This document shows, one piece after another, positions 1 to 64,000 of a stretch of DNA of 64,000 bases; positions within the stretch are counted from its first letter, which is position 1; each line of letters starts with the position of its first letter. The position numbers were made by a program, and so were the translations under genes. The stretch is from the NCBI GenBank assembly GCA_028287565.1, contig JAQBPK010000054.1, positions 1-64,000 of the forward strand, given 5' to 3'. This DNA is from Vulcanimicrobiota bacterium (GTDB taxonomy: Bacteria > Vulcanimicrobiota > Vulcanimicrobiia > Vulcanimicrobiales > Vulcanimicrobiaceae). The notes under the pieces were generated by a model. It had not been told where the DNA came from, did no database searches, and worked only from the letters and a program-made list of their open reading frames with translations.

Positions 1-107
1 GGAGCCGATCAAGTACGGTCCGGGCGGCGTTCCGTTCGAGACCATCCACGCGACGCCGCCGGGCGCACAAGCAACCGGGCCCGGCCACGCGGGGTCGTAG
101 GAGCGTC

Positions 108-765
108 GTGGCAGGCAACCCGTTCGAGACGTTTCTGGACGACCTGCGCGACCCGGTCGAAAACGACCCGGCGGCGCACGGGTATCTAGACGTCCAGCTG
201 TCGTATCCCGGCCTGCGCGCGGTAACGGCGCACCGGCTGATCCACGCGCTCTACAAAGCGAACGTTCCGCTGCTGCCGCGCTTCCTCGGATCGCTCGCGC
301 GGTACTGGACCGGCATCGAGATCGAGCCCGGCGCGAAGATCGGCAAAGGCGTGTTCATCGACCACGGGATCGGCGTCGTGATCGGCGAGACGGCGGAGGT
401 CGGCGACGGCTGCACGATCTACCAGGGCGTCACGCTGGGCGGGACGTCGCTTGCGAAGACGAAGCGCCATCCGACGCTCGAGCGCAACGTGACGGTCGGT
501 TCCGGCGCCGCGGTGCTCGGCGCGATCACGATCGGCGAAGGCGCGAAGATCGGCGCGAACTCCGTCGTGGTCAAAGACGTTCCACCCAACGCGACGGTCG
601 TCGGAATCCCCGGCCGCGTCGTGCTGATTGACGGCAAGCCGGTCAGCACCGGCACCGACCCTCGTCCGCGCGCCGAGATGCCCGACCCCAACGCACCGCT
701 CATCGCGCAGCTTTCCGAGCGCATCGCAGCGCTCGAGGCGCGCCTCGCCGAAGTCGAACGGAAGA

Positions 766-785
<20 letters not shown>
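108..785 (+). CDS. cysE: serine O-acetyltransferase
   Basis: Left-handed beta-helix hexapeptide repeats ([40 protein letters not shown]), adjacent to cysS; GTG start. Confidence 0.93.
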
Positions 786-2267
<1,482 letters not shown>

Positions 2268-2289
<22 letters not shown>

Positions 2290-3101
2290 GCGCGCAGCGC
2301 CCGCCGGGGCACGGCGGCCAGCGCCGCGCGCCGCGCGTGGACCTCGACGACGTGGTGTACGGCGTGCACGCGGTCGACGAGATGCTCGTCGCGGGCGAGC
2401 CGCTGCGGCACATCCACGTCGGCGACGACCGCAAGAACGATCCCGCGCTGCGCAACCTGCTCGAGCGCGCGCGTACCGCCCGCGTGCCGGTGCGCTACGA
2501 GAGCCGCGCGTTCTTCGCGTCGTTTCCGTACAAGGCGCACCAGGGCGTCGTGGCCTTCGGCGAGCCGTTCACGTACTCGTCGCTCGACGAGGTGCTCGCG
2601 CTGCGGCGGCGCGACCGCCCCGCACTGTTCGTCGTGCTGGACCACGTGACCGACCCGCACAACGTGGGCGCGATCGTCCGCTCGGCCGAGTGCGCGGGCG
2701 CGACGGCGGTGATCATGCCGGAGCGGCGCAGCGCGGGGGTGAACCCGACGGTCCGCAAGTCGTCGGCCGGCGCGACGGCGTTCGTCCCGATCGCGCGCGT
2801 CCCGAACGTGGCGCAGGCCGTCCGCACGCTGAAGAAGGCCGGCATCTGGACCTACGGCGCCGCGCTGAGCCCCCAGTCGCGCCCGTACACCGAGGCCGAC
2901 CTGCACGGGGACGTCGCGCTCGTCATCGGGGCCGAGGGCAGCGGGATCGCGCCGCTGGTCCAGCGCGAGTGCGACGTTCTCGTCGAGATCCCGCTGCTGG
3001 GGCGGGTGGCTTCGCTCAACGCGTCCGTGGCGGCCGGCATCCTGCTTTACGAGGCGGTCCGGCAGCGCGGAGGGGCTTCAGCGTCCGAGTCCGCTGGGTA
3101 A
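2268..3101 (+). CDS. rlmB: 23S rRNA (guanosine-2'-O-)-methyltransferase, SpoU/TrmH family (RlmB-like)
   Basis: VYGVHAVDEML, VVLDHVTDPHNVGAIVRSAECAGA, VIGAEGSGIAPL, IPLLGRVASLNASVAAGILLYE SPOUT motifs. Confidence 0.92.
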
Positions 3102-3233
3102 TGGAACCGGGCGAGCCCGTCCTCCGTCCTTGACCTTGAAGAAGGACCCTCCTATACTTAGACGGTCCTGCACGGCCCCGACGGGCTCCGGCCCGCGCTT
3201 TCGTGCTCGACCATTTCCGGCAAGGTAGGTTTC

Positions 3234-3881
3234 ATGGCGATCGCAGCCCCTGTCGCGGAGCCGCTCGACTACCACGAGCGGCCCGACGAAGATCTCGTCT
3301 CCGCGGCGAAATCGGGCGACAACCTGGCGATGGAGTTCTTGCTCAACAAGTACAAGAACTTCGTCCGAATCAAAGCAAAGAGCTACTTCCTCATCGGTGC
3401 CGACCGGGAGGACATCATTCAGGAAGGGATGATCGGTCTGTACAAGGCCGTCCGCGACTTCAAGGCCGACAAGCTTTCGAGCTTCCGGGCGTTCGCGGAA
3501 CTCTGCATCACCCGTCAGATCATCACCGCGATCAAGACGGCGACCCGGCAGAAGCACATCCCGCTCAACCAGTACATCTCGCTCAACAAGCCGATTTACG
3601 ACGAGGACAGCGAGCGTACGCTCCTCGACGTGATGCCGTCTCAGAAGACCTCGGATCCCGAAGAGCTCGTGATCAATCAGGAGGTCTCCGAAGACATCAA
3701 GGCGCGCATCCAGGAGAATCTGTCCGACCTCGAGTCGCAGGTGCTCCTGTCCTATCTGGAAGGCAAGTCCTACCAGGAGATGGCCCGCGACCTCAACCGG
3801 CACGTGAAGTCGATCGACAACGCGCTCCAGCGCGTGAAGCGAAAGATCGAGAAGAACCTGGCCGAGATCGAGCTCCCTTGA
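3234..3881 (+). CDS. sigH: RNA polymerase sigma factor, SigH (Spo0H)-like
   Basis: Region 2 (REDIIQEGMIGLYKAVRDFKADKLSSFRAFAELCITRQIITAIKTATRQKHIPLN) and region 4; follows rlmB. Confidence 0.9.
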   Translation: MAIAAPVAEPLDYHERPDEDLVSAAKSGDNLAMEFLLNKYKNFVRIKAKSYFLIGADREDIIQEGMIGLYKAVRDFKADKLSSFRAFAELCITRQIITAIKTATRQKHIPLNQYISLNKPIYDEDSERTLLDVMPSQKTSDPEELVINQEVSEDIKARIQENLSDLESQVLLSYLEGKSYQEMARDLNRHVKSIDNALQRVKRKIEKNLAEIELP

Positions 3882-3946
3882 AAGGACCTAGGGGCGCGTA
3901 GCTGATCCGTCAGCCGACGCCTTCGAGGATCCAGACGGAAAGGAAG

Positions 3947-3969
3947 AGGCCCCGCCTAGTGCGGGGCCT
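3947..3969. terminator. Intrinsic (possibly bidirectional) terminator
   Basis: AGGCCCCGC-CTAGT-GCGGGGCCT hairpin between convergent sigH and the - strand gene. Confidence 0.6.
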
Positions 3970-4345
3970 TCTCCGTTTCGGGCTCGTGTGCGACCGGTGC
4001 GGGCGGCGCGAGCTCGCGGACGATGGTCTCGTAGATCAGCTCGCGATCCTCGAGCGGGTCGAACACGAGGCACTTCTGCTGGCCGCCGCGTCCGACGGGA
4101 TCGATGAAGATCGTGACCCGGCCGGGCGCGCAGACGTCCAGGCACGTCGTGCCGGTCGCCCGGATCGCGCCCCAGTGCCCGTCGGCCTTCAGGCGGTCCT
4201 TGAGCCACTCGCGCAGCTTGAGCCGCTCGTCGCCGGCGTGCTCGGGAAAATCCTGGGCAAAGCGAACGTTGAGGCACTTCTCGCAGACGAGCGCGAGCCC
4301 GCCGTGCCGGCGCCAGAGCGGTCTGACTTCGATGGGTTCGCTCAC
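3956..4345 (-). CDS. thioredoxin-like [2Fe-2S] ferredoxin domain protein
   Basis: Four-Cys pattern CEKC...GTTCLDVCAPGRV. Confidence 0.65.
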   Translation of the reverse strand: MSEPIEVRPLWRRHGGLALVCEKCLNVRFAQDFPEHAGDERLKLREWLKDRLKADGHWGAIRATGTTCLDVCAPGRVTIFIDPVGRGGQQKCLVFDPLEDRELIYETIVRELAPPAPVAHEPETEKAPH

Positions 4346-4384
4346 GCTCTCCGTCGACCGCGTCTACGCGCGAGAAAGATGCAG

Positions 4385-4467
4385 AGCCGACGGTGGGATT
4401 CGAACCCACGTGTGCTTTCGCAGCGTGCTTACAAGGCACGTCCCTTCGACCGCTCGGGTACGTCGGC
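4385..4467 (-). tRNA. tRNA-Thr (anticodon UGU), with class II-like long variable arm
   Basis: GCCGACG acceptor/CGTCGGC; CTTGTAA anticodon loop; T-arm GTGGGTTCGAATCCCAC; extra hairpin TGC-GAAA-GCA in variable region; discriminator position may shift the end by 1 nt. Confidence 0.8.
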
Positions 4468-4582
4468 GCGGAAGCGATGTTCGGTCGCGGCCCGCTCCAA
4501 ACCCTCGCCGCGTTGTACGAACGCCCACCGCGAAAGTAGGAAGGCTCCTTGGGGTTCGCGTATCAGAGCGGGTCCCCACCGT

Positions 4583-4670
4583 GGGTCGGTGGTCGAGTGG
4601 TTAATGGCACCGGACTGTAAATTCGGCTCGCGAAAGCGATACGCAGGTTCAAATCCTGCCCGGCCCACCA
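4583..4670 (+). tRNA. tRNA-Tyr (GUA), CCA encoded
   Basis: GGGTCGG...CCGGCCC A CCA acceptor; CTGTAAA anticodon loop; long variable arm; GCAGGTTCAAATCCTGC. Confidence 0.93.
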
Positions 4671-4738
4671 AGTCAAGCAGGCGGCGCGTCCCGCAAGGTC
4701 CACGCGCCGCCGCTTCGTAAGACCACAATCAAACGAGC

Positions 4739-4812
4739 GCGGGCGTTGCATAATGGTAATGCCCTTGCCTTCCAAGCAAGAGTCGCGGGTTCGATTCCCG
4801 CCGCCCGCTCCA
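4739..4812 (+). tRNA. tRNA-Gly (UCC), CCA encoded; likely phage attachment locus
   Basis: GCGGGCG...CGCCCGC TCCA; CTTCCAA anticodon loop; GCGGGTTCGATTCCCGC. Confidence 0.93.
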
Positions 4813-4817
4813 TCCGA

Positions 4818-4844
4818 AAAGCCATACGGCGTATGGCTTTTTTG
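4818..4844 (+). terminator. Rho-independent terminator after tRNA-Gly
   Basis: AAAGCCATAC-GGC-GTATGGCTTTTTT hairpin plus T-run. Confidence 0.75.
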
Positions 4845-4849
4845 TTTTC

Positions 4850-5128
4850 GTGGACGATAGTAAAAAGTCAGCCGAGGAGTCACGCAATGAGTCTCGGGCC
4901 TCGGAAACGAATTTGGTCGGCATGTGGGCGTATGCGGTGGAAGACGAGGGGCTTGTGGGTGCTGTGGTCACATCTCGTGCGACGAGGGACGGCGCGCTAG
5001 CCCTGGCGCCGGCTGCGCTTCGGGACACCCTTTCCGCCGAGGGCGAGGTATGGTGCGATGGGAAGCGCCGCATGCTGTACGAATTTCCTGAATCCGACCT
5101 TGCTGTTCTCGGACTAGGGCTCGACTGA
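4850..5128 (+). CDS. hypothetical protein upstream of integrase
   Basis: ORF 92 aa, GTG start, abuts the integrase. Confidence 0.5.
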   Translation: MDDSKKSAEESRNESRASETNLVGMWAYAVEDEGLVGAVVTSRATRDGALALAPAALRDTLSAEGEVWCDGKRRMLYEFPESDLAVLGLGLD

Positions 5129-5130
5129 GC

Positions 5131-6321
5131 GTGGCGAATGCGGCGCGGCGATCGCGTCCCGGTGACGGCTCGGTTTATCCCATCGGCGACGGTAAGTTCA
5201 TCGCCGCGATCTCGATGGGAGGGCGCGGGAATCGCCGGTACCGCCGCGTCACCAAGCCGTCAAAGGCCGAGGCGCTCGAAGCTCTGCGCCGCCTGCGCGC
5301 GGAATGCGCCCCGCTCGCGATCCTCGACGAGCCGGCCGTCACGCTGGAAACGTACCTTGCGGCCTGGCTTCACGAGACCGTCCGGCCGGCGGTTCGTAAG
5401 ACCACGCTCGCGACGTACTCGTCCATCCTCTCGACCCACGTCTACCCGCGCCTCGGCATGGTACGGCTGGACCGGCTCACGGCCGCGCATCTGCGCAAGT
5501 TACTCGCCGATCTGGAGCGCGAAGCCGTCGGCCCGCGCCTCCGAGAGGTTGTGCACCAGCGGCTCAAAGCCGCGCTTGCCGTCGCGGTGGAGCGCGGTGC
5601 GCTGGTCAAGAACCCGATGATCGGCGTCGCGCGCCATCGTGTCCCGCGCCGCACGATGAACGTCTGGAGCGCAGAGCAAGCCCGGATGTTCCTCGACGGC
5701 ACGGCCGACCACGAGCTCGCGGCGCTGTGGCGGCTGGCACTCTCGGCGGGCCTGCGGCGCGGCGAGATCCTTGCGCTTCGCACTGTCGACTTCGACGCGC
5801 GCGGACGTCGCCTGCGCATTCAGCACACGCTTTCGGCGGCCGGCGAGCTGCTCGAGCCCAAGACCGCGGGGGCGCGGCGGGCGATCGATCTGCCGGACCG
5901 CGCCGTCGCCGCGCTGCTGGATCACCGCCAGCGTCTGCTCGCCGCGGGCCTGGGCGGCTCCCTGTGGCTGTTCCCCGTCGAAGGCAAGGACGATCCGCGG
6001 CGCGGCGAGGTCCGGCTGCCGCGCGCCGTCGCTCGCGCATTCGAGCGCGCGACCGCGGCCGTCGACGGGGCGCTTCGTGAGCAGCTGGACGCGCAGCCGG
6101 GTCGCGCGGAGCCCTCAAAACCCGGAGACGGCCTCCCGCGCATCCGGTTCCACGACCTGCGGCACACCTGCGCGACGCTCCACCTCGCGAACGGGACGCA
6201 CCCGAAGATCGTGTCGGAGATGCTCGGCCACGCCTCCATTCAGATCACGCTCGACACGTACTCGCACGTACTCCCGAGCATGCAGCGCGACGCCGCCGAC
6301 CGGTTCGACGCCGTGCTGTAG
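5131..6321 (+). CDS. int: phage integrase, tyrosine recombinase
   Basis: ALSAGLRRGEILALR, IRFHDLRHTCATLHLANG, MLGHASIQITLDTYSHV catalytic R/H-x-x-R/H/Y motifs. Confidence 0.95.
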   Translation: MANAARRSRPGDGSVYPIGDGKFIAAISMGGRGNRRYRRVTKPSKAEALEALRRLRAECAPLAILDEPAVTLETYLAAWLHETVRPAVRKTTLATYSSILSTHVYPRLGMVRLDRLTAAHLRKLLADLEREAVGPRLREVVHQRLKAALAVAVERGALVKNPMIGVARHRVPRRTMNVWSAEQARMFLDGTADHELAALWRLALSAGLRRGEILALRTVDFDARGRRLRIQHTLSAAGELLEPKTAGARRAIDLPDRAVAALLDHRQRLLAAGLGGSLWLFPVEGKDDPRRGEVRLPRAVARAFERATAAVDGALREQLDAQPGRAEPSKPGDGLPRIRFHDLRHTCATLHLANGTHPKIVSEMLGHASIQITLDTYSHVLPSMQRDAADRFDAVL

Positions 6322-6348
6322 CTGACCGCGCCGGCTCGCCCGCACTTC

Positions 6349-6379
6349 CGCCCGTCGCCTTTCCCGGCGGCGGGCGTTT
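6349..6379 (+). terminator. Intrinsic terminator after int
   Basis: CGCCCGTCGCC-TTTCCC-GGCGGCGGGCG stem followed by TTT. Confidence 0.55.
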
Positions 6380-6454
6380 CGCATTTTCGCGGCAGTTCGC
6401 GCTCGCCTTCCAGCGCGGGCTCGATGGCGCGAGCGGCGAACGGCATCGTACAAA

Positions 6455-6470
6455 CGGCACTTTAGTGCCG
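6455..6470. promoter_or_regulatory. Palindromic operator-like site A
   Basis: CGGCAC-TTTA-GTGCCG, 33 bp upstream of the small-peptide ORF. Confidence 0.6.
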
Positions 6471-6502
6471 ATTGCGCGTTTTCGCTCGAAAGGCGGTTCC
6501 CC

Positions 6503-6667
6503 GTGAATCTCTTGCTCGCGACTCTTTTAGCGCTGGCGCTCGGCGCGCCCGGCCTGTTCGACACCGGTGGCGGCGGTCCGTCGTTCGTAAGTCCGACCAC
6601 CTACGACACCGGCGGCGGCGGTCCGAGCAAAAACTGTCCGCCATCACTTCCGGACTGCATACCGTAG
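6503..6667 (+). CDS. Small secreted peptide precursor (candidate signalling peptide)
   Basis: GTG start with SD-like AAAGGCGG; MNLLLATLLALALGAPGLFDTGGGGPSFVSPTTYDTGGGGPSKNCPPSLPDCIP; hydrophobic N-terminus, duplicated DTGGGGPS, two Cys; below the ORF-track length cutoff. Confidence 0.55.
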   Translation: MNLLLATLLALALGAPGLFDTGGGGPSFVSPTTYDTGGGGPSKNCPPSLPDCIP

Positions 6668-6703
6668 GGGCGGTTCGGTCACGGCACCGAAAGATCGGTT
6701 ACC

Positions 6704-8350
6704 GTGGAGAGGCGTCGAGTTTCGGCGCCTCTTTCTCGCCCTGTGGAGGGACCGGTCATCGGACAGACAGCCCGCTCTCACCGTCACCCGGGTCCCCGCG
6801 CATCGCTCGGCGACGCCATGCGCGCGTGGTTCGCCGGGGAATTCGATCGCTGCCTGGAGCTGTGCGACCGCGTTCGCCGCAACGATCCCGACACGCGCTC
6901 GCAAGTAGCGCTGCTGCGCGCACGCGCATACCTTCGCATCGGCCGCGCGCCCGAGGCTCACCGCATTCTCTCCGACGTCTTCGTTGCGCACGGGACGCTC
7001 GACGCCTCGCTGACCGCGCAGATGCTACTGGGCGCGGCTGAGGTCCGCATCGGCGCCGTCGAAGCCGGGCTGGCACGCCTTGAAGCCGCTCAGAAGTCCG
7101 CCGCGACGGCGCATCCGACGATCCGCTCGGAGATCGCGCTGAATCGAGCGCTTGCGTACTACGCCGACGGCGACCACCGCGCCGCGAGCGCTGCCCTAGC
7201 CGACGTCGACCGCGCCAGCGACATCGTGCATGCGCGCGCGCTGGAGTACGAAGGCTGGATCGCGACCGCGCGCGGCCGGCACGACGAAGCGGCGCGGCAC
7301 TTCGTCGCCGCAATCGAGCGGCTCGACACGTGCCGCCAGCAGGATCGGTTCCTAGAGGCGAACGCCCTACAAGCGCTCTCCTACCTCGCCGCGGAGCGCT
7401 TCGACGATGCCCTGTGGTCGTTCATCGAGACGCGCGCGGCCGGCGTCGATTGGACCGCCGACGGGCTCGCACTTCCGCGTTGGTGGATCACGATGAGCTC
7501 CGCGTTCGTGCACGAGGCGGCCGGCCGGACACTCCAGGCCTTCGCCGCGGCGCGCGAGGCTGTCTATACCGCGCCGACACCCGCCTACCGCGTGCACGCG
7601 CTCCTGCGCCGGTCCATCGTGGCCCGCAACGTCGGCGAACAGTTCTCGCCGCTCGACACGCTCCACAGCGCGCGCGCCGCGTTCGACGCGATCGACCCGC
7701 GCACGCTGACGGGCGACGAGCGGACCGTGCCGCTGGTCCTCGCCGAAGCGTTCGCGCAGGTCGCCCGCGAGATGGAAAGCGCCGAGGCGCTCGACCTCGC
7801 GCGCCGGTACGAACGGCTCTACTGCGAGCTCGCGCCGATGACACGGGTCTCGGCGATGAGCCAGGATCCGCGGACGCCCGCGCTCGAGCATGCGGTCCGC
7901 GCGACGATCGCCGAGGCCGCTGGCGACACCGCGACCGCGTACGCCGCGTACAACGAGGCGTTTCGCGCCCACAAGGCGCTCGGCTTCAGGCGCCGTGCCG
8001 CCGCCTGCGCGTACCGGCTGGGCGAGCTCACGGGCTTCGACCACTTCTACGCCTACGTCGTCGAAAGCACGCGTGACGTCGACCGCTCCTACTGGCTGCG
8101 CCGTCTCATGCGCCGGCGCGAATGCGGCTACCGCGATCCGATCGCGCGCAACCTCACGCCTTCGCAGCGCGAGGTGCTTGTCGCTATCTGCCAAGGCAAG
8201 ACGAACGGCGAGATCGCGCGCCTGCGCGACCGCTCCGAATCCACCATAAAGCACATCGTGACGGAGCTGCTGCGCGCGTTCGGCGTGGAGAGCCGCGAGC
8301 AGCTCATCGTCGCGTGCGCGCGGAGATTATCGGTGGTCGAAGTCCCGTAG
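6704..8350 (+). CDS. TPR-repeat LuxR-family transcriptional regulator
   Basis: Helical TPR-like repeats through the body and C-terminal GerE HTH (LTPSQREVLVAICQGKTNGEIARLRDRSESTIKHIVTELLRAFGVESREQLI); true start uncertain. Confidence 0.8.
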   Translation: MERRRVSAPLSRPVEGPVIGQTARSHRHPGPRASLGDAMRAWFAGEFDRCLELCDRVRRNDPDTRSQVALLRARAYLRIGRAPEAHRILSDVFVAHGTLDASLTAQMLLGAAEVRIGAVEAGLARLEAAQKSAATAHPTIRSEIALNRALAYYADGDHRAASAALADVDRASDIVHARALEYEGWIATARGRHDEAARHFVAAIERLDTCRQQDRFLEANALQALSYLAAERFDDALWSFIETRAAGVDWTADGLALPRWWITMSSAFVHEAAGRTLQAFAAAREAVYTAPTPAYRVHALLRRSIVARNVGEQFSPLDTLHSARAAFDAIDPRTLTGDERTVPLVLAEAFAQVAREMESAEALDLARRYERLYCELAPMTRVSAMSQDPRTPALEHAVRATIAEAAGDTATAYAAYNEAFRAHKALGFRRRAAACAYRLGELTGFDHFYAYVVESTRDVDRSYWLRRLMRRRECGYRDPIARNLTPSQREVLVAICQGKTNGEIARLRDRSESTIKHIVTELLRAFGVESREQLIVACARRLSVVEVP

Positions 8351-8401
8351 CGTCAGCGCGCTAGCATTACAACTAACCCGTTTGTACGTTGGCGCTCTGT
8401 G

Positions 8402-8417
8402 CGGCACCAAAGTGCCG
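8402..8417. promoter_or_regulatory. Palindromic operator-like site B
   Basis: CGGCAC-CAAA-GTGCCG; 15/16 match to the reverse complement of site A. Confidence 0.6.
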
Positions 8418-8430
8418 GTAGACAAACATC

Positions 8431-8446
8431 GGTACGGCAGCGTACC
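8431..8446. promoter_or_regulatory. Second inverted repeat beside site B
   Basis: GGTACG-GCAG-CGTACC. Confidence 0.4.
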
Positions 8447-8463
8447 ATCGGGTGCCATGCAGA

Positions 8464-8655
8464 TCAGAAGTGCGGCGTTGGACTCGACGACCCCGACGAC
8501 AATAGCGTTAGTGCGAGAAAGAACGTCACGATCGCGCACAGCGCGTAACCGATTCGGCCGGCGTTCGACGGCGCGCCGTCCTCTCGCGAGGTGATCTCAG
8601 CGAAGCAGCGCGCGAGCGTGTACGCGGCGACGATGAGGCCGATGAGTTGGATCAC
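8464..8655 (-). CDS. small membrane protein
   Basis: 63 aa with two hydrophobic segments. Confidence 0.5.
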   Translation of the reverse strand: MIQLIGLIVAAYTLARCFAEITSREDGAPSNAGRIGYALCAIVTFFLALTLLSSGSSSPTPHF

Positions 8656-8659
8656 GGCG

Positions 8660-9262
8660 TTATCGAATCGCAGTTGGGTCGATTGTGTACCGGACTTCCG
8701 TTACCGTTCTTTGGTATTCGCTGGCGATCATCGCGTTTGCCAGGATTACGGTCATCGGCTTACTTAGATTGAGCTTCTTTGAATCAAAGCTCGCATGTAC
8801 GTGTTGCCAGAATCTGTCCGTCGGCGATGAATGATTAACCGAGTTTTTGACGGGTTGAATTATCTTTCCGTCCTGGCGTATGACGAGCCTCGCGCCGTCG
8901 TTTGCGGAAACTCGGTCACTGAAAATAAGCATGTCGAGGTCGAGGGTTCGCATGGCGATAGCTTCTTCGATCGCCTGAGGGTCCGGCTCGCGATATTGTG
9001 CGGCCGCTTCGGCACTGACAAAATAAAGCAACTCGAACGGGGTTTCAACCGTGAGGCTCGTGCCGACCGGCGCAGGCGCTTCCGCATCGGCTTTCGGAAG
9101 CCATTCGCCTCCAGCCGCATACGCAGCTGGTATTCCCTTCTGTTGCAGGCCAGCCACGACAGCGGCGCGCGCTGCTGCTGGCGAGAGCGGGATTTCCATT
9201 GCGGTCGCAACTCCGCCCGTCATCGCGATCGCGATGGCCACCGCCCACATCAGCCGATACAT
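8660..9262 (-). CDS. secreted protein (candidate lysogenic-conversion gene)
   Basis: N-terminal signal peptide MYRLMWAVAIAIAMTGGVATA; - strand in the lysogeny region. Confidence 0.6.
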   Translation of the reverse strand: MYRLMWAVAIAIAMTGGVATAMEIPLSPAAARAAVVAGLQQKGIPAAYAAGGEWLPKADAEAPAPVGTSLTVETPFELLYFVSAEAAAQYREPDPQAIEEAIAMRTLDLDMLIFSDRVSANDGARLVIRQDGKIIQPVKNSVNHSSPTDRFWQHVHASFDSKKLNLSKPMTVILANAMIASEYQRTVTEVRYTIDPTAIR

Positions 9263-9475
9263 AGAAACCCCTCTCTATCACAGATTGCCGCTGAACGCGC
9301 GCGACCGTTCAATGCCACCCTGGTGGTCATCAGCCGCGCGAATCTACGTTCGATCCCCGGCGGAAGCCGGGTTCGGCGCCGGGAGCCGGCGTCGTCATGG
9401 GATTCGCCGTGAGCGACAGAGACAATAGGTACAATGGGCTGCCGCTCTTCGAGGCGAATGCTGGAGGCGTGTCCT

Positions 9476-10246
9476 CTAAGGTGACGGAGCTGCACCGGGA
9501 CCCTCTCGTTCGAGCCGTCGTAGCGTTGCGGCAGCTGTCTTCAGAGATGGAGGAGCGTCGCCGCGACGCGCGAGGTCCTCAAGAGCTGGAACTAGCGCTT
9601 GCAACACCGCTTCGAATCGAGGTTGACGTTCGCCATTATCGGTTCGCTGGCGCGTCTGCTGCTGCGAATCTGTTAGCGCATCGGGATCCCGAAGGACCGC
9701 TCCCAGAAGAAGGTCTGGAAACGCCCCGATAAACGTCCCGCGCGACGGGCTGACGTCGAATAGCTTGGCGGCCGTCTCCGCGGCCTGTCGTTCGACGAGT
9801 TCCTTCTCTGCGGGATTTCCTTCGATGGTCGTTATCGCGGCTCGCACGGCTTCACTCGGCGTGCGTCGCTCGTTTACCGCGAACCGCATCATCTCCACAA
9901 AGCCTTCAAGGGCGGGCTGAATGTTCGGCCGGGCGTCAAACGCGTCGGCGACTCGCGCGCCGAAGTAGATTATCCGCGCGACCCCTTGCGGCGTCAGAGG
10001 CCGTACGTCGGTAATGGTCACCGCTCGGGAATCCTGGCGGCTCGGCTCGCGCTCGCCCGCAAGCTCCCATGGTGAGATGCCAAGCCGCTTACAGAGCCGG
10101 AGCGCGGCGTCGAGCTTCAGCGTTTGAGTGTCGCCGCGGCGCAGCTTCCGCACCGCTCCCTCTGTGAGGTCGAGTAGGCTAGCGACCTCAACGTCCCGCA
10201 GGTCGGATGTCAGGCGGTTGAAGCGATCGGTGAACGTCTCGGGCAC
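9476..10246 (-). CDS. XRE-family repressor (cI-like)
   Basis: N-terminal HTH (EVASLLDLTEGAVRKLRRGDTQTLKLDAALRLCKRLG); divergent from Cro-like gene; GTG start. Confidence 0.75.
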   Translation of the reverse strand: MPETFTDRFNRLTSDLRDVEVASLLDLTEGAVRKLRRGDTQTLKLDAALRLCKRLGISPWELAGEREPSRQDSRAVTITDVRPLTPQGVARIIYFGARVADAFDARPNIQPALEGFVEMMRFAVNERRTPSEAVRAAITTIEGNPAEKELVERQAAETAAKLFDVSPSRGTFIGAFPDLLLGAVLRDPDALTDSQQQTRQRTDNGERQPRFEAVLQALVPALEDLARRGDAPPSLKTAAATLRRLEREGPGAAPSP

Positions 10247-10294
10247 GACTTTTAATATCCGTCCAAAAGTCCTTACTTAGGTCTTGACTTGCCG

Positions 10295-10312
10295 ACCGTA
10301 CTTTGGTACGGT
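10295..10312. promoter_or_regulatory. Operator-like palindrome (site C) in the cI/cro divergent promoter
   Basis: ACCGTAC-TTTG-GTACGGT perfect inverted repeat, downstream of a TTGACT -35-like hexamer at 10284. Confidence 0.7.
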
Positions 10313-10320
10313 TCGCACAT

Positions 10321-10546
10321 GGACGTCAGAGCGGCGCTGAAAGAAGCTGCCGAGCGCAATGGATGGTCCCCGACTCGCGTCGCCGCCGAGGTTGGCATGA
10401 GCGAGGCGGGCATTCGGAAGTTCTACGCTGGCGACAGCGCGACGCTCAAGAGCGACGCGCTCGTCGTACTGATGCGCGAACTCCCCGGCTTCGCTGAAAA
10501 GCTCGGCTTCGACCCTCGACCCGAGGCGAACGGTCATGCAGCCTAG
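10321..10546 (+). CDS. XRE-family HTH protein (Cro-like)
   Basis: WSPTRVAAEVGMSEAGIRKFYAGDSATLKSDALVVLM; ATG at 10321, very short leader. Confidence 0.75.
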
Positions 10547-10892
10547 CGTACCAGCCCCCCGCGCCGAGCGACCGAAGCGCCGCCACGTCGCGACCGGCAA
10601 CGCGCCCGGCCCGTACTCGCCCGCAGTCGCGTCCGCCGAAGGCTACGTCGAAGCGCTCGCTGCCGTCCGGGCCGAGGCCGACGCGCTCGCGGAGTGGATC
10701 GGGATCCTGCGGCTCGTCGGCGAGCAGATCATCGCGCGGCGCCACCGGCTCGCGGAAGTCGTGATGCCGGAGGTGCAGCGCGGCTATCGCGCCGCCGAGG
10801 CCGTCGTCGACCTGGAGCGCGCGCGCCGTGCTCGCCGCCGCATCGTCGCGAATCCGCGCGTGCTCGCGCTGACGGATCGGAGCGCGGCATGA
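10536..10892 (+). CDS. phage hypothetical protein
   Basis: 118-aa ORF in + early operon. Confidence 0.55.
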   Translation: MQPSVPAPRAERPKRRHVATGNAPGPYSPAVASAEGYVEALAAVRAEADALAEWIGILRLVGEQIIARRHRLAEVVMPEVQRGYRAAEAVVDLERARRARRRIVANPRVLALTDRSAA

Positions 10893-11086
10893 GCGAGATG
10901 CTGACGCGCAAAGAGGTCGCGGCTCGGCTGGGCGTCTCGACGCGCACCGTGCAGAATTACGTCGCAAAGAAGAAGCTGCGCGAGCGCCGGCTGCCGTCGG
11001 GTCGCGGCGCGCGCTCCACGCCGCGCTATGCGGCGACCGACGTTGCGGCGTTCGTCGCGTCCGGCTACTCGGCGGGACTTCGGTGA
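10889..11086 (+). CDS. excisionase/MerR-like HTH protein
   Basis: MLTRKEVAARLGVSTRTVQNYVAKKKLRERRL; ATGA overlap with upstream ORF. Confidence 0.7.
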   Translation: MSEMLTRKEVAARLGVSTRTVQNYVAKKKLRERRLPSGRGARSTPRYAATDVAAFVASGYSAGLR

Positions 11087-11217
11087 GCGCGCACGCGACG
11101 GAGTGCGTCGGCGCGATCGAGCTCGGCGTCGAGGCCGAGCCGCTGGTGGACGTCCTGATCGAGGTCGAGGCCCGTAACGCAGCCGCGCGCGAGCGCGAGA
11201 TCACACAGACCGCATAA
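11083..11217 (+). CDS. small hypothetical protein (44 aa)
   Basis: GTGA overlap with upstream ORF; acidic/helical small ORF, not in the ORF track. Confidence 0.4.
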   Translation: MSAHATECVGAIELGVEAEPLVDVLIEVEARNAAAREREITQTA

Positions 11218-11265
11218 AAAGCCGCGGCCGACGTTCGCTGAAACGCCGGCCGCCAGAGGAACCGC

Positions 11266-11493
11266 GTGATGATTCCTTCCAACTCAGTCTACCGCACCCC
11301 GTCAACTCCAAAGCGCGACCGCTGCGACTTCTGCGCGCACGCGACGGAAGACCTCGTCGCTGACGTGCTGGAGCGCGAGCGCCGACCGATCTCCGTCCGC
11401 ATCTGCGTTGACGAAGTCAGTTGTGCGCGCCGCTGCCGCGAGCGCCGCGGTCGCGGTCCGACGACGCCGGGCGGCGTTGCAGTGGCCGCGTGA
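11266..11493 (+). CDS. small Cys-rich hypothetical protein
   Basis: CDFCAHATEDL motif. Confidence 0.45.
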   Translation: MMIPSNSVYRTPSTPKRDRCDFCAHATEDLVADVLERERRPISVRICVDEVSCARRCRERRGRGPTTPGGVAVAA

Positions 11494-11651
11494 TGGCGAC
11501 GAAGAAGAAGTGCGCCGATTGCGGCCGCGTCGGCAAGCAAGTCGTCGCGCGCGACTCCAACACCACGGCCTCGAAGCTCGGTGGTCGCCGCTGCGTGTGC
11601 CGCCACGGATGCGGCAAGACGAAGGCTGACGCCCGCAAGGCGAAATCGTGA
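11493..11651 (+). CDS. small zinc-ribbon-like protein
   Basis: MATKKKCADCGRVGKQVVARDSNTTASKLGGRRCVCRHGCGKTKADARKAKS. Confidence 0.5.
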   Translation: MATKKKCADCGRVGKQVVARDSNTTASKLGGRRCVCRHGCGKTKADARKAKS

Positions 11652-11932
11652 TGGCGACCATTCTCGCCTTCCGCCCCGCCGCGCCGTCCTTCTCGCCGAT
11701 CTCGCTCATTCGCGTTTCCGTCGGCGGTCGCGTTCACCGTGCATCGCTCGCGTCGTGGCGCAAGTACCGGGTCGAGCGTGCGTTGCGCTCCGACGCGCGG
11801 CTCGTCACCGTCTGCGTGAACCGGCTCAACGATCCTACCGTGACGCTCGCGAGCGCGACGTGCGCGTTCTGCGTCAACGCGACGGTGCAAGACGACGTGA
11901 CGGAGCAGTTCGTCGCGGAGGCGTGCCTGTGA
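11648..11932 (+). CDS. phage hypothetical protein
   Basis: 94-aa ORF, overlaps neighbours by 4 nt. Confidence 0.5.
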   Translation: MMATILAFRPAAPSFSPISLIRVSVGGRVHRASLASWRKYRVERALRSDARLVTVCVNRLNDPTVTLASATCAFCVNATVQDDVTEQFVAEACL

Positions 11933-12115
11933 TGTGGTTCATGTGGCTTTCTATCGGCGCTCAGGGCGCGCAAGCGATCGTCTGGGCGTGCGCGCGATGC
12001 TCGCGTCGCGAGACCGTGTTGCACGACTCGGCTATGGCCTCTCATGCGCAATCTCCATTGCGTTCGACGTCGTCATCGCGGCTTTCTAGATACACGCGTC
12101 GGCGGGTGCGCGGTG

Positions 12116-12421
12116 ATGGCCCGACCGCCTCAGATTCCGTTTGCCGCGCGCGTCTCATCGCCGTGGCGAAACGGCGAGCACGGCACGTTTTTGTTCTGGG
12201 ATCAGCAGGGCTCCGCCATCGTGATGTTCGGTGAATCCGGCCTCGGACTCGGCGGCATTCAAGCTATGGCGGCGTCGGACGTGAGCCTCGTGGCGCGCGC
12301 CGTCTATCTCGACACTGACGATCAGGTCGCGCTCGAAGCCGTGCTCCGCGTTCACGCCGGCGCGCACGCCGCTCGCATCGCGGGCATTCTGGCGCGGTCG
12401 CGCGGTGAGGTGCCGGCGTGA
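12116..12421 (+). CDS. phage hypothetical protein
   Basis: MARPPQIPFAARVSSPWRNGEHGTFLFWDQQG. Confidence 0.5.
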   Translation: MARPPQIPFAARVSSPWRNGEHGTFLFWDQQGSAIVMFGESGLGLGGIQAMAASDVSLVARAVYLDTDDQVALEAVLRVHAGAHAARIAGILARSRGEVPA

Positions 12422-12834
12422 ACGCCGAGATGCTCGACGCCGCTGTCGCTGGCGCGAAAGAGGACGACCTCCGCAACGCGCGCGACACCGCGGCTAGTCG
12501 CGTTGGCTTTTTCCAGACCGAACTCGGGGCGCTAGATCGCCACGATCCGCGACGGCCGGATGCGAAGCGAGCATGGCTGGCGGCGACCGAGGACCTGCGG
12601 ACCGCAAATCGCGCGCTTCGGGACTTCCAGCGTAAGCGTCGGCGCAGCGGCGATATCGAGGCCGTATCAGCAGTCCGCGCGGTGCGCGAGATGCGAGAGA
12701 CGGTAGGCGTCGTCACGGGCTACGTCGCGGACGCGCTCGACCTACTTGCCCGCTGGCGCGGGGATAGCCTACCGTCGTCACCCGAGGACTGCCTGCGCGA
12801 ACTCGCAGAAGCGCTCGGCGAGGGTGAAGAGTGA
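12418..12834 (+). CDS. phage hypothetical protein
   Basis: 138-aa ORF with 4-nt overlaps. Confidence 0.55.
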   Translation: MNAEMLDAAVAGAKEDDLRNARDTAASRVGFFQTELGALDRHDPRRPDAKRAWLAATEDLRTANRALRDFQRKRRRSGDIEAVSAVRAVREMRETVGVVTGYVADALDLLARWRGDSLPSSPEDCLRELAEALGEGEE

Positions 12835-13178
12835 TGCACGACGCGCTCGCCGTCATCGCGGACTACAACGAAGCCAAAGCCCGCGACTACGTCCCCTCGC
12901 GCCCACGCGCGCCGCATCCCGGCTGCACCGTCACGCTGACGGACGAGCACCGTGCGGCCCTCCGCGCCGCGCTGACCGCGGAGGCAAACGCGTTCATCCG
13001 CGAGCGCGACATTTCGAACGTCGTGCACGCCGGTCGCCTCGCGGCGCTGGCTGCGCAGCTTTACGTCGGAAACGTGCTGGCCATCGAAGGCGGGGACTAC
13101 CATCGCGCGCTCGGCGTCGCGGCCAAGGTTCCGGGCGTGCGCGAGATCATCGTGGCGGCGGGCGAGGTGGCGGCGTGA
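12831..13178 (+). CDS. phage hypothetical protein
   Basis: 115-aa ORF with 4-nt overlaps. Confidence 0.55.
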   Translation: MMHDALAVIADYNEAKARDYVPSRPRAPHPGCTVTLTDEHRAALRAALTAEANAFIRERDISNVVHAGRLAALAAQLYVGNVLAIEGGDYHRALGVAAKVPGVREIIVAAGEVAA

Positions 13179-13573
13179 GCAGCCCGACGATCGTCGAACA
13201 GTTGCGGTCCGTCGCTGATAGTCGCTACGGGCGCTCGCTGCTGACGTCCGGTGACCGCACGTTTGCCGATGTCGCGAGCGAAGCCGCGGCGCTGCTGGAA
13301 ATCGACGCGCGGCACCCGGCCGAAACGCTGTTTGCCTCGAACGCATTCTACAGCGGCTCGACGGTTATCGACCGCCTTCGTGCCCACGCGCGCGCCGGTC
13401 GCGCTCTATACGGGTTCGACGTCGTCGAAATCGCCACCGTTCACACCGCCGACGAAGCGAACGCGCTGCTGGCGGTCGGCTGGGTGCTGCTGGGCCACGC
13501 GGCGCATGTCGGCGCGGCGCCGGATTTCCACCTTGGGCGGCCGAGCAGCGCGGCGGAGCGGGTGATAGCGTGA
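13175..13573 (+). CDS. phage hypothetical protein
   Basis: GTG start VSSPTIVEQLRSVADSRYGRS; 4-nt overlaps. Confidence 0.5.
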   Translation: MSSPTIVEQLRSVADSRYGRSLLTSGDRTFADVASEAAALLEIDARHPAETLFASNAFYSGSTVIDRLRAHARAGRALYGFDVVEIATVHTADEANALLAVGWVLLGHAAHVGAAPDFHLGRPSSAAERVIA

Positions 13574-14121
13574 ACGCATCCGAGTTCCGACGGATCATCG
13601 AATGGTCGCCGGCGTATGATTTCCGCACCGAGGGCGCGGGTATTCACGGCGTCGAGATTCGCTTCGTGCTCGTCGGACCGCAGGCGGCGATTCAGTTCCT
13701 GCTCTCGACGAATTGGCAGACGAGCGGCGTGCGTGCGAAGTACGCGGCTGGGCGGTATCCACGCAATGACGGCAAGCTCACAGACGGTCACATGCGCAAC
13801 GAGCGCGGGCTCTACTGCGCGTTTAAGCCGTCGCCGGCAGACATCGGCTACCACGCTCGCGAGAAGCAGTACGACAGCCAGACCGCGCAGGACGACTGTC
13901 CATATCTTGACGGCGCACCCTGCTACTACGACGGCTCAGGGCTACGCGCGCGGCATTTCTTCGACGCGCTCACGGACAAGGGCGACGAAGCCCTCTGGAC
14001 GGCGCTACGTGAGGAGTACGACGCGCGCTTCGTCGTCGGCGTCCCGGCGACCGTGGAGAGCGCGAACTTCGGCGAGCTTCTAGATGCGGTCGGCACGGCC
14101 ATCGGTGAGGGCCCGTCATGA
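13570..14121 (+). CDS. phage hypothetical protein
   Basis: 183-aa ORF, coupled start/stop. Confidence 0.6.
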   Translation: MNASEFRRIIEWSPAYDFRTEGAGIHGVEIRFVLVGPQAAIQFLLSTNWQTSGVRAKYAAGRYPRNDGKLTDGHMRNERGLYCAFKPSPADIGYHAREKQYDSQTAQDDCPYLDGAPCYYDGSGLRARHFFDALTDKGDEALWTALREEYDARFVVGVPATVESANFGELLDAVGTAIGEGPS

Positions 14122-14309
14122 CCATCGAGCACGCCCTCGTCGAAGCCGGGGTGCCCGAGGAGGTCGCGGCGACGATCCAGCGCGGTTTCGACGCGCAGGA
14201 GGCTCCGCCGGCGGCGTACTTGCTGCGGCTGGCGGATCGGATCGAACGCGCGAGCGATGCGTTGGTGCCGGTGACGGCTTGTGGGCGGCGGAGCGGGGTG
14301 CGAGCGTGA
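14118..14309 (+). CDS. small phage hypothetical protein
   Basis: 63-aa ORF, coupled. Confidence 0.5.
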   Translation: MTIEHALVEAGVPEEVAATIQRGFDAQEAPPAAYLLRLADRIERASDALVPVTACGRRSGVRA

Positions 14310-14559
14310 GGTATCAGCTTGGCGGCCGGATCGTCGAGGGCAACGATCTCCCGGGCCTCTTCGACGACGGACGCAATGAATGGCGCGCGAACATACGGCG
14401 GGAGATTGCGTGGCGCTGGACGGCTGAATCGGCTGCGCGGCGACGCGAGGCTTTCGGCGATGAACCTCTGCGCGCGTTCGGCCACGTCGGCACGAACGTC
14501 GAGATGCCGCCGGCGGTGCCCGAGAGCCGAATGCTGCGGCCCGCGATCGCAGGTGTCGC

Positions 14560-15573
14560 GTGAGCGCGGCGGTGGAGCGCGTCCTCGCGCCGGCGGAAGA
14601 CCCGGCCGTTCGCGCGACGGGTCTCGGCGGTACCGACATGGCGGTTCTCGCGGGGTTCGGCTACGGCGACCGCACGAACCTCGCACTTTGGGAAGAGAAG
14701 CTGGGCCTGCGCGAGCCGGAGGATCCCGGCGAGCCCGCGTTTTGGGGCAAGCGCCTTGAAGGCGAAGTCGCGACGGTTACGGCTGAGCGGCTTGGCGTGA
14801 AGATCGCGCGCGTCAACAGCACGATCCGGCACCCGCAGCACGAGTTTCTCTTCGCCCACATCGACCGGCGGATCGTTACGTCCTCGATCGAAGGCGAGAC
14901 GCTGGCGCGCATGCGTCACGTGCTGGGCGCGCTCGATGGCGGCCGGTGGGCCGGCCCCGGGCGCTGGCTGCTCGAAATCAAGGCGGTGAATCCGTTTGTC
15001 GCGCGCGAGTCGTGGGGGGCGGATTGGGAAGAGTTGCCGCCGCGCGTGCTCGTGCAAGTGCAGCACTACCTTCGGCTGACCGGTTACGACGGCGCGATCG
15101 TCGCCGTGCTGATCGGCGGACAGGAGTTGCGGCTGTATTTTGTGCCGCGAGATCGCGACATGGGCGAGGACCTCGTGAAACTTGGCGTCCACTTCTGGAC
15201 CCAGCACGTCCTCACACGCGTTCCGCCGGCGATCACGACGTACGCGGACGCGAAACGGCTTTTCCCACAGCATGTCGGCATGCCGATCGCGGCGACCGAG
15301 GCTATCGCGGCGACCACCGCGCTCTACGCCGAACTGAAAGCGCGCGAGAAACAGCTTGCCGGCGAGATCGACAAGACGCAGGCCGAGATCGCGGCATTTC
15401 TCGGCGAGCACGAAACGCTGACCGTCTACAACGATCCCGTCCTCACGTGGCGCACGCAGACCCAGCGCCGCCTTAATGAGGCGGCCTTAAAGGCCGAGCG
15501 CCCCGACCTCTACGCGCAGTATTTGCGCGAGTCGACCATCCGCGTCATGCGGCTGAAAGGAAACGCGAAATGA
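14560..15573 (+). CDS. YqaJ-type viral recombinase / exonuclease
   Basis: VRATGLGGTDMAVLAGFG...FWGKRLEGEVA...FAHIDRRI...LEIKAVNP...VQVQHYLRLTGYDGAIVAVLIGG nuclease motifs; adjacent RecT. Confidence 0.88.
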   Translation: MSAAVERVLAPAEDPAVRATGLGGTDMAVLAGFGYGDRTNLALWEEKLGLREPEDPGEPAFWGKRLEGEVATVTAERLGVKIARVNSTIRHPQHEFLFAHIDRRIVTSSIEGETLARMRHVLGALDGGRWAGPGRWLLEIKAVNPFVARESWGADWEELPPRVLVQVQHYLRLTGYDGAIVAVLIGGQELRLYFVPRDRDMGEDLVKLGVHFWTQHVLTRVPPAITTYADAKRLFPQHVGMPIAATEAIAATTALYAELKAREKQLAGEIDKTQAEIAAFLGEHETLTVYNDPVLTWRTQTQRRLNEAALKAERPDLYAQYLRESTIRVMRLKGNAK

Positions 15574-16502
15574 CCGCTATTGCACGGCGCGATGGGGGCG
15601 CGGTCGCGACGAACGCGCCACCCCGTTCGCTCGCCGAGCGCTTGGGCTACGAGCATGAGACGCTCGAGTTCATCCGCCAAGAGATCGCGCAGGGCGCTCC
15701 CGATCCGCAGCTGGAGTACTTCTTGCGCCTGTGCCAGGCGCGCGGGCTTGATCCGACCGCGCGTGAGATTTACTACATTCGGCGGAACACGCGCGACGGC
15801 CCGAAGTGGACCGCGCAGATCGGGATCGACGGTTATCGCTCGATGGCCGAGCGGACCGGGCTCTACGACGGCCAGGACGCAGCATCGTACACGTTCGGCG
15901 AGGACGGGAAGCTGGAGTCGGCCACTGTCGTCGTCTACCGCAAGGGATCGCAGCGCGGTGTACCCGGCACGGCGTTTTTCAACGAATACGTCCAGCGCGA
16001 CCGCGACGGGTCGGTCACCGACATGTGGAAGCGCATGCCAAAGAACCAGCTCGCGAAATGCGCCGAGGCGCTCGCGCTCCGTAAAGCCTTCCCGCGCAAC
16101 CTTGGAGGCATTCATACCCGCGAGGAAATGGCTCAGGCGGACAACATCGTCGACGTCACACCGACCCGCACGCTCCCCGACGCTGCGACGCGTGCCGGTC
16201 GCGTGAAGGGCGCGATCGCACAGCAGGTTCAAGAGATCGAGCAACCGACGCACATCGATGAGACCGTGCCTGGGCCCGAGGAGCGGGACTTCTCTAAAAT
16301 GGCGGCCGACGAGATTAGCGGTCTCGTGGCGGACGAAGCACGGCTACGCGGGATTGCGCCGTCCGAGCTCGGCGCGCTGGTGAAGAAGCACGGCGGCAAG
16401 CTAACTCGCGCATCCGCGCCGGCTATCGTTGCGGAGATCTGCGCGCACCCGATCGTCGAAATCGACGAGGGCGGCGAGGAGCAGGAATTCGGCTTCTCGT
16501 GA
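15570..16502 (+). CDS. recT: RecT-family single-strand annealing protein
   Basis: FLRLCQARGLDPTAREIYYIRR...GIDGYRSMAERTGLYDGQD...MPKNQLAKCAEALALRKAFP. Confidence 0.88.
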   Translation: MTAIARRDGGAVATNAPPRSLAERLGYEHETLEFIRQEIAQGAPDPQLEYFLRLCQARGLDPTAREIYYIRRNTRDGPKWTAQIGIDGYRSMAERTGLYDGQDAASYTFGEDGKLESATVVVYRKGSQRGVPGTAFFNEYVQRDRDGSVTDMWKRMPKNQLAKCAEALALRKAFPRNLGGIHTREEMAQADNIVDVTPTRTLPDAATRAGRVKGAIAQQVQEIEQPTHIDETVPGPEERDFSKMAADEISGLVADEARLRGIAPSELGALVKKHGGKLTRASAPAIVAEICAHPIVEIDEGGEEQEFGFS

Positions 16503-17266
16503 CCATCGCGGAATCGAACTTCGTGCTCGTCGACACCGAGACCACGCATCGCGAGCCCGAACACGCTGAGCTGCTCGAGGTGGCCGCGCGCCGCCTCGAC
16601 GGCTCGCTTCGGCTCGTCGACCGCTTCGTCTCGCTGTGCCGGCCCACGAAGCCGATTCCGCCCGCGGCATCCGCGGTGCATCATCTCGTCGACGGCGACT
16701 TCTCCGATGCGCCCGAACGCGCGGCCGTTGAGGACGCGCTGTCGGCGTTCCTACCCTCGGACGCGGCGCTCGTGGCGCACAACGCCGACTACGATCGCGC
16801 GCTTCTGGGCGACCGCTTCGCCGCGTTCCGCTGGATTTGTACCGAACGCATGGCGCGTCACCTCGTGCCCGACGCGCCGGAATTCAAGAATGCGACGCTC
16901 TACTATTGGTTCGGCGGCCCGAAGATCACGCGCGCCCTGCACGGCGCGGACGCCGATCTCGACGTGACGGAGTTCAACTTCCGTGAGCTGCTGGCGCGCT
17001 ACCGCGTCTACGCGGCCGAGACGTGCGGTGGCGACGCCGAGCGGCTCGCCAAGAGCGAGGACCTCGATACGATGCTCGCATTCTTCGCGCGGCCGTACGT
17101 GATGACGCACTGGCCCAATTTCGGCAAGTGGAGGGGAGCCCCGATGGACGACATTCCGACGGACTATTTCGAGTGGGCGCTTTCGTCGCGCGGGCTCACG
17201 GATTGCGACGACGACCTGCGCTGGAACTTGGAGCGGCAGATGCGCCGCCGCGGGGTGGCAACATGA
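16499..17266 (+). CDS. DnaQ-like 3'-5' exonuclease
   Basis: NFVLVDTETTHREPEHAELLEVAARRL; AVHHLVDGDFSD; ALVAHNADYDRALL (Exo I-III). Confidence 0.82.
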   Translation: MTIAESNFVLVDTETTHREPEHAELLEVAARRLDGSLRLVDRFVSLCRPTKPIPPAASAVHHLVDGDFSDAPERAAVEDALSAFLPSDAALVAHNADYDRALLGDRFAAFRWICTERMARHLVPDAPEFKNATLYYWFGGPKITRALHGADADLDVTEFNFRELLARYRVYAAETCGGDAERLAKSEDLDTMLAFFARPYVMTHWPNFGKWRGAPMDDIPTDYFEWALSSRGLTDCDDDLRWNLERQMRRRGVAT

Positions 17267-17553
17267 TGAACCACAACCCGCCCGCCACGGCCCGCGAAAT
17301 CATGCTCGCGCGTCTACTGTTCATCTCGTCGTTCTCCACCGGCATCGACACCGGCGCGCTCTCGTTTGCTATCAGCGACGGCCTGGCGGATCGGCGCGAC
17401 GCTCGTCGGCTGCGTCAGATGGTCGGTGCCGTGACGCGGCTGCGTCGCAGCTACGAAGGTCTGGGAGAGGACGCGCGCGCCCGGCTGGGCGTCTCGCGGT
17501 ACGAGCGGCGGGCGAACTTTGCGCGCGGTGTGCTCGCGAGTGCTGATGCGTGA
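17263..17553 (+). CDS. phage hypothetical protein
   Basis: ORF coupled to upstream stop. Confidence 0.45.
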   Translation: MMNHNPPATAREIMLARLLFISSFSTGIDTGALSFAISDGLADRRDARRLRQMVGAVTRLRRSYEGLGEDARARLGVSRYERRANFARGVLASADA

Positions 17554-17605
17554 TGCCCTCCATTTGGCACTCATCTCTTCTACGCTTCGTGCGAGGTAAT
17601 CTTTC

Positions 17606-18202
17606 GTGAACGTAATCGAATCATTTCACCAGCGGCTGCGCGTCGAGAGCGCGGTGTTTGTCGCGGACGCGGATTCGCTCGGGCGCGACACCGCGCGCGT
17701 CGCCGTGCGGCGTGGCATCGACATCCTCCAGGCTCGTCTCGCCCAGCTCGGCGAACCGGTTGTCGCATTTGCTCCGACGCGCGAGGAGGATGCGGCCCAG
17801 CGCGTCTTGGCAGCGCTGGAGGGCCCGCCGCGAGCCGAGCGCCGTGAGGTTTTGCCCTCCGTCGGGCGCGCGCTTGGAATCGTTGACGAAGTTGTGGCGC
17901 GAGAGCTCGGGACAACTGTCGCGCTGCTGCACGTCACGAAGTGTCGCGAGCCGCGCGTCGTGCTCCCGCGTCAGGTCGCGATGTATCTCGCGTACATGCT
18001 GACCGGTGCGTCGATGACGCAGGTTGCCCGGTTCTACGGCCTGCAGGACCACACGACGGTCACGTACTCGCGCGATAAGATCGAGGACCTCGTTCTTCAA
18101 GGCAAGCTGCGCTACGATGCCGCGAAACTCGAAGCGGCGTGTCGCGCGGCGCTGACGGATGCGGGCTGCTACGTTTCCAAGGCGAGGCTCGTCGCAGCGT
18201 GA
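17606..18202 (+). CDS. protein with DnaA domain IV-like DNA-binding region
   Basis: VLPRQVAMYLAYMLTGASMTQVARFYGLQDHTTVTYSRDKIEDL matches the DnaA C-terminal signature; no AAA+ domain. Confidence 0.75.
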   Translation: MNVIESFHQRLRVESAVFVADADSLGRDTARVAVRRGIDILQARLAQLGEPVVAFAPTREEDAAQRVLAALEGPPRAERREVLPSVGRALGIVDEVVARELGTTVALLHVTKCREPRVVLPRQVAMYLAYMLTGASMTQVARFYGLQDHTTVTYSRDKIEDLVLQGKLRYDAAKLEAACRAALTDAGCYVSKARLVAA

Positions 18203-18513
18203 CCACCCGCGACCGCGACCTCCTCGACGCCGGGCTCATCGGCCCGCGCAAGGACGCCTACCGCGCCGATCCACACCCGTATTGGCGCTTTCACGTCGAC
18301 CGCGCGTGCGCTCGCGTCTACCGCGCCTTCTACGCGGGCGGGATCGCGCTGCGGGCACGGTGGGCGTCGTTCACGCCGTGGGAGCGTTGGCTCAACACGG
18401 CGACGCTCGTCGTGGTCGTGTGGGTGCTCGGCTGGGCCGCAGTGTTCGTGGTGCCGGCGCTTGCGGGCATTGCGGACGGCGTTCCCGAGCGCGTTCAGGC
18501 GGCGCGGCGGTGA
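18199..18513 (+). CDS. hypothetical membrane protein
   Basis: Single TM segment LNTATLVVVVWVLGWAAVFVV; GTG start. Confidence 0.5.
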   Translation: MTTRDRDLLDAGLIGPRKDAYRADPHPYWRFHVDRACARVYRAFYAGGIALRARWASFTPWERWLNTATLVVVVWVLGWAAVFVVPALAGIADGVPERVQAARR

Positions 18514-18905
18514 TGTTCTTGTACGGCGATGTCCCGCCGTCGTTTATGACTGACGAGCAAATTGAGCGCACGATCGCGGAGGTCGACGAGGCCCTCGCGG
18601 CGTGTGCAAAGCTGAAGCCGGGCAGCTGGCGTACGCGCGTCCGCACCAACGGCTCTTGGCAGGACGATCCGCGCTCGAATTGCGCCGAGATCATCGCGCC
18701 GGACGGAGATCCCGTAGAGCGGCTCTTTGAGTCGAGCGGGCTCACCATTGCAAGCGGCACGGTCTACGACACGCAGCGCGAGGTCTTTTTCATGGCCGCG
18801 ATGCGCGACGAATACCCGGCGCTGCTTGGGCTCTATCGGTCCGCGCTTATCTACATTCGCGAACTGCGGAAGAAGGCCGCGCGCAAGAAGGGTCGTCGCC
18901 GATGA
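18510..18905 (+). CDS. phage hypothetical protein
   Basis: Coupled ORF. Confidence 0.5.
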   Translation: MMFLYGDVPPSFMTDEQIERTIAEVDEALAACAKLKPGSWRTRVRTNGSWQDDPRSNCAEIIAPDGDPVERLFESSGLTIASGTVYDTQREVFFMAAMRDEYPALLGLYRSALIYIRELRKKAARKKGRRR

Positions 18906-19129
18906 CCCTCCATATCGCCGCCTACCGCAACCGCGAATGCGAGGCCCTCATCGTCGAGCGCGCCGTGCTGCCGCGTTCGGGCGATACGCTGGTGCTGGAC
19001 GACGGGCGGCGTTTGCACGTGACCGGCGTGTTCATCGGGCGCGAGCACGTCGGACTCGTCGGCGCGCTGCGTGATGCGTTGCCGGCGCCGTGGGAGATTG
19101 CGACGCGAGAAGGAGTGGTGGTTTCGTGA
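18902..19129 (+). CDS. phage hypothetical protein
   Basis: Coupled ORF. Confidence 0.5.
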   Translation: MTLHIAAYRNRECEALIVERAVLPRSGDTLVLDDGRRLHVTGVFIGREHVGLVGALRDALPAPWEIATREGVVVS

Positions 19130-19899
19130 GCCAGGCGACGAAGATCGAATGGAGCGACGAGACGGTCAACATTGTGACCGGCTGCGAAGGGGTGTCGCCC
19201 GGGTGCGATCACTGCTACGCAGCGACGTGGGCCGCGCGCGGTATGGGGCAGTGGAAAGGGCGCGACTTCGGGACCGTGCTGTGTCACGAAGATCGGCTCG
19301 CGCTTCTCGAAAAAGGCGCGGTCGGGCGGCGGAAGTTCGTCTGCTCGATGGCGGACTTGTTTCATCGCGCGGTGCCGGATGCGTTCCTCGAAAGGGCGTT
19401 CCTCGCGTTCTGCGCGGCGGATCGGCACACGTTTCAGGTACTGACGAAGCGGCCGGAGCGAATGCGCCGCTTCGTGCGCGCATTTCTCGACAGTCACGGC
19501 CCGTTCTACCTCAGCGGCCTGCGTAACGCCCATCTCGGCGTCTCGATCGAATCAAACGACTACGCCTGGCGCGCCGACATGCTGCGCGAGACGCCCGCCG
19601 CGGTGCGCTGGATCAGCGCGGAGCCGCTCCTGGGGCCGCTCGACCGCGTCGACCTCACCGGCATCAGCTGGGTCGTCGTCGGTGGCGAAAGCGGCGCGGG
19701 CGCGCGGCCGATGGATCTCGCGTGGGCTGAGGACGTCGTCGCGCGATGTCGTGCCGCCGCGATCCCGGTGTTCGTGAAGCAGCTCGGCAAGGTCGCGGGG
19801 AAAGCGGCTGGCGCGGGAAATAAGGGCGGGGAGATCGCGGCGTTTCCCGAGCCGTTGCGCGTCCGCGAGTTCCCGATGGCGGTCGCGGCATGCCGGTAG
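19126..19899 (+). CDS. phage Gp37/Gp68-family (DUF5131) radical-SAM-like protein
   Basis: TKIEWSDETVNIVTGCEGVSPGCDHCYAATWAARG...FQVLTKRPERM...WISAEPLLGPL. Confidence 0.85.
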   Translation: MSQATKIEWSDETVNIVTGCEGVSPGCDHCYAATWAARGMGQWKGRDFGTVLCHEDRLALLEKGAVGRRKFVCSMADLFHRAVPDAFLERAFLAFCAADRHTFQVLTKRPERMRRFVRAFLDSHGPFYLSGLRNAHLGVSIESNDYAWRADMLRETPAAVRWISAEPLLGPLDRVDLTGISWVVVGGESGAGARPMDLAWAEDVVARCRAAAIPVFVKQLGKVAGKAAGAGNKGGEIAAFPEPLRVREFPMAVAACR

Positions 19900-20078
19900 C
19901 GCACTGCCACGCGCCGGGTTGTCGGCACCGGACGGGCGGGCCCGCCCTCTTGTTTTGCGGCGCGTGCTGGCGCCGACTTCCGCCGGCGATCCAGCTCGAG
20001 ATGCGCAAGCGCGGGCGAGTGTACCAGGACGTGCTTGGGCGCGCGCTGGCGGCTTTGGCGGAGCGGGAGGCGGCGTGA
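19890..20078 (+). CDS. small Cys-rich phage protein
   Basis: MPVAHCHAPGCRHRTGGPALLFCGACWRRL. Confidence 0.5.
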   Translation: MPVAHCHAPGCRHRTGGPALLFCGACWRRLPPAIQLEMRKRGRVYQDVLGRALAALAEREAA

Positions 20079-20908
20079 ATCGGCCGGCGATCATTCAGGC
20101 CGCGTACTACACCTGCCGCGCGTGGGGCGAACAGCCCGACGTACGCGCCGTCGCGGCTCGCATCAAGGCGGCTTCGCCCGATGGGCGCGGGTTTCGCTGG
20201 GCCGAGATAAACGCTTGGTTGGACGCCAACGATCCCGCCCGGGCAACGCTTCGGCAACGGCGCGGCAACGATGCGGCAACGACACTTGAGCGTGAAACCG
20301 CTGCCGCGGGCAACGAACCCGGCAACCCTCACGCGGGCGATTTAAAGGTATTGCCTAGAGACGAGAGACCGAATGGGTCTACGCAGACTACGTCTGCTCC
20401 GACCCGACGCGCGCGTGACCCAAAACCTCTCCCGGAGATACCCCGCGATCTCCGAGACGACGTCGAGCGTGTCATCGCCAACGACGCCGGTGAACGCAAG
20501 GACGGCAAGATCGCCGATTCGGTCGTCGAGCGTCTGACCGCGAAGTTGCGGCGTGCTGCTCGCGATGCCGCGCGAAGGTTTCCCGGCTGCGAGGCAGCAG
20601 CGTTCCGCCGAGGCCTCGGTGTCGCGATCGACCGCGGGCTCGGCATGGACTTCGCGGCCGGCTGCGTTCGGCGCTACAACCCGGCGCGCGATGAGACCCC
20701 ATTATTCGGCGACCGCGTCGCGCCGTTCGAGCGCCCCCGCCCAGCGCCACGCGTCGAGATCCCGCCGACCGCGGACGGCGCCGTCTTCGCGGAGCTCGCA
20801 CGGCCCGGCGAGGATTTCGAGACCTGCTCGCGCCGGCTTCGGGCCGAGAACCGCGACGGCTTCAACCGTCTCCACCGCTTGTCAAAGCGCGAGCCCATCA
20901 GCGCGTGA
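20075..20908 (+). CDS. putative phage replication protein
   Basis: GTG start VNRPAIIQAAYYTCRAWGEQPDV; immediately upstream of and coupled to DnaB-like gene. Confidence 0.5.
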   Translation: MNRPAIIQAAYYTCRAWGEQPDVRAVAARIKAASPDGRGFRWAEINAWLDANDPARATLRQRRGNDAATTLERETAAAGNEPGNPHAGDLKVLPRDERPNGSTQTTSAPTRRARDPKPLPEIPRDLRDDVERVIANDAGERKDGKIADSVVERLTAKLRRAARDAARRFPGCEAAAFRRGLGVAIDRGLGMDFAAGCVRRYNPARDETPLFGDRVAPFERPRPAPRVEIPPTADGAVFAELARPGEDFETCSRRLRAENRDGFNRLHRLSKREPISA

Positions 20909-22488
20909 ACGTCGCGCCGTTCGCATCGACCGTCGATCGCATTCCGCCGAGTAATCTCGAAGCGGAGATGGCGCTGCTCGGCGCGATTTTAGTCGACCGC
21001 GGGCTTTTTGAGAGCGTAACAGCGATTGTCCAACCGAGCCATTTCTACGCCTCGCTGCACGAGTCGATCTATCTGGCGCTGTACGCACTCTACGAGCAAC
21101 GCGAGCCGCTCGACAAAGTCGCGCTCGCCGAAGAGCTCCGCAACCGCGGGATGCTCGACAAGATCGGCGGCATGGCATACCTGAACTCGCTGATGGACAC
21201 CGTACCAACGGCGGCGTCGGCACAGTATTACGCAAAGATTGTCCGCGAGAAGGCGGCGCTTCGAGCACTGATCCACGTCGGAGCAAAAATATCACAGCTC
21301 GGCTACGAGTCTGAGGAGGATGTACCGGCTGCGATCAACCGTTCGGAGCGGCTCGTGCGCGAGTTAGGCGAACGCTACGACGGCGGCGCACTGCGGCCGT
21401 ACACAATGCGCGAGGTCGGGGCGGAGCGGGCACGGCGCGCGCTTGAGCGACCGACGTTCTACAACTCGACACCTTGGCCGTCATTGACGCGCCGCGTGCG
21501 CTTCGGGCCGGGCCTACATGGGTGGTCGGCAGCCGTCAAAATGGGAAAGACGCACGCCGCGCTGATGAACGCGCTGTGGGACGCGCTGCACCACGGCGTT
21601 GTTCTGTATTTCGCCGCAGAGGGCGGCCGCGAAAACATGCACGAGTTACTCGTCGAGATGCTCTCGGGCGTGCGTGTTGAGATGCTCGGCGGCCTCGTGA
21701 CGTTAGCAGGTCTGGCACGCCGCCGCGTGCTCGCCGCCGAAGAGCTGCTGGCGCGGAGTTTTCCGAACCTATGGTTGTACGGATCTGGCGACGAGCTGAT
21801 CTCGAGCGCGCAAGTCGTCGTCGAGGCGAAGCGACAAGCACAGCGCCTCGAAGCTAAAGGGGGCCGGCTAGCGTCCGTGTGGATTGACGTTGCCGCTGAC
21901 CTCGCCGACGTGCGCGAGGCCGACTCGCGGCGTGACGAACGAATCACGCACGACCGCAAGAAAAACGCATTCCGCCGACTACGCGACGCTGGAATCTCGC
22001 TGCGTACACCATTTCACGTCGTCGATCACCAAACCACCAAGGTCGGTGACAACAGGCCGTCGCGGACTACGATTCGGGACGGTGGCGACCTCGGTGCCAT
22101 CGCTGAGAACATCATCCTAGTCTGGCGCCCGGACCGCGAGAAGAACGAGCGCGACGGCCTCTTCATCGTCGACGCGTCCCGCCGTGGTCACGAAGGATCG
22201 GTCGATATGCGCTACGAGCGCGGGCTGTGGCTCGACCAAGAGACGAGCCCGCCGCAGACGCGCTCGTTTCTCGAAACGATGGTGGACGAGGCGCTCGGCG
22301 AGCCCGAACAGCCGCCGCACGATCCTGGCCTTACTGAGTACGCCCTCGCGATGCTTCCGCCGGCCGAGCCCGCGCGCCGCACGATGACCGTGGACGTCAA
22401 CGGCGAGCCCGCGGTGTTCGTTCCACGAACCGGCGGCGAGTACGATACCGATCGCGAGCAGCTCGACGCCGTGTGGGGCCAGCCATGA
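20905..22488 (+). CDS. dnaB: DnaB-like replicative helicase
   Basis: DnaB N-domain (PPSNLEAEMALLGAILVDRGLFESV...FYASLHESIYLALYALYEQREPLDKVALAEEL); Walker A-like AAVKMGKTHAAL. Confidence 0.85.
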   Translation: MNVAPFASTVDRIPPSNLEAEMALLGAILVDRGLFESVTAIVQPSHFYASLHESIYLALYALYEQREPLDKVALAEELRNRGMLDKIGGMAYLNSLMDTVPTAASAQYYAKIVREKAALRALIHVGAKISQLGYESEEDVPAAINRSERLVRELGERYDGGALRPYTMREVGAERARRALERPTFYNSTPWPSLTRRVRFGPGLHGWSAAVKMGKTHAALMNALWDALHHGVVLYFAAEGGRENMHELLVEMLSGVRVEMLGGLVTLAGLARRRVLAAEELLARSFPNLWLYGSGDELISSAQVVVEAKRQAQRLEAKGGRLASVWIDVAADLADVREADSRRDERITHDRKKNAFRRLRDAGISLRTPFHVVDHQTTKVGDNRPSRTTIRDGGDLGAIAENIILVWRPDREKNERDGLFIVDASRRGHEGSVDMRYERGLWLDQETSPPQTRSFLETMVDEALGEPEQPPHDPGLTEYALAMLPPAEPARRTMTVDVNGEPAVFVPRTGGEYDTDREQLDAVWGQP

Positions 22489-22688
22489 TCTCCAACCCCG
22501 CCGACGCCCTCGACTTCATCTGCGAGAACGGCCATTTCTCGCGCTACTTCGACACGCCGCTGATGTGCCCGCGCTCCGGCTGCGGCTCGCGCGTGCTCAT
22601 CCTTGCCGATCCCGCCGAAGCACAGCGCGACCGCGACCGCGCGAAGCGTGAGGCGCGCGAATCCGAGACCGTGCGGTGGGCGCGATGA
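22485..22688 (+). CDS. small phage hypothetical protein
   Basis: MISNPADALDFICENGHFSRYF...CPRSGCGSRV. Confidence 0.5.
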   Translation: MISNPADALDFICENGHFSRYFDTPLMCPRSGCGSRVLILADPAEAQRDRDRAKREARESETVRWAR

Positions 22689-23146
22689 TCCGCCTCGTCG
22701 TCTACGGCATCCCGCTCCCGCAGGGCTCGAAGTCAGCGCGCACGCTACCGCACGAGCCGCGCATCGTCGGGGAGAACTGCGTCGGCGGCCGAGTGATCCT
22801 CACCGAAGGTTTCGGCGATGCGCCGCGCCGCCGCAAGACCTGGCGCGAAGCCGTCGCGGAAGCGGCGCGCGCATGGCTCACCAAAAACGGCGCACCCGAT
22901 CCGCTCGACGGCGCGCTCGAAATGTGGACGCGGTTCTACTTGCCGCGCCCGGCGAGTTTACCCAAGCGCGTCGAGTACCCGATCCGCAAGCCCGACCTCT
23001 CGAAGCTGCTCCGTTCGGCCGAAGACTCGCTTTCCGGCCTGCTCTACACCGACGACGCGCGGATCGTGGATTCGCACATCTACAAGCGCTACGCGATCGG
23101 CGCGCCGCCGCATGCGGTGATCGAAATCGCACCCCTCTCGCCATGA
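22685..23146 (+). CDS. rusA: RusA-like Holliday junction resolvase
   Basis: VVYGIPLPQGSK...RKPDLSKLLRSAEDSLSGLLYTDDARIVD. Confidence 0.85.
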   Translation: MIRLVVYGIPLPQGSKSARTLPHEPRIVGENCVGGRVILTEGFGDAPRRRKTWREAVAEAARAWLTKNGAPDPLDGALEMWTRFYLPRPASLPKRVEYPIRKPDLSKLLRSAEDSLSGLLYTDDARIVDSHIYKRYAIGAPPHAVIEIAPLSP

Positions 23147-23973
23147 TCGAGGAACCGATGACCGACAAGGCTCTCAACCATGCCGCCGCCGAGCGCGGCT
23201 TCAAAACCAACGAGACGCGCAAGCTATTCCGCAACGGCTATGCCGACGCGCAGAAAGGCATGGATCGGCCAGCCGCGCCGGCACCGCCAGCATACATCGC
23301 GGGCTTCGACCTCTACGCCGAGCATCCGACGCCGCAGCCCGGCGAGCACACCATCGCGGGTATCGTCGTCATGCTGAACCGCGCGGCCGACGACGGCTTC
23401 GAAGTCACGATCCCGATCAAGGGCGGCACGAACGTCGTCTACGGCGACACACCCGAGATCGCGCTGGACGCCGCTCGCGACCGGATCAAAGCCGCGACGC
23501 ACGCATTCGAGGAGACCGACAAGGTCCGCAACGTCTTTCAACGCGACGTGCAGGCCGAGGGCGAGTCCTGGATCGTGCACGTGACCGAGCGCGTCTCGGG
23601 CGCAGTCGAGATCATCGCCGACGCCTTCGACGACGTGAAGTGCACGGCCGCGAGTGAAGAGGCCGGGCTGACCGAGATCGCGGCGCTGATCGCGGCGGAG
23701 CAATCCGAAACCGTCGACGGCGAGCGCGCCAAGGTCGTGCACGGCAACGGCAAGGCGACGGCCGCGCAGCTGCCGATGCTCACGCCGGCGGAATGCGCCG
23801 CGGAAGTGCACCGCTGCCTCGCCGAGCTCGCGAAGCGCGAAGCGGCTGAGTCGACTGCGAAGAAAGCGCGTGTCGCGGCCGAGACGGCGCTCGCCATCGC
23901 GAATACCGCGCTGCTCGACGCCGTCGACCGAGCCGCGAAGCCGGAACTGTTCGAAACGGCGGCCGCGGCGTGA
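23143..23973 (+). CDS. phage hypothetical protein
   Basis: MIEEPMTDKALNHAAAERGFKTNETRKLF. Confidence 0.5.
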   Translation: MIEEPMTDKALNHAAAERGFKTNETRKLFRNGYADAQKGMDRPAAPAPPAYIAGFDLYAEHPTPQPGEHTIAGIVVMLNRAADDGFEVTIPIKGGTNVVYGDTPEIALDAARDRIKAATHAFEETDKVRNVFQRDVQAEGESWIVHVTERVSGAVEIIADAFDDVKCTAASEEAGLTEIAALIAAEQSETVDGERAKVVHGNGKATAAQLPMLTPAECAAEVHRCLAELAKREAAESTAKKARVAAETALAIANTALLDAVDRAAKPELFETAAAA

Positions 23974-24323
23974 AGACGAAAATAACGCTGGCGGCCCCGC
24001 ATCCCGTCTCGGGCCGCCAGCAGACGGAGATCACCTTGCACGGCGGGTTCGAGTTTCTCCGCGCAAGCTCGATGCTGGGCTCGCTGTTCGCCGACGCGCC
24101 CGACATGGACGGCGCGAACTGCATCGTCGTGAGCTTGCGCGCGCCTGGCGGCGAGGACCTCACGCTGTTCGTGCCGCTCGAGGACGCGGTTCGGCAGGCG
24201 TCGGACGCGCTGCGGGTGTCGCACGCGATCTCACAGCTCGTCGCTTGCGCGCAACGCGATCCGCGCACGTCGCGCTCCGTCGACGCCGACGGTGACCTGC
24301 GACCGCTGGAGCGTGCATCGTGA
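23970..24323 (+). CDS. phage hypothetical protein
   Basis: Coupled ORF. Confidence 0.5.
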   Translation: MKTKITLAAPHPVSGRQQTEITLHGGFEFLRASSMLGSLFADAPDMDGANCIVVSLRAPGGEDLTLFVPLEDAVRQASDALRVSHAISQLVACAQRDPRTSRSVDADGDLRPLERAS

Positions 24324-24679
24324 GCGCGGAGTTTGCGGAGGACTTCCGCGCACAGATTACCGATTCGTACGAAGACCTCATCAACGACCGAGCCGACTCG
24401 CTGAACATCGCGCGGGTGAACGGCATGAGCGCGCTCGCGGAGTGGATTCGTACCGAGCTTTGGGGTGAGGTAGAAGGGGCGCTCGACGCGGGCGATCCGA
24501 TCTCTATAGACCTCGCCTGCGCACGCGTAGGTCTTGCCGGGCTACTCTTGCGCGACGCGTCCCGTGCGTTCGGTGCGATGCTCGCGAATGCGTATGACGG
24601 TCCCATGGAAGAACGCGACGAGCGAATCGGCGCGGCGATGAGATTGCATGCCGGGCCTATGCGTCGCGAAGACGCATAG
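24320..24679 (+). CDS. phage hypothetical protein
   Basis: Coupled ORF. Confidence 0.5.
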   Translation: MSAEFAEDFRAQITDSYEDLINDRADSLNIARVNGMSALAEWIRTELWGEVEGALDAGDPISIDLACARVGLAGLLLRDASRAFGAMLANAYDGPMEERDERIGAAMRLHAGPMRREDA

Positions 24680-24693
24680 AAAGTGGCTGTGCG

Positions 24694-24885
24694 ATGAGCC
24701 TCCTCCACACCATCACGGTCACCTGCGACTACCCGGTCGCGTGCGACACCAAGTTCGGGCCGAAGTCCGACAAGCAAGGCGAGGCGAAGACGGAAGCACG
24801 CGACGCCGGCTGGTACATCGGCCGCGACGACAAGGCGTATTGCCGCGAACACGTCGAGACGCTCGGGATTCGGACGCGAGCGTGA
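24694..24885 (+). CDS. small phage hypothetical protein
   Basis: MSLLHTITVTCDYPVACDTKFG. Confidence 0.45.
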   Translation: MSLLHTITVTCDYPVACDTKFGPKSDKQGEAKTEARDAGWYIGRDDKAYCREHVETLGIRTRA

Positions 24886-25084
24886 CCCGCTCCCGCATCC
24901 CCGGCCTCGCGCACACCGGCATCGTGGGCTCGGACGGCGCGTTCGCGCACTGCCCGGTCGTGACGCTGTGCTCGGCGACGGGCGAGATCGTCGTGCAGCC
25001 CGATCTCGTGGTTGCGCCCGGGGCGGAGATGCGCGGCAATGTCGTGCGGCGGGCGTGGTGGCGGCGGATGGTTGCGTGGCTGCG

Positions 25085-25537
25085 ATGATGCAGACCATCA
25101 CGCCTTACTTCGACGACGGAACGGTCCGTCTGTACGTCGGCGACTGTCGGGAAATCGTCCCCGCGCTGCAGCTTCGCGCGGACCTCCTCGTGTGCGACCC
25201 GCCATACGGTTCGACCTCGCTCGCGTGGGATCGCTGGCCGGAAGGTTGGCTGGAAACCGCGGCACTCGCGTCGTCGTCGCTGTGGTGCTTCGGCACGCTC
25301 CGTATGTTCATGGCGCATGCGGCGGAGTTCACCGGGGCAAGCTGGTCGCTGCCGTCTCAGGACCTCGGTTGGCTGTTCGACGACCACGTCGACGACATGC
25401 TGTGGGAGAAACATAACGGCAGCAGCTTTGTCGCGGACCGGTTTCGGCGCGTGCACGAATCGGTCGCTCACTTCTACCGTGGCGATTGGAGCGCGCTTTA
25501 CCACCTCCGGCCCTTCGGGGCTGGCTTGGCACGATGA
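25085..25537 (+). CDS. DNA methyltransferase-like protein, short/truncated
   Basis: DDGTVRLYVGDCREIVPAL...LLVCDPPYGSTSLAWDRW (DPPY motif IV); ends before any FxGxG motif. Confidence 0.7.
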   Translation: MMQTITPYFDDGTVRLYVGDCREIVPALQLRADLLVCDPPYGSTSLAWDRWPEGWLETAALASSSLWCFGTLRMFMAHAAEFTGASWSLPSQDLGWLFDDHVDDMLWEKHNGSSFVADRFRRVHESVAHFYRGDWSALYHLRPFGAGLAR

Positions 25538-26916
25538 CGGCTGCGTACGAGGCATTCCTCGCATCGAAGGTAGCGCTGGCCCAGCCGTGCGGAATCCGTG
25601 TTCCCGACGAGGCGCTCCCCTCGTGGCTTTTTGATTTCCAGCGAGCAATCACGCCGTGGGCGCTAGGTCGCGGCCGCGCCGCAATCTTCGCCGCGACCGG
25701 GCTTGGCAAAACGGCGATGCAGCTCGCCTGGGCGGAGCGGGTCGCGATCGAGACCGCCGCCCCCGTTCTGCTACTCGCACCGCTCGCCGTCGGTCAGCAG
25801 ACCGCGGGAGAAGCGAAACGGTTCGGCGCCGCGGCAACGCTGTGCCGCGAACATTCTGACGTGCGGGCGGGAATCAATATCACGAACTACGATCGGCTCG
25901 ACCACTTCGACCCTTCGGCCTTCGGCGGCGTTGTACTCGACGAAAGCTCAATCCTCAAGGCGTACGACGGCGCGACGCGAGCGGCGCTGACCGAAGCGTT
26001 CTCCCGCACCGCGTATCGGCTCGCGTGCACGGCGACGCCGGCACCGAACGATATAATGGAGCTCGCGAACCACGCGGAGTTTCTCGGCGTGATGACTCGC
26101 GCCGAAATGCTAGCGACATTCTTCGTGCACGATGGAGGCGAAACGCAGAAGTGGCGGCTGAAGGGTCACGCTGAGTCGGACTTCTGGCGGTGGATGGCAT
26201 CGTGGGCTGTCATGTTCACGTCGCCGGCAGACTTGGGATTCGACGGCGAGCGCTACGTGCTGCCGCCGCTCTCGATTCGCGAGCACGTCCTCGACGCGCC
26301 CGCGACGTCGCACGATTCGCTGTTCGCCCTAGAGGCGTCAACGCTGATGGAGCGCCGCGCCGCCAGGCGTGCGAGTCTTTCGGATCGCGTGCGCCGCGTT
26401 GCCGAGCTCGTCGCGGCTGAACCGGACGAGCCGTGGCTGATCTGGTGCGACCTCAACGACGAAGCGGGAGCGCTTGCCGCCATCATTCCGGGCGCGACCG
26501 AGGTGCGCGGAACGGATGATCCCGATGAGAAGGAGTCCGCGCTGCTCGCATTCTCGCGCGGCGAAGCGCGCGTCCTCGTCACGAAACCGAGCATTGCGGG
26601 TTTCGGGATGAATTGGCAGCATTGCGCGCGGATCGCGTTTTGCGGCGTCTCCGACTCCTGGGAGGCGTTTCACCAGGCGATTCGGCGGTGCTGGCGCTTT
26701 GGGCAGCGGCGTGAAGTGTTGGTGCACGTCGTTAGTACGACGACGGAAAACGCCGTGCTGCGCAACCTGCAACGGAAGGAACGCGGCGCCGCTGCGATGA
26801 CCGCGGCGATGGTGGCGCAAATGCAGCTGCATAGCGATGTCGTCCGCGGGCGACCGATCGCACCTGACGCCGCCGAGCGACGATACATCATTCCTGAATG
26901 GCTGAAAGTAGCATGA
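25534..26916 (+). CDS. SNF2-like DEAD/DEAH helicase
   Basis: ATGLGKTAMQLAWAE (Walker A), VLDESSILKAYDG (motif II), TATPAPND, QAIRRCWRFGQRR (motif VI). Confidence 0.88.
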   Translation: MTAAYEAFLASKVALAQPCGIRVPDEALPSWLFDFQRAITPWALGRGRAAIFAATGLGKTAMQLAWAERVAIETAAPVLLLAPLAVGQQTAGEAKRFGAAATLCREHSDVRAGINITNYDRLDHFDPSAFGGVVLDESSILKAYDGATRAALTEAFSRTAYRLACTATPAPNDIMELANHAEFLGVMTRAEMLATFFVHDGGETQKWRLKGHAESDFWRWMASWAVMFTSPADLGFDGERYVLPPLSIREHVLDAPATSHDSLFALEASTLMERRAARRASLSDRVRRVAELVAAEPDEPWLIWCDLNDEAGALAAIIPGATEVRGTDDPDEKESALLAFSRGEARVLVTKPSIAGFGMNWQHCARIAFCGVSDSWEAFHQAIRRCWRFGQRREVLVHVVSTTTENAVLRNLQRKERGAAAMTAAMVAQMQLHSDVVRGRPIAPDAAERRYIIPEWLKVA

Positions 26917-27812
26917 TTGACCAATTCGTCTGCGACGACTTCGCGCTCTACAACGACGATTGCGTAGAGGTCGCGCGCAATCTGCCAGCGTCTTCGCTCC
27001 ATTACGCTCTGTTCTCGCCGCCATTCGCGTCGCTCTACACGTATACGGCGAGCGAGCGCGATATGGGGAACTGCCGCGATCACGGGGAGTTCTTCGACCA
27101 CTTCGCCTTCCTCGTCGCGGAGTTGCGCCGCGTTCTTAAGCCGGGACGCCTCGTGTCGTTCCATTGCATGAACCTGCCCACGAAAAAGTCCGTGGACGGA
27201 TGGATCGGGCTGCGCGACTTTCGCGGGGATCTGATCCGCGCATTCGAGCGCGAGCGATTCATCCTACACAGCGAGGTCACGATCTGGAAGGACCCGGTGA
27301 CGCAAATGCAGCGCACGAAGGCCTTGGGGCTGCTCTATAAGCAGCTTCGCAAGGACTCTGCAATGTCGCGCCAGGGCCTGCCCGACTATCTCGTCACGAT
27401 GCGCGCACCAGGCGAGAATGCGGAACCGATCACCAAGGACACCACGACGTTCCCGGTCGGGCTGTGGCAAGAGTACGCGTCGCCCGTCTGGATGGACGTG
27501 AATCCGTCCGACACACTACAACGCGAGTCGGCGCGCGAAGAGAAGGACGAACGCCACATCGCTCCGCTGCAACTGTCTGTGATCCGCCGCGCAGTGACGC
27601 TTTGGACAAACCCGGCTGACATTGTGTTCTCGCCGTTCGCCGGCATCGGCAGCGAGGGTTATGAGGCGATCAAGCTTGGTCGCCGGTTCGTCGGATCGGA
27701 GCTTAAGCGCTCTTACTACAACCAGGCGCTCGGGAATCTGCGAACCGCCGTCGCCGAGCGCGATATGTCGCTATTCGCGCAGCACCCCGGATCGGTAACG
27801 GCTGCATCGTGA
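26913..27812 (+). CDS. DNA (N4/N6) methyltransferase
   Basis: ALFSPPFASLYTY (SPPF motif IV), VFSPFAGIGSEGYEAIKLGRRFVGSELK (motif I). Confidence 0.88.
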   Translation: MIDQFVCDDFALYNDDCVEVARNLPASSLHYALFSPPFASLYTYTASERDMGNCRDHGEFFDHFAFLVAELRRVLKPGRLVSFHCMNLPTKKSVDGWIGLRDFRGDLIRAFERERFILHSEVTIWKDPVTQMQRTKALGLLYKQLRKDSAMSRQGLPDYLVTMRAPGENAEPITKDTTTFPVGLWQEYASPVWMDVNPSDTLQRESAREEKDERHIAPLQLSVIRRAVTLWTNPADIVFSPFAGIGSEGYEAIKLGRRFVGSELKRSYYNQALGNLRTAVAERDMSLFAQHPGSVTAAS

Positions 27813-27948
27813 TCGCCAGGCAAACCGGAACGGTCCGAGCGCGTAGCGCGAGTACCTCCGTAAAAATCCTTGCATATTATTCAGGAAATACTACCGAGGT
27901 TAGTCGCCGCGCACGCGGCTCCGATGCTCCGCATGGGCGGAGGGCGGG

Positions 27949-29751
27949 ATGAGAACCGTCGAAGTCTGCGACCTCTTCTGCGGCGCCGGCGGCTCATCGA
28001 CCGGCCTACAGCGCGCAGCCGATGAGTTCGGCGTGCCGATGCGCTTGACGGCCGTGAACCATTGGGACGTTGCGATCGCGACGCATTCGGCGAACCATCC
28101 CGAGCACCGGCATTGGTGCGAAGACATCGACACCGCAAAGCCGTTCAAGATCGTCCCCGAAGGCCACCTCGACATTTTGTGGGCGTCGCCGAGCTGCACG
28201 GAGCATTCGTACGCCAAGGGCGGCGGCGACGTCGACGATCAGAAGCGCGCGTCCGCGTGGGCGATTCCGCGCATGGTCGAAGCGCTGCGTCCGCGCGTCG
28301 TCGTCGTCGAGAACGTGCGCCCGTTCTTGAAGTGGGGTCCGGTTCAGGTCTCCAAGACCGGTAAGGTGCGGCCGATCGCGAGCCGCCGCGGCGAGACCTT
28401 CCGGGCGTGGTGCGCCGCGATCGAATCGCTCGGCTACACCTGCTCGTGGAACCTGCTTAACGCCGCCGATTACGGCGAGCCGCAGACGCGCGTGCGGCTG
28501 TTCGTCACGTTCGTATCGAACGGCGTACGCTGGCGCTGGCCCGAGCCCTCGCACGCGCGGCCCGACTCGCTCGAGGTGTCCGCGGGGACGCGGCTCCCGT
28601 GGGTGGCGGCGCGGCGGATCATCGATTGGGCGCTGCCGTCGCAGTCCATCTTCGCTCGCGAGCGCCCGCTCTCGCCGAACACCATGCGGCGGATCGAGGC
28701 GGGCATCCGGCGCTACTGCGCGGGCCCGCTGGCCGAAGCGTTCTTGGTCGTGCTGCGCAAGCACGCGGACGCGCAGAGCTGCGACGATCCGACGCCCACG
28801 GTGACGGCTGGCGGAACGCACATCGGGATTGCGGAGCCGACGCTGACGCCGTTCATCGGCGCGAACCGCACGAACAATGAAGCGCGCGACGTCGCGGACC
28901 CGATCGCGACGGTCACGACCGCGACGGGCGGCGGACTGTTCCTCGCGCAGCCGACGGCGTTCGTCCTCGGCCAGCACGGCGGGAGCGAAGCGCGTAGCGT
29001 CGACCAGCCGATCCCGACCGTCACGACGGACGGCTACACCCGCGTCTTCACGGTCGACGTGCGCCACGGCGAGGATGATATGCGGATGCAGCTCCTTGAT
29101 GATCCGCTCGCGACCGTGACGGCAAAAAACGGCGTCGGGATCGTCGAGCCGTTCATCTCGTCGTACGAACGCGAAGGCGACGGAATACCGTCTCGCCCGC
29201 GCTCGCTGGACGAACCCCTCGGAACGATCGTCACGCGCGACCGCTTCGCTGTGGTGGAACCGTTCATCACGTCGTACTACGGCGATGGAGACGGCGGCGA
29301 GCACCAGCCGCGCTCGACGGACGATCCGCTGCCGACCGTCACGACCGCCAGCCGCTTTGGCGTCGTCGAACCGTTCCTCGCAGCGCACTTCGGCGAACGC
29401 GACGGCCAGGAGCCGCGAACGCATGCGGTCACTGAGCCGCTGCCGACCGTGACGCACCGAGGAGCCGGCGACCTCGTCGAGCCGATCATCGCACCCGCTG
29501 AGCCGAACGCGCCCGGCCGCGTCGTCGAAATCGACGGCAAGCCCTACGTGCTCGACGTGCGGTTCCGCATGCTGCAGCCGCACGAGCTCGCGCTGGCGCA
29601 AGGCTTCCCCGCCGGTTACGTCTTCACCGGATCCAAAGCCGCGCAGACGGCGCAGATCGGCAACGCCGTCCCCGTCGGCGTCGCGCACGCGCTCGGCCGC
29701 GCCGCGCTCTACGCGCTCGGCTATCGCGAGACTGCGGAGTCCGTCGCGTGA
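27949..29751 (+). CDS. DNA (cytosine-5) methyltransferase with repeat-rich target-recognition region
   Basis: CDLFCGAGGSSTGL (I), ASPSCTEHS (IV), VVVENVRPF (VI), QTRVRLF (VIII), TAQIGNAVPVGVAHALG (X); seven DxPxxTVT-type repeats. Confidence 0.92.
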   Translation: MRTVEVCDLFCGAGGSSTGLQRAADEFGVPMRLTAVNHWDVAIATHSANHPEHRHWCEDIDTAKPFKIVPEGHLDILWASPSCTEHSYAKGGGDVDDQKRASAWAIPRMVEALRPRVVVVENVRPFLKWGPVQVSKTGKVRPIASRRGETFRAWCAAIESLGYTCSWNLLNAADYGEPQTRVRLFVTFVSNGVRWRWPEPSHARPDSLEVSAGTRLPWVAARRIIDWALPSQSIFARERPLSPNTMRRIEAGIRRYCAGPLAEAFLVVLRKHADAQSCDDPTPTVTAGGTHIGIAEPTLTPFIGANRTNNEARDVADPIATVTTATGGGLFLAQPTAFVLGQHGGSEARSVDQPIPTVTTDGYTRVFTVDVRHGEDDMRMQLLDDPLATVTAKNGVGIVEPFISSYEREGDGIPSRPRSLDEPLGTIVTRDRFAVVEPFITSYYGDGDGGEHQPRSTDDPLPTVTTASRFGVVEPFLAAHFGERDGQEPRTHAVTEPLPTVTHRGAGDLVEPIIAPAEPNAPGRVVEIDGKPYVLDVRFRMLQPHELALAQGFPAGYVFTGSKAAQTAQIGNAVPVGVAHALGRAALYALGYRETAESVA

Positions 29752-29869
29752 CCGCATCATCTTCCAGGAGCGCCCCGATGACCCACAAGCCCGAACCGAC
29801 GACCGCAAAGAACGCTTTGATGGGTCGCGCGTTCCGCGCTCCTGACCCTTCGGGATTGCCGGTGGCGCG

Positions 29870-30970
29870 GTGACGAAGGGGCGCGCGCTCGTCGTGAACG
29901 CATCCGTCGACCGCCCGCGTGGTGGTCGGCAGCAACTCGTCGCGTTCTACAACCTGGGCGCGCTGAAGCTCGCGGATTATTGGCGCGAGCAGGGCTTCGA
30001 CGTGACGGAGCGTCCCGCGAATCCCGAAGGCCCGTTGCTCGACCTCGACGTGCGCGGATTCGATGCGGTCGGCGAGTCGGCGATATTCTCCTGGCACGTT
30101 CCACGCGCAGCTGAGATCGCGCACGCGGCGAAAGAGGCGGGCGCGAACGTCACCGCAGGCGGTCCCGGTTTCGTGAAACTGCGTTCGTGGTTCAAGGACC
30201 GCACCGGCGTCTCGCCGTTCTGGAAGCCGCATCCGAAGTTCGACCTACAACGCGCGAAACGCAAATACGTCTACGCGGTGCGCGGGTGTGAAGGTGAGCG
30301 CCTCGACGACGGATCGCACCGCCCATGCGACTTCTGCCCGGTCATCGCGATCGAGGGTAGCGAGTACAAGTACGACGAGGACTTCATCCCCGCCGAATGC
30401 GAGCTCACGAACAATCCGTCCGGGATGCCGGAGTGGATGCAGGAAGCGGTCATCCGCAAGTACACGGTGACCGGGACAAAGCTCATCGACATGAAGAGCG
30501 GCTTCGAACCCGGGCATTTCGACGAGGCCGCGTATGCCCGGTGGCGTCCGATCATTCGCGGGCCGTGGCGCTGGGGCTTCGACCGCATCGACGAGGAGCA
30601 CAACGCGGGGCGCATGGCGCGCATCCTGGCCGACGTGTCACCGCGCCGTAAGATGGTGTACGCCATGTGCGGGCACGAGCCGATCGCGACGTGCTACGAA
30701 CGGGCGCGGAAGGTGATCGAGTGGGGTTGCGAGCCGTGGGTGCAGTTCATGATTCCGCTGACCGCTCGCGATCGCTACGACCCCGCGACGTGGGCCGACG
30801 AGGATCGGGTGAAGCTCGAAAAGTCGGAGTGGACGGTGCAGCTCGGCAACGACTTCGCGCGCTACTACTGCGGGCGCATCTGGAAGGCGTCACCGATCTG
30901 GGAGTACCGTCCGCGCATACACGAACCGCCGCCGTTCGCTGCGCTGAAACCAGCGAGCATCGCGGCATGA
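29870..30970 (+). CDS. B12-binding/radical-SAM-like protein
   Basis: B12-domain-like N-terminus (GALKLADYWREQGFDVTE...AGANVTAGGPG) and GC-x12-CDFC cluster-like motif. Confidence 0.6.
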   Translation: MTKGRALVVNASVDRPRGGRQQLVAFYNLGALKLADYWREQGFDVTERPANPEGPLLDLDVRGFDAVGESAIFSWHVPRAAEIAHAAKEAGANVTAGGPGFVKLRSWFKDRTGVSPFWKPHPKFDLQRAKRKYVYAVRGCEGERLDDGSHRPCDFCPVIAIEGSEYKYDEDFIPAECELTNNPSGMPEWMQEAVIRKYTVTGTKLIDMKSGFEPGHFDEAAYARWRPIIRGPWRWGFDRIDEEHNAGRMARILADVSPRRKMVYAMCGHEPIATCYERARKVIEWGCEPWVQFMIPLTARDRYDPATWADEDRVKLEKSEWTVQLGNDFARYYCGRIWKASPIWEYRPRIHEPPPFAALKPASIAA

Positions 30971-31004
30971 GCAACGAAGTTCTAGGAACGGAGCGGAACG
31001 CGAA

Positions 31005-31460
31005 GTGACTTCTCACAACCTCAACCCCCCGACCCCCGATCCCTCCACCCGCGACACCGCCGCGGAGCGGGTACTCTCGATTCTGAGAAACGTCGATGAC
31101 GAGACGCTCACGCAGGTCGTCGAGTACGCTGACACGGACGGCCGCGTTTGGAAGAACGACGTGGACCTCGCGCGATCGTACGTGGAAGCGTTCGCCGTTC
31201 TCCTAGAGCCCGCGCTCCGTGCCGCTCTGGACGCGCAGCCGGTGAACGAGGAGGCTGACAAGATCGCTGCCGCAATCGAGGACCGGATGCGGAAGCTGAA
31301 GCCATCGGTCTTTATGAAAGACGGCGCGGCAAACGTCATGCTCCACAACTTCGAGGTGATGGTGGCCTTCTTCGGGCGCAAGGATGAACCGAACCGATGG
31401 GGCGACCTCCGCGCCGCCCTCTCCTCCCAGAACCCCCAGAAGGGAGACGAGCGTGGATAA
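31005..31460 (+). CDS. phage hypothetical protein
   Basis: 151-aa ORF. Confidence 0.5.
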   Translation: MTSHNLNPPTPDPSTRDTAAERVLSILRNVDDETLTQVVEYADTDGRVWKNDVDLARSYVEAFAVLLEPALRAALDAQPVNEEADKIAAAIEDRMRKLKPSVFMKDGAANVMLHNFEVMVAFFGRKDEPNRWGDLRAALSSQNPQKGDERG

Positions 31461-31851
31461 CGACGACGTGAACGACGGAGTGGGTCGGGCGCAAGCGCCC
31501 TCGGATGCTTCGCATAGGCCCGACAAGCATCCGGCGCTCTTGGGGTTTGAGGGTGCGATGATGTGTGAGTTCTGCGGTGCGGAGGCGAGCGATATGACGC
31601 GTCACTTAACGCACGCGGAGGCTGACGCGGTGGGGTTCACCTACGATGCTGGTGACGCAAGCGACTCGCAGGAGACATCGGAGACGCCCCAGCCTGCGGA
31701 GTCCTGTCGGGAGTGCGGACACTCCGACGCGACGAGCAACAGCGAGGACGGACTCGAATGGAAGATCAGTCCAACCGAAGCGATGGCTTTGCCTTTTAAG
31801 TGGGCGCTGCCCATGACTTCTTGGGCAACCGTCCTCTTATTTGTGCAAGCG

Positions 31852-31986
31852 CTAGTTCTCGCGCAGCAGCACGGGCCCGTACAGCGCGATCATCTCGTCC
31901 GCGCCGAAGGCTCGCACCTCGCCAATCGGTTCGTAGTCGTCCGAGTCGAGCCCGGCGCGAAGCTCGTCGAGGTCCAGGGGTTCCAT
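31852..31986 (-). CDS. small acidic hypothetical protein (44 aa)
   Basis: MEPLDLDELRAGLDSDDYEPIGEVRAFGADEMIALYGPVLLREN; downstream of XRE gene; not in ORF track. Confidence 0.4.
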   Translation of the reverse strand: MEPLDLDELRAGLDSDDYEPIGEVRAFGADEMIALYGPVLLREN

Positions 31987-32028
31987 GCCGGGGACGGTGC
32001 CCGGTCCGGTCGCGCGGTAGTCGTCGCC

Positions 32029-32322
32029 TCAGCGGCGACGCCCCGTCGTCTCGGCGAGCCGCCGTTCGACCTTGCGAAGCCGCCGGTCCAAGTCGTCGAA
32101 TCGCTCGTTCAGGGACGAGTGCTCGCCGAGCGCGAGGTGGAGCGGGTCGATCCCCAAGGCGTTCGCGATCCGCACGCCGAGCACCATGCTGGGGTTCTTG
32201 ATCTGCCCGGCTTCGATCTGGCGAAGTGCACCCGGCGACGCGCCGACCGCCGCTGCGAGGTCCGGGATGTTGAGCGCCTTCTCTTCGCGGATGCGGCGCA
32301 TGCGCTCGCCGATGGTTTCCAC
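32029..32322 (-). CDS. XRE-family HTH regulator
   Basis: MRRIREEKALNIPDLAAAVGASPGALRQIEAGQIKNPSMVLGVRIANALG; GTG start directly follows upstream stop. Confidence 0.82.
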   Translation of the reverse strand: METIGERMRRIREEKALNIPDLAAAVGASPGALRQIEAGQIKNPSMVLGVRIANALGIDPLHLALGEHSSLNERFDDLDRRLRKVERRLAETTGRRR

Positions 32323-32727
32323 CTAGCCGCACCAGGGCGGCGGCGGGATCGTCGGGTGCTTGCGCCGTTCGGCGTTCTCGGTCGCGACTTCTTCGGGCGG
32401 TCGGCGGTCGCCGTTCGCCGCGCACACCCAGACCTCGGCCTCGTTGCGGTAGCTGGTCGCCGCCAGCGCGCACACCAGGGCGAAGCGCAAGAACGCGGCG
32501 GCCTGCTCGTCGGCGGCCTGGACGACGATTTCCGCGCCGTCCGCCTTCGGGTCCGCCTGGGTGCCGTAGCGGCGCAGGAAGGCGCACAGGACGCGCGCGG
32601 TGCGCTCCTGGGGCGCGAGCATTCCGGCCGTGTTGACGTGCTGGTCGGCGTCCCCGACAACCTCGGCGACGACGATGCGGAACAGGCGCGCGGGGCCGGT
32701 CCCCGGCTCGGTGCTGGTGTCACCCAT
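32323..32727 (-). CDS. hypothetical protein co-transcribed with XRE regulator
   Basis: MGDTSTEPGTGPARLFRIVVAEVVGDADQHVN; start revised from the ORF track. Confidence 0.5.
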   Translation of the reverse strand: MGDTSTEPGTGPARLFRIVVAEVVGDADQHVNTAGMLAPQERTARVLCAFLRRYGTQADPKADGAEIVVQAADEQAAAFLRFALVCALAATSYRNEAEVWVCAANGDRRPPEEVATENAERRKHPTIPPPPWCG

Positions 32728-32729
32728 GC

Positions 32730-32751
32730 TTGCAAGATTGCAAGATTGCAA
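32730..32751. promoter_or_regulatory. Three TTGCAA iterons at 8-bp spacing (TTGCAAGATTGCAAGATTGCAA)
   Basis: Read directly; sits between divergent - operon start (32727) and + RHH gene (32789). Confidence 0.7.
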
Positions 32752-32788
32752 AGCGGCGAACCTGCCGAAACGGCTGAAAGGTCGACCA

Positions 32789-32983
32789 ATGGCTCGCGAG
32801 GACCCGGCCCGCAAAGAGGCGGTCACGTTTCGGATCGCGCGCGACGTGCTCGCGCTGCTTCGCGCCGAAGCAATGGACGAGGGCCAGAACAAAGACAGCG
32901 GGCGCGTCTACAATCCGAGCGCGACGCTCGACCGTATCCTGCGCCAACACTACGCCGACAAACTGAAGCGCCGCACGAAGTAG
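32789..32983 (+). CDS. ribbon-helix-helix (CopG/Arc-like) DNA-binding protein
   Basis: KEAVTFRIARDVLALLRAEAMDEG...NPSATLDRILRQHYADKLKRR; 64 aa. Confidence 0.65.
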   Translation: MAREDPARKEAVTFRIARDVLALLRAEAMDEGQNKDSGRVYNPSATLDRILRQHYADKLKRRTK

Positions 32984-33021
32984 CGGTAGCGCGTAGTCCG
33001 CGTAGGTTCGCGCCTCGGAGT

Positions 33022-33334
33022 TTAGTCGTCGCGCCGAACCAATCTCAATTGCAGAAGGCCGCTCACGATCAGCAGCCCGAGGGCGGGATTGAACAGCCAC
33101 GGATTGTCGATTGTCGCTATAGCTGTCGGCTTCGCGTTGACCGGGCAGGGCGTAGTCGAACCCACTCTCACGCCTCCCAAGTGGTCGGATTCATAGGCGA
33201 TTCTGCCGTTGAGACAGAGCGCCGAAAAGGACGACAGACTGTAGGGGTTGTCGTCTGGTCCTCCCGTGACAACCTTCAAGTCGGACGAGCCTCCGACGAA
33301 TGAAACAGCCAACAGGACGGACCCAAGAATGTTC
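33022..33334 (-). CDS. small membrane protein
   Basis: MNILGSVLLAVSFVGG...NPALGLLIVSGLLQLRL hydrophobic ends. Confidence 0.4.
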
Positions 33335-33556
33335 ATGCCCAGCGCCGTGCGCAGTACAGAAGACCGAGGCACGCCCCAAAGTCGACTGGTTCTTTTTAGC
33401 GATGACGACGTTCGCTGTGGTGGGGCTGGCCTATGCGCGGGGGCCGGGGTTGTCGGCGGTGGCGCGGTGGCTTCGGCATCGCTAGGGCGGAGCAATCCCG
33501 CCGCACCCATCGCCGCCGCAATGCGGCGCTCGTCATCCTGCACCGTGAACCTCCAA

Positions 33557-34777
33557 TTAGGACGCCTTCCAGAACTCCGCTTCCACACCCAACTCATAGA
33601 ACGACTGAACGAGGCAGCATAGATTATGGCAAAGGATTTTAGCGAGAAGCTCGTTGACCTGAGCAGCCGGCGACTTCGACCGGATGCGCGTCCCGAACTT
33701 AGCCTTGATCATGGAGAAGGTCGTCTCGACGTTCGACCGTTTGTGGTAGTGCGCGAGGAACTCCTCGCGGCGGTACATGTAGCAGAAGTACATACGCTGC
33801 CACAGCGACCCGTCGCCCTTCGAGTTCGGGGGAACCACGTTACTCTTGAATGGGATCAGCGGGAAGGCGCGAGCGTCGTCGATAGCGGCGAGGTTCCTCT
33901 TGCTCATGTACGCCTTGTCGGCGGAGAGCATCTCGACGCCGAAGCCGCGTCGGACGGTCGTGTCGAGGAGCGCGGGTAAATGGAGCGTGTCGGCGGAGTC
34001 GGGTCCGTAGTTCTCCGTGATTTTCACGGCGGTGACGGCGTTTGTTTTCGTGCCGATAACGACGTGCGCTTTGAGCCATTTCGCCTTCGACATTTCGCGC
34101 CCGTACTTGGCGCTGAACCACCGATGATAGTCCGACGTGGTAAAGCCGGACGAGTCGATCGCAAAGTCCGTTTCCAGCGCGGCGAGCGGGACGGCGCTTT
34201 GCTCAATCAGCGCGGTGAGAATCGGGGTGAGGTCGGGGTTCTCCAGCGCGTTAAAAATGGAATTGTAGTGCGGAGCGCGGTCGATGTAGCCTTTGTCGGC
34301 ATATCCCCGCAGGTCGCACATGGCGCGACGCCCGGACGTTCCGCCGTAGACCTTCATAACCGCGCAGAACACCGCGTCCGCGAGCGGGATGCGGGGACGG
34401 CCGCGCTTATAGATCGGATTGTCGATTGCACAGCACAGGTCGCGCAGCATTGCGGCGACGCGTTCCTTCTCGTTGACCTGCGCGGCATTGTACGCGGACC
34501 ATTCCTGGCGGTACGTGAGCCGCAGTTGCTCCGTCACGGTGGATCCATCCGGCGCGGTCGTTTGTCGGCGCACGGTGTACTCGACCGCGAACACGTGCTT
34601 GCACGGCTTGGCGCGCTCTTCAAAGTCCGGGCACGTGCAGGTCGTGCCGCGCCGTTCGGTCGGGTCAACGACGTACGTGCCACTTCCGCCCTGCGACGGG
34701 ACGAGCCACAGCTCGCCCTTCTGGCGAAGCGTCTTGGTCGTTGCGATTTCGAGTCCGCGCTGCTCGCGTCCGTCCAC
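33557..34777 (-). CDS. SWIM zinc-finger-containing DDE transposase
   Basis: SWIM motif CTCPDFEERAKPCKHVFAVE; DDE-type core (FAIDSSGF, LSADKAYMSKRNL, KRSNVETTFSMIKAKFG). Confidence 0.85.
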   Translation of the reverse strand: MDGREQRGLEIATTKTLRQKGELWLVPSQGGSGTYVVDPTERRGTTCTCPDFEERAKPCKHVFAVEYTVRRQTTAPDGSTVTEQLRLTYRQEWSAYNAAQVNEKERVAAMLRDLCCAIDNPIYKRGRPRIPLADAVFCAVMKVYGGTSGRRAMCDLRGYADKGYIDRAPHYNSIFNALENPDLTPILTALIEQSAVPLAALETDFAIDSSGFTTSDYHRWFSAKYGREMSKAKWLKAHVVIGTKTNAVTAVKITENYGPDSADTLHLPALLDTTVRRGFGVEMLSADKAYMSKRNLAAIDDARAFPLIPFKSNVVPPNSKGDGSLWQRMYFCYMYRREEFLAHYHKRSNVETTFSMIKAKFGTRIRSKSPAAQVNELLAKILCHNLCCLVQSFYELGVEAEFWKAS

Positions 34778-34789
34778 TGTATTCCCTCC

Positions 34790-34814
34790 GATATATCCTT
34801 AAAGATAATATATC
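34790..34814. promoter_or_regulatory. Operator-like site 1 (GATATATCCTTAAAGATAATATATC)
   Basis: Palindromic arms GATATAT/ATATATC; contains TATCCTTAAAGATAATA. Confidence 0.55.
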
Positions 34815-34859
34815 AGAGAGAGGTGCGAGCGTCAACGCTTTACGGATACCTTGACAATG

Positions 34860-34876
34860 TATCCCTAAAGATAATA
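34860..34876. promoter_or_regulatory. Operator-like site 2 (TATCCCTAAAGATAATA) within promoter of zinc-ribbon ORF
   Basis: 16/17 identical to the core of site 1; downstream of TTGACA at 34851. Confidence 0.55.
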
Positions 34877-34886
34877 CCCTGGGCGC

Positions 34887-35027
34887 ATGGCAAAGGTGAA
34901 GCTCGACGGTTTTCGGTGCGACCGATGCGGCCACGAATGGCTCCCGCGCGAGCCCGGCAAAGCGCCCGTGGCCTGCCCGAAGTGCAAGAGCCCGTATTGG
35001 AACACGCCGAGGCGCGAAAAGGCGTAG
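34887..35027 (+). CDS. small zinc-ribbon protein (46 aa)
   Basis: MAKVKLDGFRCDRCGHEWLPREPGKAPVACPKCKSPYWNTPRREKA; CxxC...CxxC; below ORF-track cutoff. Confidence 0.75.
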   Translation: MAKVKLDGFRCDRCGHEWLPREPGKAPVACPKCKSPYWNTPRREKA

Positions 35028-35126
35028 AGCGGACACGCATCCTGCAGGATACACCTGCGGGCCGTCGCGCGCCCGAACCGCCGCGACCGATTGGCGGGGC
35101 TCGACAGGCGTGCTTTAATAGGGACA

Positions 35127-35342
35127 ATGGAGACAATGCGCTGCGGCGCGGAGCCGAACCCGCGCGTCGCCGTCGCGGGCGTTCAGGCAACCGCCGCGCT
35201 GTTCGTCAATGAGCGAGGCGAACCGGTCGGCGCAATCGACAGCCGGGGTAACCTCGGCATCACCGGGGCGCTGTTTACGGTACCTTCGGGATGGGAGACG
35301 GAAGAGTCGGCGGCTCCTGAACGGCCTGTGCCTCCACGATAA
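35127..35342 (+). CDS. hypothetical protein
   Basis: METMRCGAEPNPRVAVAGVQATAALFVNERGEPVGAIDSRGNLG. Confidence 0.4.
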   Translation: METMRCGAEPNPRVAVAGVQATAALFVNERGEPVGAIDSRGNLGITGALFTVPSGWETEESAAPERPVPPR

Positions 35343-35688
35343 AGTAGGCGTCGTCGCCGAGCATTGTGGGGGTGTACTCCATGTGCGTGGCTTCGGAACC
35401 CGCTCCCGCGCTAGCGTAGAACCGAATCGCCTGATACAGGCCCGGCGGAGCGTCTGGCGGGATTTGAACCGTGATCGAAACGCGCCGGTCGCCGATCACG
35501 ACGCTGAACGCGCTATTAAACTTGTAAGCCGCCCCGCCAATACGGCGATACTGCGCCGTTGCGCGCGCCTCAGCCGGAAACGGGCCGTCAAACTCGACTT
35601 CGAACGAAAACGAGTCCCCGCGCCGAACGCGCTTCGCGTTTTGCTCCATACTGCCCTGATCCCCTTCGGCTACCGGAGCGTCAATCAT
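35275..35688 (-). CDS. hypothetical beta-rich protein
   Basis: RRGDSFSFEVEFDGPFPAEARATAQYRRIGG..., 137 aa. Confidence 0.5.
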   Translation of the reverse strand: MIDAPVAEGDQGSMEQNAKRVRRGDSFSFEVEFDGPFPAEARATAQYRRIGGAAYKFNSAFSVVIGDRRVSITVQIPPDAPPGLYQAIRFYASAGAGSEATHMEYTPTMLGDDAYFIVEAQAVQEPPTLPSPIPKVP

Positions 35689-35791
35689 ACTCGCCACGCG
35701 CCTCGACCGGCAACCCGCGCCGCTTTGGCGCACGTGTGCCAAACTCGCGGGGTCGCGCGCTATCGCAGCGCGGCGGCGGGCGCTAGACTTG

Positions 35792-35863
35792 ACGTAGGGA
35801 CGGCGGCGCGCCGATCCGCGACGGGTCGGCCAACACCCTCGTCGTCGCCGTCCCTACGTTTTT
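35792..35863 (+). ncRNA. Possible structured RNA/terminator with 14-bp outer stem
   Basis: ACGTAGGGACGGCG ... CGCCGTCCCTACGT perfect inverted repeat, inner GCCGATCC/GGGTCGGC stem, T5 tract. Confidence 0.4.
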
Positions 35864-35910
35864 CGGACGCCTACGTGGTCACTGAGAGCGCAGAACGGCG
35901 CTCGCCAAGC

Positions 35911-36150
35911 CTAGTAGGCGATGTTGATGTTCCTGAGGCCCGGAAAAATCTCTGGCCCGGGAAACTGCTCATTCATTGCGTCGGTCGCGAAGTCAGAGAG
36001 GCTACTCGATTCCACGGGCCGCTTGGCCTTGATTTCGGAATCATTCTGCATATCGTAGTCGAGATACAGCGTGAAGCCGTCGAAGCGATTGATCGTCAGT
36101 CCACGGGTTGCGAGCCGCGCTGCATATGCGGCGAGCCTTGCGTCTGCCAT
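35911..36150 (-). CDS. hypothetical protein
   Basis: 79-aa ORF with AGGAGG upstream. Confidence 0.5.
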   Translation of the reverse strand: MADARLAAYAARLATRGLTINRFDGFTLYLDYDMQNDSEIKAKRPVESSSLSDFATDAMNEQFPGPEIFPGLRNINIAY

Positions 36151-36375
36151 AGGCGCCTCCTACCCAGAGTGGCCCACTTTTTGGGCAACCCGCGCCTTAT
36201 TCGGGCAGCGCGGGTTAGATGGGCAAAGCCGCGCCGTCGTGGAGCCGCCGTTCTGCGAAGACGGAGCGCCCCATGCTCGCTATTGGTGCCGAGCCTGCTC
36301 CGAGCAACTCTACGCCACGGGCTGAGCGCCCGACCAAACGGTAGGCCAGCCCCTCGCGTTGAATAGCACGAACAG

Positions 36376-36672
36376 GTGTCTGACCACCGCGCGCGGGACG
36401 CGACCCGCCTTTCGGACTTCGCGCCCGACGAGCTCGACGCGATCGAGCGGGGCCTCGTCGCTGTCGCGTACGAGATCGGGGAGCGCGGAACGCTCACGAT
36501 GTCGGTTTCGCGGGGCCGGATATGCGACTGGGCCGCACTGATACCGGTACGCGGCGCACGCGACTCCGACGGGCTCAGGCGCCGCCTTGACGCTTGGCGG
36601 GAGGTTCACGTCCCGGCCGGGGCCAACGTGGTGGACGGGCTGCTGCGCGTCCTCGCGCCGGACCCCCGATGA
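36376..36672 (+). CDS. hypothetical protein
   Basis: 98-aa ORF. Confidence 0.45.
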   Translation: MSDHRARDATRLSDFAPDELDAIERGLVAVAYEIGERGTLTMSVSRGRICDWAALIPVRGARDSDGLRRRLDAWREVHVPAGANVVDGLLRVLAPDPR

Positions 36673-36793
36673 ACGCGGCACCTCCGCTACTCGTCGCCAC
36701 AACCGAATCGCGGCACACCCACCGGGACCCCCCGCACGGCCGCCGCTCAACGCCCCGTTCGGACGACGGGCGATTCGCGCTGGAGGCGATCAC

Positions 36794-37549
36794 GTGCACG
36801 ATGCGATCCGCGACTTGAGCCGAGGACAAACGCTCGACGATCTGCTGGACGAGACGGAGCGGATCGCGGCCGACGGTGTGGTCGCGGCACGCGCGCGGTT
36901 CCGCACGGCCGCCGAGCTCGACGTGCTCGCGACCGCGATGGGCGCCGTGGAGGTCATCGACGGGACGACGGGCCCGCGCATCGTGATCCCGCGCGAGCCG
37001 CGCATCGTACGAAGCATCACGATCGAGGAAGCGGACGCGGCCGGGCCCGCCGACTATGGCGTCACGTCGCCCGACGCCGTGATCGCGCGCGAGGACGCCC
37101 GGCACGGCGGCTTCGACGGCGACCCCGACCAGGTGCCGGGGTCGACGTACGCCGACCTCGAGGAATGCGCGGCCGGGAAACGGCGCGTCCGCGGCGCGAG
37201 CGGCGGCGACCAGGGGCCCAAGGCGCGACGAACCGGCGGCGCCGGCTCGATGGCGGGGCCGACGAAGGTGAGCCAGGAGAATTGGGACCACGAGCGCGGG
37301 GTGACGGGCGGCAAGGTCCGCCCCGTCGTCGTCGGCGCTCGCGTCACGCACGAATCGAAGGACGTGCTCGACGCCGACCAAAGCGCGTCGAACGGCGAGG
37401 TAATGGAGTCGGTCGCGATCGTGATGCGCAAGACGGGCCGCACGAAGCAGCAGGTGCTCGACGAGTTGAGCCGGCTCGCCGAGACGGGGATGATCGATCC
37501 GGACGTCGCCGATGCGCTGCCGACGCCGGTGAAGTCGAGCGCGGCGTGA
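36794..37549 (+). CDS. hypothetical protein
   Basis: GTG start; VHDAIRDLSRGQTLDDLLDETERIAADG. Confidence 0.5.
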   Translation: MHDAIRDLSRGQTLDDLLDETERIAADGVVAARARFRTAAELDVLATAMGAVEVIDGTTGPRIVIPREPRIVRSITIEEADAAGPADYGVTSPDAVIAREDARHGGFDGDPDQVPGSTYADLEECAAGKRRVRGASGGDQGPKARRTGGAGSMAGPTKVSQENWDHERGVTGGKVRPVVVGARVTHESKDVLDADQSASNGEVMESVAIVMRKTGRTKQQVLDELSRLAETGMIDPDVADALPTPVKSSAA

Positions 37550-37746
37550 GCAACGGATTCTGGCGGTGTGGATCGTGCGGCGCGGAGCACCCGAACAGTG
37601 AAGTCCACAAGCCGGGCTGCAAGAACACGGTGTGTCGGGGGTGTCATCTGCGTGGACGGCACCGAGACGGCTGTTTGCGCGCTCCGGTTGACGCCGAGCA
37701 CCCCGAGGTGAGAAAATTGGTGCACGCGATAGACCGGGACCGTTAA
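37546..37746 (+). CDS. small zinc-ribbon-like protein
   Basis: WRCGSCGAEHPNSEVHKPGCKNTVCRGCHLRG. Confidence 0.5.
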   Translation: MSNGFWRCGSCGAEHPNSEVHKPGCKNTVCRGCHLRGRHRDGCLRAPVDAEHPEVRKLVHAIDRDR

Positions 37747-37776
37747 CGGTCGCCGGTTTCTTCTTTTCCGGCCGAG

Positions 37777-38004
37777 GTGACGATGCGCGCGAGCGAGCGT
37801 TCGGACTTCTACGGTTGGGTTCTCGATCCGCCGCCGTCCCTCGCGATCGTCCGCGACGCGCATGGGCGCAAGGCGGAAACCGCGGTCGAGGCTGATGCGC
37901 GCGAGCGACGGCGCAAGACGATGCCGGCTCCCAAGGGTCGGCGACGGGGGCCGCGGGGACGGGTCGACGACGTCGCGTTTCACGACGAACCGACGCGCGA
38001 ATAA
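37777..38004 (+). CDS. hypothetical protein
   Basis: 75-aa ORF. Confidence 0.35.
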   Translation: MTMRASERSDFYGWVLDPPPSLAIVRDAHGRKAETAVEADARERRRKTMPAPKGRRRGPRGRVDDVAFHDEPTRE

Positions 38005-38092
38005 CCAGAGCCGCCGCGACGACAAATACGCACGATAACACCCGTTCTCGTTCCTGCACGACCGAGTACATAGAAGAGAGGCGGGTCCGACG

Positions 38093-38986
38093 ATGGCCGA
38101 CGCGATCGTGCTCGTCGAACCCGCACTGCCGGCTGAAAAACGCGCTTATAAAATAAGCGACGGACGCAGGCCGACCGATCCCGAGCTGATCGACCTCTGG
38201 CTGCACGGTCGACCGCGCAACACCGTCACGGCCTACCGACGTGACGTGCGCCGGATGCTCGACTTCATCGGCGTCCCGATCGGGGCCGTCCGACTCGTCG
38301 ACCTTCACGCCTTCGCTGACTCGCTCGTCGGCGAACCTGCGACACGCAAGCGCGTGCTGAGCGCGACGAAGAGCCTACTGAAGTTCCTGGCCACGGCCGG
38401 CGCGATCGAGTACAACGTCGGCGCAGCGCTACGCGTGCCAAAGGGCCGCGACGCCCTGGCGGACCGGATCCTCACCAAGGCCGACACGAAAAAGTTGCTC
38501 CGCTCGGGGCGACGGCCGCGCGACACCGCGCTACTGCGCCTGCTCTACGAGGGCGGCTTCCGCCGCGGCGAGCTCGCATCGCTGCGCTGGGTCGGAGTCG
38601 TTGCCGGCGAGGGATGCGCCTACGTCACCGTCGTGGGTAAGGGTTCGAAGACCCGGACCGTCCGCATCTCCAGCGACACGCTGGCCGCGCTCAACGCTCT
38701 CCGGGGCGAGGCGGCTGACGATGCGCCGGTCTTCACCGGACGACGCGGTGCCGCGCTCTCGGAGTCGCAGGTCTGGCGCGTCGTTCGCGGCGCTGCGAAG
38801 CGGGCGGGGCTGACCAAGCCGGTCAGTCCGCACTTCCTGCGACACGCGCACGCCTCGCACGCGCTCGACGCCGGCGCCCCGATCGCGCTCGTCCGCGACA
38901 CGCTCGGCCATTCGAGCGTCGCGGTCACGGACCGCTACCTTCACGCACGGCCAACCGAATCGAGCGGCAAGTACCTGCGGCTCTGA
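38093..38986 (+). CDS. XerC/D-like tyrosine recombinase
   Basis: Core-binding domain plus LYEGGFRRGELASLRW, VSPHFLRHAHASHAL, LGHSSVAVTDRYLHA. Confidence 0.92.
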   Translation: MADAIVLVEPALPAEKRAYKISDGRRPTDPELIDLWLHGRPRNTVTAYRRDVRRMLDFIGVPIGAVRLVDLHAFADSLVGEPATRKRVLSATKSLLKFLATAGAIEYNVGAALRVPKGRDALADRILTKADTKKLLRSGRRPRDTALLRLLYEGGFRRGELASLRWVGVVAGEGCAYVTVVGKGSKTRTVRISSDTLAALNALRGEAADDAPVFTGRRGAALSESQVWRVVRGAAKRAGLTKPVSPHFLRHAHASHALDAGAPIALVRDTLGHSSVAVTDRYLHARPTESSGKYLRL

Positions 38987-39065
38987 CCATCGCGGCGCGC
39001 CGTAAGATTTCGGTGCGGTTTCTGTCCGCCCGAATGTCCCCACCCACCGACACTGAGAGGTGCCT

Positions 39066-39362
39066 ATGTCCTGGTATGTTCAATGCGCCGGCAAACCCGG
39101 TCCCGCGCTCGCTTCAGAGATCGAAAAGCAGTTCGATAACGCTCGGCGCGGCTGCGCGAACAATCCCGCCGAAGTCGCCGCGATCAACGCCCAAGCGGCA
39201 CTTGTCGTAGTCGGCCTCCAGAATCTCACGAGCGACAAGGCCGCGGTCGCGATCTTCGCGTCCGGCCACTACGTCCCGCGCAGCGAGTACAGCGGCGGCG
39301 CTACGCCCGAGCAGTTTCGCTGCGAGACGAAGGTCGAAACGCTCCTCAATTGGGCTGACTAG
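39066..39362 (+). CDS. phage hypothetical protein
   Basis: MSWYVQCAGKPGPALASEIEKQFDNARRGC. Confidence 0.5.
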   Translation: MSWYVQCAGKPGPALASEIEKQFDNARRGCANNPAEVAAINAQAALVVVGLQNLTSDKAAVAIFASGHYVPRSEYSGGATPEQFRCETKVETLLNWAD

Positions 39363-39464
39363 CCTCAACCCGTCCGCCGCCCAGCGCGCGCTCACCACGT
39401 CATCGACCGATGGGCCGACGACGCGGGGCGGCGGTCTTCACCTTTCGTCCGCGAGAAAGCACCG

Positions 39465-39686
39465 ATGATGAGCGATGCCGAGAAGGGCCGTACGATCGTC
39501 GCGGTTGCTACTGCCTTCGAAGGCGTGCGCAACGGCGGCGAAGCGCACTGCTGCGCACGCTGCTCGCTGATGTTTCCGGCGCTGACCGAGAGCGGGAAGT
39601 GCGCGTTGTGCCGCCTTGGCGCATGGTTCGCCACGGCGACGCTTGACGATCTCGCTCGCTTCACGTGGATGGGGACCTTATGCTGA
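39465..39686 (+). CDS. small Cys-rich phage protein
   Basis: HCCARCSLMFPALTESGKCALC. Confidence 0.45.
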   Translation: MMSDAEKGRTIVAVATAFEGVRNGGEAHCCARCSLMFPALTESGKCALCRLGAWFATATLDDLARFTWMGTLC

Positions 39687-39934
39687 CCGACCTCCCCGCG
39701 CACGTGCTGCGCCTCGACAACGCGGTCGCGGCGGCGGTTGCGATTCTTGGCAGAGGTATAGTCCGCCAAGTAAGTGCGGATTCGACCGCATTTGTCAATC
39801 TATCCCGCGCCCGCGTCATCCTCGGTCTCGACGCCTGTCGACTCTGCAACGGCTCGCGCCGCTCGCCTGAGACCGGCGACCCCTGCGAAGTCTGCACGGT
39901 CGTCGGCGGTTCGTGGTATCCGGTGGTGCCGTGA
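39680..39934 (+). CDS. phage hypothetical protein
   Basis: CRLCNGSRRSPETGDPCEVC. Confidence 0.45.
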   Translation: MLTDLPAHVLRLDNAVAAAVAILGRGIVRQVSADSTAFVNLSRARVILGLDACRLCNGSRRSPETGDPCEVCTVVGGSWYPVVP

Positions 39935-40187
39935 ACTGGCCTGAGACGATCCTCGCGCTGTGCGCGCTGCTGGGCTCCGGCGCGATCGCCGCGGTGCTGC
40001 ATTCCGCGATGCACGACCGCAAGCCCCGCGCGCCGCGACGCCGACGGTGCTACTGCACGCGCCACACCGGGCTTCCAGGGCGCGGCTACTGCGGAACGAG
40101 CGCACCGGCGCCAGTGATGCCGATGACCGGCCCTTTCGGCGATCTGCCGCCGACAAAGATGCGCCAAACCGACACCGGGGCCCGAGG

Positions 40188-40352
40188 ATGACCGACCGCA
40201 TCGTGTTCATCGACGACGAGCCGCTCGGCGCCAGTCGCATGCCGGACCGCATCGACGGTTGCAGCGTGCCGTACGGCCAGTTCGTGGCCGACTGGAACGG
40301 CGAGAACGAACCGGACGCCGACGACGTGGAGCGCCTCCGTGACGAAGACTGA
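40188..40352 (+). CDS. phage hypothetical protein
   Basis: Coupled small ORF MTDRIVFIDDEPLGASRMPDRIDG. Confidence 0.4.
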   Translation: MTDRIVFIDDEPLGASRMPDRIDGCSVPYGQFVADWNGENEPDADDVERLRDED

Positions 40353-40794
40353 GCCGGCGCACTTCGCCTCGCGCATCGGACCCGGCGCCGTGCACGTCGA
40401 TGGCCGCCGGATCGAATACGCGCTCGCGCCGTGCAACCTCACGACGCCGCGCCTGCACATCCTCGACCTGTTTCCGTGCGGCGATGAACGCGCGCGACTC
40501 ACGTTCTCGTTGCAAGGTGTCACGGACGACGCGACGCCCGACCAGCTGTACGACTTCGTCGCGCCGCACATCTACCGCCGAGCCGCCGCGTTCATCCGCG
40601 GCTGCGACGAGAACGACGTCGCGCTGCCGCACCGCTACGCGAGCTTCCCGTTCGGGATGACCGAGGACGAGATCGCGGCGAGCAACGCAGAGCTCCGGGC
40701 CATCATCGGGCGCATGGGAGTAAGCGCCGAGTCGGCCGCGTTCGACGCGAAGGTTTCCAGGCTCGAAGACCACCGCCGCAGGCGCGCGTCGTGA
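40339..40794 (+). CDS. phage hypothetical protein
   Basis: 151-aa ORF. Confidence 0.5.
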   Translation: MTKTEPAHFASRIGPGAVHVDGRRIEYALAPCNLTTPRLHILDLFPCGDERARLTFSLQGVTDDATPDQLYDFVAPHIYRRAAAFIRGCDENDVALPHRYASFPFGMTEDEIAASNAELRAIIGRMGVSAESAAFDAKVSRLEDHRRRRAS

Positions 40795-41003
40795 GCGAAG
40801 CCAGCATTCGCGCCGCACATCGTTTCACGGGCGCCGACCAAGCCAGCGGCCACGCGACGGTGTGCTACTGCTCGTGCGGCGCGCGCTGGTATGATTCGCT
40901 GCTGGACTGCCCGGCACTCGAAGCGGCACTGGACGAGCTGCATCTGGCGCGCATTAATGACGACGGCGCGCCGCACGCTTCGTTCGACAGAACCGCGTCC
41001 TAG
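40791..41003 (+). CDS. phage hypothetical protein
   Basis: Coupled small ORF. Confidence 0.45.
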   Translation: MSEASIRAAHRFTGADQASGHATVCYCSCGARWYDSLLDCPALEAALDELHLARINDDGAPHASFDRTAS

Positions 41004-41021
41004 CGACGCCCGGAGGTCTCG

Positions 41022-41519
41022 ATGGCTCGGAAGGGTGACGGCAAACCGACGCCGCCGAAGTCGCGGAAGCGCGTGCCGTCCGACAAACCGGGACAGCCTC
41101 GCGCGCGTACCGCACAGCAGCTGGAGCGCCAGGAGAAGGCATTCCTCGCCAGCGTCATCGACGGCAAGAGCGTCCGCGAGATCGCGGCCGAGCTCGGCGT
41201 TGACAAGGACACCGTGGTCTCGGACATCCGCCACGAAGAGCAGCGCCGGGCCGATGAGAACGCCGAGCGCCGCGAGGCGGACAAGGCCCGCTCGATCGCG
41301 TTCTACGAGACGGTCGCCCGCCGGGCGTTGCGCCGTGCCGAGATCAGCGACGAGATTCTCGAGCAAATCCGCGACGGCGCGGAGTGCGAGAAGAAGGTCT
41401 CGGACCGCTCGTTCGATGCCGCGCTAAAGGCCCGGGAGCGGATCGACAAGTTGATCGGCCTCGACGCGCCGACGAAGGTCGACCTCGGCCTGCAGCAGTT
41501 GATGGACGCCTTGGAGTAG
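41022..41519 (+). CDS. terS: putative terminase small subunit (HTH)
   Basis: HTH SVREIAAELGVDKDTVVSDIRHE; immediately upstream of TerL. Confidence 0.65.
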   Translation: MARKGDGKPTPPKSRKRVPSDKPGQPRARTAQQLERQEKAFLASVIDGKSVREIAAELGVDKDTVVSDIRHEEQRRADENAERREADKARSIAFYETVARRALRRAEISDEILEQIRDGAECEKKVSDRSFDAALKARERIDKLIGLDAPTKVDLGLQQLMDALE

Positions 41520-41521
41520 AG

Positions 41522-43036
41522 ATGCCGAACGTCATCCGCTCCGATGCGCAGAAGCGGGCGGCGTTCGCGGAACGGCTGCGCCGGTACAAAGACGACCCGA
41601 TCGGCTTCTGCCGCGACGTGCTCGACATGGATCCGCACGAGGGGCAGCAGCGTTGGCTCACGGAGTCCGGAGCGGGCCAGTGGCAGCCCGTCGACGTGAA
41701 GAGTCGCGCGCTAACGTGGCGCTGGCGCACGAGCGAGAACGCGCTCACGACCGGCAACCGCTGGGGCAAGTCGCACACCGCGGCCGCCAAGCGCATCTGG
41801 AAGGCCGTCTACCGCAAGGGTTGGGACGACGCGATCAAGGCCGCGATGCGCAAGAAGCACGCGCCGTATCGCGGAATCAATATCTCGCTGACGGCGGACC
41901 AAGCCGGGCTCGTGTGGCGCAAGGCGTTCGGGATGCTGCAGGGGCCCAAGGCGGCCTGGCTGCTGCGCGACGTGAAGATGACGCCGTTTCCGACGTTCGA
42001 GTTCCTCAACGGCGCGCTGTTCGAAGCCCGCTCCACCGCGCGTGACGGCTTTCACCTGCTGGGCAACGACTACGACGACGTCAACTGGGACGAAGCTGCC
42101 TTCGAACCAAAGTTCGGTTCGATCCTCGACAACGTGCTTCGGATGCGGTTGGTCGACCGGCGCGGTACGCTCGACTACACGTCGACGGGCAACGGCCGCA
42201 ACGAGTACGGCCGCTTCTTCCTCGAAGCGCGGGCGGGGAAACTTCCCGGCGTCTACGCCCAAACTGGGCCAAGCTACGAAAACCCACACGTTCCGGCCGA
42301 TGAAGTCAAGAGAATCGCGGATCGCGTATCGGATCAAAAGCGCCGGCAAAACATCGGCGGCGAGATCGTCGACAACGGCGGCGACTTCTTCCCCGGCGAT
42401 GACATCACAGCGTTCTGGGACTCCGACCTCAACGACCAGATCGACATCGTCAGCCGCGACGACGAGCAGATCCCGACGCGCATCCGCCTCATGCTTGGTG
42501 GGCAGGCGTGGGAGACGCGGTATCCGTCGCATCGGTACGTGCACGGCTGGGACCTAGCGGAACGCAAAGACTGGGCGACCGGATTCACGATCGACACGAC
42601 GACGATGGTCGACGCGGACGGACGACCGCTCCGCATGCCGGTCGTCGAGTACGAGCGCTTTCACAAGCAAGGTTGGAAGCACGTCTACGCTCGCATCCGC
42701 GATCGCCACGCGCGATACGGCGGATCGGCGCGCGGCGTGACGGTCGTAGACTCAACCGGCGTCGGCGACACCGTCGTCGAGGAGCTCGAAGACATCAGGG
42801 CCGAGGGCTATTGGTTCACCGGGCCCGCCAAAGACGATCTGCTCGCGAACTTGCAATCAGCGCTCAGCACGCGCGAAGTCCGTGGCTTCTTCGTCGAGCA
42901 AGTCAACGACGAGCTGAGCTTCTACGACCGCAACGACAAAGGGCTCGTGAAAGACTGCGTCATGGGGCTCGCGCTCGCGGTGCTCTGGGCGATGCGCAAC
43001 AAGCCGCGCCCGATGCTCCTTCCCCGCCTCGTCTAA
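41522..43036 (+). CDS. terL: terminase large subunit
   Basis: ENALTTGNRWGKSHTAAAKRIWK (Walker A-like), NWDEAAFE, C-terminal nuclease-like HGWDLAERKDW and VVDSTGVGD. Confidence 0.88.
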   Translation: MPNVIRSDAQKRAAFAERLRRYKDDPIGFCRDVLDMDPHEGQQRWLTESGAGQWQPVDVKSRALTWRWRTSENALTTGNRWGKSHTAAAKRIWKAVYRKGWDDAIKAAMRKKHAPYRGINISLTADQAGLVWRKAFGMLQGPKAAWLLRDVKMTPFPTFEFLNGALFEARSTARDGFHLLGNDYDDVNWDEAAFEPKFGSILDNVLRMRLVDRRGTLDYTSTGNGRNEYGRFFLEARAGKLPGVYAQTGPSYENPHVPADEVKRIADRVSDQKRRQNIGGEIVDNGGDFFPGDDITAFWDSDLNDQIDIVSRDDEQIPTRIRLMLGGQAWETRYPSHRYVHGWDLAERKDWATGFTIDTTTMVDADGRPLRMPVVEYERFHKQGWKHVYARIRDRHARYGGSARGVTVVDSTGVGDTVVEELEDIRAEGYWFTGPAKDDLLANLQSALSTREVRGFFVEQVNDELSFYDRNDKGLVKDCVMGLALAVLWAMRNKPRPMLLPRLV

Positions 43037-43093
43037 CCGCTCACCACTACCGGAGGTCGCGATGTCCAAACACGCCGCGACCGCCACCGGATT

Positions 43094-44527
43094 GTGCGCG
43101 TGAGCGCCCCCACGCTGTACGGCCCCGACGGTCGCCCGCACGAGATCCGCAAAGCGGGAGTCGGCCCGATGATCGCCGGCGCTGGTGCCACGTCGACCGT
43201 CTCGTCGATCATCGCGTCAGGCCAGCGCTCGCGCAACTACGACCTCGACGTGTACGCGATGCTGTCGGTGAAGCACCCGACGGTCTACGCCTGCATCACG
43301 CTGATCGCCGACGCCGTCGCCTCCGAAGGTTGGGAGATCGTCCCGCGAGGCCACCGCGGCGCCCAGCCGGCAAACGCGCAGACCGACCCCCGCGTCGCCG
43401 CCAATATCGCGGACGCCAACGACTTTTTCGCCATGGCGTCGCCGCACGAGACGGACCGCGCGCGAAACCGGGGCATCGCCGCCGACCTCAAAACGTTCGG
43501 CTTCGCGGCGCTGCGCAAGAAGCGCGCGAACATTGAGGGCAAGCCCGTGCTCGCGGCGCTGGAGCGCGTCGACCCGCGAACGATCTCGATCCGGCTGAAC
43601 GCCGCAGGAACAGCCGTCGACTCCTATCTGATCAAACGTCGCTCGAACGGCGCGCTCGCGACCTCCACAAGCATGACAGAGATCGTTCCGCCCGCCGACA
43701 TCGTGTTCTTCACGAGCTCCGGTGGCGACCCGATCACCGGCTTCACCTCGCCGCTCGAAGCGCTCGACCTCACGCTCGCGACGGACCTCGCGCAGCGCCG
43801 CTATCGCGAGACGTACTGCCGGACCGGCGCGAAGCCCGGGCTCGTGCTGACCTCGGACACGTACGACGAGGACGCGTTCAAGGTCACCGAGGAGCAGATC
43901 CTCAAACAGCGCACCGGCGCGGCGAACGCGTACAAGACGCTGCTGCTGCCGGGCGGCTGGAAGATGGTCAACGTCCCGAGCGCCGGCGGCGACGACGCCG
44001 ACTTCGTCGAGGCCACGGGGCTCAACCGCGAGGACATCACCGGCGTCTACCGCGTCCCGATGGGGATGGTGGTCTTCGCCGGCAACGCGCTGGGTAGCGG
44101 CGGCAAGGGCGAGGATCGCGAGTTCTTCGAGCGCTACGGCGTGCTGCCGGTCGAAGAGCTGATCTACGAGCGACTCACGATCTCCGTGCTGCGTGACGAG
44201 TTCGGCATCACGGACCTCGAAATGGTTCCCAAGCGCCGCAACGCGATGCGCGCCGACCGGCTCGACGACGCGCTCAAGATGGTGCAGGTCGGCTTTGCGG
44301 GCGATGACGTTCGGACGTTCCTCAACGCGCCGCGCACCGAGCTGCCGGGCATGCAGACGCCGCTGTTCATCCGCGCCGGCAAGAGCATCGCGGAAGACGA
44401 GCCGATCGATCCCGCCTCCGCAGGCGCAGCGACCACGACGGGCACTTCCGCCGACGCCGCGCAAGCGCAGCACGAGGTGGCCCAGAAGGGCGCGGGGCGC
44501 TTTCGCCGGGGACGCCAAGGCTACTGA
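43094..44527 (+). CDS. phage portal protein
   Basis: MLSVKHPTVYACITLIADAVASEGWEIV; DITGVYRVPMGMV; position after TerL. Confidence 0.85.
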   Translation: MRVSAPTLYGPDGRPHEIRKAGVGPMIAGAGATSTVSSIIASGQRSRNYDLDVYAMLSVKHPTVYACITLIADAVASEGWEIVPRGHRGAQPANAQTDPRVAANIADANDFFAMASPHETDRARNRGIAADLKTFGFAALRKKRANIEGKPVLAALERVDPRTISIRLNAAGTAVDSYLIKRRSNGALATSTSMTEIVPPADIVFFTSSGGDPITGFTSPLEALDLTLATDLAQRRYRETYCRTGAKPGLVLTSDTYDEDAFKVTEEQILKQRTGAANAYKTLLLPGGWKMVNVPSAGGDDADFVEATGLNREDITGVYRVPMGMVVFAGNALGSGGKGEDREFFERYGVLPVEELIYERLTISVLRDEFGITDLEMVPKRRNAMRADRLDDALKMVQVGFAGDDVRTFLNAPRTELPGMQTPLFIRAGKSIAEDEPIDPASAGAATTTGTSADAAQAQHEVAQKGAGRFRRGRQGY

Positions 44528-45335
44528 CGCCGTCGTCCGCAAGCGGGCAAAGAAGCTCGCGGCGTCGTTCGGCCGCATCCGCGACCAGCAACGCGACGAC
44601 TTCCTCGCCGCTGTCGGTCTCGACGGCATCGAAAAGGCTGCGCGCAAGAAGCCGGACGGCACCGATGCTCCCGCGCTGACGGCCGACGAGATCGCCGCCA
44701 TCCGTATCGCGATCGACGAGCTCGATCCCGTGCTGTACGCCGACGCGCTCTACGACGACATGACGGCGCTGGTGGAGGTCGCGTACAAAGACGCCGCCCG
44801 CCTCCTGGACGTCACCTCGTCGTTCGATGTGCCGCCGAAGTGGGCGCTGGAACACGTTCGCGAAGCCGCCGACCACGTCGCCTCGCTGATCGACGAGCGC
44901 GACCGGGCCGCCCTCACGACGGTGCTGGAAGACGCGCTCACCGAAGGGCTGAGCGCCGCCGATACCGCGCAGCGCCTGCACGACGCGTTCGACGTCATCG
45001 CGACGCCGGAGCGTACGACGCGATCGGACGCGTGGTTCGACACCGTGGCGCGCACGGAGCTTCAGCAGGCCGCGAACGACGGCCAGCGCGCGCTGTACGA
45101 AGCCGCCGGGATTCAAACCGTGCGCTGGCAGGCTGCGGAACCGTGCGACGAATGCGCCGCCTACGACGACGAAGTCTACGCGCTCGACGACGTGCCCGAA
45201 GGTGGCCCCCCGATCCATCCGAACTGCCGCTGCGTCCTCGTACCGATGGACGAGGACCTCGGCGACCACCGAGGTTCCGCCGAGGATCGCGCAGCCGCCC
45301 GCCGCGGCAACCAACCCGACGACACCGAGGAGTAG
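44478..45335 (+). CDS. head morphogenesis protein (SPP1 gp7/Mu F-like); start unresolved
   Basis: ARTELQQAANDGQRALYEAAGIQTVRWQAAEPCDECAAYDDEVY...GGPPIHPNCRCVLVP; boundary approximate. Confidence 0.75.
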   Translation, partial: WPRRARGAFAGDAKATDAVVRKRAKKLAASFGRIRDQQRDDFLAAVGLDGIEKAARKKPDGTDAPALTADEIAAIRIAIDELDPVLYADALYDDMTALVEVAYKDAARLLDVTSSFDVPPKWALEHVREAADHVASLIDERDRAALTTVLEDALTEGLSAADTAQRLHDAFDVIATPERTTRSDAWFDTVARTELQQAANDGQRALYEAAGIQTVRWQAAEPCDECAAYDDEVYALDDVPEGGPPIHPNCRCVLVPMDEDLGDHRGSAEDRAAARRGNQPDDTEE

Positions 45336-45337
45336 TA

Positions 45338-45552
45338 TGCTCACCGACGACGAGCGCGCAGTAGTTCACTCGCTGGGCAAGTGCGCCTCGGACTTCTTTG
45401 CGCTGCCCGTAATGCACCCGTCAGACGTGCGCGAATTCGAAGCCGGAACGCACTCTCTGCAAAACATCGTCATGGCTCGCGCCGCCCAGCGCGCACATCC
45501 TGCGGATTTTCCGGTGAAGTCCCTGCCGCTGAAGCCCAGGAGTACCCCGTGA
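45338..45552 (+). CDS. phage hypothetical protein
   Basis: MLTDDERAVVHSLGKCASDFFALP. Confidence 0.5.
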
Positions 45553-45703
45553 CCGACGACCAGCGCGACCGCCGTCTCGACCGTGCCCAGACGCTCGCGA
45601 GCGCCGTCGGCGAGGTCGCGCGCAACATCATCGTCGCGGTCGCCGCCGCACGTGACCTTCAGGCCCAGCCGTCGAAGCCGACACCGCGTGCCGGGCTGCG
45701 CCG

Positions 45704-45853
45704 ATGACGTACGTTCTCGCAGCCGCCCGATGCCTCACGGTCTCTGATCCGCGCTACGGCCGAGCATTCGCGCTGGAGCCCGGCGAACTGATCTTCGACC
45801 CGTACCTCGTGGAGTTGACGATGCGCGCGGGGATTCGGTTGCGGCGGGTGTAG
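45704..45853 (+). CDS. small phage hypothetical protein (49 aa)
   Basis: MTYVLAAARCLTVSDPRYGRAFALEPGELIFDPYLVELTMRAGIRLRRV. Confidence 0.4.
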   Translation: MTYVLAAARCLTVSDPRYGRAFALEPGELIFDPYLVELTMRAGIRLRRV

Positions 45854-45871
45854 CGTGGTAGAATTGGCGGG

Positions 45872-46237
45872 ATGAAACGCGCTACGTTGCTCGCCTCGAT
45901 AGGCGCCACCGCGCTCGCGACCGCCATGCCGCTTCCGAACCTCGGAGTCACTTCGGCCGAGTCGCTGGCCGCGACGGAAGCCTTCGTCCCGATTATCCCA
46001 TGGATCGACACCGGCGCCGGCCTCGTCGCATTCGCGGAAGCAACGGCAGCGCAGCAGCAAAAAGCGATAGCGTATGCGCTCGACTTCTTGCGCACAGCGG
46101 CGACGGTTGGGTACGTCGGTCAGATCGCCTGCATTCGGATATGCGACACGCCCGGCCGTCCGAGCGCCGAGGAACTTCGTCGAGCAGGCCTGTGGCCCGT
46201 TATGAACCGAGCGCCGAAACTGTTGACCACGCAATAA
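45872..46237 (+). CDS. hypothetical secreted/membrane-associated phage protein
   Basis: N-terminal signal-like MKRATLLASIGATALATAMPL. Confidence 0.45.
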   Translation: MKRATLLASIGATALATAMPLPNLGVTSAESLAATEAFVPIIPWIDTGAGLVAFAEATAAQQQKAIAYALDFLRTAATVGYVGQIACIRICDTPGRPSAEELRRAGLWPVMNRAPKLLTTQ

Positions 46238-46239
46238 GC

Positions 46240-46470
46240 GTGTCCCCCTACAACCCGCTCGCCATGCAACGCATCCGCACCCGCAAAGCCGAGATCACGG
46301 CGCGCGTGAAAGCGGGCGAGATCACGGCGCAGCAGGGCGCGAAGCTGGCGCGCGAGTTCATCGACGAGATGTTCCGACGACGCGGCGATCCCAAGCGCAT
46401 CCCGATAGAGCGCGATGACACGCACGTCGAGACCGACGACGGCGCGTTCACGATACGCTGGCCGCGCTAG
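46240..46470 (+). CDS. phage hypothetical protein
   Basis: VSPYNPLAMQRIRTRKAEITARVKAGEITAQQGAKLAREFIDEM. Confidence 0.5.
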   Translation: MSPYNPLAMQRIRTRKAEITARVKAGEITAQQGAKLAREFIDEMFRRRGDPKRIPIERDDTHVETDDGAFTIRWPR

Positions 46471-46543
46471 CGACGAGATTTCCAAGGACCCCGAGCCGAC
46501 GCGATGCGCCGGCTCTTTTCATGCCGAGAGGAACACCGCAAAC

Positions 46544-47092
46544 GTGAACGCTCGCCCGTTCGAGGACCTCAGTCTCACCGGACTGCTCTGGCTCTTCAAT
46601 CGCGCCGTCCTGCATCCGCGCGGCTTCACGCTCGTCGTCATCACGGGCGACGATGGTCGCGCCATCGGCTGGCAGATCACGGGCGACGGCACGCAGCCGT
46701 TCGTCTTCGATCCCGAGACGGACGACGAGAAGTTCCGCGCCGTCGAGGCGTTCTTCGCCGCGGCCCGCTCCGAGCAACCGCAGGCCGCCGAGACCGCGTG
46801 CGGATGCCCCGCCGCCGGTCACCTCAAGACATGCGCCGTGGAGCTCGCGGACCAGGTCGCGAAGTTGACGGCGGTGGTCGCGAGCGGCGGGCTGGAACGC
46901 TCGCGCGCGGTGGTCGCTACCGCCCTCAGTGACCATCCGTCGTTGCCGCCGCCGGTGCCCGTTGCCGCGACGGACTTCGCCGCTGCCCCCGTCACGTTCG
47001 AGTCAATCGTTTCCGCGCGACCTCGTTTCGGGCGCGACTCGTTCGACGCATCGTACGAGCAGGAGTCCAATATGGCGACGCGAGGCGCGTGA
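46544..47092 (+). CDS. phage hypothetical protein
   Basis: VNARPFEDLSLTGLLWLFNRAVLHPRGFTLVV. Confidence 0.5.
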   Translation: MNARPFEDLSLTGLLWLFNRAVLHPRGFTLVVITGDDGRAIGWQITGDGTQPFVFDPETDDEKFRAVEAFFAAARSEQPQAAETACGCPAAGHLKTCAVELADQVAKLTAVVASGGLERSRAVVATALSDHPSLPPPVPVAATDFAAAPVTFESIVSARPRFGRDSFDASYEQESNMATRGA

Positions 47093-47481
47093 TGGCAGAC
47101 GTCTACTTCCACCTGAAGCCCCAAGCGGATGCCGACCGCCGCGCCGAGCGCCAGAAGGTCATCGCGATGCGGCGCCTTGGCTACGAAAAGAACGGCCTGC
47201 ACGTCTACCTCGACAGCGACACGGCGCGCGAGATGCTGCTGGAGATCGACCGCAAGTACTTCCGCCAAGAGTTTTTCGAGCTCGCCGATCCCGATTCGAA
47301 CGTCGAGGTCATCTGCCGCGGCTGCCGGCGCCGCCACATCATCCCGCGCAGTGTTCCGTCGTTCAAGTGCCCGTGCTCGCCGCATGAAGAGCGCTCGACC
47401 GGCTACAACCGCGCCGAGCTCGCAGAGCGCGATCTTCTGACCGCGCGCAAGCCCGCGCAGAGCGGCCTGCTCACCGCGTAG
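47089..47481 (+). CDS. phage hypothetical protein with CxxC motifs
   Basis: EVICRGCRRRHIIPRSVPSFKCPCSPH. Confidence 0.5.
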   Translation: MMADVYFHLKPQADADRRAERQKVIAMRRLGYEKNGLHVYLDSDTAREMLLEIDRKYFRQEFFELADPDSNVEVICRGCRRRHIIPRSVPSFKCPCSPHEERSTGYNRAELAERDLLTARKPAQSGLLTA

Positions 47482-47570
47482 CGCGCACCGCGCGCGATCC
47501 ACCGATTCCCTTCGGACGGCGCTGCTGCGTCGCGTCCGTGTTCGCACACGCCCAACGGAGGCAACCAGCC

Positions 47571-48179
47571 ATGTCCGACACCAGCAAACCCACCAGTATC
47601 CTCGGCGTCATCCGCAAAGGCCGCGAGGCCCGAATCGCCGCCGAAGCGACCGCGAATGCCCCGGAAACCACGACCGAGGAGAAACCCGTCGAGAAGGCGG
47701 CCGAGATCGACGTCCTCTTCAAGGCGGGCTCGCTCGACGCCGAGCGCGGAGTCATCACCGCCTTCGCGAGCGCCGCGGGAATCGTGGACCGCGACGGCGA
47801 CCGCATCTCGCAGGACGACCTCACGAGCATGGCCTACGGGTTCACCGGCTCGCAGACGCGCGTGTTCAAGGCGAATCACACGGACGTTCTCGACAAGGTC
47901 GAGCTCGTGGGTTCGATCGTCGGCGCACCGATCCTCAAGAGCGGCCGCACGATCGCGCTGGGCGAGGAGCTTCCGCCGCAGAGCGACAGCGACCCGCGCG
48001 TTGCCAAGGGTGAAGCCGTCGACCTCGTGATCGGGATGAACATCGAAAAGGGCAAGGCGACGCACTGGCTCGTCGAGCTCGACCCGCACGACCCCGAAAT
48101 CGTCGAGAAGGCGAAGACCGGCGGGCTCGCGGGGCTCTCGGTCGGCATCCGCGCATCGCGCACGCCGGCGGAGGCGTAG
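47571..48179 (+). CDS. XkdF-like prohead serine protease
   Basis: VITAFASAAGIVDRDGDRISQDDL...KANHTDVLDKVELVGSIV...GLAGLSVG. Confidence 0.75.
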   Translation: MSDTSKPTSILGVIRKGREARIAAEATANAPETTTEEKPVEKAAEIDVLFKAGSLDAERGVITAFASAAGIVDRDGDRISQDDLTSMAYGFTGSQTRVFKANHTDVLDKVELVGSIVGAPILKSGRTIALGEELPPQSDSDPRVAKGEAVDLVIGMNIEKGKATHWLVELDPHDPEIVEKAKTGGLAGLSVGIRASRTPAEA

Positions 48180-48183
48180 GCGC

Positions 48184-49305
48184 ATGCCCGAGATCAACGA
48201 CCTCAGCGTGAAGGGTATGGACGAGCTCACGTTCGTCTTCACTGAATTCGGCGGCCAGAAATGGCAGCAGCGCAATCAAGACGCCATTACGCTCATCACC
48301 AAGGGCGGCCCCGAAGCTGACACCGCGAAATCAAAGTCGTTCCTCGGCGACCTGTGGAGCAAGGTCGCTGGCAAGGCCGCTCCGGCGGAAGCAACCGCGG
48401 CCGCTCCCGCCGCGACGACCAAGGCTGACGCCGAGGGTGGCGACCTCGCGACGACAATCGCCGAGAACGCAGCCGACTGGGCCGCGCGCTCGATGTCGTG
48501 GGATGCGCTCTCGGCGCTGATCTGCCAACTGAACTGCGACCTCTCGATGGTCTTCCAGTCCGGCGATGCGTTCACCGACGACGAGAAGAAGATCGCGGCG
48601 CAGCGCTGCATCGAAGCGTTCGGGGCCGCGGCGTACAAGCTGCTCCCGATGCTGCTGGGCAACGTCGAGATCGGTCTCGTCGACGACGTCTCCAAAGCGG
48701 GCGCACGGCACTCCAAGAAGGACGCGGAGCGCATCAAAAAGATCGGCGAGCACGCGGGCGCGATCAACGATCTGCACGGCCAGCTGATGGATGCCGAGGA
48801 TGCGAAGGACGGCGCTAGCGACGAGGCGACGGAGAAGGGCGCGACCGCGCAACCGGACGCCGTTGCCGCAACGATCGCGCCGAGCACTGCTCCTCCAGCC
48901 GAAACTGTCGCATCGAAGGCTGACGCCGCGCAACCGCCCGCACAGCAACCGCCCGCGGAACCGGCCTTGGCTGCGATGCTGAAGGCGACGCTCGACGCGT
49001 TCACCGCAACGCTGCAGCAGTCGGTGACGACGCAGCTCGAAACGCACGCGAAGGCGTTTGACGATCGGTTCGTCGCGCTCGACGACAAGATCGCGAAGGC
49101 GACGGCCGCGAAGCCCGAACCGTCGCCGCTGCAAGCGTCCGTCGCGGCGATCAAAGCTGCGCAGCTGCCGACCGCGCCAGCGGGCGCGCCCGCGCTCACG
49201 ACGACCGGCGAGTACAAGGCGGGTGCGCTGATCGAGCTTCCGCCGGTCCAACACGACGGATCGATCCGCGGCATCCTCAAGGCGAAGCGCGAGCAGCAGG
49301 CCTAG
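48184..49305 (+). CDS. capsid assembly (scaffold-like) protein
   Basis: Between protease and capsid; Ala/Lys-rich helical C-terminal half. Confidence 0.5.
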   Translation: MPEINDLSVKGMDELTFVFTEFGGQKWQQRNQDAITLITKGGPEADTAKSKSFLGDLWSKVAGKAAPAEATAAAPAATTKADAEGGDLATTIAENAADWAARSMSWDALSALICQLNCDLSMVFQSGDAFTDDEKKIAAQRCIEAFGAAAYKLLPMLLGNVEIGLVDDVSKAGARHSKKDAERIKKIGEHAGAINDLHGQLMDAEDAKDGASDEATEKGATAQPDAVAATIAPSTAPPAETVASKADAAQPPAQQPPAEPALAAMLKATLDAFTATLQQSVTTQLETHAKAFDDRFVALDDKIAKATAAKPEPSPLQASVAAIKAAQLPTAPAGAPALTTTGEYKAGALIELPPVQHDGSIRGILKAKREQQA

Positions 49306-49399
49306 CCAATCTGTCCCGGCCGCGCGCGCGGCCGCCCCACCCCCGAGAGCGTTCCTTGAGCGCTCTCCTTTTTCGCATGCCCGATTAGGAGGGCTCTCC

Positions 49400-50440
49400 A
49401 TGGAAATGGTCACCCAGTTCATCACGAAGGCCGCGTACGACACCTCGGTCGGCGCGAACGCGATGCGTCAGGATCTCTCCGACGTCATCACCGCGCTCGA
49501 AACGCGCGAACGCCCCGTCTCGCAGGGCGCGCCGCAAATCGACGTCGGCAACACCACGCACCAGTGGCTCGAACAGGGCCGCAACGGCGTGGCGGGCAAC
49601 GGCGGCTCCCCGGTCGCCTCGTACGCGGAAGCCGCGACGCCCAACACGGCCGCCAAAGCGCCCGTCAAACCGTCCAACAAGGTCGCGCACGTCGGTCTGA
49701 CCGCTCAGGTCTCCGACACCGTCGCGGCCACGTGGACGCGCGGCGGTGCGTTCACGCTTCAGCTCGGCGACGAAGTGAAGCTCCTCACCGAAGCAATGGA
49801 CGAGCAGATCGAGCTCGCGTCGCTCGACTGCCTGGACTTCATCGAGTGCCTGCACGTCTCGGGCGATTCGGCCTCGGGTGCGTTCGCGGGCGGCCAGCCC
49901 GACGGCATGATCAAGTGGATCACCGCCGGCGGCACGGTCGTCGTCACGGGCGGCACGAGCGGAACGCCGGTCAACATGGCGCTCTCGTTCATCCAGAAGG
50001 GCGCGCGTCAGGCGCTCGAATCGCACGCGCCGGCAGTGGACACGATCCTCGTGCCGCCCGAGCTGATCTACGACATCAACTCGTACGTCGGCAACGGCGC
50101 GAGCCGTCCGATCACGGTCATCGCAGGAAGCGGGCCCAACGGCCTCGGCAACCTCGTGGCGGGCAACGGAACCGTCGGCTGGGTCAACACGGGCCACGGC
50201 CTCGCAGAAGTGAAGGTCGAGCCCGATCTCTCGCCGCTGTTCAACCCGCTGATCTCGCAGTGCCACGTGATCATGTACGCCAAGCGTCTCGTGAAGCACG
50301 GCAACCTGATCAAGTTCGGCAGCGTGCCGCTCGCCAAGACCGGCACGTCGGTGCAGGTCATGGTGAACAACGTGTTCACGCAGGAATACCGGATCCCCAA
50401 ACACGCGATCCTAATTCCCAACGTCCAGTCAGCATTCTGA
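49400..50440 (+). CDS. major capsid protein (SU10-like)
   Basis: MEMVTQFITKAAYDTSVGANAMRQDLSDVITALETRERP...; position in head cassette. Confidence 0.8.
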   Translation: MEMVTQFITKAAYDTSVGANAMRQDLSDVITALETRERPVSQGAPQIDVGNTTHQWLEQGRNGVAGNGGSPVASYAEAATPNTAAKAPVKPSNKVAHVGLTAQVSDTVAATWTRGGAFTLQLGDEVKLLTEAMDEQIELASLDCLDFIECLHVSGDSASGAFAGGQPDGMIKWITAGGTVVVTGGTSGTPVNMALSFIQKGARQALESHAPAVDTILVPPELIYDINSYVGNGASRPITVIAGSGPNGLGNLVAGNGTVGWVNTGHGLAEVKVEPDLSPLFNPLISQCHVIMYAKRLVKHGNLIKFGSVPLAKTGTSVQVMVNNVFTQEYRIPKHAILIPNVQSAF

Positions 50441-50569
50441 GTCCGTCGGCGGATAGCGGCGTAAGTTGCTGATCCGCTACCGGCCGTGCTCGCGCGCGTC
50501 GTCATCTTCGCTTCGGCGATCGTGCGGCGCGCGCGAGCGCGGCCTCGTTCCTGAATCCCTGGAGAACCG

Positions 50570-51661
50570 ATGTCGCGTAACGGTCCACGTCAACAGCGCG
50601 TCGAGAAGCCGAGCGTTCGTGCTCAGCAGCCCGCAGCGCCGGACGACTCCACTTCGCAGCGCGCCGCGCTACGCGTCGACGTACGCGCGCTAGCGCCGAT
50701 CGCTCCGTACTTGGACGCCATCGAGCCGCTCGCAGCCGCGCTCGCGGAGATCGACGTGACGTTCGCAACCGGCGACGACGTGCAAGCCCACGACCCCATT
50801 CTTTTCATCGGCGAGCCCGCGCGCTGGCAATCGTTCCCCGACCGCCGCAGCATCGGCGCGCTCGCGCCCGACGCGTCGGCGCTGCCGGACGCCGCGGTCA
50901 TCGCGCTCGCGTGCGTGGACGCAATTCTCGCTCCCTCGCAGTGGGCCGCCGGCATCGTGCGCAACGCCGCTCCCGAGCACGTGCGCGTCATCATCGCACA
51001 GCCGGGCGTCGACACCGCTGCGTTCCCGCTCGTCGAGCGCGTGCGCGGACCCGTCTTTCGCCTGCTGGTCGATCTCGGCCACGTGGATGCGATTCGCGGC
51101 GGCGCGGACCTTGCGATCAACGCCTTCGCACGCGCCTTCCCCGACCGTGACGACGTGCAACTCGTCATCGACGCGGCCGCTCCGATCGAGATCTCGCGGC
51201 CCGACCTACGCGTCGCCTTCTCGCGCGAGCGCCGCAGTGCGGCCGACCGGGCGCGACTCTTCGCTTCGGTCGACGCGCTCGTGCACGTCCCGCGCTGCGA
51301 CCCCGATGGACGCACCGCGCTGGCTGCGATGGCGGCCGGCCTGCCGGTGATCCTTGCGGACGGATCGGCGCTCCATGAGATTGCCGAGCACGCGCTCGCG
51401 GTTCCGACGCGCGACGTCCCGGCGTACGGCTCCGAAGCCGGTGCAAACGCGCGCTGGTACGAGGCCGACGTCGACGCGCTCGCGGACGCCATGCGCTCCG
51501 TCGAGACCGACTACGCCACCGCGCTGGAACGCGCCCGCGCCGCCTCGGAGTACGTCGCGCGCACGCGGACCTGGGCCGCAACCGCGGCGGCAATTCGAAC
51601 AGCGCTCGACCGCATCGAGCACCCCGACACCTCACCCGCCGCCCTGGAGATAACCGCATGA
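50570..51661 (+). CDS. family 1/4-like glycosyltransferase
   Basis: Rossmann GT-B pattern: ILAPSQWAAGIV, VDALVHVPRCDPDGRTALAAMAAGLPVILADGSALHEIAE. Confidence 0.78.
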   Translation: MSRNGPRQQRVEKPSVRAQQPAAPDDSTSQRAALRVDVRALAPIAPYLDAIEPLAAALAEIDVTFATGDDVQAHDPILFIGEPARWQSFPDRRSIGALAPDASALPDAAVIALACVDAILAPSQWAAGIVRNAAPEHVRVIIAQPGVDTAAFPLVERVRGPVFRLLVDLGHVDAIRGGADLAINAFARAFPDRDDVQLVIDAAAPIEISRPDLRVAFSRERRSAADRARLFASVDALVHVPRCDPDGRTALAAMAAGLPVILADGSALHEIAEHALAVPTRDVPAYGSEAGANARWYEADVDALADAMRSVETDYATALERARAASEYVARTRTWAATAAAIRTALDRIEHPDTSPAALEITA

Positions 51662-52338
51662 TCCGCAAGATTTACCTGGTCCTGGCGACCGCGCTGCTGG
51701 CGCTCACGCCCCTGGCATTCGCACCGAGCGTTGCGCTCGCCGATCCAAGCAACAGCACGCAGTTCGCCTTTTCGGTCTCCGGCAACGGCGTGGCCGCAAC
51801 GCTGCCGCTCAACGGCCATCAGACCTGCATCACCACCATTACGAACATCGGCGGCGGCGCGAAGATCGCGCTCACCACGTCGGCCGACGGCTTCGCATTC
51901 AACGCCCCGACCGCCGGCGCCACGGTCGCCAACGCGACCGGAACGTACGTCACGTCGGTCTCCTCGCAAATGGCGATCGCCGCCACCGTCTCCGGCTACG
52001 TCTCGGGTTCGGTCGCGGGCTCGATCCACTGCTCCAGCGATCCGTACGTCGCCCCGCGCGACTTCAGCGCGTCGGTTCCGTCGGGCGCCGCGAACACCAT
52101 CGTGAAGAACGCACCCGGAGCGATCGTGTCGGTGCTGATCACCGTGGCGGGCACCGGAACGGGCAACGTCCTGTGCTACGACAACGCGACGACCAACTCG
52201 GGCACCGTCGTCGCGGTCTTCGCCGCGACGATCGCGGTTGGTCCGCTCTCGCTCCCCCTACCGAAAATGCCGCTCGCCAACGGGCTGACGTGCGTCAACG
52301 TCGCGAGCGGTCCGGTCTTCACCGTCTCCTACCAGTAA
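51658..52338 (+). CDS. secreted beta-rich protein (putative virion decoration/surface protein)
   Basis: Signal peptide MIRKIYLVLATALLALTPLAFAPSVALA; Ser/Thr/Gly-rich body; coupled to glycosyltransferase. Confidence 0.5.
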   Translation: MIRKIYLVLATALLALTPLAFAPSVALADPSNSTQFAFSVSGNGVAATLPLNGHQTCITTITNIGGGAKIALTTSADGFAFNAPTAGATVANATGTYVTSVSSQMAIAATVSGYVSGSVAGSIHCSSDPYVAPRDFSASVPSGAANTIVKNAPGAIVSVLITVAGTGTGNVLCYDNATTNSGTVVAVFAATIAVGPLSLPLPKMPLANGLTCVNVASGPVFTVSYQ

Positions 52339-52392
52339 CGCGACGGCGCTCGGCGCCGCGCAAACCAGCTACGCAGCCAGAGAGGACGACGC

Positions 52393-53589
52393 ATGCAGCT
52401 CGCCACGTCGTACCTCTCTGTCTCGGACTACAAAAAGCTCCCCAACGACAACGCGACCTTGCTGAACCGTCCCGACGATCAGCTGAGCGCGATTCTCGTG
52501 CGCGCGTCGGGCTACGCGAATGCGATCATGAAGCGCAATCTGCTGGCGCGCGAGCGCATCGAGTTCATCACCGGCGACGATACCGCATCGCTCTCGCTGG
52601 GCTCCTCGCCGGTCATCTACGTGCGGCAGATCGAGTTCCTCCAGCCGGGCGCCAGCGGCTACGTGCTACCGGCGTCGACGATCCTGCTGGACGCCCCCAA
52701 GGGCATCATCGAGACGTACGCGCCGATCGCGCTCCAAGGCGTCGGCTACCAGGCCGTGTTTCCGAGCGGCGTGCGGTTCGCCGTGACGTTCGCGAGCGGC
52801 TACGGCTACAATCCCGCCGCCGCCCCCGCGTGGTCGTCGGCCGACGCGCCTGTATCGGTCGCTAGTCTGGTGCCGGGCGCATCGTACACGCTGGGCATCA
52901 CGACCCGCACCGCGTGGGGCGAGACGCTCCCGAGCCTGCGGACCGTCACGACGTCGACCGGCGCCATCACGCCGACCGTGGCACCCACGCTGGGCGCGTT
53001 CAAGTACCGGCTGTTCCTGGGGCGCGGAGCGACCGCGACGACGACCGTCAGCGCGATCGCGGGAGCGACCTCTTTCACGTTTGCCGCGAATCCCGGCTAC
53101 GCGGTGGGCGCACGCATCACGCTCGATCCGATGGGCCCGCTCGCCGAGACCGTCACGGTCGTGACCGCGGGCGCGACGCTCGCAACGACGGCCGCGGTGA
53201 ACGCGCACCCGAGCGGCACGCTGGTGTGCCCGGAGTTGACGCTGGTGGGCGAGATGCCCGGCACGCTGTTCTCGCCCGCGCCGATCACGACGACGATCGC
53301 GAGCGCCGCGACGCCGGATGGTCAGTACGCCGAAGTTGCGCCGCTGGTGGACTCGTCGGCTGCGCCAACGCCGCCCGAGATCATCGAGGCCGTGCAGTTG
53401 CTGGCGCTCTCGTCCATCTACGAGCGCAACAACCTCGCGAACCGCGGCATCGCGATGACGGTGTCGGGCGAGAAGCGCACGCAGTGGAAATCGACCGAGG
53501 GGAGCAGCGGGCGCGGGACGCCGACGCTGTGGCAACAGGCCGAAGACTTGCTCGCCGGACTCAAGCTCTCGGGCGTCTTCGGGAAGTAG
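52393..53589 (+). CDS. head-tail connector protein
   Basis: LATSYLSVSDYKKLPNDNATLLNRPDDQLSAILVRASGYANAIMKRNLLAR; head-tail junction position. Confidence 0.6.
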   Translation: MQLATSYLSVSDYKKLPNDNATLLNRPDDQLSAILVRASGYANAIMKRNLLARERIEFITGDDTASLSLGSSPVIYVRQIEFLQPGASGYVLPASTILLDAPKGIIETYAPIALQGVGYQAVFPSGVRFAVTFASGYGYNPAAAPAWSSADAPVSVASLVPGASYTLGITTRTAWGETLPSLRTVTTSTGAITPTVAPTLGAFKYRLFLGRGATATTTVSAIAGATSFTFAANPGYAVGARITLDPMGPLAETVTVVTAGATLATTAAVNAHPSGTLVCPELTLVGEMPGTLFSPAPITTTIASAATPDGQYAEVAPLVDSSAAPTPPEIIEAVQLLALSSIYERNNLANRGIAMTVSGEKRTQWKSTEGSSGRGTPTLWQQAEDLLAGLKLSGVFGK

Positions 53590-53592
53590 TCG

Positions 53593-53970
53593 ATGTTCGA
53601 AACGCTTTCGCTCGACCGCTCCGGCGAAGACACCGAGACCGCGACGATCATCAGCGAGACGACTCACGCTGACGGCTCGACGACCGCCTCGTCCGTCTAC
53701 AGCGGGGCCGTCGACTTCCAGCCCAAAACGGGCTCGACCGTCACGGATCCGTCGGGCATCAACCAAACCGTTGACGCGCTGCTGCTGATCAATCCCGCGG
53801 CGGATGGAACGCTTCCGTCCATCGCGATCAGCGACGGCGGGCCGACCTTCGTCGCGACCGTCGCGGGGCTGCGCTACGACGTCATCTTCGCCGCGCACTG
53901 GAACGCGCCACCCACACACCTCGCCCTCCACCTCAAGCGCGGCAAGCAACGCTTCACCGAGACGCGCTGA
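53593..53970 (+). CDS. head-tail joining protein
   Basis: Small ORF in head-tail junction position. Confidence 0.5.
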   Translation: MFETLSLDRSGEDTETATIISETTHADGSTTASSVYSGAVDFQPKTGSTVTDPSGINQTVDALLLINPAADGTLPSIAISDGGPTFVATVAGLRYDVIFAAHWNAPPTHLALHLKRGKQRFTETR

Positions 53971-54001
53971 GCGTCGTCCTTTCGCCCGCCAGGAGGCCGC
54001 G

Positions 54002-54505
54002 ATGTCCGAGATCGGCGGCATGGACTCATTACGCGCTCGGCTGAGCGCGATGAAGGCCGCGACCCAGGACATGCGCCCCGCGCTGCTGCGCGCCGGGATC
54101 GTCGTGCTCAAGGCCGCCGCTGACCGCATCGACGCCGGTGGGCCCGGCTGGCCGCCGAACAAGACGCACACGCCGCTGCTACACCGCACGGGGCGACTGC
54201 TGGCGTCCCTGACGCTCGGCGGTTCGGGCAACGTCCAGCAGATCGATGGCGATACGATCATGGTCGGGACGAACGTTCAGTACGCGCGCTGGCTACAAGA
54301 CGGGACGAACGGCTCGATCCGTGCGCGCAAGCAGCAGCGCATCGCCAGTAGCATGGGCGCAGCGGGCTTCCTCGTGCACACAAGGGCCGAGCGATCCGGC
54401 GGATTGCCCGCGCGACCGTACCTCTTCATGGACGAGCAAATCGCCGATCGCATCACGCACATTTTCGCGAAATACATCATGGGCGCTGGCGCGCCGGGAG
54501 CGTAG
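54002..54505 (+). CDS. phage virion morphogenesis/tail completion protein
   Basis: DRIDAGGPGWPPNKTHTPLLHRTGRLLASLTL...VGTNVQYARWLQDGT...LPARPYLFMDE. Confidence 0.72.
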   Translation: MSEIGGMDSLRARLSAMKAATQDMRPALLRAGIVVLKAAADRIDAGGPGWPPNKTHTPLLHRTGRLLASLTLGGSGNVQQIDGDTIMVGTNVQYARWLQDGTNGSIRARKQQRIASSMGAAGFLVHTRAERSGGLPARPYLFMDEQIADRITHIFAKYIMGAGAPGA

Positions 54506-54506
54506 C

Positions 54507-55055
54507 ATGGCGACGTCGGCAGCGATCCTGGGCTTCGAGATGCTCGACGCGCTTCACGCTGCGTTCAGCGCCGAGATGCACGCGGGCGGCAAGCTCGCGA
54601 ACCTGGTGAGCCTGCGCAAGACGAATCAGCTCGCGCAGAACGCTGCGGTGAATCCCAGCGACGTCGTGGGCGGCATTAAGATGCACGGCCACGGCACACC
54701 GCGACCGGTCGGGCAGCGCGTGCGCGATGTCGACGTGCCGTTCGATATCATCCTCGCGGCGCGCTCGCAAAAGACCCCCGCCGTCGTGGGTGGAGCGGGC
54801 GGCAAGATCGCACTCGCGGATGACGCGCTCGCGGCCCTGCGCCCGGTGATCGACGACGGAGCGGGCGGCGGAGTCGTCGGCGTGCTCAACAACCCCGCGC
54901 TGTTCGGGCTACCGCAAGGCGGCCAGTCTTTGGCGCAGAGCAGCGAGCTCGGCAAGGGCGACTTCTTCGAAGACCTCCAGGGCGAGGGCGCAGATCAGTC
55001 CGTGTGGGTCATCTACGCGGTCGAGTACGTCGTCGTCGGCCGCTACCACTTCTAA
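54507..55055 (+). CDS. minor tail/tail terminator-like protein
   Basis: Position between tail completion and tail tube. Confidence 0.45.
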   Translation: MATSAAILGFEMLDALHAAFSAEMHAGGKLANLVSLRKTNQLAQNAAVNPSDVVGGIKMHGHGTPRPVGQRVRDVDVPFDIILAARSQKTPAVVGGAGGKIALADDALAALRPVIDDGAGGGVVGVLNNPALFGLPQGGQSLAQSSELGKGDFFEDLQGEGADQSVWVIYAVEYVVVGRYHF

Positions 55056-55067
55056 GGGAGTACCACC

Positions 55068-55316
55068 ATGCAGATCAAGATGCGCGCCGACGCGCCGCAA
55101 GAAGCCCTGAACATCGAAGGCTACTACTTCGAGCGCGGCGAGACCGCACGCGACCGCGCCGGCAACCCGATCGATTTCGATGCCGAGCTCGGCGCGTCGA
55201 TCCTGACGAACCCGAACTTCGAAGCCGTCGCGCCCGCGCCGGTCGCGCCCAGCGCGCCGCCTGCAAAGAACGCGCCGCCCGCGATCTCGTCCGACTCCGA
55301 ATCCGCCAAGCCGTAA
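55068..55316 (+). CDS. small phage structural-region protein
   Basis: 82-aa ORF. Confidence 0.45.
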   Translation: MQIKMRADAPQEALNIEGYYFERGETARDRAGNPIDFDAELGASILTNPNFEAVAPAPVAPSAPPAKNAPPAISSDSESAKP

Positions 55317-55390
55317 CAACCGCGTAGCCCGCTGCGCGGGCATTCGCTCTACCTCGTAGCCGCACGCGTTCCACGTCGCGGCTTTTTCTA

Positions 55391-56650
55391 TTGGAGGGCC
55401 ACATGCCCAACGCAGTCGCACAAGCCACCAGCATCGGCTACACCAAAGAGATCACGTTCGGCACGTTCGCGGTTCCGACGATCTTCCCGAACTACGAGAC
55501 GTGGTCGCCTTCGCCCAAGAACATCGCGATCAAACGCCCGACCACGCGCAGGCGCGCCGGCCAGTCGATGCCTGCGACGGGCGGCTACGAGTTCTCAGCG
55601 TCGCTCCGCGTGGGCGCCGAGCCCGACACGCTCTTCCCGCTGCTGGCGTACTTCTTCGGCTCGCAGACGACGCCGAGCGCGTACATCTACGCCGTCACCG
55701 CGCTGACGTCCGGTACGGCTGTCGCGTCCAACGTTTCGCTTCCGGTCACCGCCGGCACCGGCACGAAGTTCCAGAACGGCGACTCCGTCATCGTGGGCGC
55801 CGGCACGGCGAATGTCGAGACCTGCGTCATCAACGCGATCCCGACCGCGAACGCCATTCAGGTCGCGGCCACGACCAAGACGCATCTCACCGCCGATACC
55901 GTGCAGGGCCTCTCGCCCACCGCGTACGGCTCGACACTCAGCCTGGCGCTCTCGACGATCCCCTCGTTCTCGCTCGAATACAACCGCGTGAACGACGCTA
56001 TCGACTACGTGGGCTGCAAGCTCGACACGCTCAAGATCAGCATCGCGCCGGGTCAGCAGCTGATGTGCGACTTCGGCCTCGTCGCGGCGAACGAAGTCAT
56101 CAACGTCTCACCAACCACGCCGTCGTTCTCGACGCTGTTCCCGCTGGTGTCCGAGGCGAACATCAACGGTGCCGCCAGCGTCAACTACAACGGCGTGAAC
56201 CTCACGGCCGCCAACACGACGCTCGTGCGCAAGTTCGACCTCCAGGTGAACAACAATCTGGACAAGGGCTTCCGCACTGCGGCATCGCGCTTCGTTCAGG
56301 ACTTCCCGCTGGGCCAGCGCACCGGCTCGGGCTCGATTGTCCTCTCGTTCCCCGACAACACCAAGTACAAGGACTTTCTGGGCCTCTCGACCGCGACGGG
56401 GCCGCAGGGCTCGATTGCGGGCGTGCAGCTCAACTACGCGATCTCCACGCAGAGCCTCATCGACCCGACGCGTCTGGTCGCGTATTCGGTGAACTTCACG
56501 ATGCCCAACCTGTTCCTCAACGGCGACGCCGTGCCGGGCAAGCTCTCGGGCGCGCTCGAGCAGACGCTCAGCTTCGACCTGGCGGAGACGTCCGGGGCGA
56601 ACAACGACGTCCAGGCCCTCATCGTCGGCGGCTCCGCGGTGGTGTACTGA
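55391..56650 (+). CDS. major tail tube protein
   Basis: AQATSIGYTKEITFGTFAVPT...; precedes tail chaperones. Confidence 0.75.
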   Translation: MEGHMPNAVAQATSIGYTKEITFGTFAVPTIFPNYETWSPSPKNIAIKRPTTRRRAGQSMPATGGYEFSASLRVGAEPDTLFPLLAYFFGSQTTPSAYIYAVTALTSGTAVASNVSLPVTAGTGTKFQNGDSVIVGAGTANVETCVINAIPTANAIQVAATTKTHLTADTVQGLSPTAYGSTLSLALSTIPSFSLEYNRVNDAIDYVGCKLDTLKISIAPGQQLMCDFGLVAANEVINVSPTTPSFSTLFPLVSEANINGAASVNYNGVNLTAANTTLVRKFDLQVNNNLDKGFRTAASRFVQDFPLGQRTGSGSIVLSFPDNTKYKDFLGLSTATGPQGSIAGVQLNYAISTQSLIDPTRLVAYSVNFTMPNLFLNGDAVPGKLSGALEQTLSFDLAETSGANNDVQALIVGGSAVVY

Positions 56651-57246
56651 TGACCCCTGAGGAACTCGCTGCGAAGAAGAAGGCGCGCGATGCGAAGCGC
56701 AACGAGGGCAAGCCGTGCAAGGAATGCGCGGCTGTTCAGCCGGACCATGCGGCTACGTGCTCGCTGTACGTGGCGCCGGTGGCGAAGGATGCGAGCGGAG
56801 ATCTCGGGGACGCCGAGGTCCAAGCCGCGATCCTCTCGCCCAAGCCGTTCCCCGTCACGTTCGGCGGCGAGGCATCGCAGATGTACCCGCTGCCGGCGAA
56901 CGAGCGCTGCGAAGTCGCATGGGAGTTTTGGCCGTCCGTGATCGGAGCGGCGCGCGAGATCGGGCCGCTTCCGATGAACGACGAGACACCCGCGGGCGAG
57001 AAGCTCGTGCTGCTCATCGGGCGCTGCGCGCGCGCGCTCGTTCGCAACGCGAACCTCAAGGCGCAGTTCGTGCGTTTCGTCGCGCGCTCGGAGTTCGCTC
57101 CCGACGCCGACCCCGATGACTCGTTGCTCGAAGCGCGAGCCAAGTTGATCGACCGCACCACCGAGCCCGAAGAACTGTTCGCCGCGCTCAGCCGCTTCTA
57201 CGTGACCGAGGTGGTCGGCCCAAAAGCGATGGCGCAGCCGAAGTAG
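56650..57246 (+). CDS. tail assembly chaperone (gpG-like)
   Basis: Between tail tube and tape measure; ends near a slippery heptamer. Confidence 0.72.
   Translation: MTPEELAAKKKARDAKRNEGKPCKECAAVQPDHAATCSLYVAPVAKDASGDLGDAEVQAAILSPKPFPVTFGGEASQMYPLPANERCEVAWEFWPSVIGAAREIGPLPMNDETPAGEKLVLLIGRCARALVRNANLKAQFVRFVARSEFAPDADPDDSLLEARAKLIDRTTEPEELFAALSRFYVTEVVGPKAMAQPK
57219..57225 (+). promoter_or_regulatory. -1 programmed ribosomal frameshift slippery site C_CCA_AAA
   Basis: In-frame ggC CCA AAA; -1 frame stays open to 57479 (276-aa fusion). Confidence 0.7.
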
Positions 57247-57479
57247 CCGACGACGATCTGCGCCCGACGTTCTTCGAGATGCGCCAGGCGGTAGCAAACC
57301 GGCTGAGCCGCACCGCCGAGCGCGTCGGGCGCACGATGACGTTCGATCAGCTTCGGCTGCACTTCTTCTGGATCGAGCGCGAGCGTGCGCGTCAACTGCG
57401 CGCCGACGAGATCGCGATTGCGCGTGGCATCACGCGCGGCGCATGGGGCAAGGACCCCGACACCGGACAAGCATTGTAA
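57225..57479 (+). CDS. tail assembly chaperone T-extension (gpGT C-terminal part)
   Basis: -1 frame reads SDGAAEVADDDLRPTFFEMRQAVANRLSRT...DTGQAL without stop. Confidence 0.68.
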   Translation, partial: SDGAAEVADDDLRPTFFEMRQAVANRLSRTAERVGRTMTFDQLRLHFFWIERERARQLRADEIAIARGITRGAWGKDPDTGQAL

Positions 57480-57494
57480 GGGACGGAGGGCCTC

Positions 57495-60400
57495 GTGGGA
57501 AACGTCGACGAGAAGCTCACCGTTACCGTCGCTACACCCGGAACCGATGTCGCTGCGAAGGCGATCGAAAACTTCGATCAGCGCCTGGCCGCCCTTGAGC
57601 AGGCGTACATAAAGACGACAGCCGCCGGAAAAGCGCACGCCGACAGTCACAAGTCCACTGCGGACGCGATGCAGCACGGCACGAAGGCCGCGCACGAGCA
57701 CGTCGACGCGATGACCAACGTCGCCGAGCACGTCAGCATCGCCTCTAAGGGCCTCGGCGTCCTAGGCCTGGAGGCCGACGCCGCGGCCGTCAAGGTCGAC
57801 GGACTCGCCGCGGTGGTGCGCGGACTTGGCGCGGCCGCGCCAGAGCTGCTCGCCATCGGCGCAGTGGTCGCCATCGGCGCGGCCGCGTTCTCGTTCCTGA
57901 AGGAATCGGTCGACGAAGCGGCGCGCTCGGAGCGCGAGCTCGTCACGATCGGCGCACTGCTCAAGAACCAAAGTGTCGCGGATTGGAAAGAGCAAACCAA
58001 AGCCGTCGACGAGTACGCGGCAAATATCGCGCGCACGAGCGTCTTTCAGAAGACGGACGCGCTGGCCGGTATTCAGGCGATGCTCACGGCGGGTTTGTCG
58101 TACAACGACGCTATCCGCTCGCAGTCAGCCGCGATGGAGTTGGCAGTCGCGACGACGACAAGCCTCGCATCTGCCGACCAAATGCTGGCCGCCGCATACG
58201 ACGGCCGCACGCGCACGCTTGTGAAGCTCGGCCTCATCACGAAGGAAGAGGCTAACAACGGAATCCTGTACGAGACGATTCTTCAACGTATCCACGACCG
58301 CATGGGCGGATCTGCAGCGGCTGCGCTCGATTCGTTTTCGGGTAAGGTGCAGAACCTCGCGAACCTCACGGGGCTGCTGAAGGAAGAGTTCGGCACCGCG
58401 CTGCTGCCGGTGCTCGGTGCGTTCGAAGACGCGATGCGTGGCGGCGTCGTTGCGATGCAGCCGCTGGCGGACGAGTTCCGAAGCTGGGCGCAACAGAATC
58501 TCCCGGAACTAAAACTGGGCGCGCAGGGCTTCGGCGACCTTATGATCGGCCTGGCGGAGCGCGCTCTGCCGGCCGTTGAGCACGGCACTCAAATCGTCAT
58601 CGACGAACTCGCCAAGCTCGGTAAATCTTTCGGTACATCGGATGACCCGATCGACAAGTTCAAGGCCGGCCTCCACGACGCGGGCGAAGCGGCAAAGTCG
58701 GTAAAGACGACCATCGACGCAATCCATAGCGCGCTCGCCCCGCTCGTCGAAGCCATGAAATTGTACCACCAATGGCAGGAGGCCGGTAACGAATCGGCCC
58801 GCCAGTTCGGCGTGGTCCTCAATCCGGCCGACTTGGGTCAACAGACGCAAGCCCTCATGACGCTTAGCGGCTGGGTGAAATCGATCGCGGACTACTTCGG
58901 TGCCGCTACTGAGGGCGCAGGGAAGTTCCTGGACCGCTTACAGGGCATCACTGATGCACAAAGGGAACTGGCGCGCGTTAAATTCTTTGAAGAGCACGGC
59001 GGTTCGCTTTCGCCCACCGCCTCGGATGCCGGCGAGGGCCGCGCCGCGCACGCCGCATCGCAGAGCGCGGCGAACGGCTGGAACAACTATCTTATCGAAC
59101 AGGCGAAGCGCCTCGGGATCGACCCCGCTTTCGCGATGGCGATCAAGCGTGCCGAATTAGGCGGCTCCTATGACGGCAGCGCTACGTCGCCGGCCGGCGC
59201 GATCGGCCCGATGCAGGTTATGCCGGGCGAGCATGGCCAACCGCGCGTCATCGGCGGCGTCTCGTACACCGAAGCCGACCTCCGTGACCCCGCGAAGAAC
59301 GTCGTCGCCGGTCTCACCTATCTCGCAGAGCAGCTGCAGCACTTTCATCGCGACAAGTGGCTTGCGGCGGCGGCGTACAATGCCGGACCGGGCGCGGTCG
59401 ACAAGTTCGGCGGCATCCCGAAATTCTCCGAGACGCGCGACTATGTTTCAAAGGTCGCGATGTTCATGGGCGAGCGCGGCATCCCGGGGCGTGAGTTCCT
59501 GGGTCGCGAGACGCCGCACACGGACAAGTCGCCACGGGTCATTCCCGGCGCGAAGCACGGAACCCCCGAAGGGTACGATCCGCCGGCGCCGAGCGAGGTT
59601 AAGCGCGACAAGGTTGATCCGTTCACTCAAGCGGCAAAGCAGCTGAAGGCCGATCTCGACGCGATTACGCGCTCGGAGGAGGACTACGCGAAAGCCGTTG
59701 CGCTCGCAGGCGGCGCCGATGAGCGCGCCATCGCGACGCTCGACTTAAAGAAGAAGACCTCGGCGGACGCGGCCGAGGAAATCGCCATCCTGAACAGCCA
59801 CGTCAAAACGCAGCAGGAGCTCCAGCCGCGCCTCACCGAGCAGCTCAAGGACGAGGACCAAGCGCGCCGCGCGGCGATCGCCTCCCTCAATGCGTTCAAT
59901 GCCGCCCACAAGGGCACGAAGCTCAGTAACGACGACAAAGACGAACTGAAGCGTCTCGAAAAAAGCAAGACAGAGACCGCGGCCGAGTACGACCGCACGC
60001 GGCACTACATCGAAGAGAATAACGCGCAGATCGAAGCGATGCTTCAGAAGATCGGCGCGCTCGTACCAAAGACATACGAGTACAAAGCCGCGCTCAAAGC
60101 GCTGTCTGGACAGCTCGTAGACCAGCAGCGACAGTTTGCCGATGAAGCCGCAACGTACGGTCAGTCGCTGGAAACGCAGCGCGCTTACTGGGAGCAGCGT
60201 GTTGCCGGCGCGACGAGCGCGGCGAAGGCGACCGAGTACGCGCTCAAAGTCGCAGATGCCGAGCAAGCGATCAAACGCGCCAACACCGATCTCGTCACGC
60301 ACAAGGCGGTCAAGGACCAGGCCGTCCAGGAAGAGCTTGCGACGTATGGACTGAGCCTCGAAGCGCAGATCGCGTACTACACCGCGCGCTTCTCGAATCT

Positions 60401-61916
60401 CAAGCGCGAGAACAAGCTCGAATGGGACGAGTACGCAGCGCTCTACGACAAAATCCAGGACCTGCACAAGCAATTCACCGAGCAATGGCAGACGCGCGAG
60501 TCCGGCTGGCTCGACGGGATCATCAAGCATACGACCTCACTGCGCGATACGCTTAAGAACATCTGGTCGACGATCTTCGACGATCTCGCAAAGTCGTTCG
60601 AGCAGAAGATCGTTCACGGGGCGATGTTCACGCGCCTCAACGACATGATCGCCAAGGCGTTTGGGCTGCCGACGGCGTTCGGAGCGGAATCGCCCAACGG
60701 CGGCGACCCGTCGCAAAACGCTCTCACGGCGTCAACGAAAGCGGTGACCGCCGCGACGACGACGCGCACGACCGCAGAGACCACGGCGACGACCGCGACG
60801 CAAGCGGCTACCGCTGCGCTGGGCGGCTTCACGACGGCTCTCCAAGTCGCCGCGAGCGCGGCGGGATCGGGATCGGCGAGCGCGCTGAGCCTCGGCGGCG
60901 GCAAGGACGGCCTGAACATCGGGTCGATCGCGGGCAAGGCGATTGCGCCCGGCACCGGCGTTCCGACCGACGTGACGCAAATCGCCGGCCGGAACATCGA
61001 CCTCTCGCTGCCGGGTCAGTCGTCGATGCCCGGCGGTGCCGCGGGCGGCTGGGTGAACGGCGGCGGCCTCAACTTCTCCGGCGCCGGCGCGATGCAAGGA
61101 CTGATGATCGCGCAACTCGTCAACGGCATGACCGGCGGGAATCCGATCTGGGGCAGCGTCGGCGGTGCAATTGGTGGTGCGTTCTTCGGGCCGGTCGGCT
61201 CCGCGGTGGGCTCGCTCATCGGCGGGCAATTCGGCCCGCACTGGGGACCGGCGTCGAACTATCCCGATCGCAGCGACCCGTCCTACAAGCCGTGGCTCGA
61301 CGCGTACAACAACGGCTCGCCCAGCGACGGCGGGTTCAAGCTCGAAGCCGCGCTCAAGAACATCAACCCCGCTACGCTTTCGGGGCAGATGCTCGCCGAC
61401 TACAACTACCTCAAGGGGCTGGGCGGCTCCAACGGCGACCTCGGTATCAAGAACGAGCACAACGGCGTCTTCACGTTCGGATCGGGGCTGACGGCATCGG
61501 TCGCGGACTTCCGCGCCGCGGTCGATCGGTTCTCCGCCGCGAGTTCGTCGCTCCAGTTCTCCTCGCTGTTCACGATCACGCGCAGCTACCCGGATCCGAA
61601 CATCGGGCACCTCTCGGCAAACGGCACGTACACGCCGCAGACGATCACGGTGAATCCGAACGGGGCTTCGTCGACCGGTAGCGGCTCGACGGGAACCGGC
61701 GGCGGTTCCGGTGGCGGCGGTACCGCGAATCGCGCCGCGGACGTGCACGTACACGTCGCGGTCCAAGGCAACGTCATCGGCGCGACGCCCGAAGACCTCG
61801 GCAACGCCATTGCCCCGGCCGTCGCGACCGCACTCAACCGGCGCAACGCGAACCTCACGCCGGGCGGCGGCACGCAGTGGAGCGGCGCGGGCTCGTCGCG
61901 GTACGCGCGCGTCTAG
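57495..61916 (+). CDS. tail tape measure protein with lytic transglycosylase (SLT) domain
   Basis: 1473 aa; SLT motif AIKRAELGGSYDGSATSPAGAIGPMQVMPG...AAAYNAGPGAVDKFGG. Confidence 0.92.
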   Translation: MGNVDEKLTVTVATPGTDVAAKAIENFDQRLAALEQAYIKTTAAGKAHADSHKSTADAMQHGTKAAHEHVDAMTNVAEHVSIASKGLGVLGLEADAAAVKVDGLAAVVRGLGAAAPELLAIGAVVAIGAAAFSFLKESVDEAARSERELVTIGALLKNQSVADWKEQTKAVDEYAANIARTSVFQKTDALAGIQAMLTAGLSYNDAIRSQSAAMELAVATTTSLASADQMLAAAYDGRTRTLVKLGLITKEEANNGILYETILQRIHDRMGGSAAAALDSFSGKVQNLANLTGLLKEEFGTALLPVLGAFEDAMRGGVVAMQPLADEFRSWAQQNLPELKLGAQGFGDLMIGLAERALPAVEHGTQIVIDELAKLGKSFGTSDDPIDKFKAGLHDAGEAAKSVKTTIDAIHSALAPLVEAMKLYHQWQEAGNESARQFGVVLNPADLGQQTQALMTLSGWVKSIADYFGAATEGAGKFLDRLQGITDAQRELARVKFFEEHGGSLSPTASDAGEGRAAHAASQSAANGWNNYLIEQAKRLGIDPAFAMAIKRAELGGSYDGSATSPAGAIGPMQVMPGEHGQPRVIGGVSYTEADLRDPAKNVVAGLTYLAEQLQHFHRDKWLAAAAYNAGPGAVDKFGGIPKFSETRDYVSKVAMFMGERGIPGREFLGRETPHTDKSPRVIPGAKHGTPEGYDPPAPSEVKRDKVDPFTQAAKQLKADLDAITRSEEDYAKAVALAGGADERAIATLDLKKKTSADAAEEIAILNSHVKTQQELQPRLTEQLKDEDQARRAAIASLNAFNAAHKGTKLSNDDKDELKRLEKSKTETAAEYDRTRHYIEENNAQIEAMLQKIGALVPKTYEYKAALKALSGQLVDQQRQFADEAATYGQSLETQRAYWEQRVAGATSAAKATEYALKVADAEQAIKRANTDLVTHKAVKDQAVQEELATYGLSLEAQIAYYTARFSNLKRENKLEWDEYAALYDKIQDLHKQFTEQWQTRESGWLDGIIKHTTSLRDTLKNIWSTIFDDLAKSFEQKIVHGAMFTRLNDMIAKAFGLPTAFGAESPNGGDPSQNALTASTKAVTAATTTRTTAETTATTATQAATAALGGFTTALQVAASAAGSGSASALSLGGGKDGLNIGSIAGKAIAPGTGVPTDVTQIAGRNIDLSLPGQSSMPGGAAGGWVNGGGLNFSGAGAMQGLMIAQLVNGMTGGNPIWGSVGGAIGGAFFGPVGSAVGSLIGGQFGPHWGPASNYPDRSDPSYKPWLDAYNNGSPSDGGFKLEAALKNINPATLSGQMLADYNYLKGLGGSNGDLGIKNEHNGVFTFGSGLTASVADFRAAVDRFSAASSSLQFSSLFTITRSYPDPNIGHLSANGTYTPQTITVNPNGASSTGSGSTGTGGGSGGGGTANRAADVHVHVAVQGNVIGATPEDLGNAIAPAVATALNRRNANLTPGGGTQWSGAGSSRYARV

Positions 61917-62173
61917 CGGACCACGGGTTTCCCGCAGAAGCAGATGCGGCGTACGGGCCCGCCGTCGTTCACTTGGCGGTGCCCGTCTTCGCATAGGATC
62001 GCGGGCTTCCACGCGGCGACCAGCGCAGCGAGTTGCGCGTGCGTGAAGCCGCCATCGAGCGTTATCTCGTTCGCGTCCGGACTTGCGAGATAGACGTGAC
62101 CGCCCGCGCCCGCGTGCTCGCCGAGCGCGTTTACCGCGGCGACTAGCTCTTCCGAAAACTCCGTCGTCTCCAT
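61913..62173 (-). CDS. hypothetical protein, opposite strand in tail cassette
   Basis: METTEFSEELVAAVNALGEHAGAGGHVYLASPDANEITLDGGFTH...CFCGKP. Confidence 0.5.
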   Translation of the reverse strand: METTEFSEELVAAVNALGEHAGAGGHVYLASPDANEITLDGGFTHAQLAALVAAWKPAILCEDGHRQVNDGGPVRRICFCGKPVVR

Positions 62174-62219
62174 TCCTCAGCCGTTCGACCGCGAGCGGCT
62201 TTTTCTTTGAGGTGCTTCC

Positions 62220-64000
62220 ATGCCAGCTCCCGACGTTCGCGTATCGGTCTGGAAGCCGGACATGAGCACGTGCTACACGCGCGATTGCATTGCAGATTTC
62301 GCTGGCGGGCGGATTGTATACGAAGATTCGCCGGGCGGCTGCGGCGCCGGCGAGCTCGGTCTGGGCCTGTACTACGAACAGGTCGAGCAGCGCGGCTACT
62401 ACACGCAGCTCAACATCGTCGAGGTCAGCACCGGCGACGACGTGCTCGCGCAGACGATCACGTCGAACCTCGCGACCAACAGCGATTCGCTTTCGGGCTG
62501 GTCGCTCAACAACATCACGGTCGGCACCAGCGGCCCCGGCGGCTCGACCGACTTCGAATACGCAGGGACCGGCTCGGCCTCACCGGACTCGTTCGCGTAC
62601 CGGGTTGTTTCCGTCACGGCCGGTCAGCGCTACTCGTTCTCCGTGTGGGTCGACAACTCGGCGACGACGAGCGGCAACTGCGCGATCCAGCTCTTCAAGT
62701 CCGATCTCTCGACCGTCTATCAGCAGACGCTCATCCCGGCCGGCAGCGCCGCGGGCCGCTTCACCGTCCAGAATTGGCTGTGCCCCGGCGGCGTGACGCA
62801 GGTGGCGCTCATCGCCGCGCACGTCACCAGCGCCGTCGTGGCGGTCGGGCAGAAGGTGAAGTGGTCGCGGCCGATGTTCGAGGCCAAGAGCACCTCGTCG
62901 GCCTGGTACGTGCCCGCGGCCGCCACGACGCGGGTGTACGTGAGCGACAATCGCCCCTACGACACCAGCCAGGGCGAAGATCAACCGCAACTCTACTTGT
63001 GGGACGGCGCCGCGCTCACGATGGGAATCCCGGTCGTGGGCTCGCCCGGGCTCGACCCAGAGGCCGCGCGCTGGTATCTCACGTGCAACGCGCCGCTCAC
63101 GATGCCGGGCAACCCCGGGACCATCGGCGCGTACGGCCTCGGCGCCGTCGTCGGCCGGCGGCGCTACGCGGGCGTGATCCGTCAGCGCCAGCGCACCAAC
63201 GATCGCTCGCCACGCGCGACGGTGCGCCTGGGCCCGCTCAGCTCGGCGTTCGACGAGGTCCAGGACGGCTACACGGTCGGCGGCGGTTCCAGTACCGACG
63301 TCACCACCGCGATCTATCAGTTCTTGCTCAACGCGCCCGCAACGCGGTGGCCGCAACTCTCGATCTCGGCCGGCAACTTCGCCGGGACGACCGGCTCGAC
63401 GTTCTCGGGCAACCGCGCCCAAGCCACGGTCGGCCAGATGATCAACGACGCGCTCTCGGCGGTCGGCGCGCTCGCGACGGCAATGACGGGCTCGACTGCG
63501 GCGGGCGCCAACACGGTGCTGCCGGTAACGGCGGGGACGGGCGCGAGCTTCGCCGCCGGCGCGACGATCACGGTCGGCTCGGGCGCCACGCAAGAGAACT
63601 GCGTCGTCGCTTCGGCCGCGGCGAACTCCGTCACCGTCGCCTCGACCATTTACCCGCACGCGAACGCCGACCCGATCACGTGCGCGTCGCCCGACAAGTG
63701 GTTCGTGCGCGTCGGCCACGATCGCGCGCCCCGCATGGTGCGCCTGTACCGCGGCGCGACGAACGCGTACACGTACAATCTGACGCTGGCGCAAGGAACG
63801 CACGCCTACGAGCCCGTGCAGGTGCAGGTCACCGATCAGGACTGCGCGACGTTCTACAACGCCGTGCTGGTCAACGGCAACACCAATCCCTCAACGCAGC
63901 AGCCGTATTCGGCGCTCGTGGTGGATTGGGCGTCGGTGAATCTCACCGGGCGCCAGATCGACGGCCCGCCGCAGACCATCACGGCGCTCACGTCGGATGC
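62220..64000 (+). CDS. phage tail protein, partial (runs off window)
   Basis: MPAPDVRVSVWKPDMSTCYTRDCIADFAGGRIVYEDSPGGCGAGELGLGLYYEQ; open to the window end, so missing from the ORF track. Confidence 0.7.
   Translation, partial: MPAPDVRVSVWKPDMSTCYTRDCIADFAGGRIVYEDSPGGCGAGELGLGLYYEQVEQRGYYTQLNIVEVSTGDDVLAQTITSNLATNSDSLSGWSLNNITVGTSGPGGSTDFEYAGTGSASPDSFAYRVVSVTAGQRYSFSVWVDNSATTSGNCAIQLFKSDLSTVYQQTLIPAGSAAGRFTVQNWLCPGGVTQVALIAAHVTSAVVAVGQKVKWSRPMFEAKSTSSAWYVPAAATTRVYVSDNRPYDTSQGEDQPQLYLWDGAALTMGIPVVGSPGLDPEAARWYLTCNAPLTMPGNPGTIGAYGLGAVVGRRRYAGVIRQRQRTNDRSPRATVRLGPLSSAFDEVQDGYTVGGGSSTDVTTAIYQFLLNAPATRWPQLSISAGNFAGTTGSTFSGNRAQATVGQMINDALSAVGALATAMTGSTAAGANTVLPVTAGTGASFAAGATITVGSGATQENCVVASAAANSVTVASTIYPHANADPITCASPDKWFVRVGHDRAPRMVRLYRGATNAYTYNLTLAQGTHAYEPVQVQVTDQDCATFYNAVLVNGNTNPSTQQPYSALVVDWASVNLTGRQIDGPPQTITALTSD

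Follow-up and report, generated by a model that had tools for sequence, protein, structure and literature searches.

A prophage-borne cassette of a repeat-containing pro-peptide and a TPR-LuxR protein, a putative peptide-pheromone system of a bacterial family in Candidatus Eremiobacterota

The window, i.e. the whole stretch of 64,000 nucleotides analysed here, carries in the lysogeny region of a prophage a small gene for a repeat-containing pro-peptide, directly followed by a gene for a TPR-LuxR protein, and this locus is very probably an autoregulated peptide-pheromone/receptor cassette whose phage copy likely reports lysogen density. The TPR-LuxR protein belongs to a family that is expanded within one order of Candidatus Eremiobacterota (WPS-2). 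The cassette is composed of the following elements (window coordinates; dyads carry no strand):

6455-6470: dyad CGGCACTTTAGTGCCG, candidate operator for the TPR-LuxR protein, located 32 nt 5' of the start codon of the peptide gene
6503-6667, plus strand: pro-peptide gene (54 aa) with a GTG start and the SD-like sequence gaaaggcgg
6560-6583, plus strand: DTGGGGPS copy 1, candidate mature peptide (codon comparison)
6605-6628, plus strand: DTGGGGPS copy 2, synonymously distinct from copy 1 (codon comparison)
6629-6664, plus strand: tail KNCPPSLPDCIP, similar to the NCPESGCPDPTPTP tail found after GGGP in L114, L160, L131 and L185
6704-8350, plus strand: receptor/regulator gene (548 aa), with an N-terminal TPR superhelix (residues ~33-455) and a C-terminal LuxR/GerE HTH (residues 483-541)
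8402-8417: second dyad CGGCACCAAAGTGCCG, just 3' of the receptor gene
8431-8446: third dyad GGTACGGCAGCGTACC

The small open reading frame was recovered exactly as the initial annotation had described it (54 aa, 6503-6667, GTG start, SD-like site), and its gap of 36 nt to the regulator gene at 6704-8350 was reproduced. The encoded pro-peptide is comprised of a hydrophobic export-type N-terminus, the repeat units and a Cys-containing tail, the export signal being called from hydrophobicity, both in the window and in the family propeptides. The two DTGGGGPS copies differ in codons (GGT/GGC and TCG/AGC), and since the TCG/AGC serine switch requires more than one substitution, it is the peptide sequence that has been kept and not the DNA. 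No other occurrence of the DTGGGGP DNA pattern was found in the genome or in 12 relatives. Pro-peptides of this kind are short, so that length-filtered annotation easily misses them.

In the TPR-LuxR protein, Pfam places a GerE domain at residues 483-536 (E 1.3e-7) and gives weak matches to TPRs; an N-terminal profile built from homologues matches designed as well as natural TPR structures in the PDB. An AlphaFold model, computed for the window receptor only and from seven input sequences, displays an all-helical superhelix plus the HTH (pLDDT 87.6, pTM 0.79). Residues 1-28 are modelled as disordered, so the true start is possibly located downstream; counted from the conserved start the receptor would be ~510-520 aa long, as compared with 548 aa as annotated. 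Neither an export signal nor a membrane domain was found in the receptor, and Pfam revealed no NTPase or autoinducer-binding domain. Among viral proteins, the BFVD entries A0A8S5Q1D2 and A0A8S5PZX9 (Siphoviridae sp. ctOCb13; 568 and 607 aa) match the fold of the model best (E ~1e-4); they are possibly other phage TPR regulators.

The collections were scanned with profile A2, which is narrower than the first profile A1, the latter being without sufficiently conserved patterns. The genome of the window, which the named homologues indicate to be a relative of Candidatus Eremiobacterota (WPS-2), contains 25 matches to the TPR-LuxR protein, 17 of which are full receptors by stricter, later criteria, and members of the family are present in 68 of 99 genomes. 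Beyond the order, a single one of the 108 genomes sampled in the phylum passes 1e-45; it belongs to a different family of the same class. The set used for the analyses below contains 140 main-group receptors and 16 lower-scoring homologues.

Small ORFs next to these receptors were searched for as frames of 30-110 aa whose N-terminus is strongly hydrophobic and whose tail is polar. Such an ORF is located directly upstream and on the same strand for 71 of 135 testable receptors, versus 1.9 (at most 4) in Markov shuffles, and a convergent one lies just downstream for 14 of 133, versus 1.65 in shuffles; the lower-scoring homologues have none (0/16). An earlier control set gave 67/147, compared with 6/147 on the antisense strand, 11/844 at random window positions and 81/5115 at other locus positions. 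Under relaxed start criteria 94 of the 140 receptors have a peptide; hand filtering under stricter rules leaves 86, distributed over 34 genomes and 14 genera, and in the genome of the window 13 of the 17 full receptors are accompanied by one. As a rule the tails contain a D..GG(G)P-like unit, in many cases as 2-7 copies (motif counts: GGP 42, D..GG 63, GPPG 8), and a lipobox-like motif occurs in 25. The pairing of an export-type repeat pro-peptide with a TPR-LuxR regulator, as proposed in the initial annotation, was supported, and because the same arrangement recurs beside most of its members, the small ORF is beyond chance.

The same annotation had named two observations that would speak against the pairing, a lack of conservation of the small ORF and the occurrence of the receptor without it in close relatives. 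The first was contradicted, as the ORF is conserved across the family and mostly under purifying selection. The second held in part: most receptors are paired, and many that have no upstream peptide carry one in convergent or divergent orientation, but 46-54 of 140, including the near relatives L005, L029 and L032, are without a recognized peptide, and one peptide-less set forms its own clade. These receptors possibly represent missed short ORFs, lost peptides, or proteins sensing the peptide of another cassette. At L004 (G000, contig C24), which already has an upstream peptide, a second signal-type peptide ORF at 1111-1383 (plus strand; MSIVIAALAALFLVAPP...YDVLPPYGL) is convergent to the receptor and resembles the L009 peptide; it is possibly an orphan signal, or what is left of a decayed cassette.

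The repeats of the tails are preserved at the protein level. Exact repeats of at least 7 aa were found in 23 tails, versus 0.02 in shuffled tails, and include STHGGAVD x7 (L164), SISGGGPA x7 (L101, convergent), DSVGGGPPS x4 (L117), DTPGGPIP x3 (L145) and YNGSGPPG x3 (L063, convergent), as well as EGSHPPY x3 (L035) and DGTLPPY x2 (L034) from another family of the order. Throughout, the copies have the same amino acids with synonymous codon differences; the uninterrupted arrays of L164 and L101, whose core units do not vary in amino acids, are the ones free of bias in the choice of units, as the other repeat units were chosen by amino-acid likeness. Orthologous propeptides display dN/dS values of 0.06-0.38 in most unsaturated pairs, with an excess of third-position differences; in several pairs the synonymous sites are saturated, and constraint is weaker in the convergent group (0.28-0.98). 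These values are from other propeptides of the family, the window peptide being without a close enough orthologue. A chance ORF, or a low-complexity artefact of high-GC DNA, would be in line with a short, GC-rich and glycine-rich frame having a GTG start; given the enrichment next to receptors, the purifying selection, the synonymous differences between repeats and the recurrence in 34 genomes, the probability of such an origin is negligible.

Similarity between peptide tails tracks receptor identity (Mantel r 0.21, p 0.001), a match which is modest and in part due to common descent. This bears on the function of the small protein, which might instead be a secreted bacteriocin- or RiPP-like effector, with the TPR-LuxR protein controlling its expression without sensing. 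Multi-copy cores are known in some RiPP precursors, and some of the tails contain cysteines. On the other hand, genes for modification, immunity or dedicated export were not seen directly beside the window cassette; its partner folds as a TPR superhelix, and such superhelices are often peptide-binding; the peptides have diverged in step with their receptors; and the diversity of peptides in one genome suits private channels better than toxins. We consider an effector improbable and a pheromone the better interpretation; under either one the regulator should control the peptide, as a dyad precedes the peptide gene.

The two window-type dyads that flank the cassette compare with 0.02 expected in the window. 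Across the family, 49 of 71 cassettes have a perfect dyad in the 150 nt that precede the peptide start, frequently between -60 and -20, versus 17.8 (maximum 22) in shuffles. The dyad sequence is common to close receptors (GGTACGATCGTACC in L027, L028 and L041) and different between groups, and the more identical two HTHs are, the more alike are their dyads, with a similarity of 0.92 where HTH identity exceeds 80% (permutation p 0.001). When the genome was searched with the window dyad pattern, 8 sites were found versus 7 for a control pattern, and those with an A/T-type spacer were only 6455-6470 and 8402-8417. For this reason no distant targets are claimed, and local action is likely, since the sole A/T-spacer sites flank the cassette itself. 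An 11-mer, CGTACAAACGG, is located at 6447-6457 near the first dyad and, inverted, at ~8378-8388 near the second; this pair is possibly a shared promoter or operator element.

The surroundings of the cassette are defined by these features (window coordinates):

4765-4841, plus strand: attL, one copy of a direct repeat that spans the 3' part of the tRNA-Gly(tcc) gene (4739-4812) plus flanking sequence
5131-6321, plus strand: tyrosine integrase of the prophage (Phage_integrase, E 1.2e-15)
9476-10246, minus strand: candidate cI-like HTH repressor (HTH_26, E 0.003, weak)
10289-10546, plus strand: candidate cro-like small HTH protein, divergent from the repressor (HTH_31, E 2.5e-4, below cut-off)

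The direct repeats, anchored in the tRNA-Gly gene, and the phage genes define a genuine prophage of ~83.3 kb around the cassette. The partner copy of attL is located at contig position 88110-88185, beyond the window; the repeat is ~77 bp long with one 1-bp indel, and the size of the element follows from the pair 4765-4841 / 88110-88185. The prophage encodes RecE, RecT, a DnaB-like helicase and DNA methyltransferases, and its virion genes were recognized in part (a weak major-head match and a lytic tail protein), so that integrase, attachment repeats, replication genes and part of the virion genes of a temperate phage are present. The cassette has the integrase on one side and the divergent cI/cro-like pair on the other, and its placement between int and cI/cro in the initial annotation was borne out, with weak HTH_26 and HTH_31 matches for the pair. 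A second tyrosine integrase is encoded mid-prophage (38093-38986, plus strand; phrog_1, E 8e-43), which may indicate a nested element or a recombined phage.

A search for a close relative of the window prophage that could be used for comparison found none; the relatives of its integrase are at most 39% identical, and their loci yielded no cassette. Among the 17 cassettes of the genome, only the window copy has an integrase neighbour. No relatives of the receptor were found in the viral collections scanned, and neither these collections, nor the genome copies, nor the loci of the integrase relatives yielded a second phage-borne cassette. The idea of a peptide system specific to phages was rejected on these grounds: the family is bacterial, with 17 receptors in this genome, 13 of them with peptides, and the viral collections scanned yielded no relative.

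From these data we infer a mechanism that extends from export, processing and import to peptide binding, the sign of regulation and the role in the phage. The pro-peptide would be exported via its hydrophobic N-terminus and trimmed, extracellularly or in the periplasm, to short D-x-(G)GG-P-type peptides; the product of the window would be two DTGGGGPS peptides or a slightly longer form. At a sufficient outside concentration, an oligopeptide permease would return the peptide to the cytoplasm, for which the genome has the capacity with 17 SBP_bac_5 proteins, although these are common proteins and thus permissive only. The returned peptide is predicted to bind the TPR superhelix of the adjoining TPR-LuxR protein and to alter the contact of its LuxR HTH with the dyads at 6455-6470 and 8402-8417, which would result in autoregulation and a local output. 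Related bacteria carry many cassettes that differ in peptide and dyad, so that every cassette probably serves as a private channel.

A temperate phage presumably acquired one such cassette in its lysogeny region, where it would most likely inform the lysis-lysogeny decision about the local lysogen density. This role is suggested by position, the family being bacterial and neither a viral relative nor a close relative of the prophage having been found. A serious alternative, to which we give an appreciable but clearly smaller likelihood, differs in the phage role only: the peptide would be a signal, and the phage cassette a host-directed cargo (moron) that rewires bacterial density responses. 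It would agree with the bacterial nature of the family, in which phage-borne cassettes account for 1 of the 17 in the genome, and phages are known to encode quorum-sensing systems with a predicted influence on the behaviour of the host (PMC10075063). The location of the cassette within the int / cI-cro lysogeny region, and the flanking of the cassette by the sole A/T-spacer dyads of the genome, which suggests local action, favour lysogen-density sensing over a host-directed cargo.

The predicted system resembles known ones in its logic and differs from them in its parts. Peptide quorum sensing via cytoplasmic TPR receptors has been described for the RRNPPA family of Bacillota (Rap-Phr, NprR-NprX, PlcR-PapR, Rgg-SHP, PrgX, AimR-AimP), with which it shares a gene for an exported pro-peptide adjoining that of a cytoplasmic TPR receptor, many paralogous pairs per genome, receptors without HTH (Rap there, the 14 TPR-only proteins among the 140 receptors here), and tandem pheromone copies in the pro-peptides, 2-7 here and up to 8 in Phr (PMC11343458). 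In contrast, it is found in Eremiobacterota instead of Bacillota and shows no sequence match; in RRNPPA proteins the HTH (for Rap, a 3-helix bundle) is N-terminal and the TPRs are C-terminal (PMC9765709), whereas the Eremiobacterota receptors have N-terminal TPRs and a C-terminal LuxR/GerE HTH and are 500-550 aa long, with the peptide gene usually upstream and sometimes convergent, D..GGGP units, and some lipobox precursors. RRNPP_detector uses as signature a pro-peptide of 10-100 aa with an export signal, at -60 to 400 bp from a receptor of 250-500 aa with TPRs (PMC10075063). The window pro-peptide (54 aa, 36-nt gap, export signal by hydrophobicity only) falls within this range and the receptor has the TPRs, but its length (548 aa, or ~510-520 aa from the conserved start) lies outside, and it has neither the N-terminal HTH nor the homology to an RRNPPA subfamily. 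Despite the same logic, the system was not filed under RRNPPA or arbitrium, owing to the different build of the receptor and the absence of RRNPPA among the listed matches.

With arbitrium (AimR-AimP-aimX of SPbeta-like phages), the cassette has in common a peptide-receptor pair in a temperate lysogeny region, and the dyad after the receptor gene could, speculatively, drive an aimX-like output; an aimX counterpart was not identified at the window cassette. Receptor and peptide are unrelated to those of arbitrium, and the gene order is peptide-receptor here and receptor-peptide there. A small secreted peptide adjoining a TPR regulator near a phage integrase could point to true arbitrium with a divergent AimR, but the domain order is inverted, with TPRs first and the LuxR HTH last, and RRNPPA proteins are absent among the listed PDB profile matches and the 50 best fold matches, which makes homology extremely unlikely. 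On the basis of the viral-collection scans and the profile and fold comparisons, AimR homology was rejected and the receptor does not qualify as an AimR homologue. The lack of sequence relation and the genuine prophage lysogeny region support the earlier proposal of a system analogous but unrelated to AimR/AimP. Finally, MalT/LAL-type TPR-like LuxR regulators and LuxR solos have a C-terminal GerE HTH and a helical-repeat sensor part as well, but the window receptor is without their NTPase or autoinducer-binding domain (Pfam) and has a dedicated, adjoining peptide gene.

A literature search, with preprints and most subscription journals outside its range, found no published account of peptide signalling in Eremiobacterota or of TPR-LuxR/peptide pairs; Firmicutes and viruses were the groups surveyed for RRNPP systems (PMC10075063). 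We are marginally inclined to regard the cassettes as an order-wide, independent peptide language outside Bacillota, built on TPR-LuxR receptors and exported precursors of several copies, with more than 12 private channels in a single genome, each having a peptide and an operator of its own, and one of which was captured by a phage to count lysogens. If true, cytoplasmic TPR peptide signalling would have evolved more than once, with a second, unrelated receptor family; a means of communication could be predicted for Eremiobacterota, an uncultured phylum of soil and peat; and the many natural triplets of peptide, receptor and operator would allow the divergence of specificity to be studied. The phage copy makes it testable whether arbitrium-like decisions are built from bacterial signalling genes outside Bacillota.

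Several variants were observed within the family. Receptors ending before the LuxR HTH include L164, L167, L170-L172, L174, L178, L179, L030, L031, L042, L087 and L088; several TPR-only receptors retain the peptide gene, and L030, L031 and L042 retain the dyad too. The members of the peptide-less clade L067, L077, L078, L079, L165 and L166 are preceded by proteins with, as judged by eye, carboxypeptidase-regulatory-like ends. Divergent from the receptors of L012, L033, L056 and L066 is a conserved gene for a small membrane protein, DUF1232-like by eye, with the motif LSPLNxLGDIPLLGxxDDAALL.

Follow-up and report, generated by a model that had tools for sequence, protein, structure and literature searches.

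In the arbitrium system (AimR-AimP), Bacillus phages control their lysogeny by means of a peptide. There, as in RRNPP(A) systems, a secreted-type propeptide gene lies beside the gene for a TPR receptor, which is at the same time a DNA-binding regulator. In RRNPP(A) regulators (AimR, Rgg, PlcR) an N-terminal HTH precedes the TPR domain; the hosts of arbitrium phages are Bacillota. Tandem propeptides, containing repeated pheromone cores, are a feature of RRNPPA systems (PMC11343458).

LuxR-type regulators provide a prophage-borne input to lysis/lysogeny in the Aeromonas phages ARM81ld and Apop and in a Phaeobacter prophage, which carries LuxI/LuxR. The known phage LuxR systems use acyl-homoserine lactones (AHL) and an N-terminal ligand domain (PMC6456758, PMC10432266, PMC13345283). 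In the two Aeromonas phages a small ORF is under LuxR control, in TF-smORF modules which act via a small anti-repressor (PMC6456758, PMC10432266). AHL-type receptors feature a C-terminal GerE HTH and a palindromic box upstream of the signal gene, about 20 bp long in LuxR/lux box autoregulation. MalT/LAL regulators, finally, combine a TPR superhelix and a following GerE HTH with a STAND NTPase.

The locus described here lies in a stretch of 64,000 nucleotides from a Vulcanimicrobiota bacterium (GCA_028287565.1, JAQBPK010000054.1:1-64000), indicated as the window. It shares with arbitrium the pairing of propeptide and TPR-regulator genes and the location in a prophage, the proposed target being the lysis/lysogeny switch, and with the RRNPPA tandem propeptides the repeated cores. 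The host, however, belongs to Eremiobacterota, and no AimX-like gene was identified. Judged from its sequence, the system is arbitrium-like in its predicted working but no RRNPP member, because of the C-terminal GerE-type HTH of its regulator and its non-Bacillota host (PMC10075063, PMC6458997). The GerE HTH and the palindrome upstream of the signal gene are in common with AHL-type receptors and lux box systems, while the signal class differs. In contrast to the Aeromonas and Phaeobacter systems, the window features a TPR domain, a secreted-type peptide and a predicted direct site at a cro-like promoter.

A peptide/LuxR cassette at the left end of a prophage

The element is a genuine integrated prophage, with att sites, integrase, RecE/RecT, DnaB and portal. 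It is 83.4 kb long, and the region studied is its left end. attL (4765-4819, no strand) is a 55 bp exact repeat of the 3' end of tRNA-Gly, the tRNA gene being located at 4739-4812 with its 3' part within the repeat; attR, an exact 55 bp copy, is found at contig positions 88110-88164. A tyrosine integrase gene (5131-6321, + strand; Pfam PF00589, E 1.2e-15; PHROG integrase) adjoins attL. From here the order is integrase, site A, peptide, luxR, site B, two leftward ORFs, cI-like gene, site C and cro-like gene, sites A, B and C being the palindromes described below. RecE, RecT, DnaB helicase, methyltransferases, a terminase-like protein and portal are encoded 3' of the cro-like gene.

The peptide gene (6503-6667, + strand; GTG start, SD-like AAAGG) encodes a secreted-type peptide of 54 aa, VNLLLATLLALALGAPGLFDTGGGGPSFVSPTTYDTGGGGPSKNCPPSLPDCIP, where the core DTGGGGPS is present twice, in a region also repeated at the DNA level. 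It looks like a pheromone precursor, with predicted processing and export; this reading is based on the analogy with the tandem propeptides of RRNPPA systems (PMC11343458). The LuxR-type regulator (6704-8350, + strand; 548 aa) is composed of an N-terminal TPR superhelix and a C-terminal GerE HTH (PF00196, E 1.3e-7; HTH at residues 483-536). Its AlphaFold2 model (mean pLDDT 84.7) shows an all-helical TPR superhelix, and MalT domain III is among the PDB matches of the model (TM 0.60 of target). In a Pfam search no N-terminal autoinducer-binding domain was found, the TPR occupying that place; the protein is not of the AHL type, since the ligand domain is missing. The same search gave no STAND NTPase match in the 548 aa: the regulator differs from MalT/LAL in this respect and in its pairing with a peptide gene.

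The leftward operon contains, with the cI-like gene, a 63-aa hydrophobic ORF (8464-8655, - strand), having no Pfam match. A 200-aa ORF (8660-9262, - strand) between luxR and cI, with a signal-peptide-like N-terminus, matched no family in Pfam or PHROG searches. The cI-like regulator (9476-10246, - strand; 256 aa) has an N-terminal HTH (HTH_26, E 0.0032; PHROG repressor, E 0.00097) and no S24 peptidase domain; the Cro-like HTH protein (10319-10546, + strand; 75 aa) matches HTH_31 (E 0.00017). The names cI and cro were given from the arrangement of the genes, the protein sizes and weak HTH scores. The gap of 73 bp between the two genes contains an inverted repeat GACTTTT-N11-AAAAGTC (10247-10271, no strand), which lies over the cI-side start and is a candidate cI/Cro operator.

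In IMG/VR searches no relatives turned up for the cI-like, LuxR and Cro-like proteins, and only distant ones for the integrase. No related prophage carrying the cassette was found; the arrangement is described from one genome only. Loci of the same genus pairing a cI-like HTH with LuxR a few kb apart resemble related prophages, but no integrase or Cro match was found in them, and L085, the single locus read over its whole length, has the look of host DNA.

Three palindromes and their chromosomal counterparts

Site A (CGGCACTTTAGTGCCG, 6455-6470), centred 40 nt 5' of the peptide start codon (-40), is the predicted LuxR box of the peptide/luxR operon. Site B (CGGCACCAAAGTGCCG, 8402-8417) is a second LuxR-box-like palindrome, and site C (ACCGTACTTTGGTACGGT, 10295-10312) a predicted LuxR box at the cro-like promoter; no strand is assigned to any of them. 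The coordinates and consensus fit given for the three sites by the initial annotation were confirmed, as was the identity of B with the reverse complement of A at 15 of 16 positions. The annotation had also asked whether the motif might occur at background frequency: the exact form is found, by pattern searches of prophage and host genome, only three times in 4.8 Mb, all within 3.9 kb at this locus, and once in 98 further genomes of the family. Within the window, four matches with up to two mismatches are present (0.5 expected; none of 100 shuffles reaches four), site A being included twice, as it is also read on the other strand. All these counts are post hoc, as the consensus was derived from the three sites themselves. 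The enrichment in the genome is limited to the exact class: one-mismatch forms are at background, with five matches as against six for the reversed control. In IMG/VR the exact site C sequence does not occur, while the A/B motif is found in 31 viral contigs, none of which encodes relatives of the window proteins; one of them, L183, carries the motif in repeated copies and is unrelated.

The host, an uncultured soil bacterium, encodes some twenty LuxR proteins that likewise combine TPR and GerE, and more are present in other genomes of the genus (Candidatus Eremiobacterota / WPS-2). In most cases a short ORF, hydrophobic at its N-terminal end, lies ahead of the luxR gene, making up many chromosomal cassettes where a secreted-type peptide gene is followed by a TPR-LuxR gene. 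The C-terminal part of the sister peptides contains GGPS, GGPD, GGGP or similar, often in two or three repeats. In 16 of 24 cassettes, not counting that of the window, a palindrome pairing at 6 or more of 7 arm positions has its centre at -48 to -38 relative to the peptide start codon. In 400 shuffles a mean of 0.96 and a maximum of 5 were obtained, a comparison which is somewhat flattering, as the band was picked after the positions were known; moving the rule 200 bp upstream left 1 of 24.

The closest sisters feature ACAGGTACGATCGTACCTGT-type boxes, which resemble the classical lux box, in the same frame GGYAC-N4-GTRCC. In 11 genomes, all five sites with a ACAGGTACGATCGTACCTGT-type flank are located at LuxR cassettes, unlike other GGTACGNNCGTACS sites. 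These closest sisters have a TATACT-like -10 some 10-11 nt upstream of the box; the box, being downstream of this element, is probably transcribed, and its position also differs from that of lux box systems. No good -10 was seen before site A. Since sister cassettes do not carry the A/B sequence, the possibility that A and B are terminal inverted repeats of a mobile cassette was rejected.

Box types go with HTH types: SLHTIRN is found with GGTACGATCGTACC, GEQTIKN with GTACCTTTGTAC and GTACTTTCGTAC, KTIAN/KTVAN with GGGAGGTTTCTCCC, and SESTIKH, in the window, with GGCACTTTAGTGCC. Among 16 cassettes, those more identical in the HTH also have more similar boxes (Mantel rho 0.49, p 0.0006), and the correlation persists after removal of TPR identity (partial r 0.40, p 0.0017). 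Recognition of the box by the HTH should give such covariation; common descent could be a partial source of it. The cassettes look like an undescribed family of peptide-responsive regulators, composed of a GGPx peptide, a TPR-LuxR and a cognate palindrome. The family and the conserved position of its box are the firmest results of this analysis. Nothing was found on peptide/TPR-LuxR pairs, or on such signalling in Eremiobacterota, in the open-access literature searched.

Candidate readers of the three sites

The initial annotation had left three candidates open, the Cro-like, cI-like and LuxR proteins; the comparative data single out LuxR. We consider it fairly probable that the TPR-LuxR (6704-8350) binds A, B and C as lux-box-like operators, coupling a peptide signal to the switch. 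Two lines of evidence point to LuxR as the reader: chromosomal cassettes lacking the integrase, cI and cro of this phage carry palindromes placed equally far from the start of the peptide gene, and the box sequence follows the LuxR HTH.

Phage repressors may act at dispersed sites, as do P1 C1 and the L5 repressor. The Cro-like or the cI-like protein might thus read all three palindromes, C being the classical switch operator and A and B dispersed ones, where the repressor would keep the cassette silent, or on, in the lysogen. Site C does fall exactly on the cro-like promoter, the A, B and C sequences are found only in the phage, and the cassette adjoins the switch; yet this explanation is unlikely. 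Counterparts of site A occupy the same position in many chromosomal cassettes, and the sister loci checked have no match to this cI (bar a weak HTH in some), to Cro or to the integrase. The same operator at both divergent promoters is a classical Cro/CI feature, while here C is found on the cro side only: the cI side of the gap has the different inverted repeat, and C is thereby unpaired as an operator for Cro/CI. Relatives of the cI-like HTH, moreover, have a AGTCAATAG-type palindrome at their own promoters, and the best match to C comes from LuxR boxes of sister cassettes.

In the promoter of the cro-like gene, site C lies downstream of the -35 (TTGACT, 10284-10289) and extends over a weak -10 (TACGGT, 10307-10312); these hexamers were read by eye, match at 8 of 12 positions and are below the promoter-scan cut-off. 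The cro-like ATG follows 7 nt behind the site, and the promoter is probably leaderless. The core of C is as in A and B, but the outer arms differ (CCGTAC as against CGGCAC). These differences would fit a case in which A and B are LuxR boxes, serving autoregulation, and C is an independent Cro/cI operator, alike by chance and providing no coupling. A motif built from A alone ranks B second in the window and C 36th, which also favors such a chance likeness. B and C, however, have the 8-mer ACTTTGGT in common, and the core GYAC(TTTR)GTRC occurs just three times in the 83 kb of the prophage. A further indication comes from L068 and L073, sister LuxR cassettes of another genus, whose boxes are those most similar to C (14/18): a motif derived from these two boxes only, and using no window sequence, has C as its top position in the whole prophage. 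The score at C is moderate, as 83 kb of Markov sequence should contain 0.65 such hits, and versions of the motif with permuted columns score highest within the 73 bp gap in 27 of 2000 trials (1.35%). The support is real but not overwhelming; site C is a probable LuxR box on this comparison, and a chance resemblance is improbable.

A function of the palindromes in RNA, as hairpins or terminators (in the 5' leader of the peptide mRNA, and as a bidirectional terminator after luxR), and not as DNA operators, is very hard to credit. Each of the three does fold well as RNA (z -1.4, -2.7, -3.75), B lies between convergent 3' ends and the sister boxes are probably transcribed, but no T tract follows any of the sites, the integrase gene is equipped with a separate strong hairpin (about 6349-6376), a hairpin at C would be upstream of a leaderless start, and box sequence tracks the HTH.

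Site B, where the 3' ends of luxR and of the leftward operon converge, is almost equidistant from A and C (1.95 and 1.89 kb). A promoter-like pair (TAGACA, 8419-8424; TACCAT, 8443-8448) abuts it on the + strand. An inverted repeat at 8431, beside B, was considered as a fourth box: it is probably not one, and corresponds instead to a terminator-like hairpin of the leftward operon (8430-8447, - strand).

A model for the switch and its meaning

The proposal that one regulator acts at A, B and C, coupling the cassette to the switch, fits the evidence, with coupling and peptide sensing retained as inferred parts. Under LuxR control of all three sites, LuxR would regulate its own peptide-luxR operon through site A, as in the chromosomal sister cassettes. 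At site C it would block, or less likely help, RNA polymerase at the cro-like promoter, affecting the early lytic operon; repression is the likelier sign, as the box follows the -10 in the closest sisters and lies over the -10 at C. Site B, with no obvious function at a promoter, may be an extra site, perhaps involved in looping between A and C, or may control the rightward promoter beside it or an antisense transcript. The TPR domain probably has the secreted-type peptide as its ligand: LuxR would change state according to how dense the peptide-producing cells are, and thereby bias lysis versus lysogeny. Should the peptide relieve repression, induction would be favored at high producer density; should it promote repression, lysogeny would be favored, as in arbitrium. 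What we infer is binding by LuxR, the peptide as ligand, the sign of regulation, the consequence for the decision of the phage and the part played by B. Receptor, peptide and box are short enough for testing in a laboratory host.

More tentatively, and with slightly less than even confidence, an Eremiobacterota phage may run its own peptide communication from host-derived cassettes, through a receptor directly binding the cro-like promoter. It would be an independent counterpart of arbitrium with an unrelated receptor architecture, and the chromosomal cassettes would represent a peptide quorum-sensing family outside Bacillota. If true, this second, structurally unrelated case, from an uncultured phylum, would mean that viruses have adopted peptide signalling on more than one occasion, in this instance from a host family present in multiple copies, and may represent a novel means by which a virus links signalling between cells to its decision to stay dormant or to kill.

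Prophage boundaries and contents

The prophage, 83.4 kb long and extending beyond the end of the window, is delimited by identical 55 bp att sites derived from tRNA-Gly, attL at 4765–4819 and attR at 88110–88164 (contig C327, locus L022). A second integrase gene is found within it, at 38093–38986. Two leftward ORFs (8464–9262, minus strand), located between luxR and the cI-like gene, have no family matches; one is hydrophobic, while the other features a signal-peptide-like N-terminus, and both are candidate lysogenic conversion or exclusion genes.

Peptide precursors and TPR-LuxR homologues

In the peptide precursors of loci L002, L004, L013, L015, L063, L064 and L076, cores are repeated two or three times, as for NTVGGGPV, present in three copies in L013. 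At three loci, L066, L067 and L071 (contigs G090:C86, G088:C5 and G096:C5), TPR-LuxR homology ends ahead of the C-terminal HTH, with a peptide ORF still upstream: these homologues are possibly HTH-less receptors.

Palindromes and repeats

A weaker palindrome, CGAAC CAAA GTTCG, lies within a terminase-like gene (42102–42117) and has the same CAAA core. The phage contig L183 (IMGVR_UViG_3300032053_001768) carries a GGCGGCACTNAAGTGCCGCC repeat in three near-identical copies and is unrelated to the peptide/LuxR prophage system.

Relatives of the cI-like HTH, themselves 150 aa long, occur in other genera (L031, L032, L034, L036, L037); each features, at its own start, the palindrome AGTCAATAG..CTATTGACT, which is probably autoregulatory.
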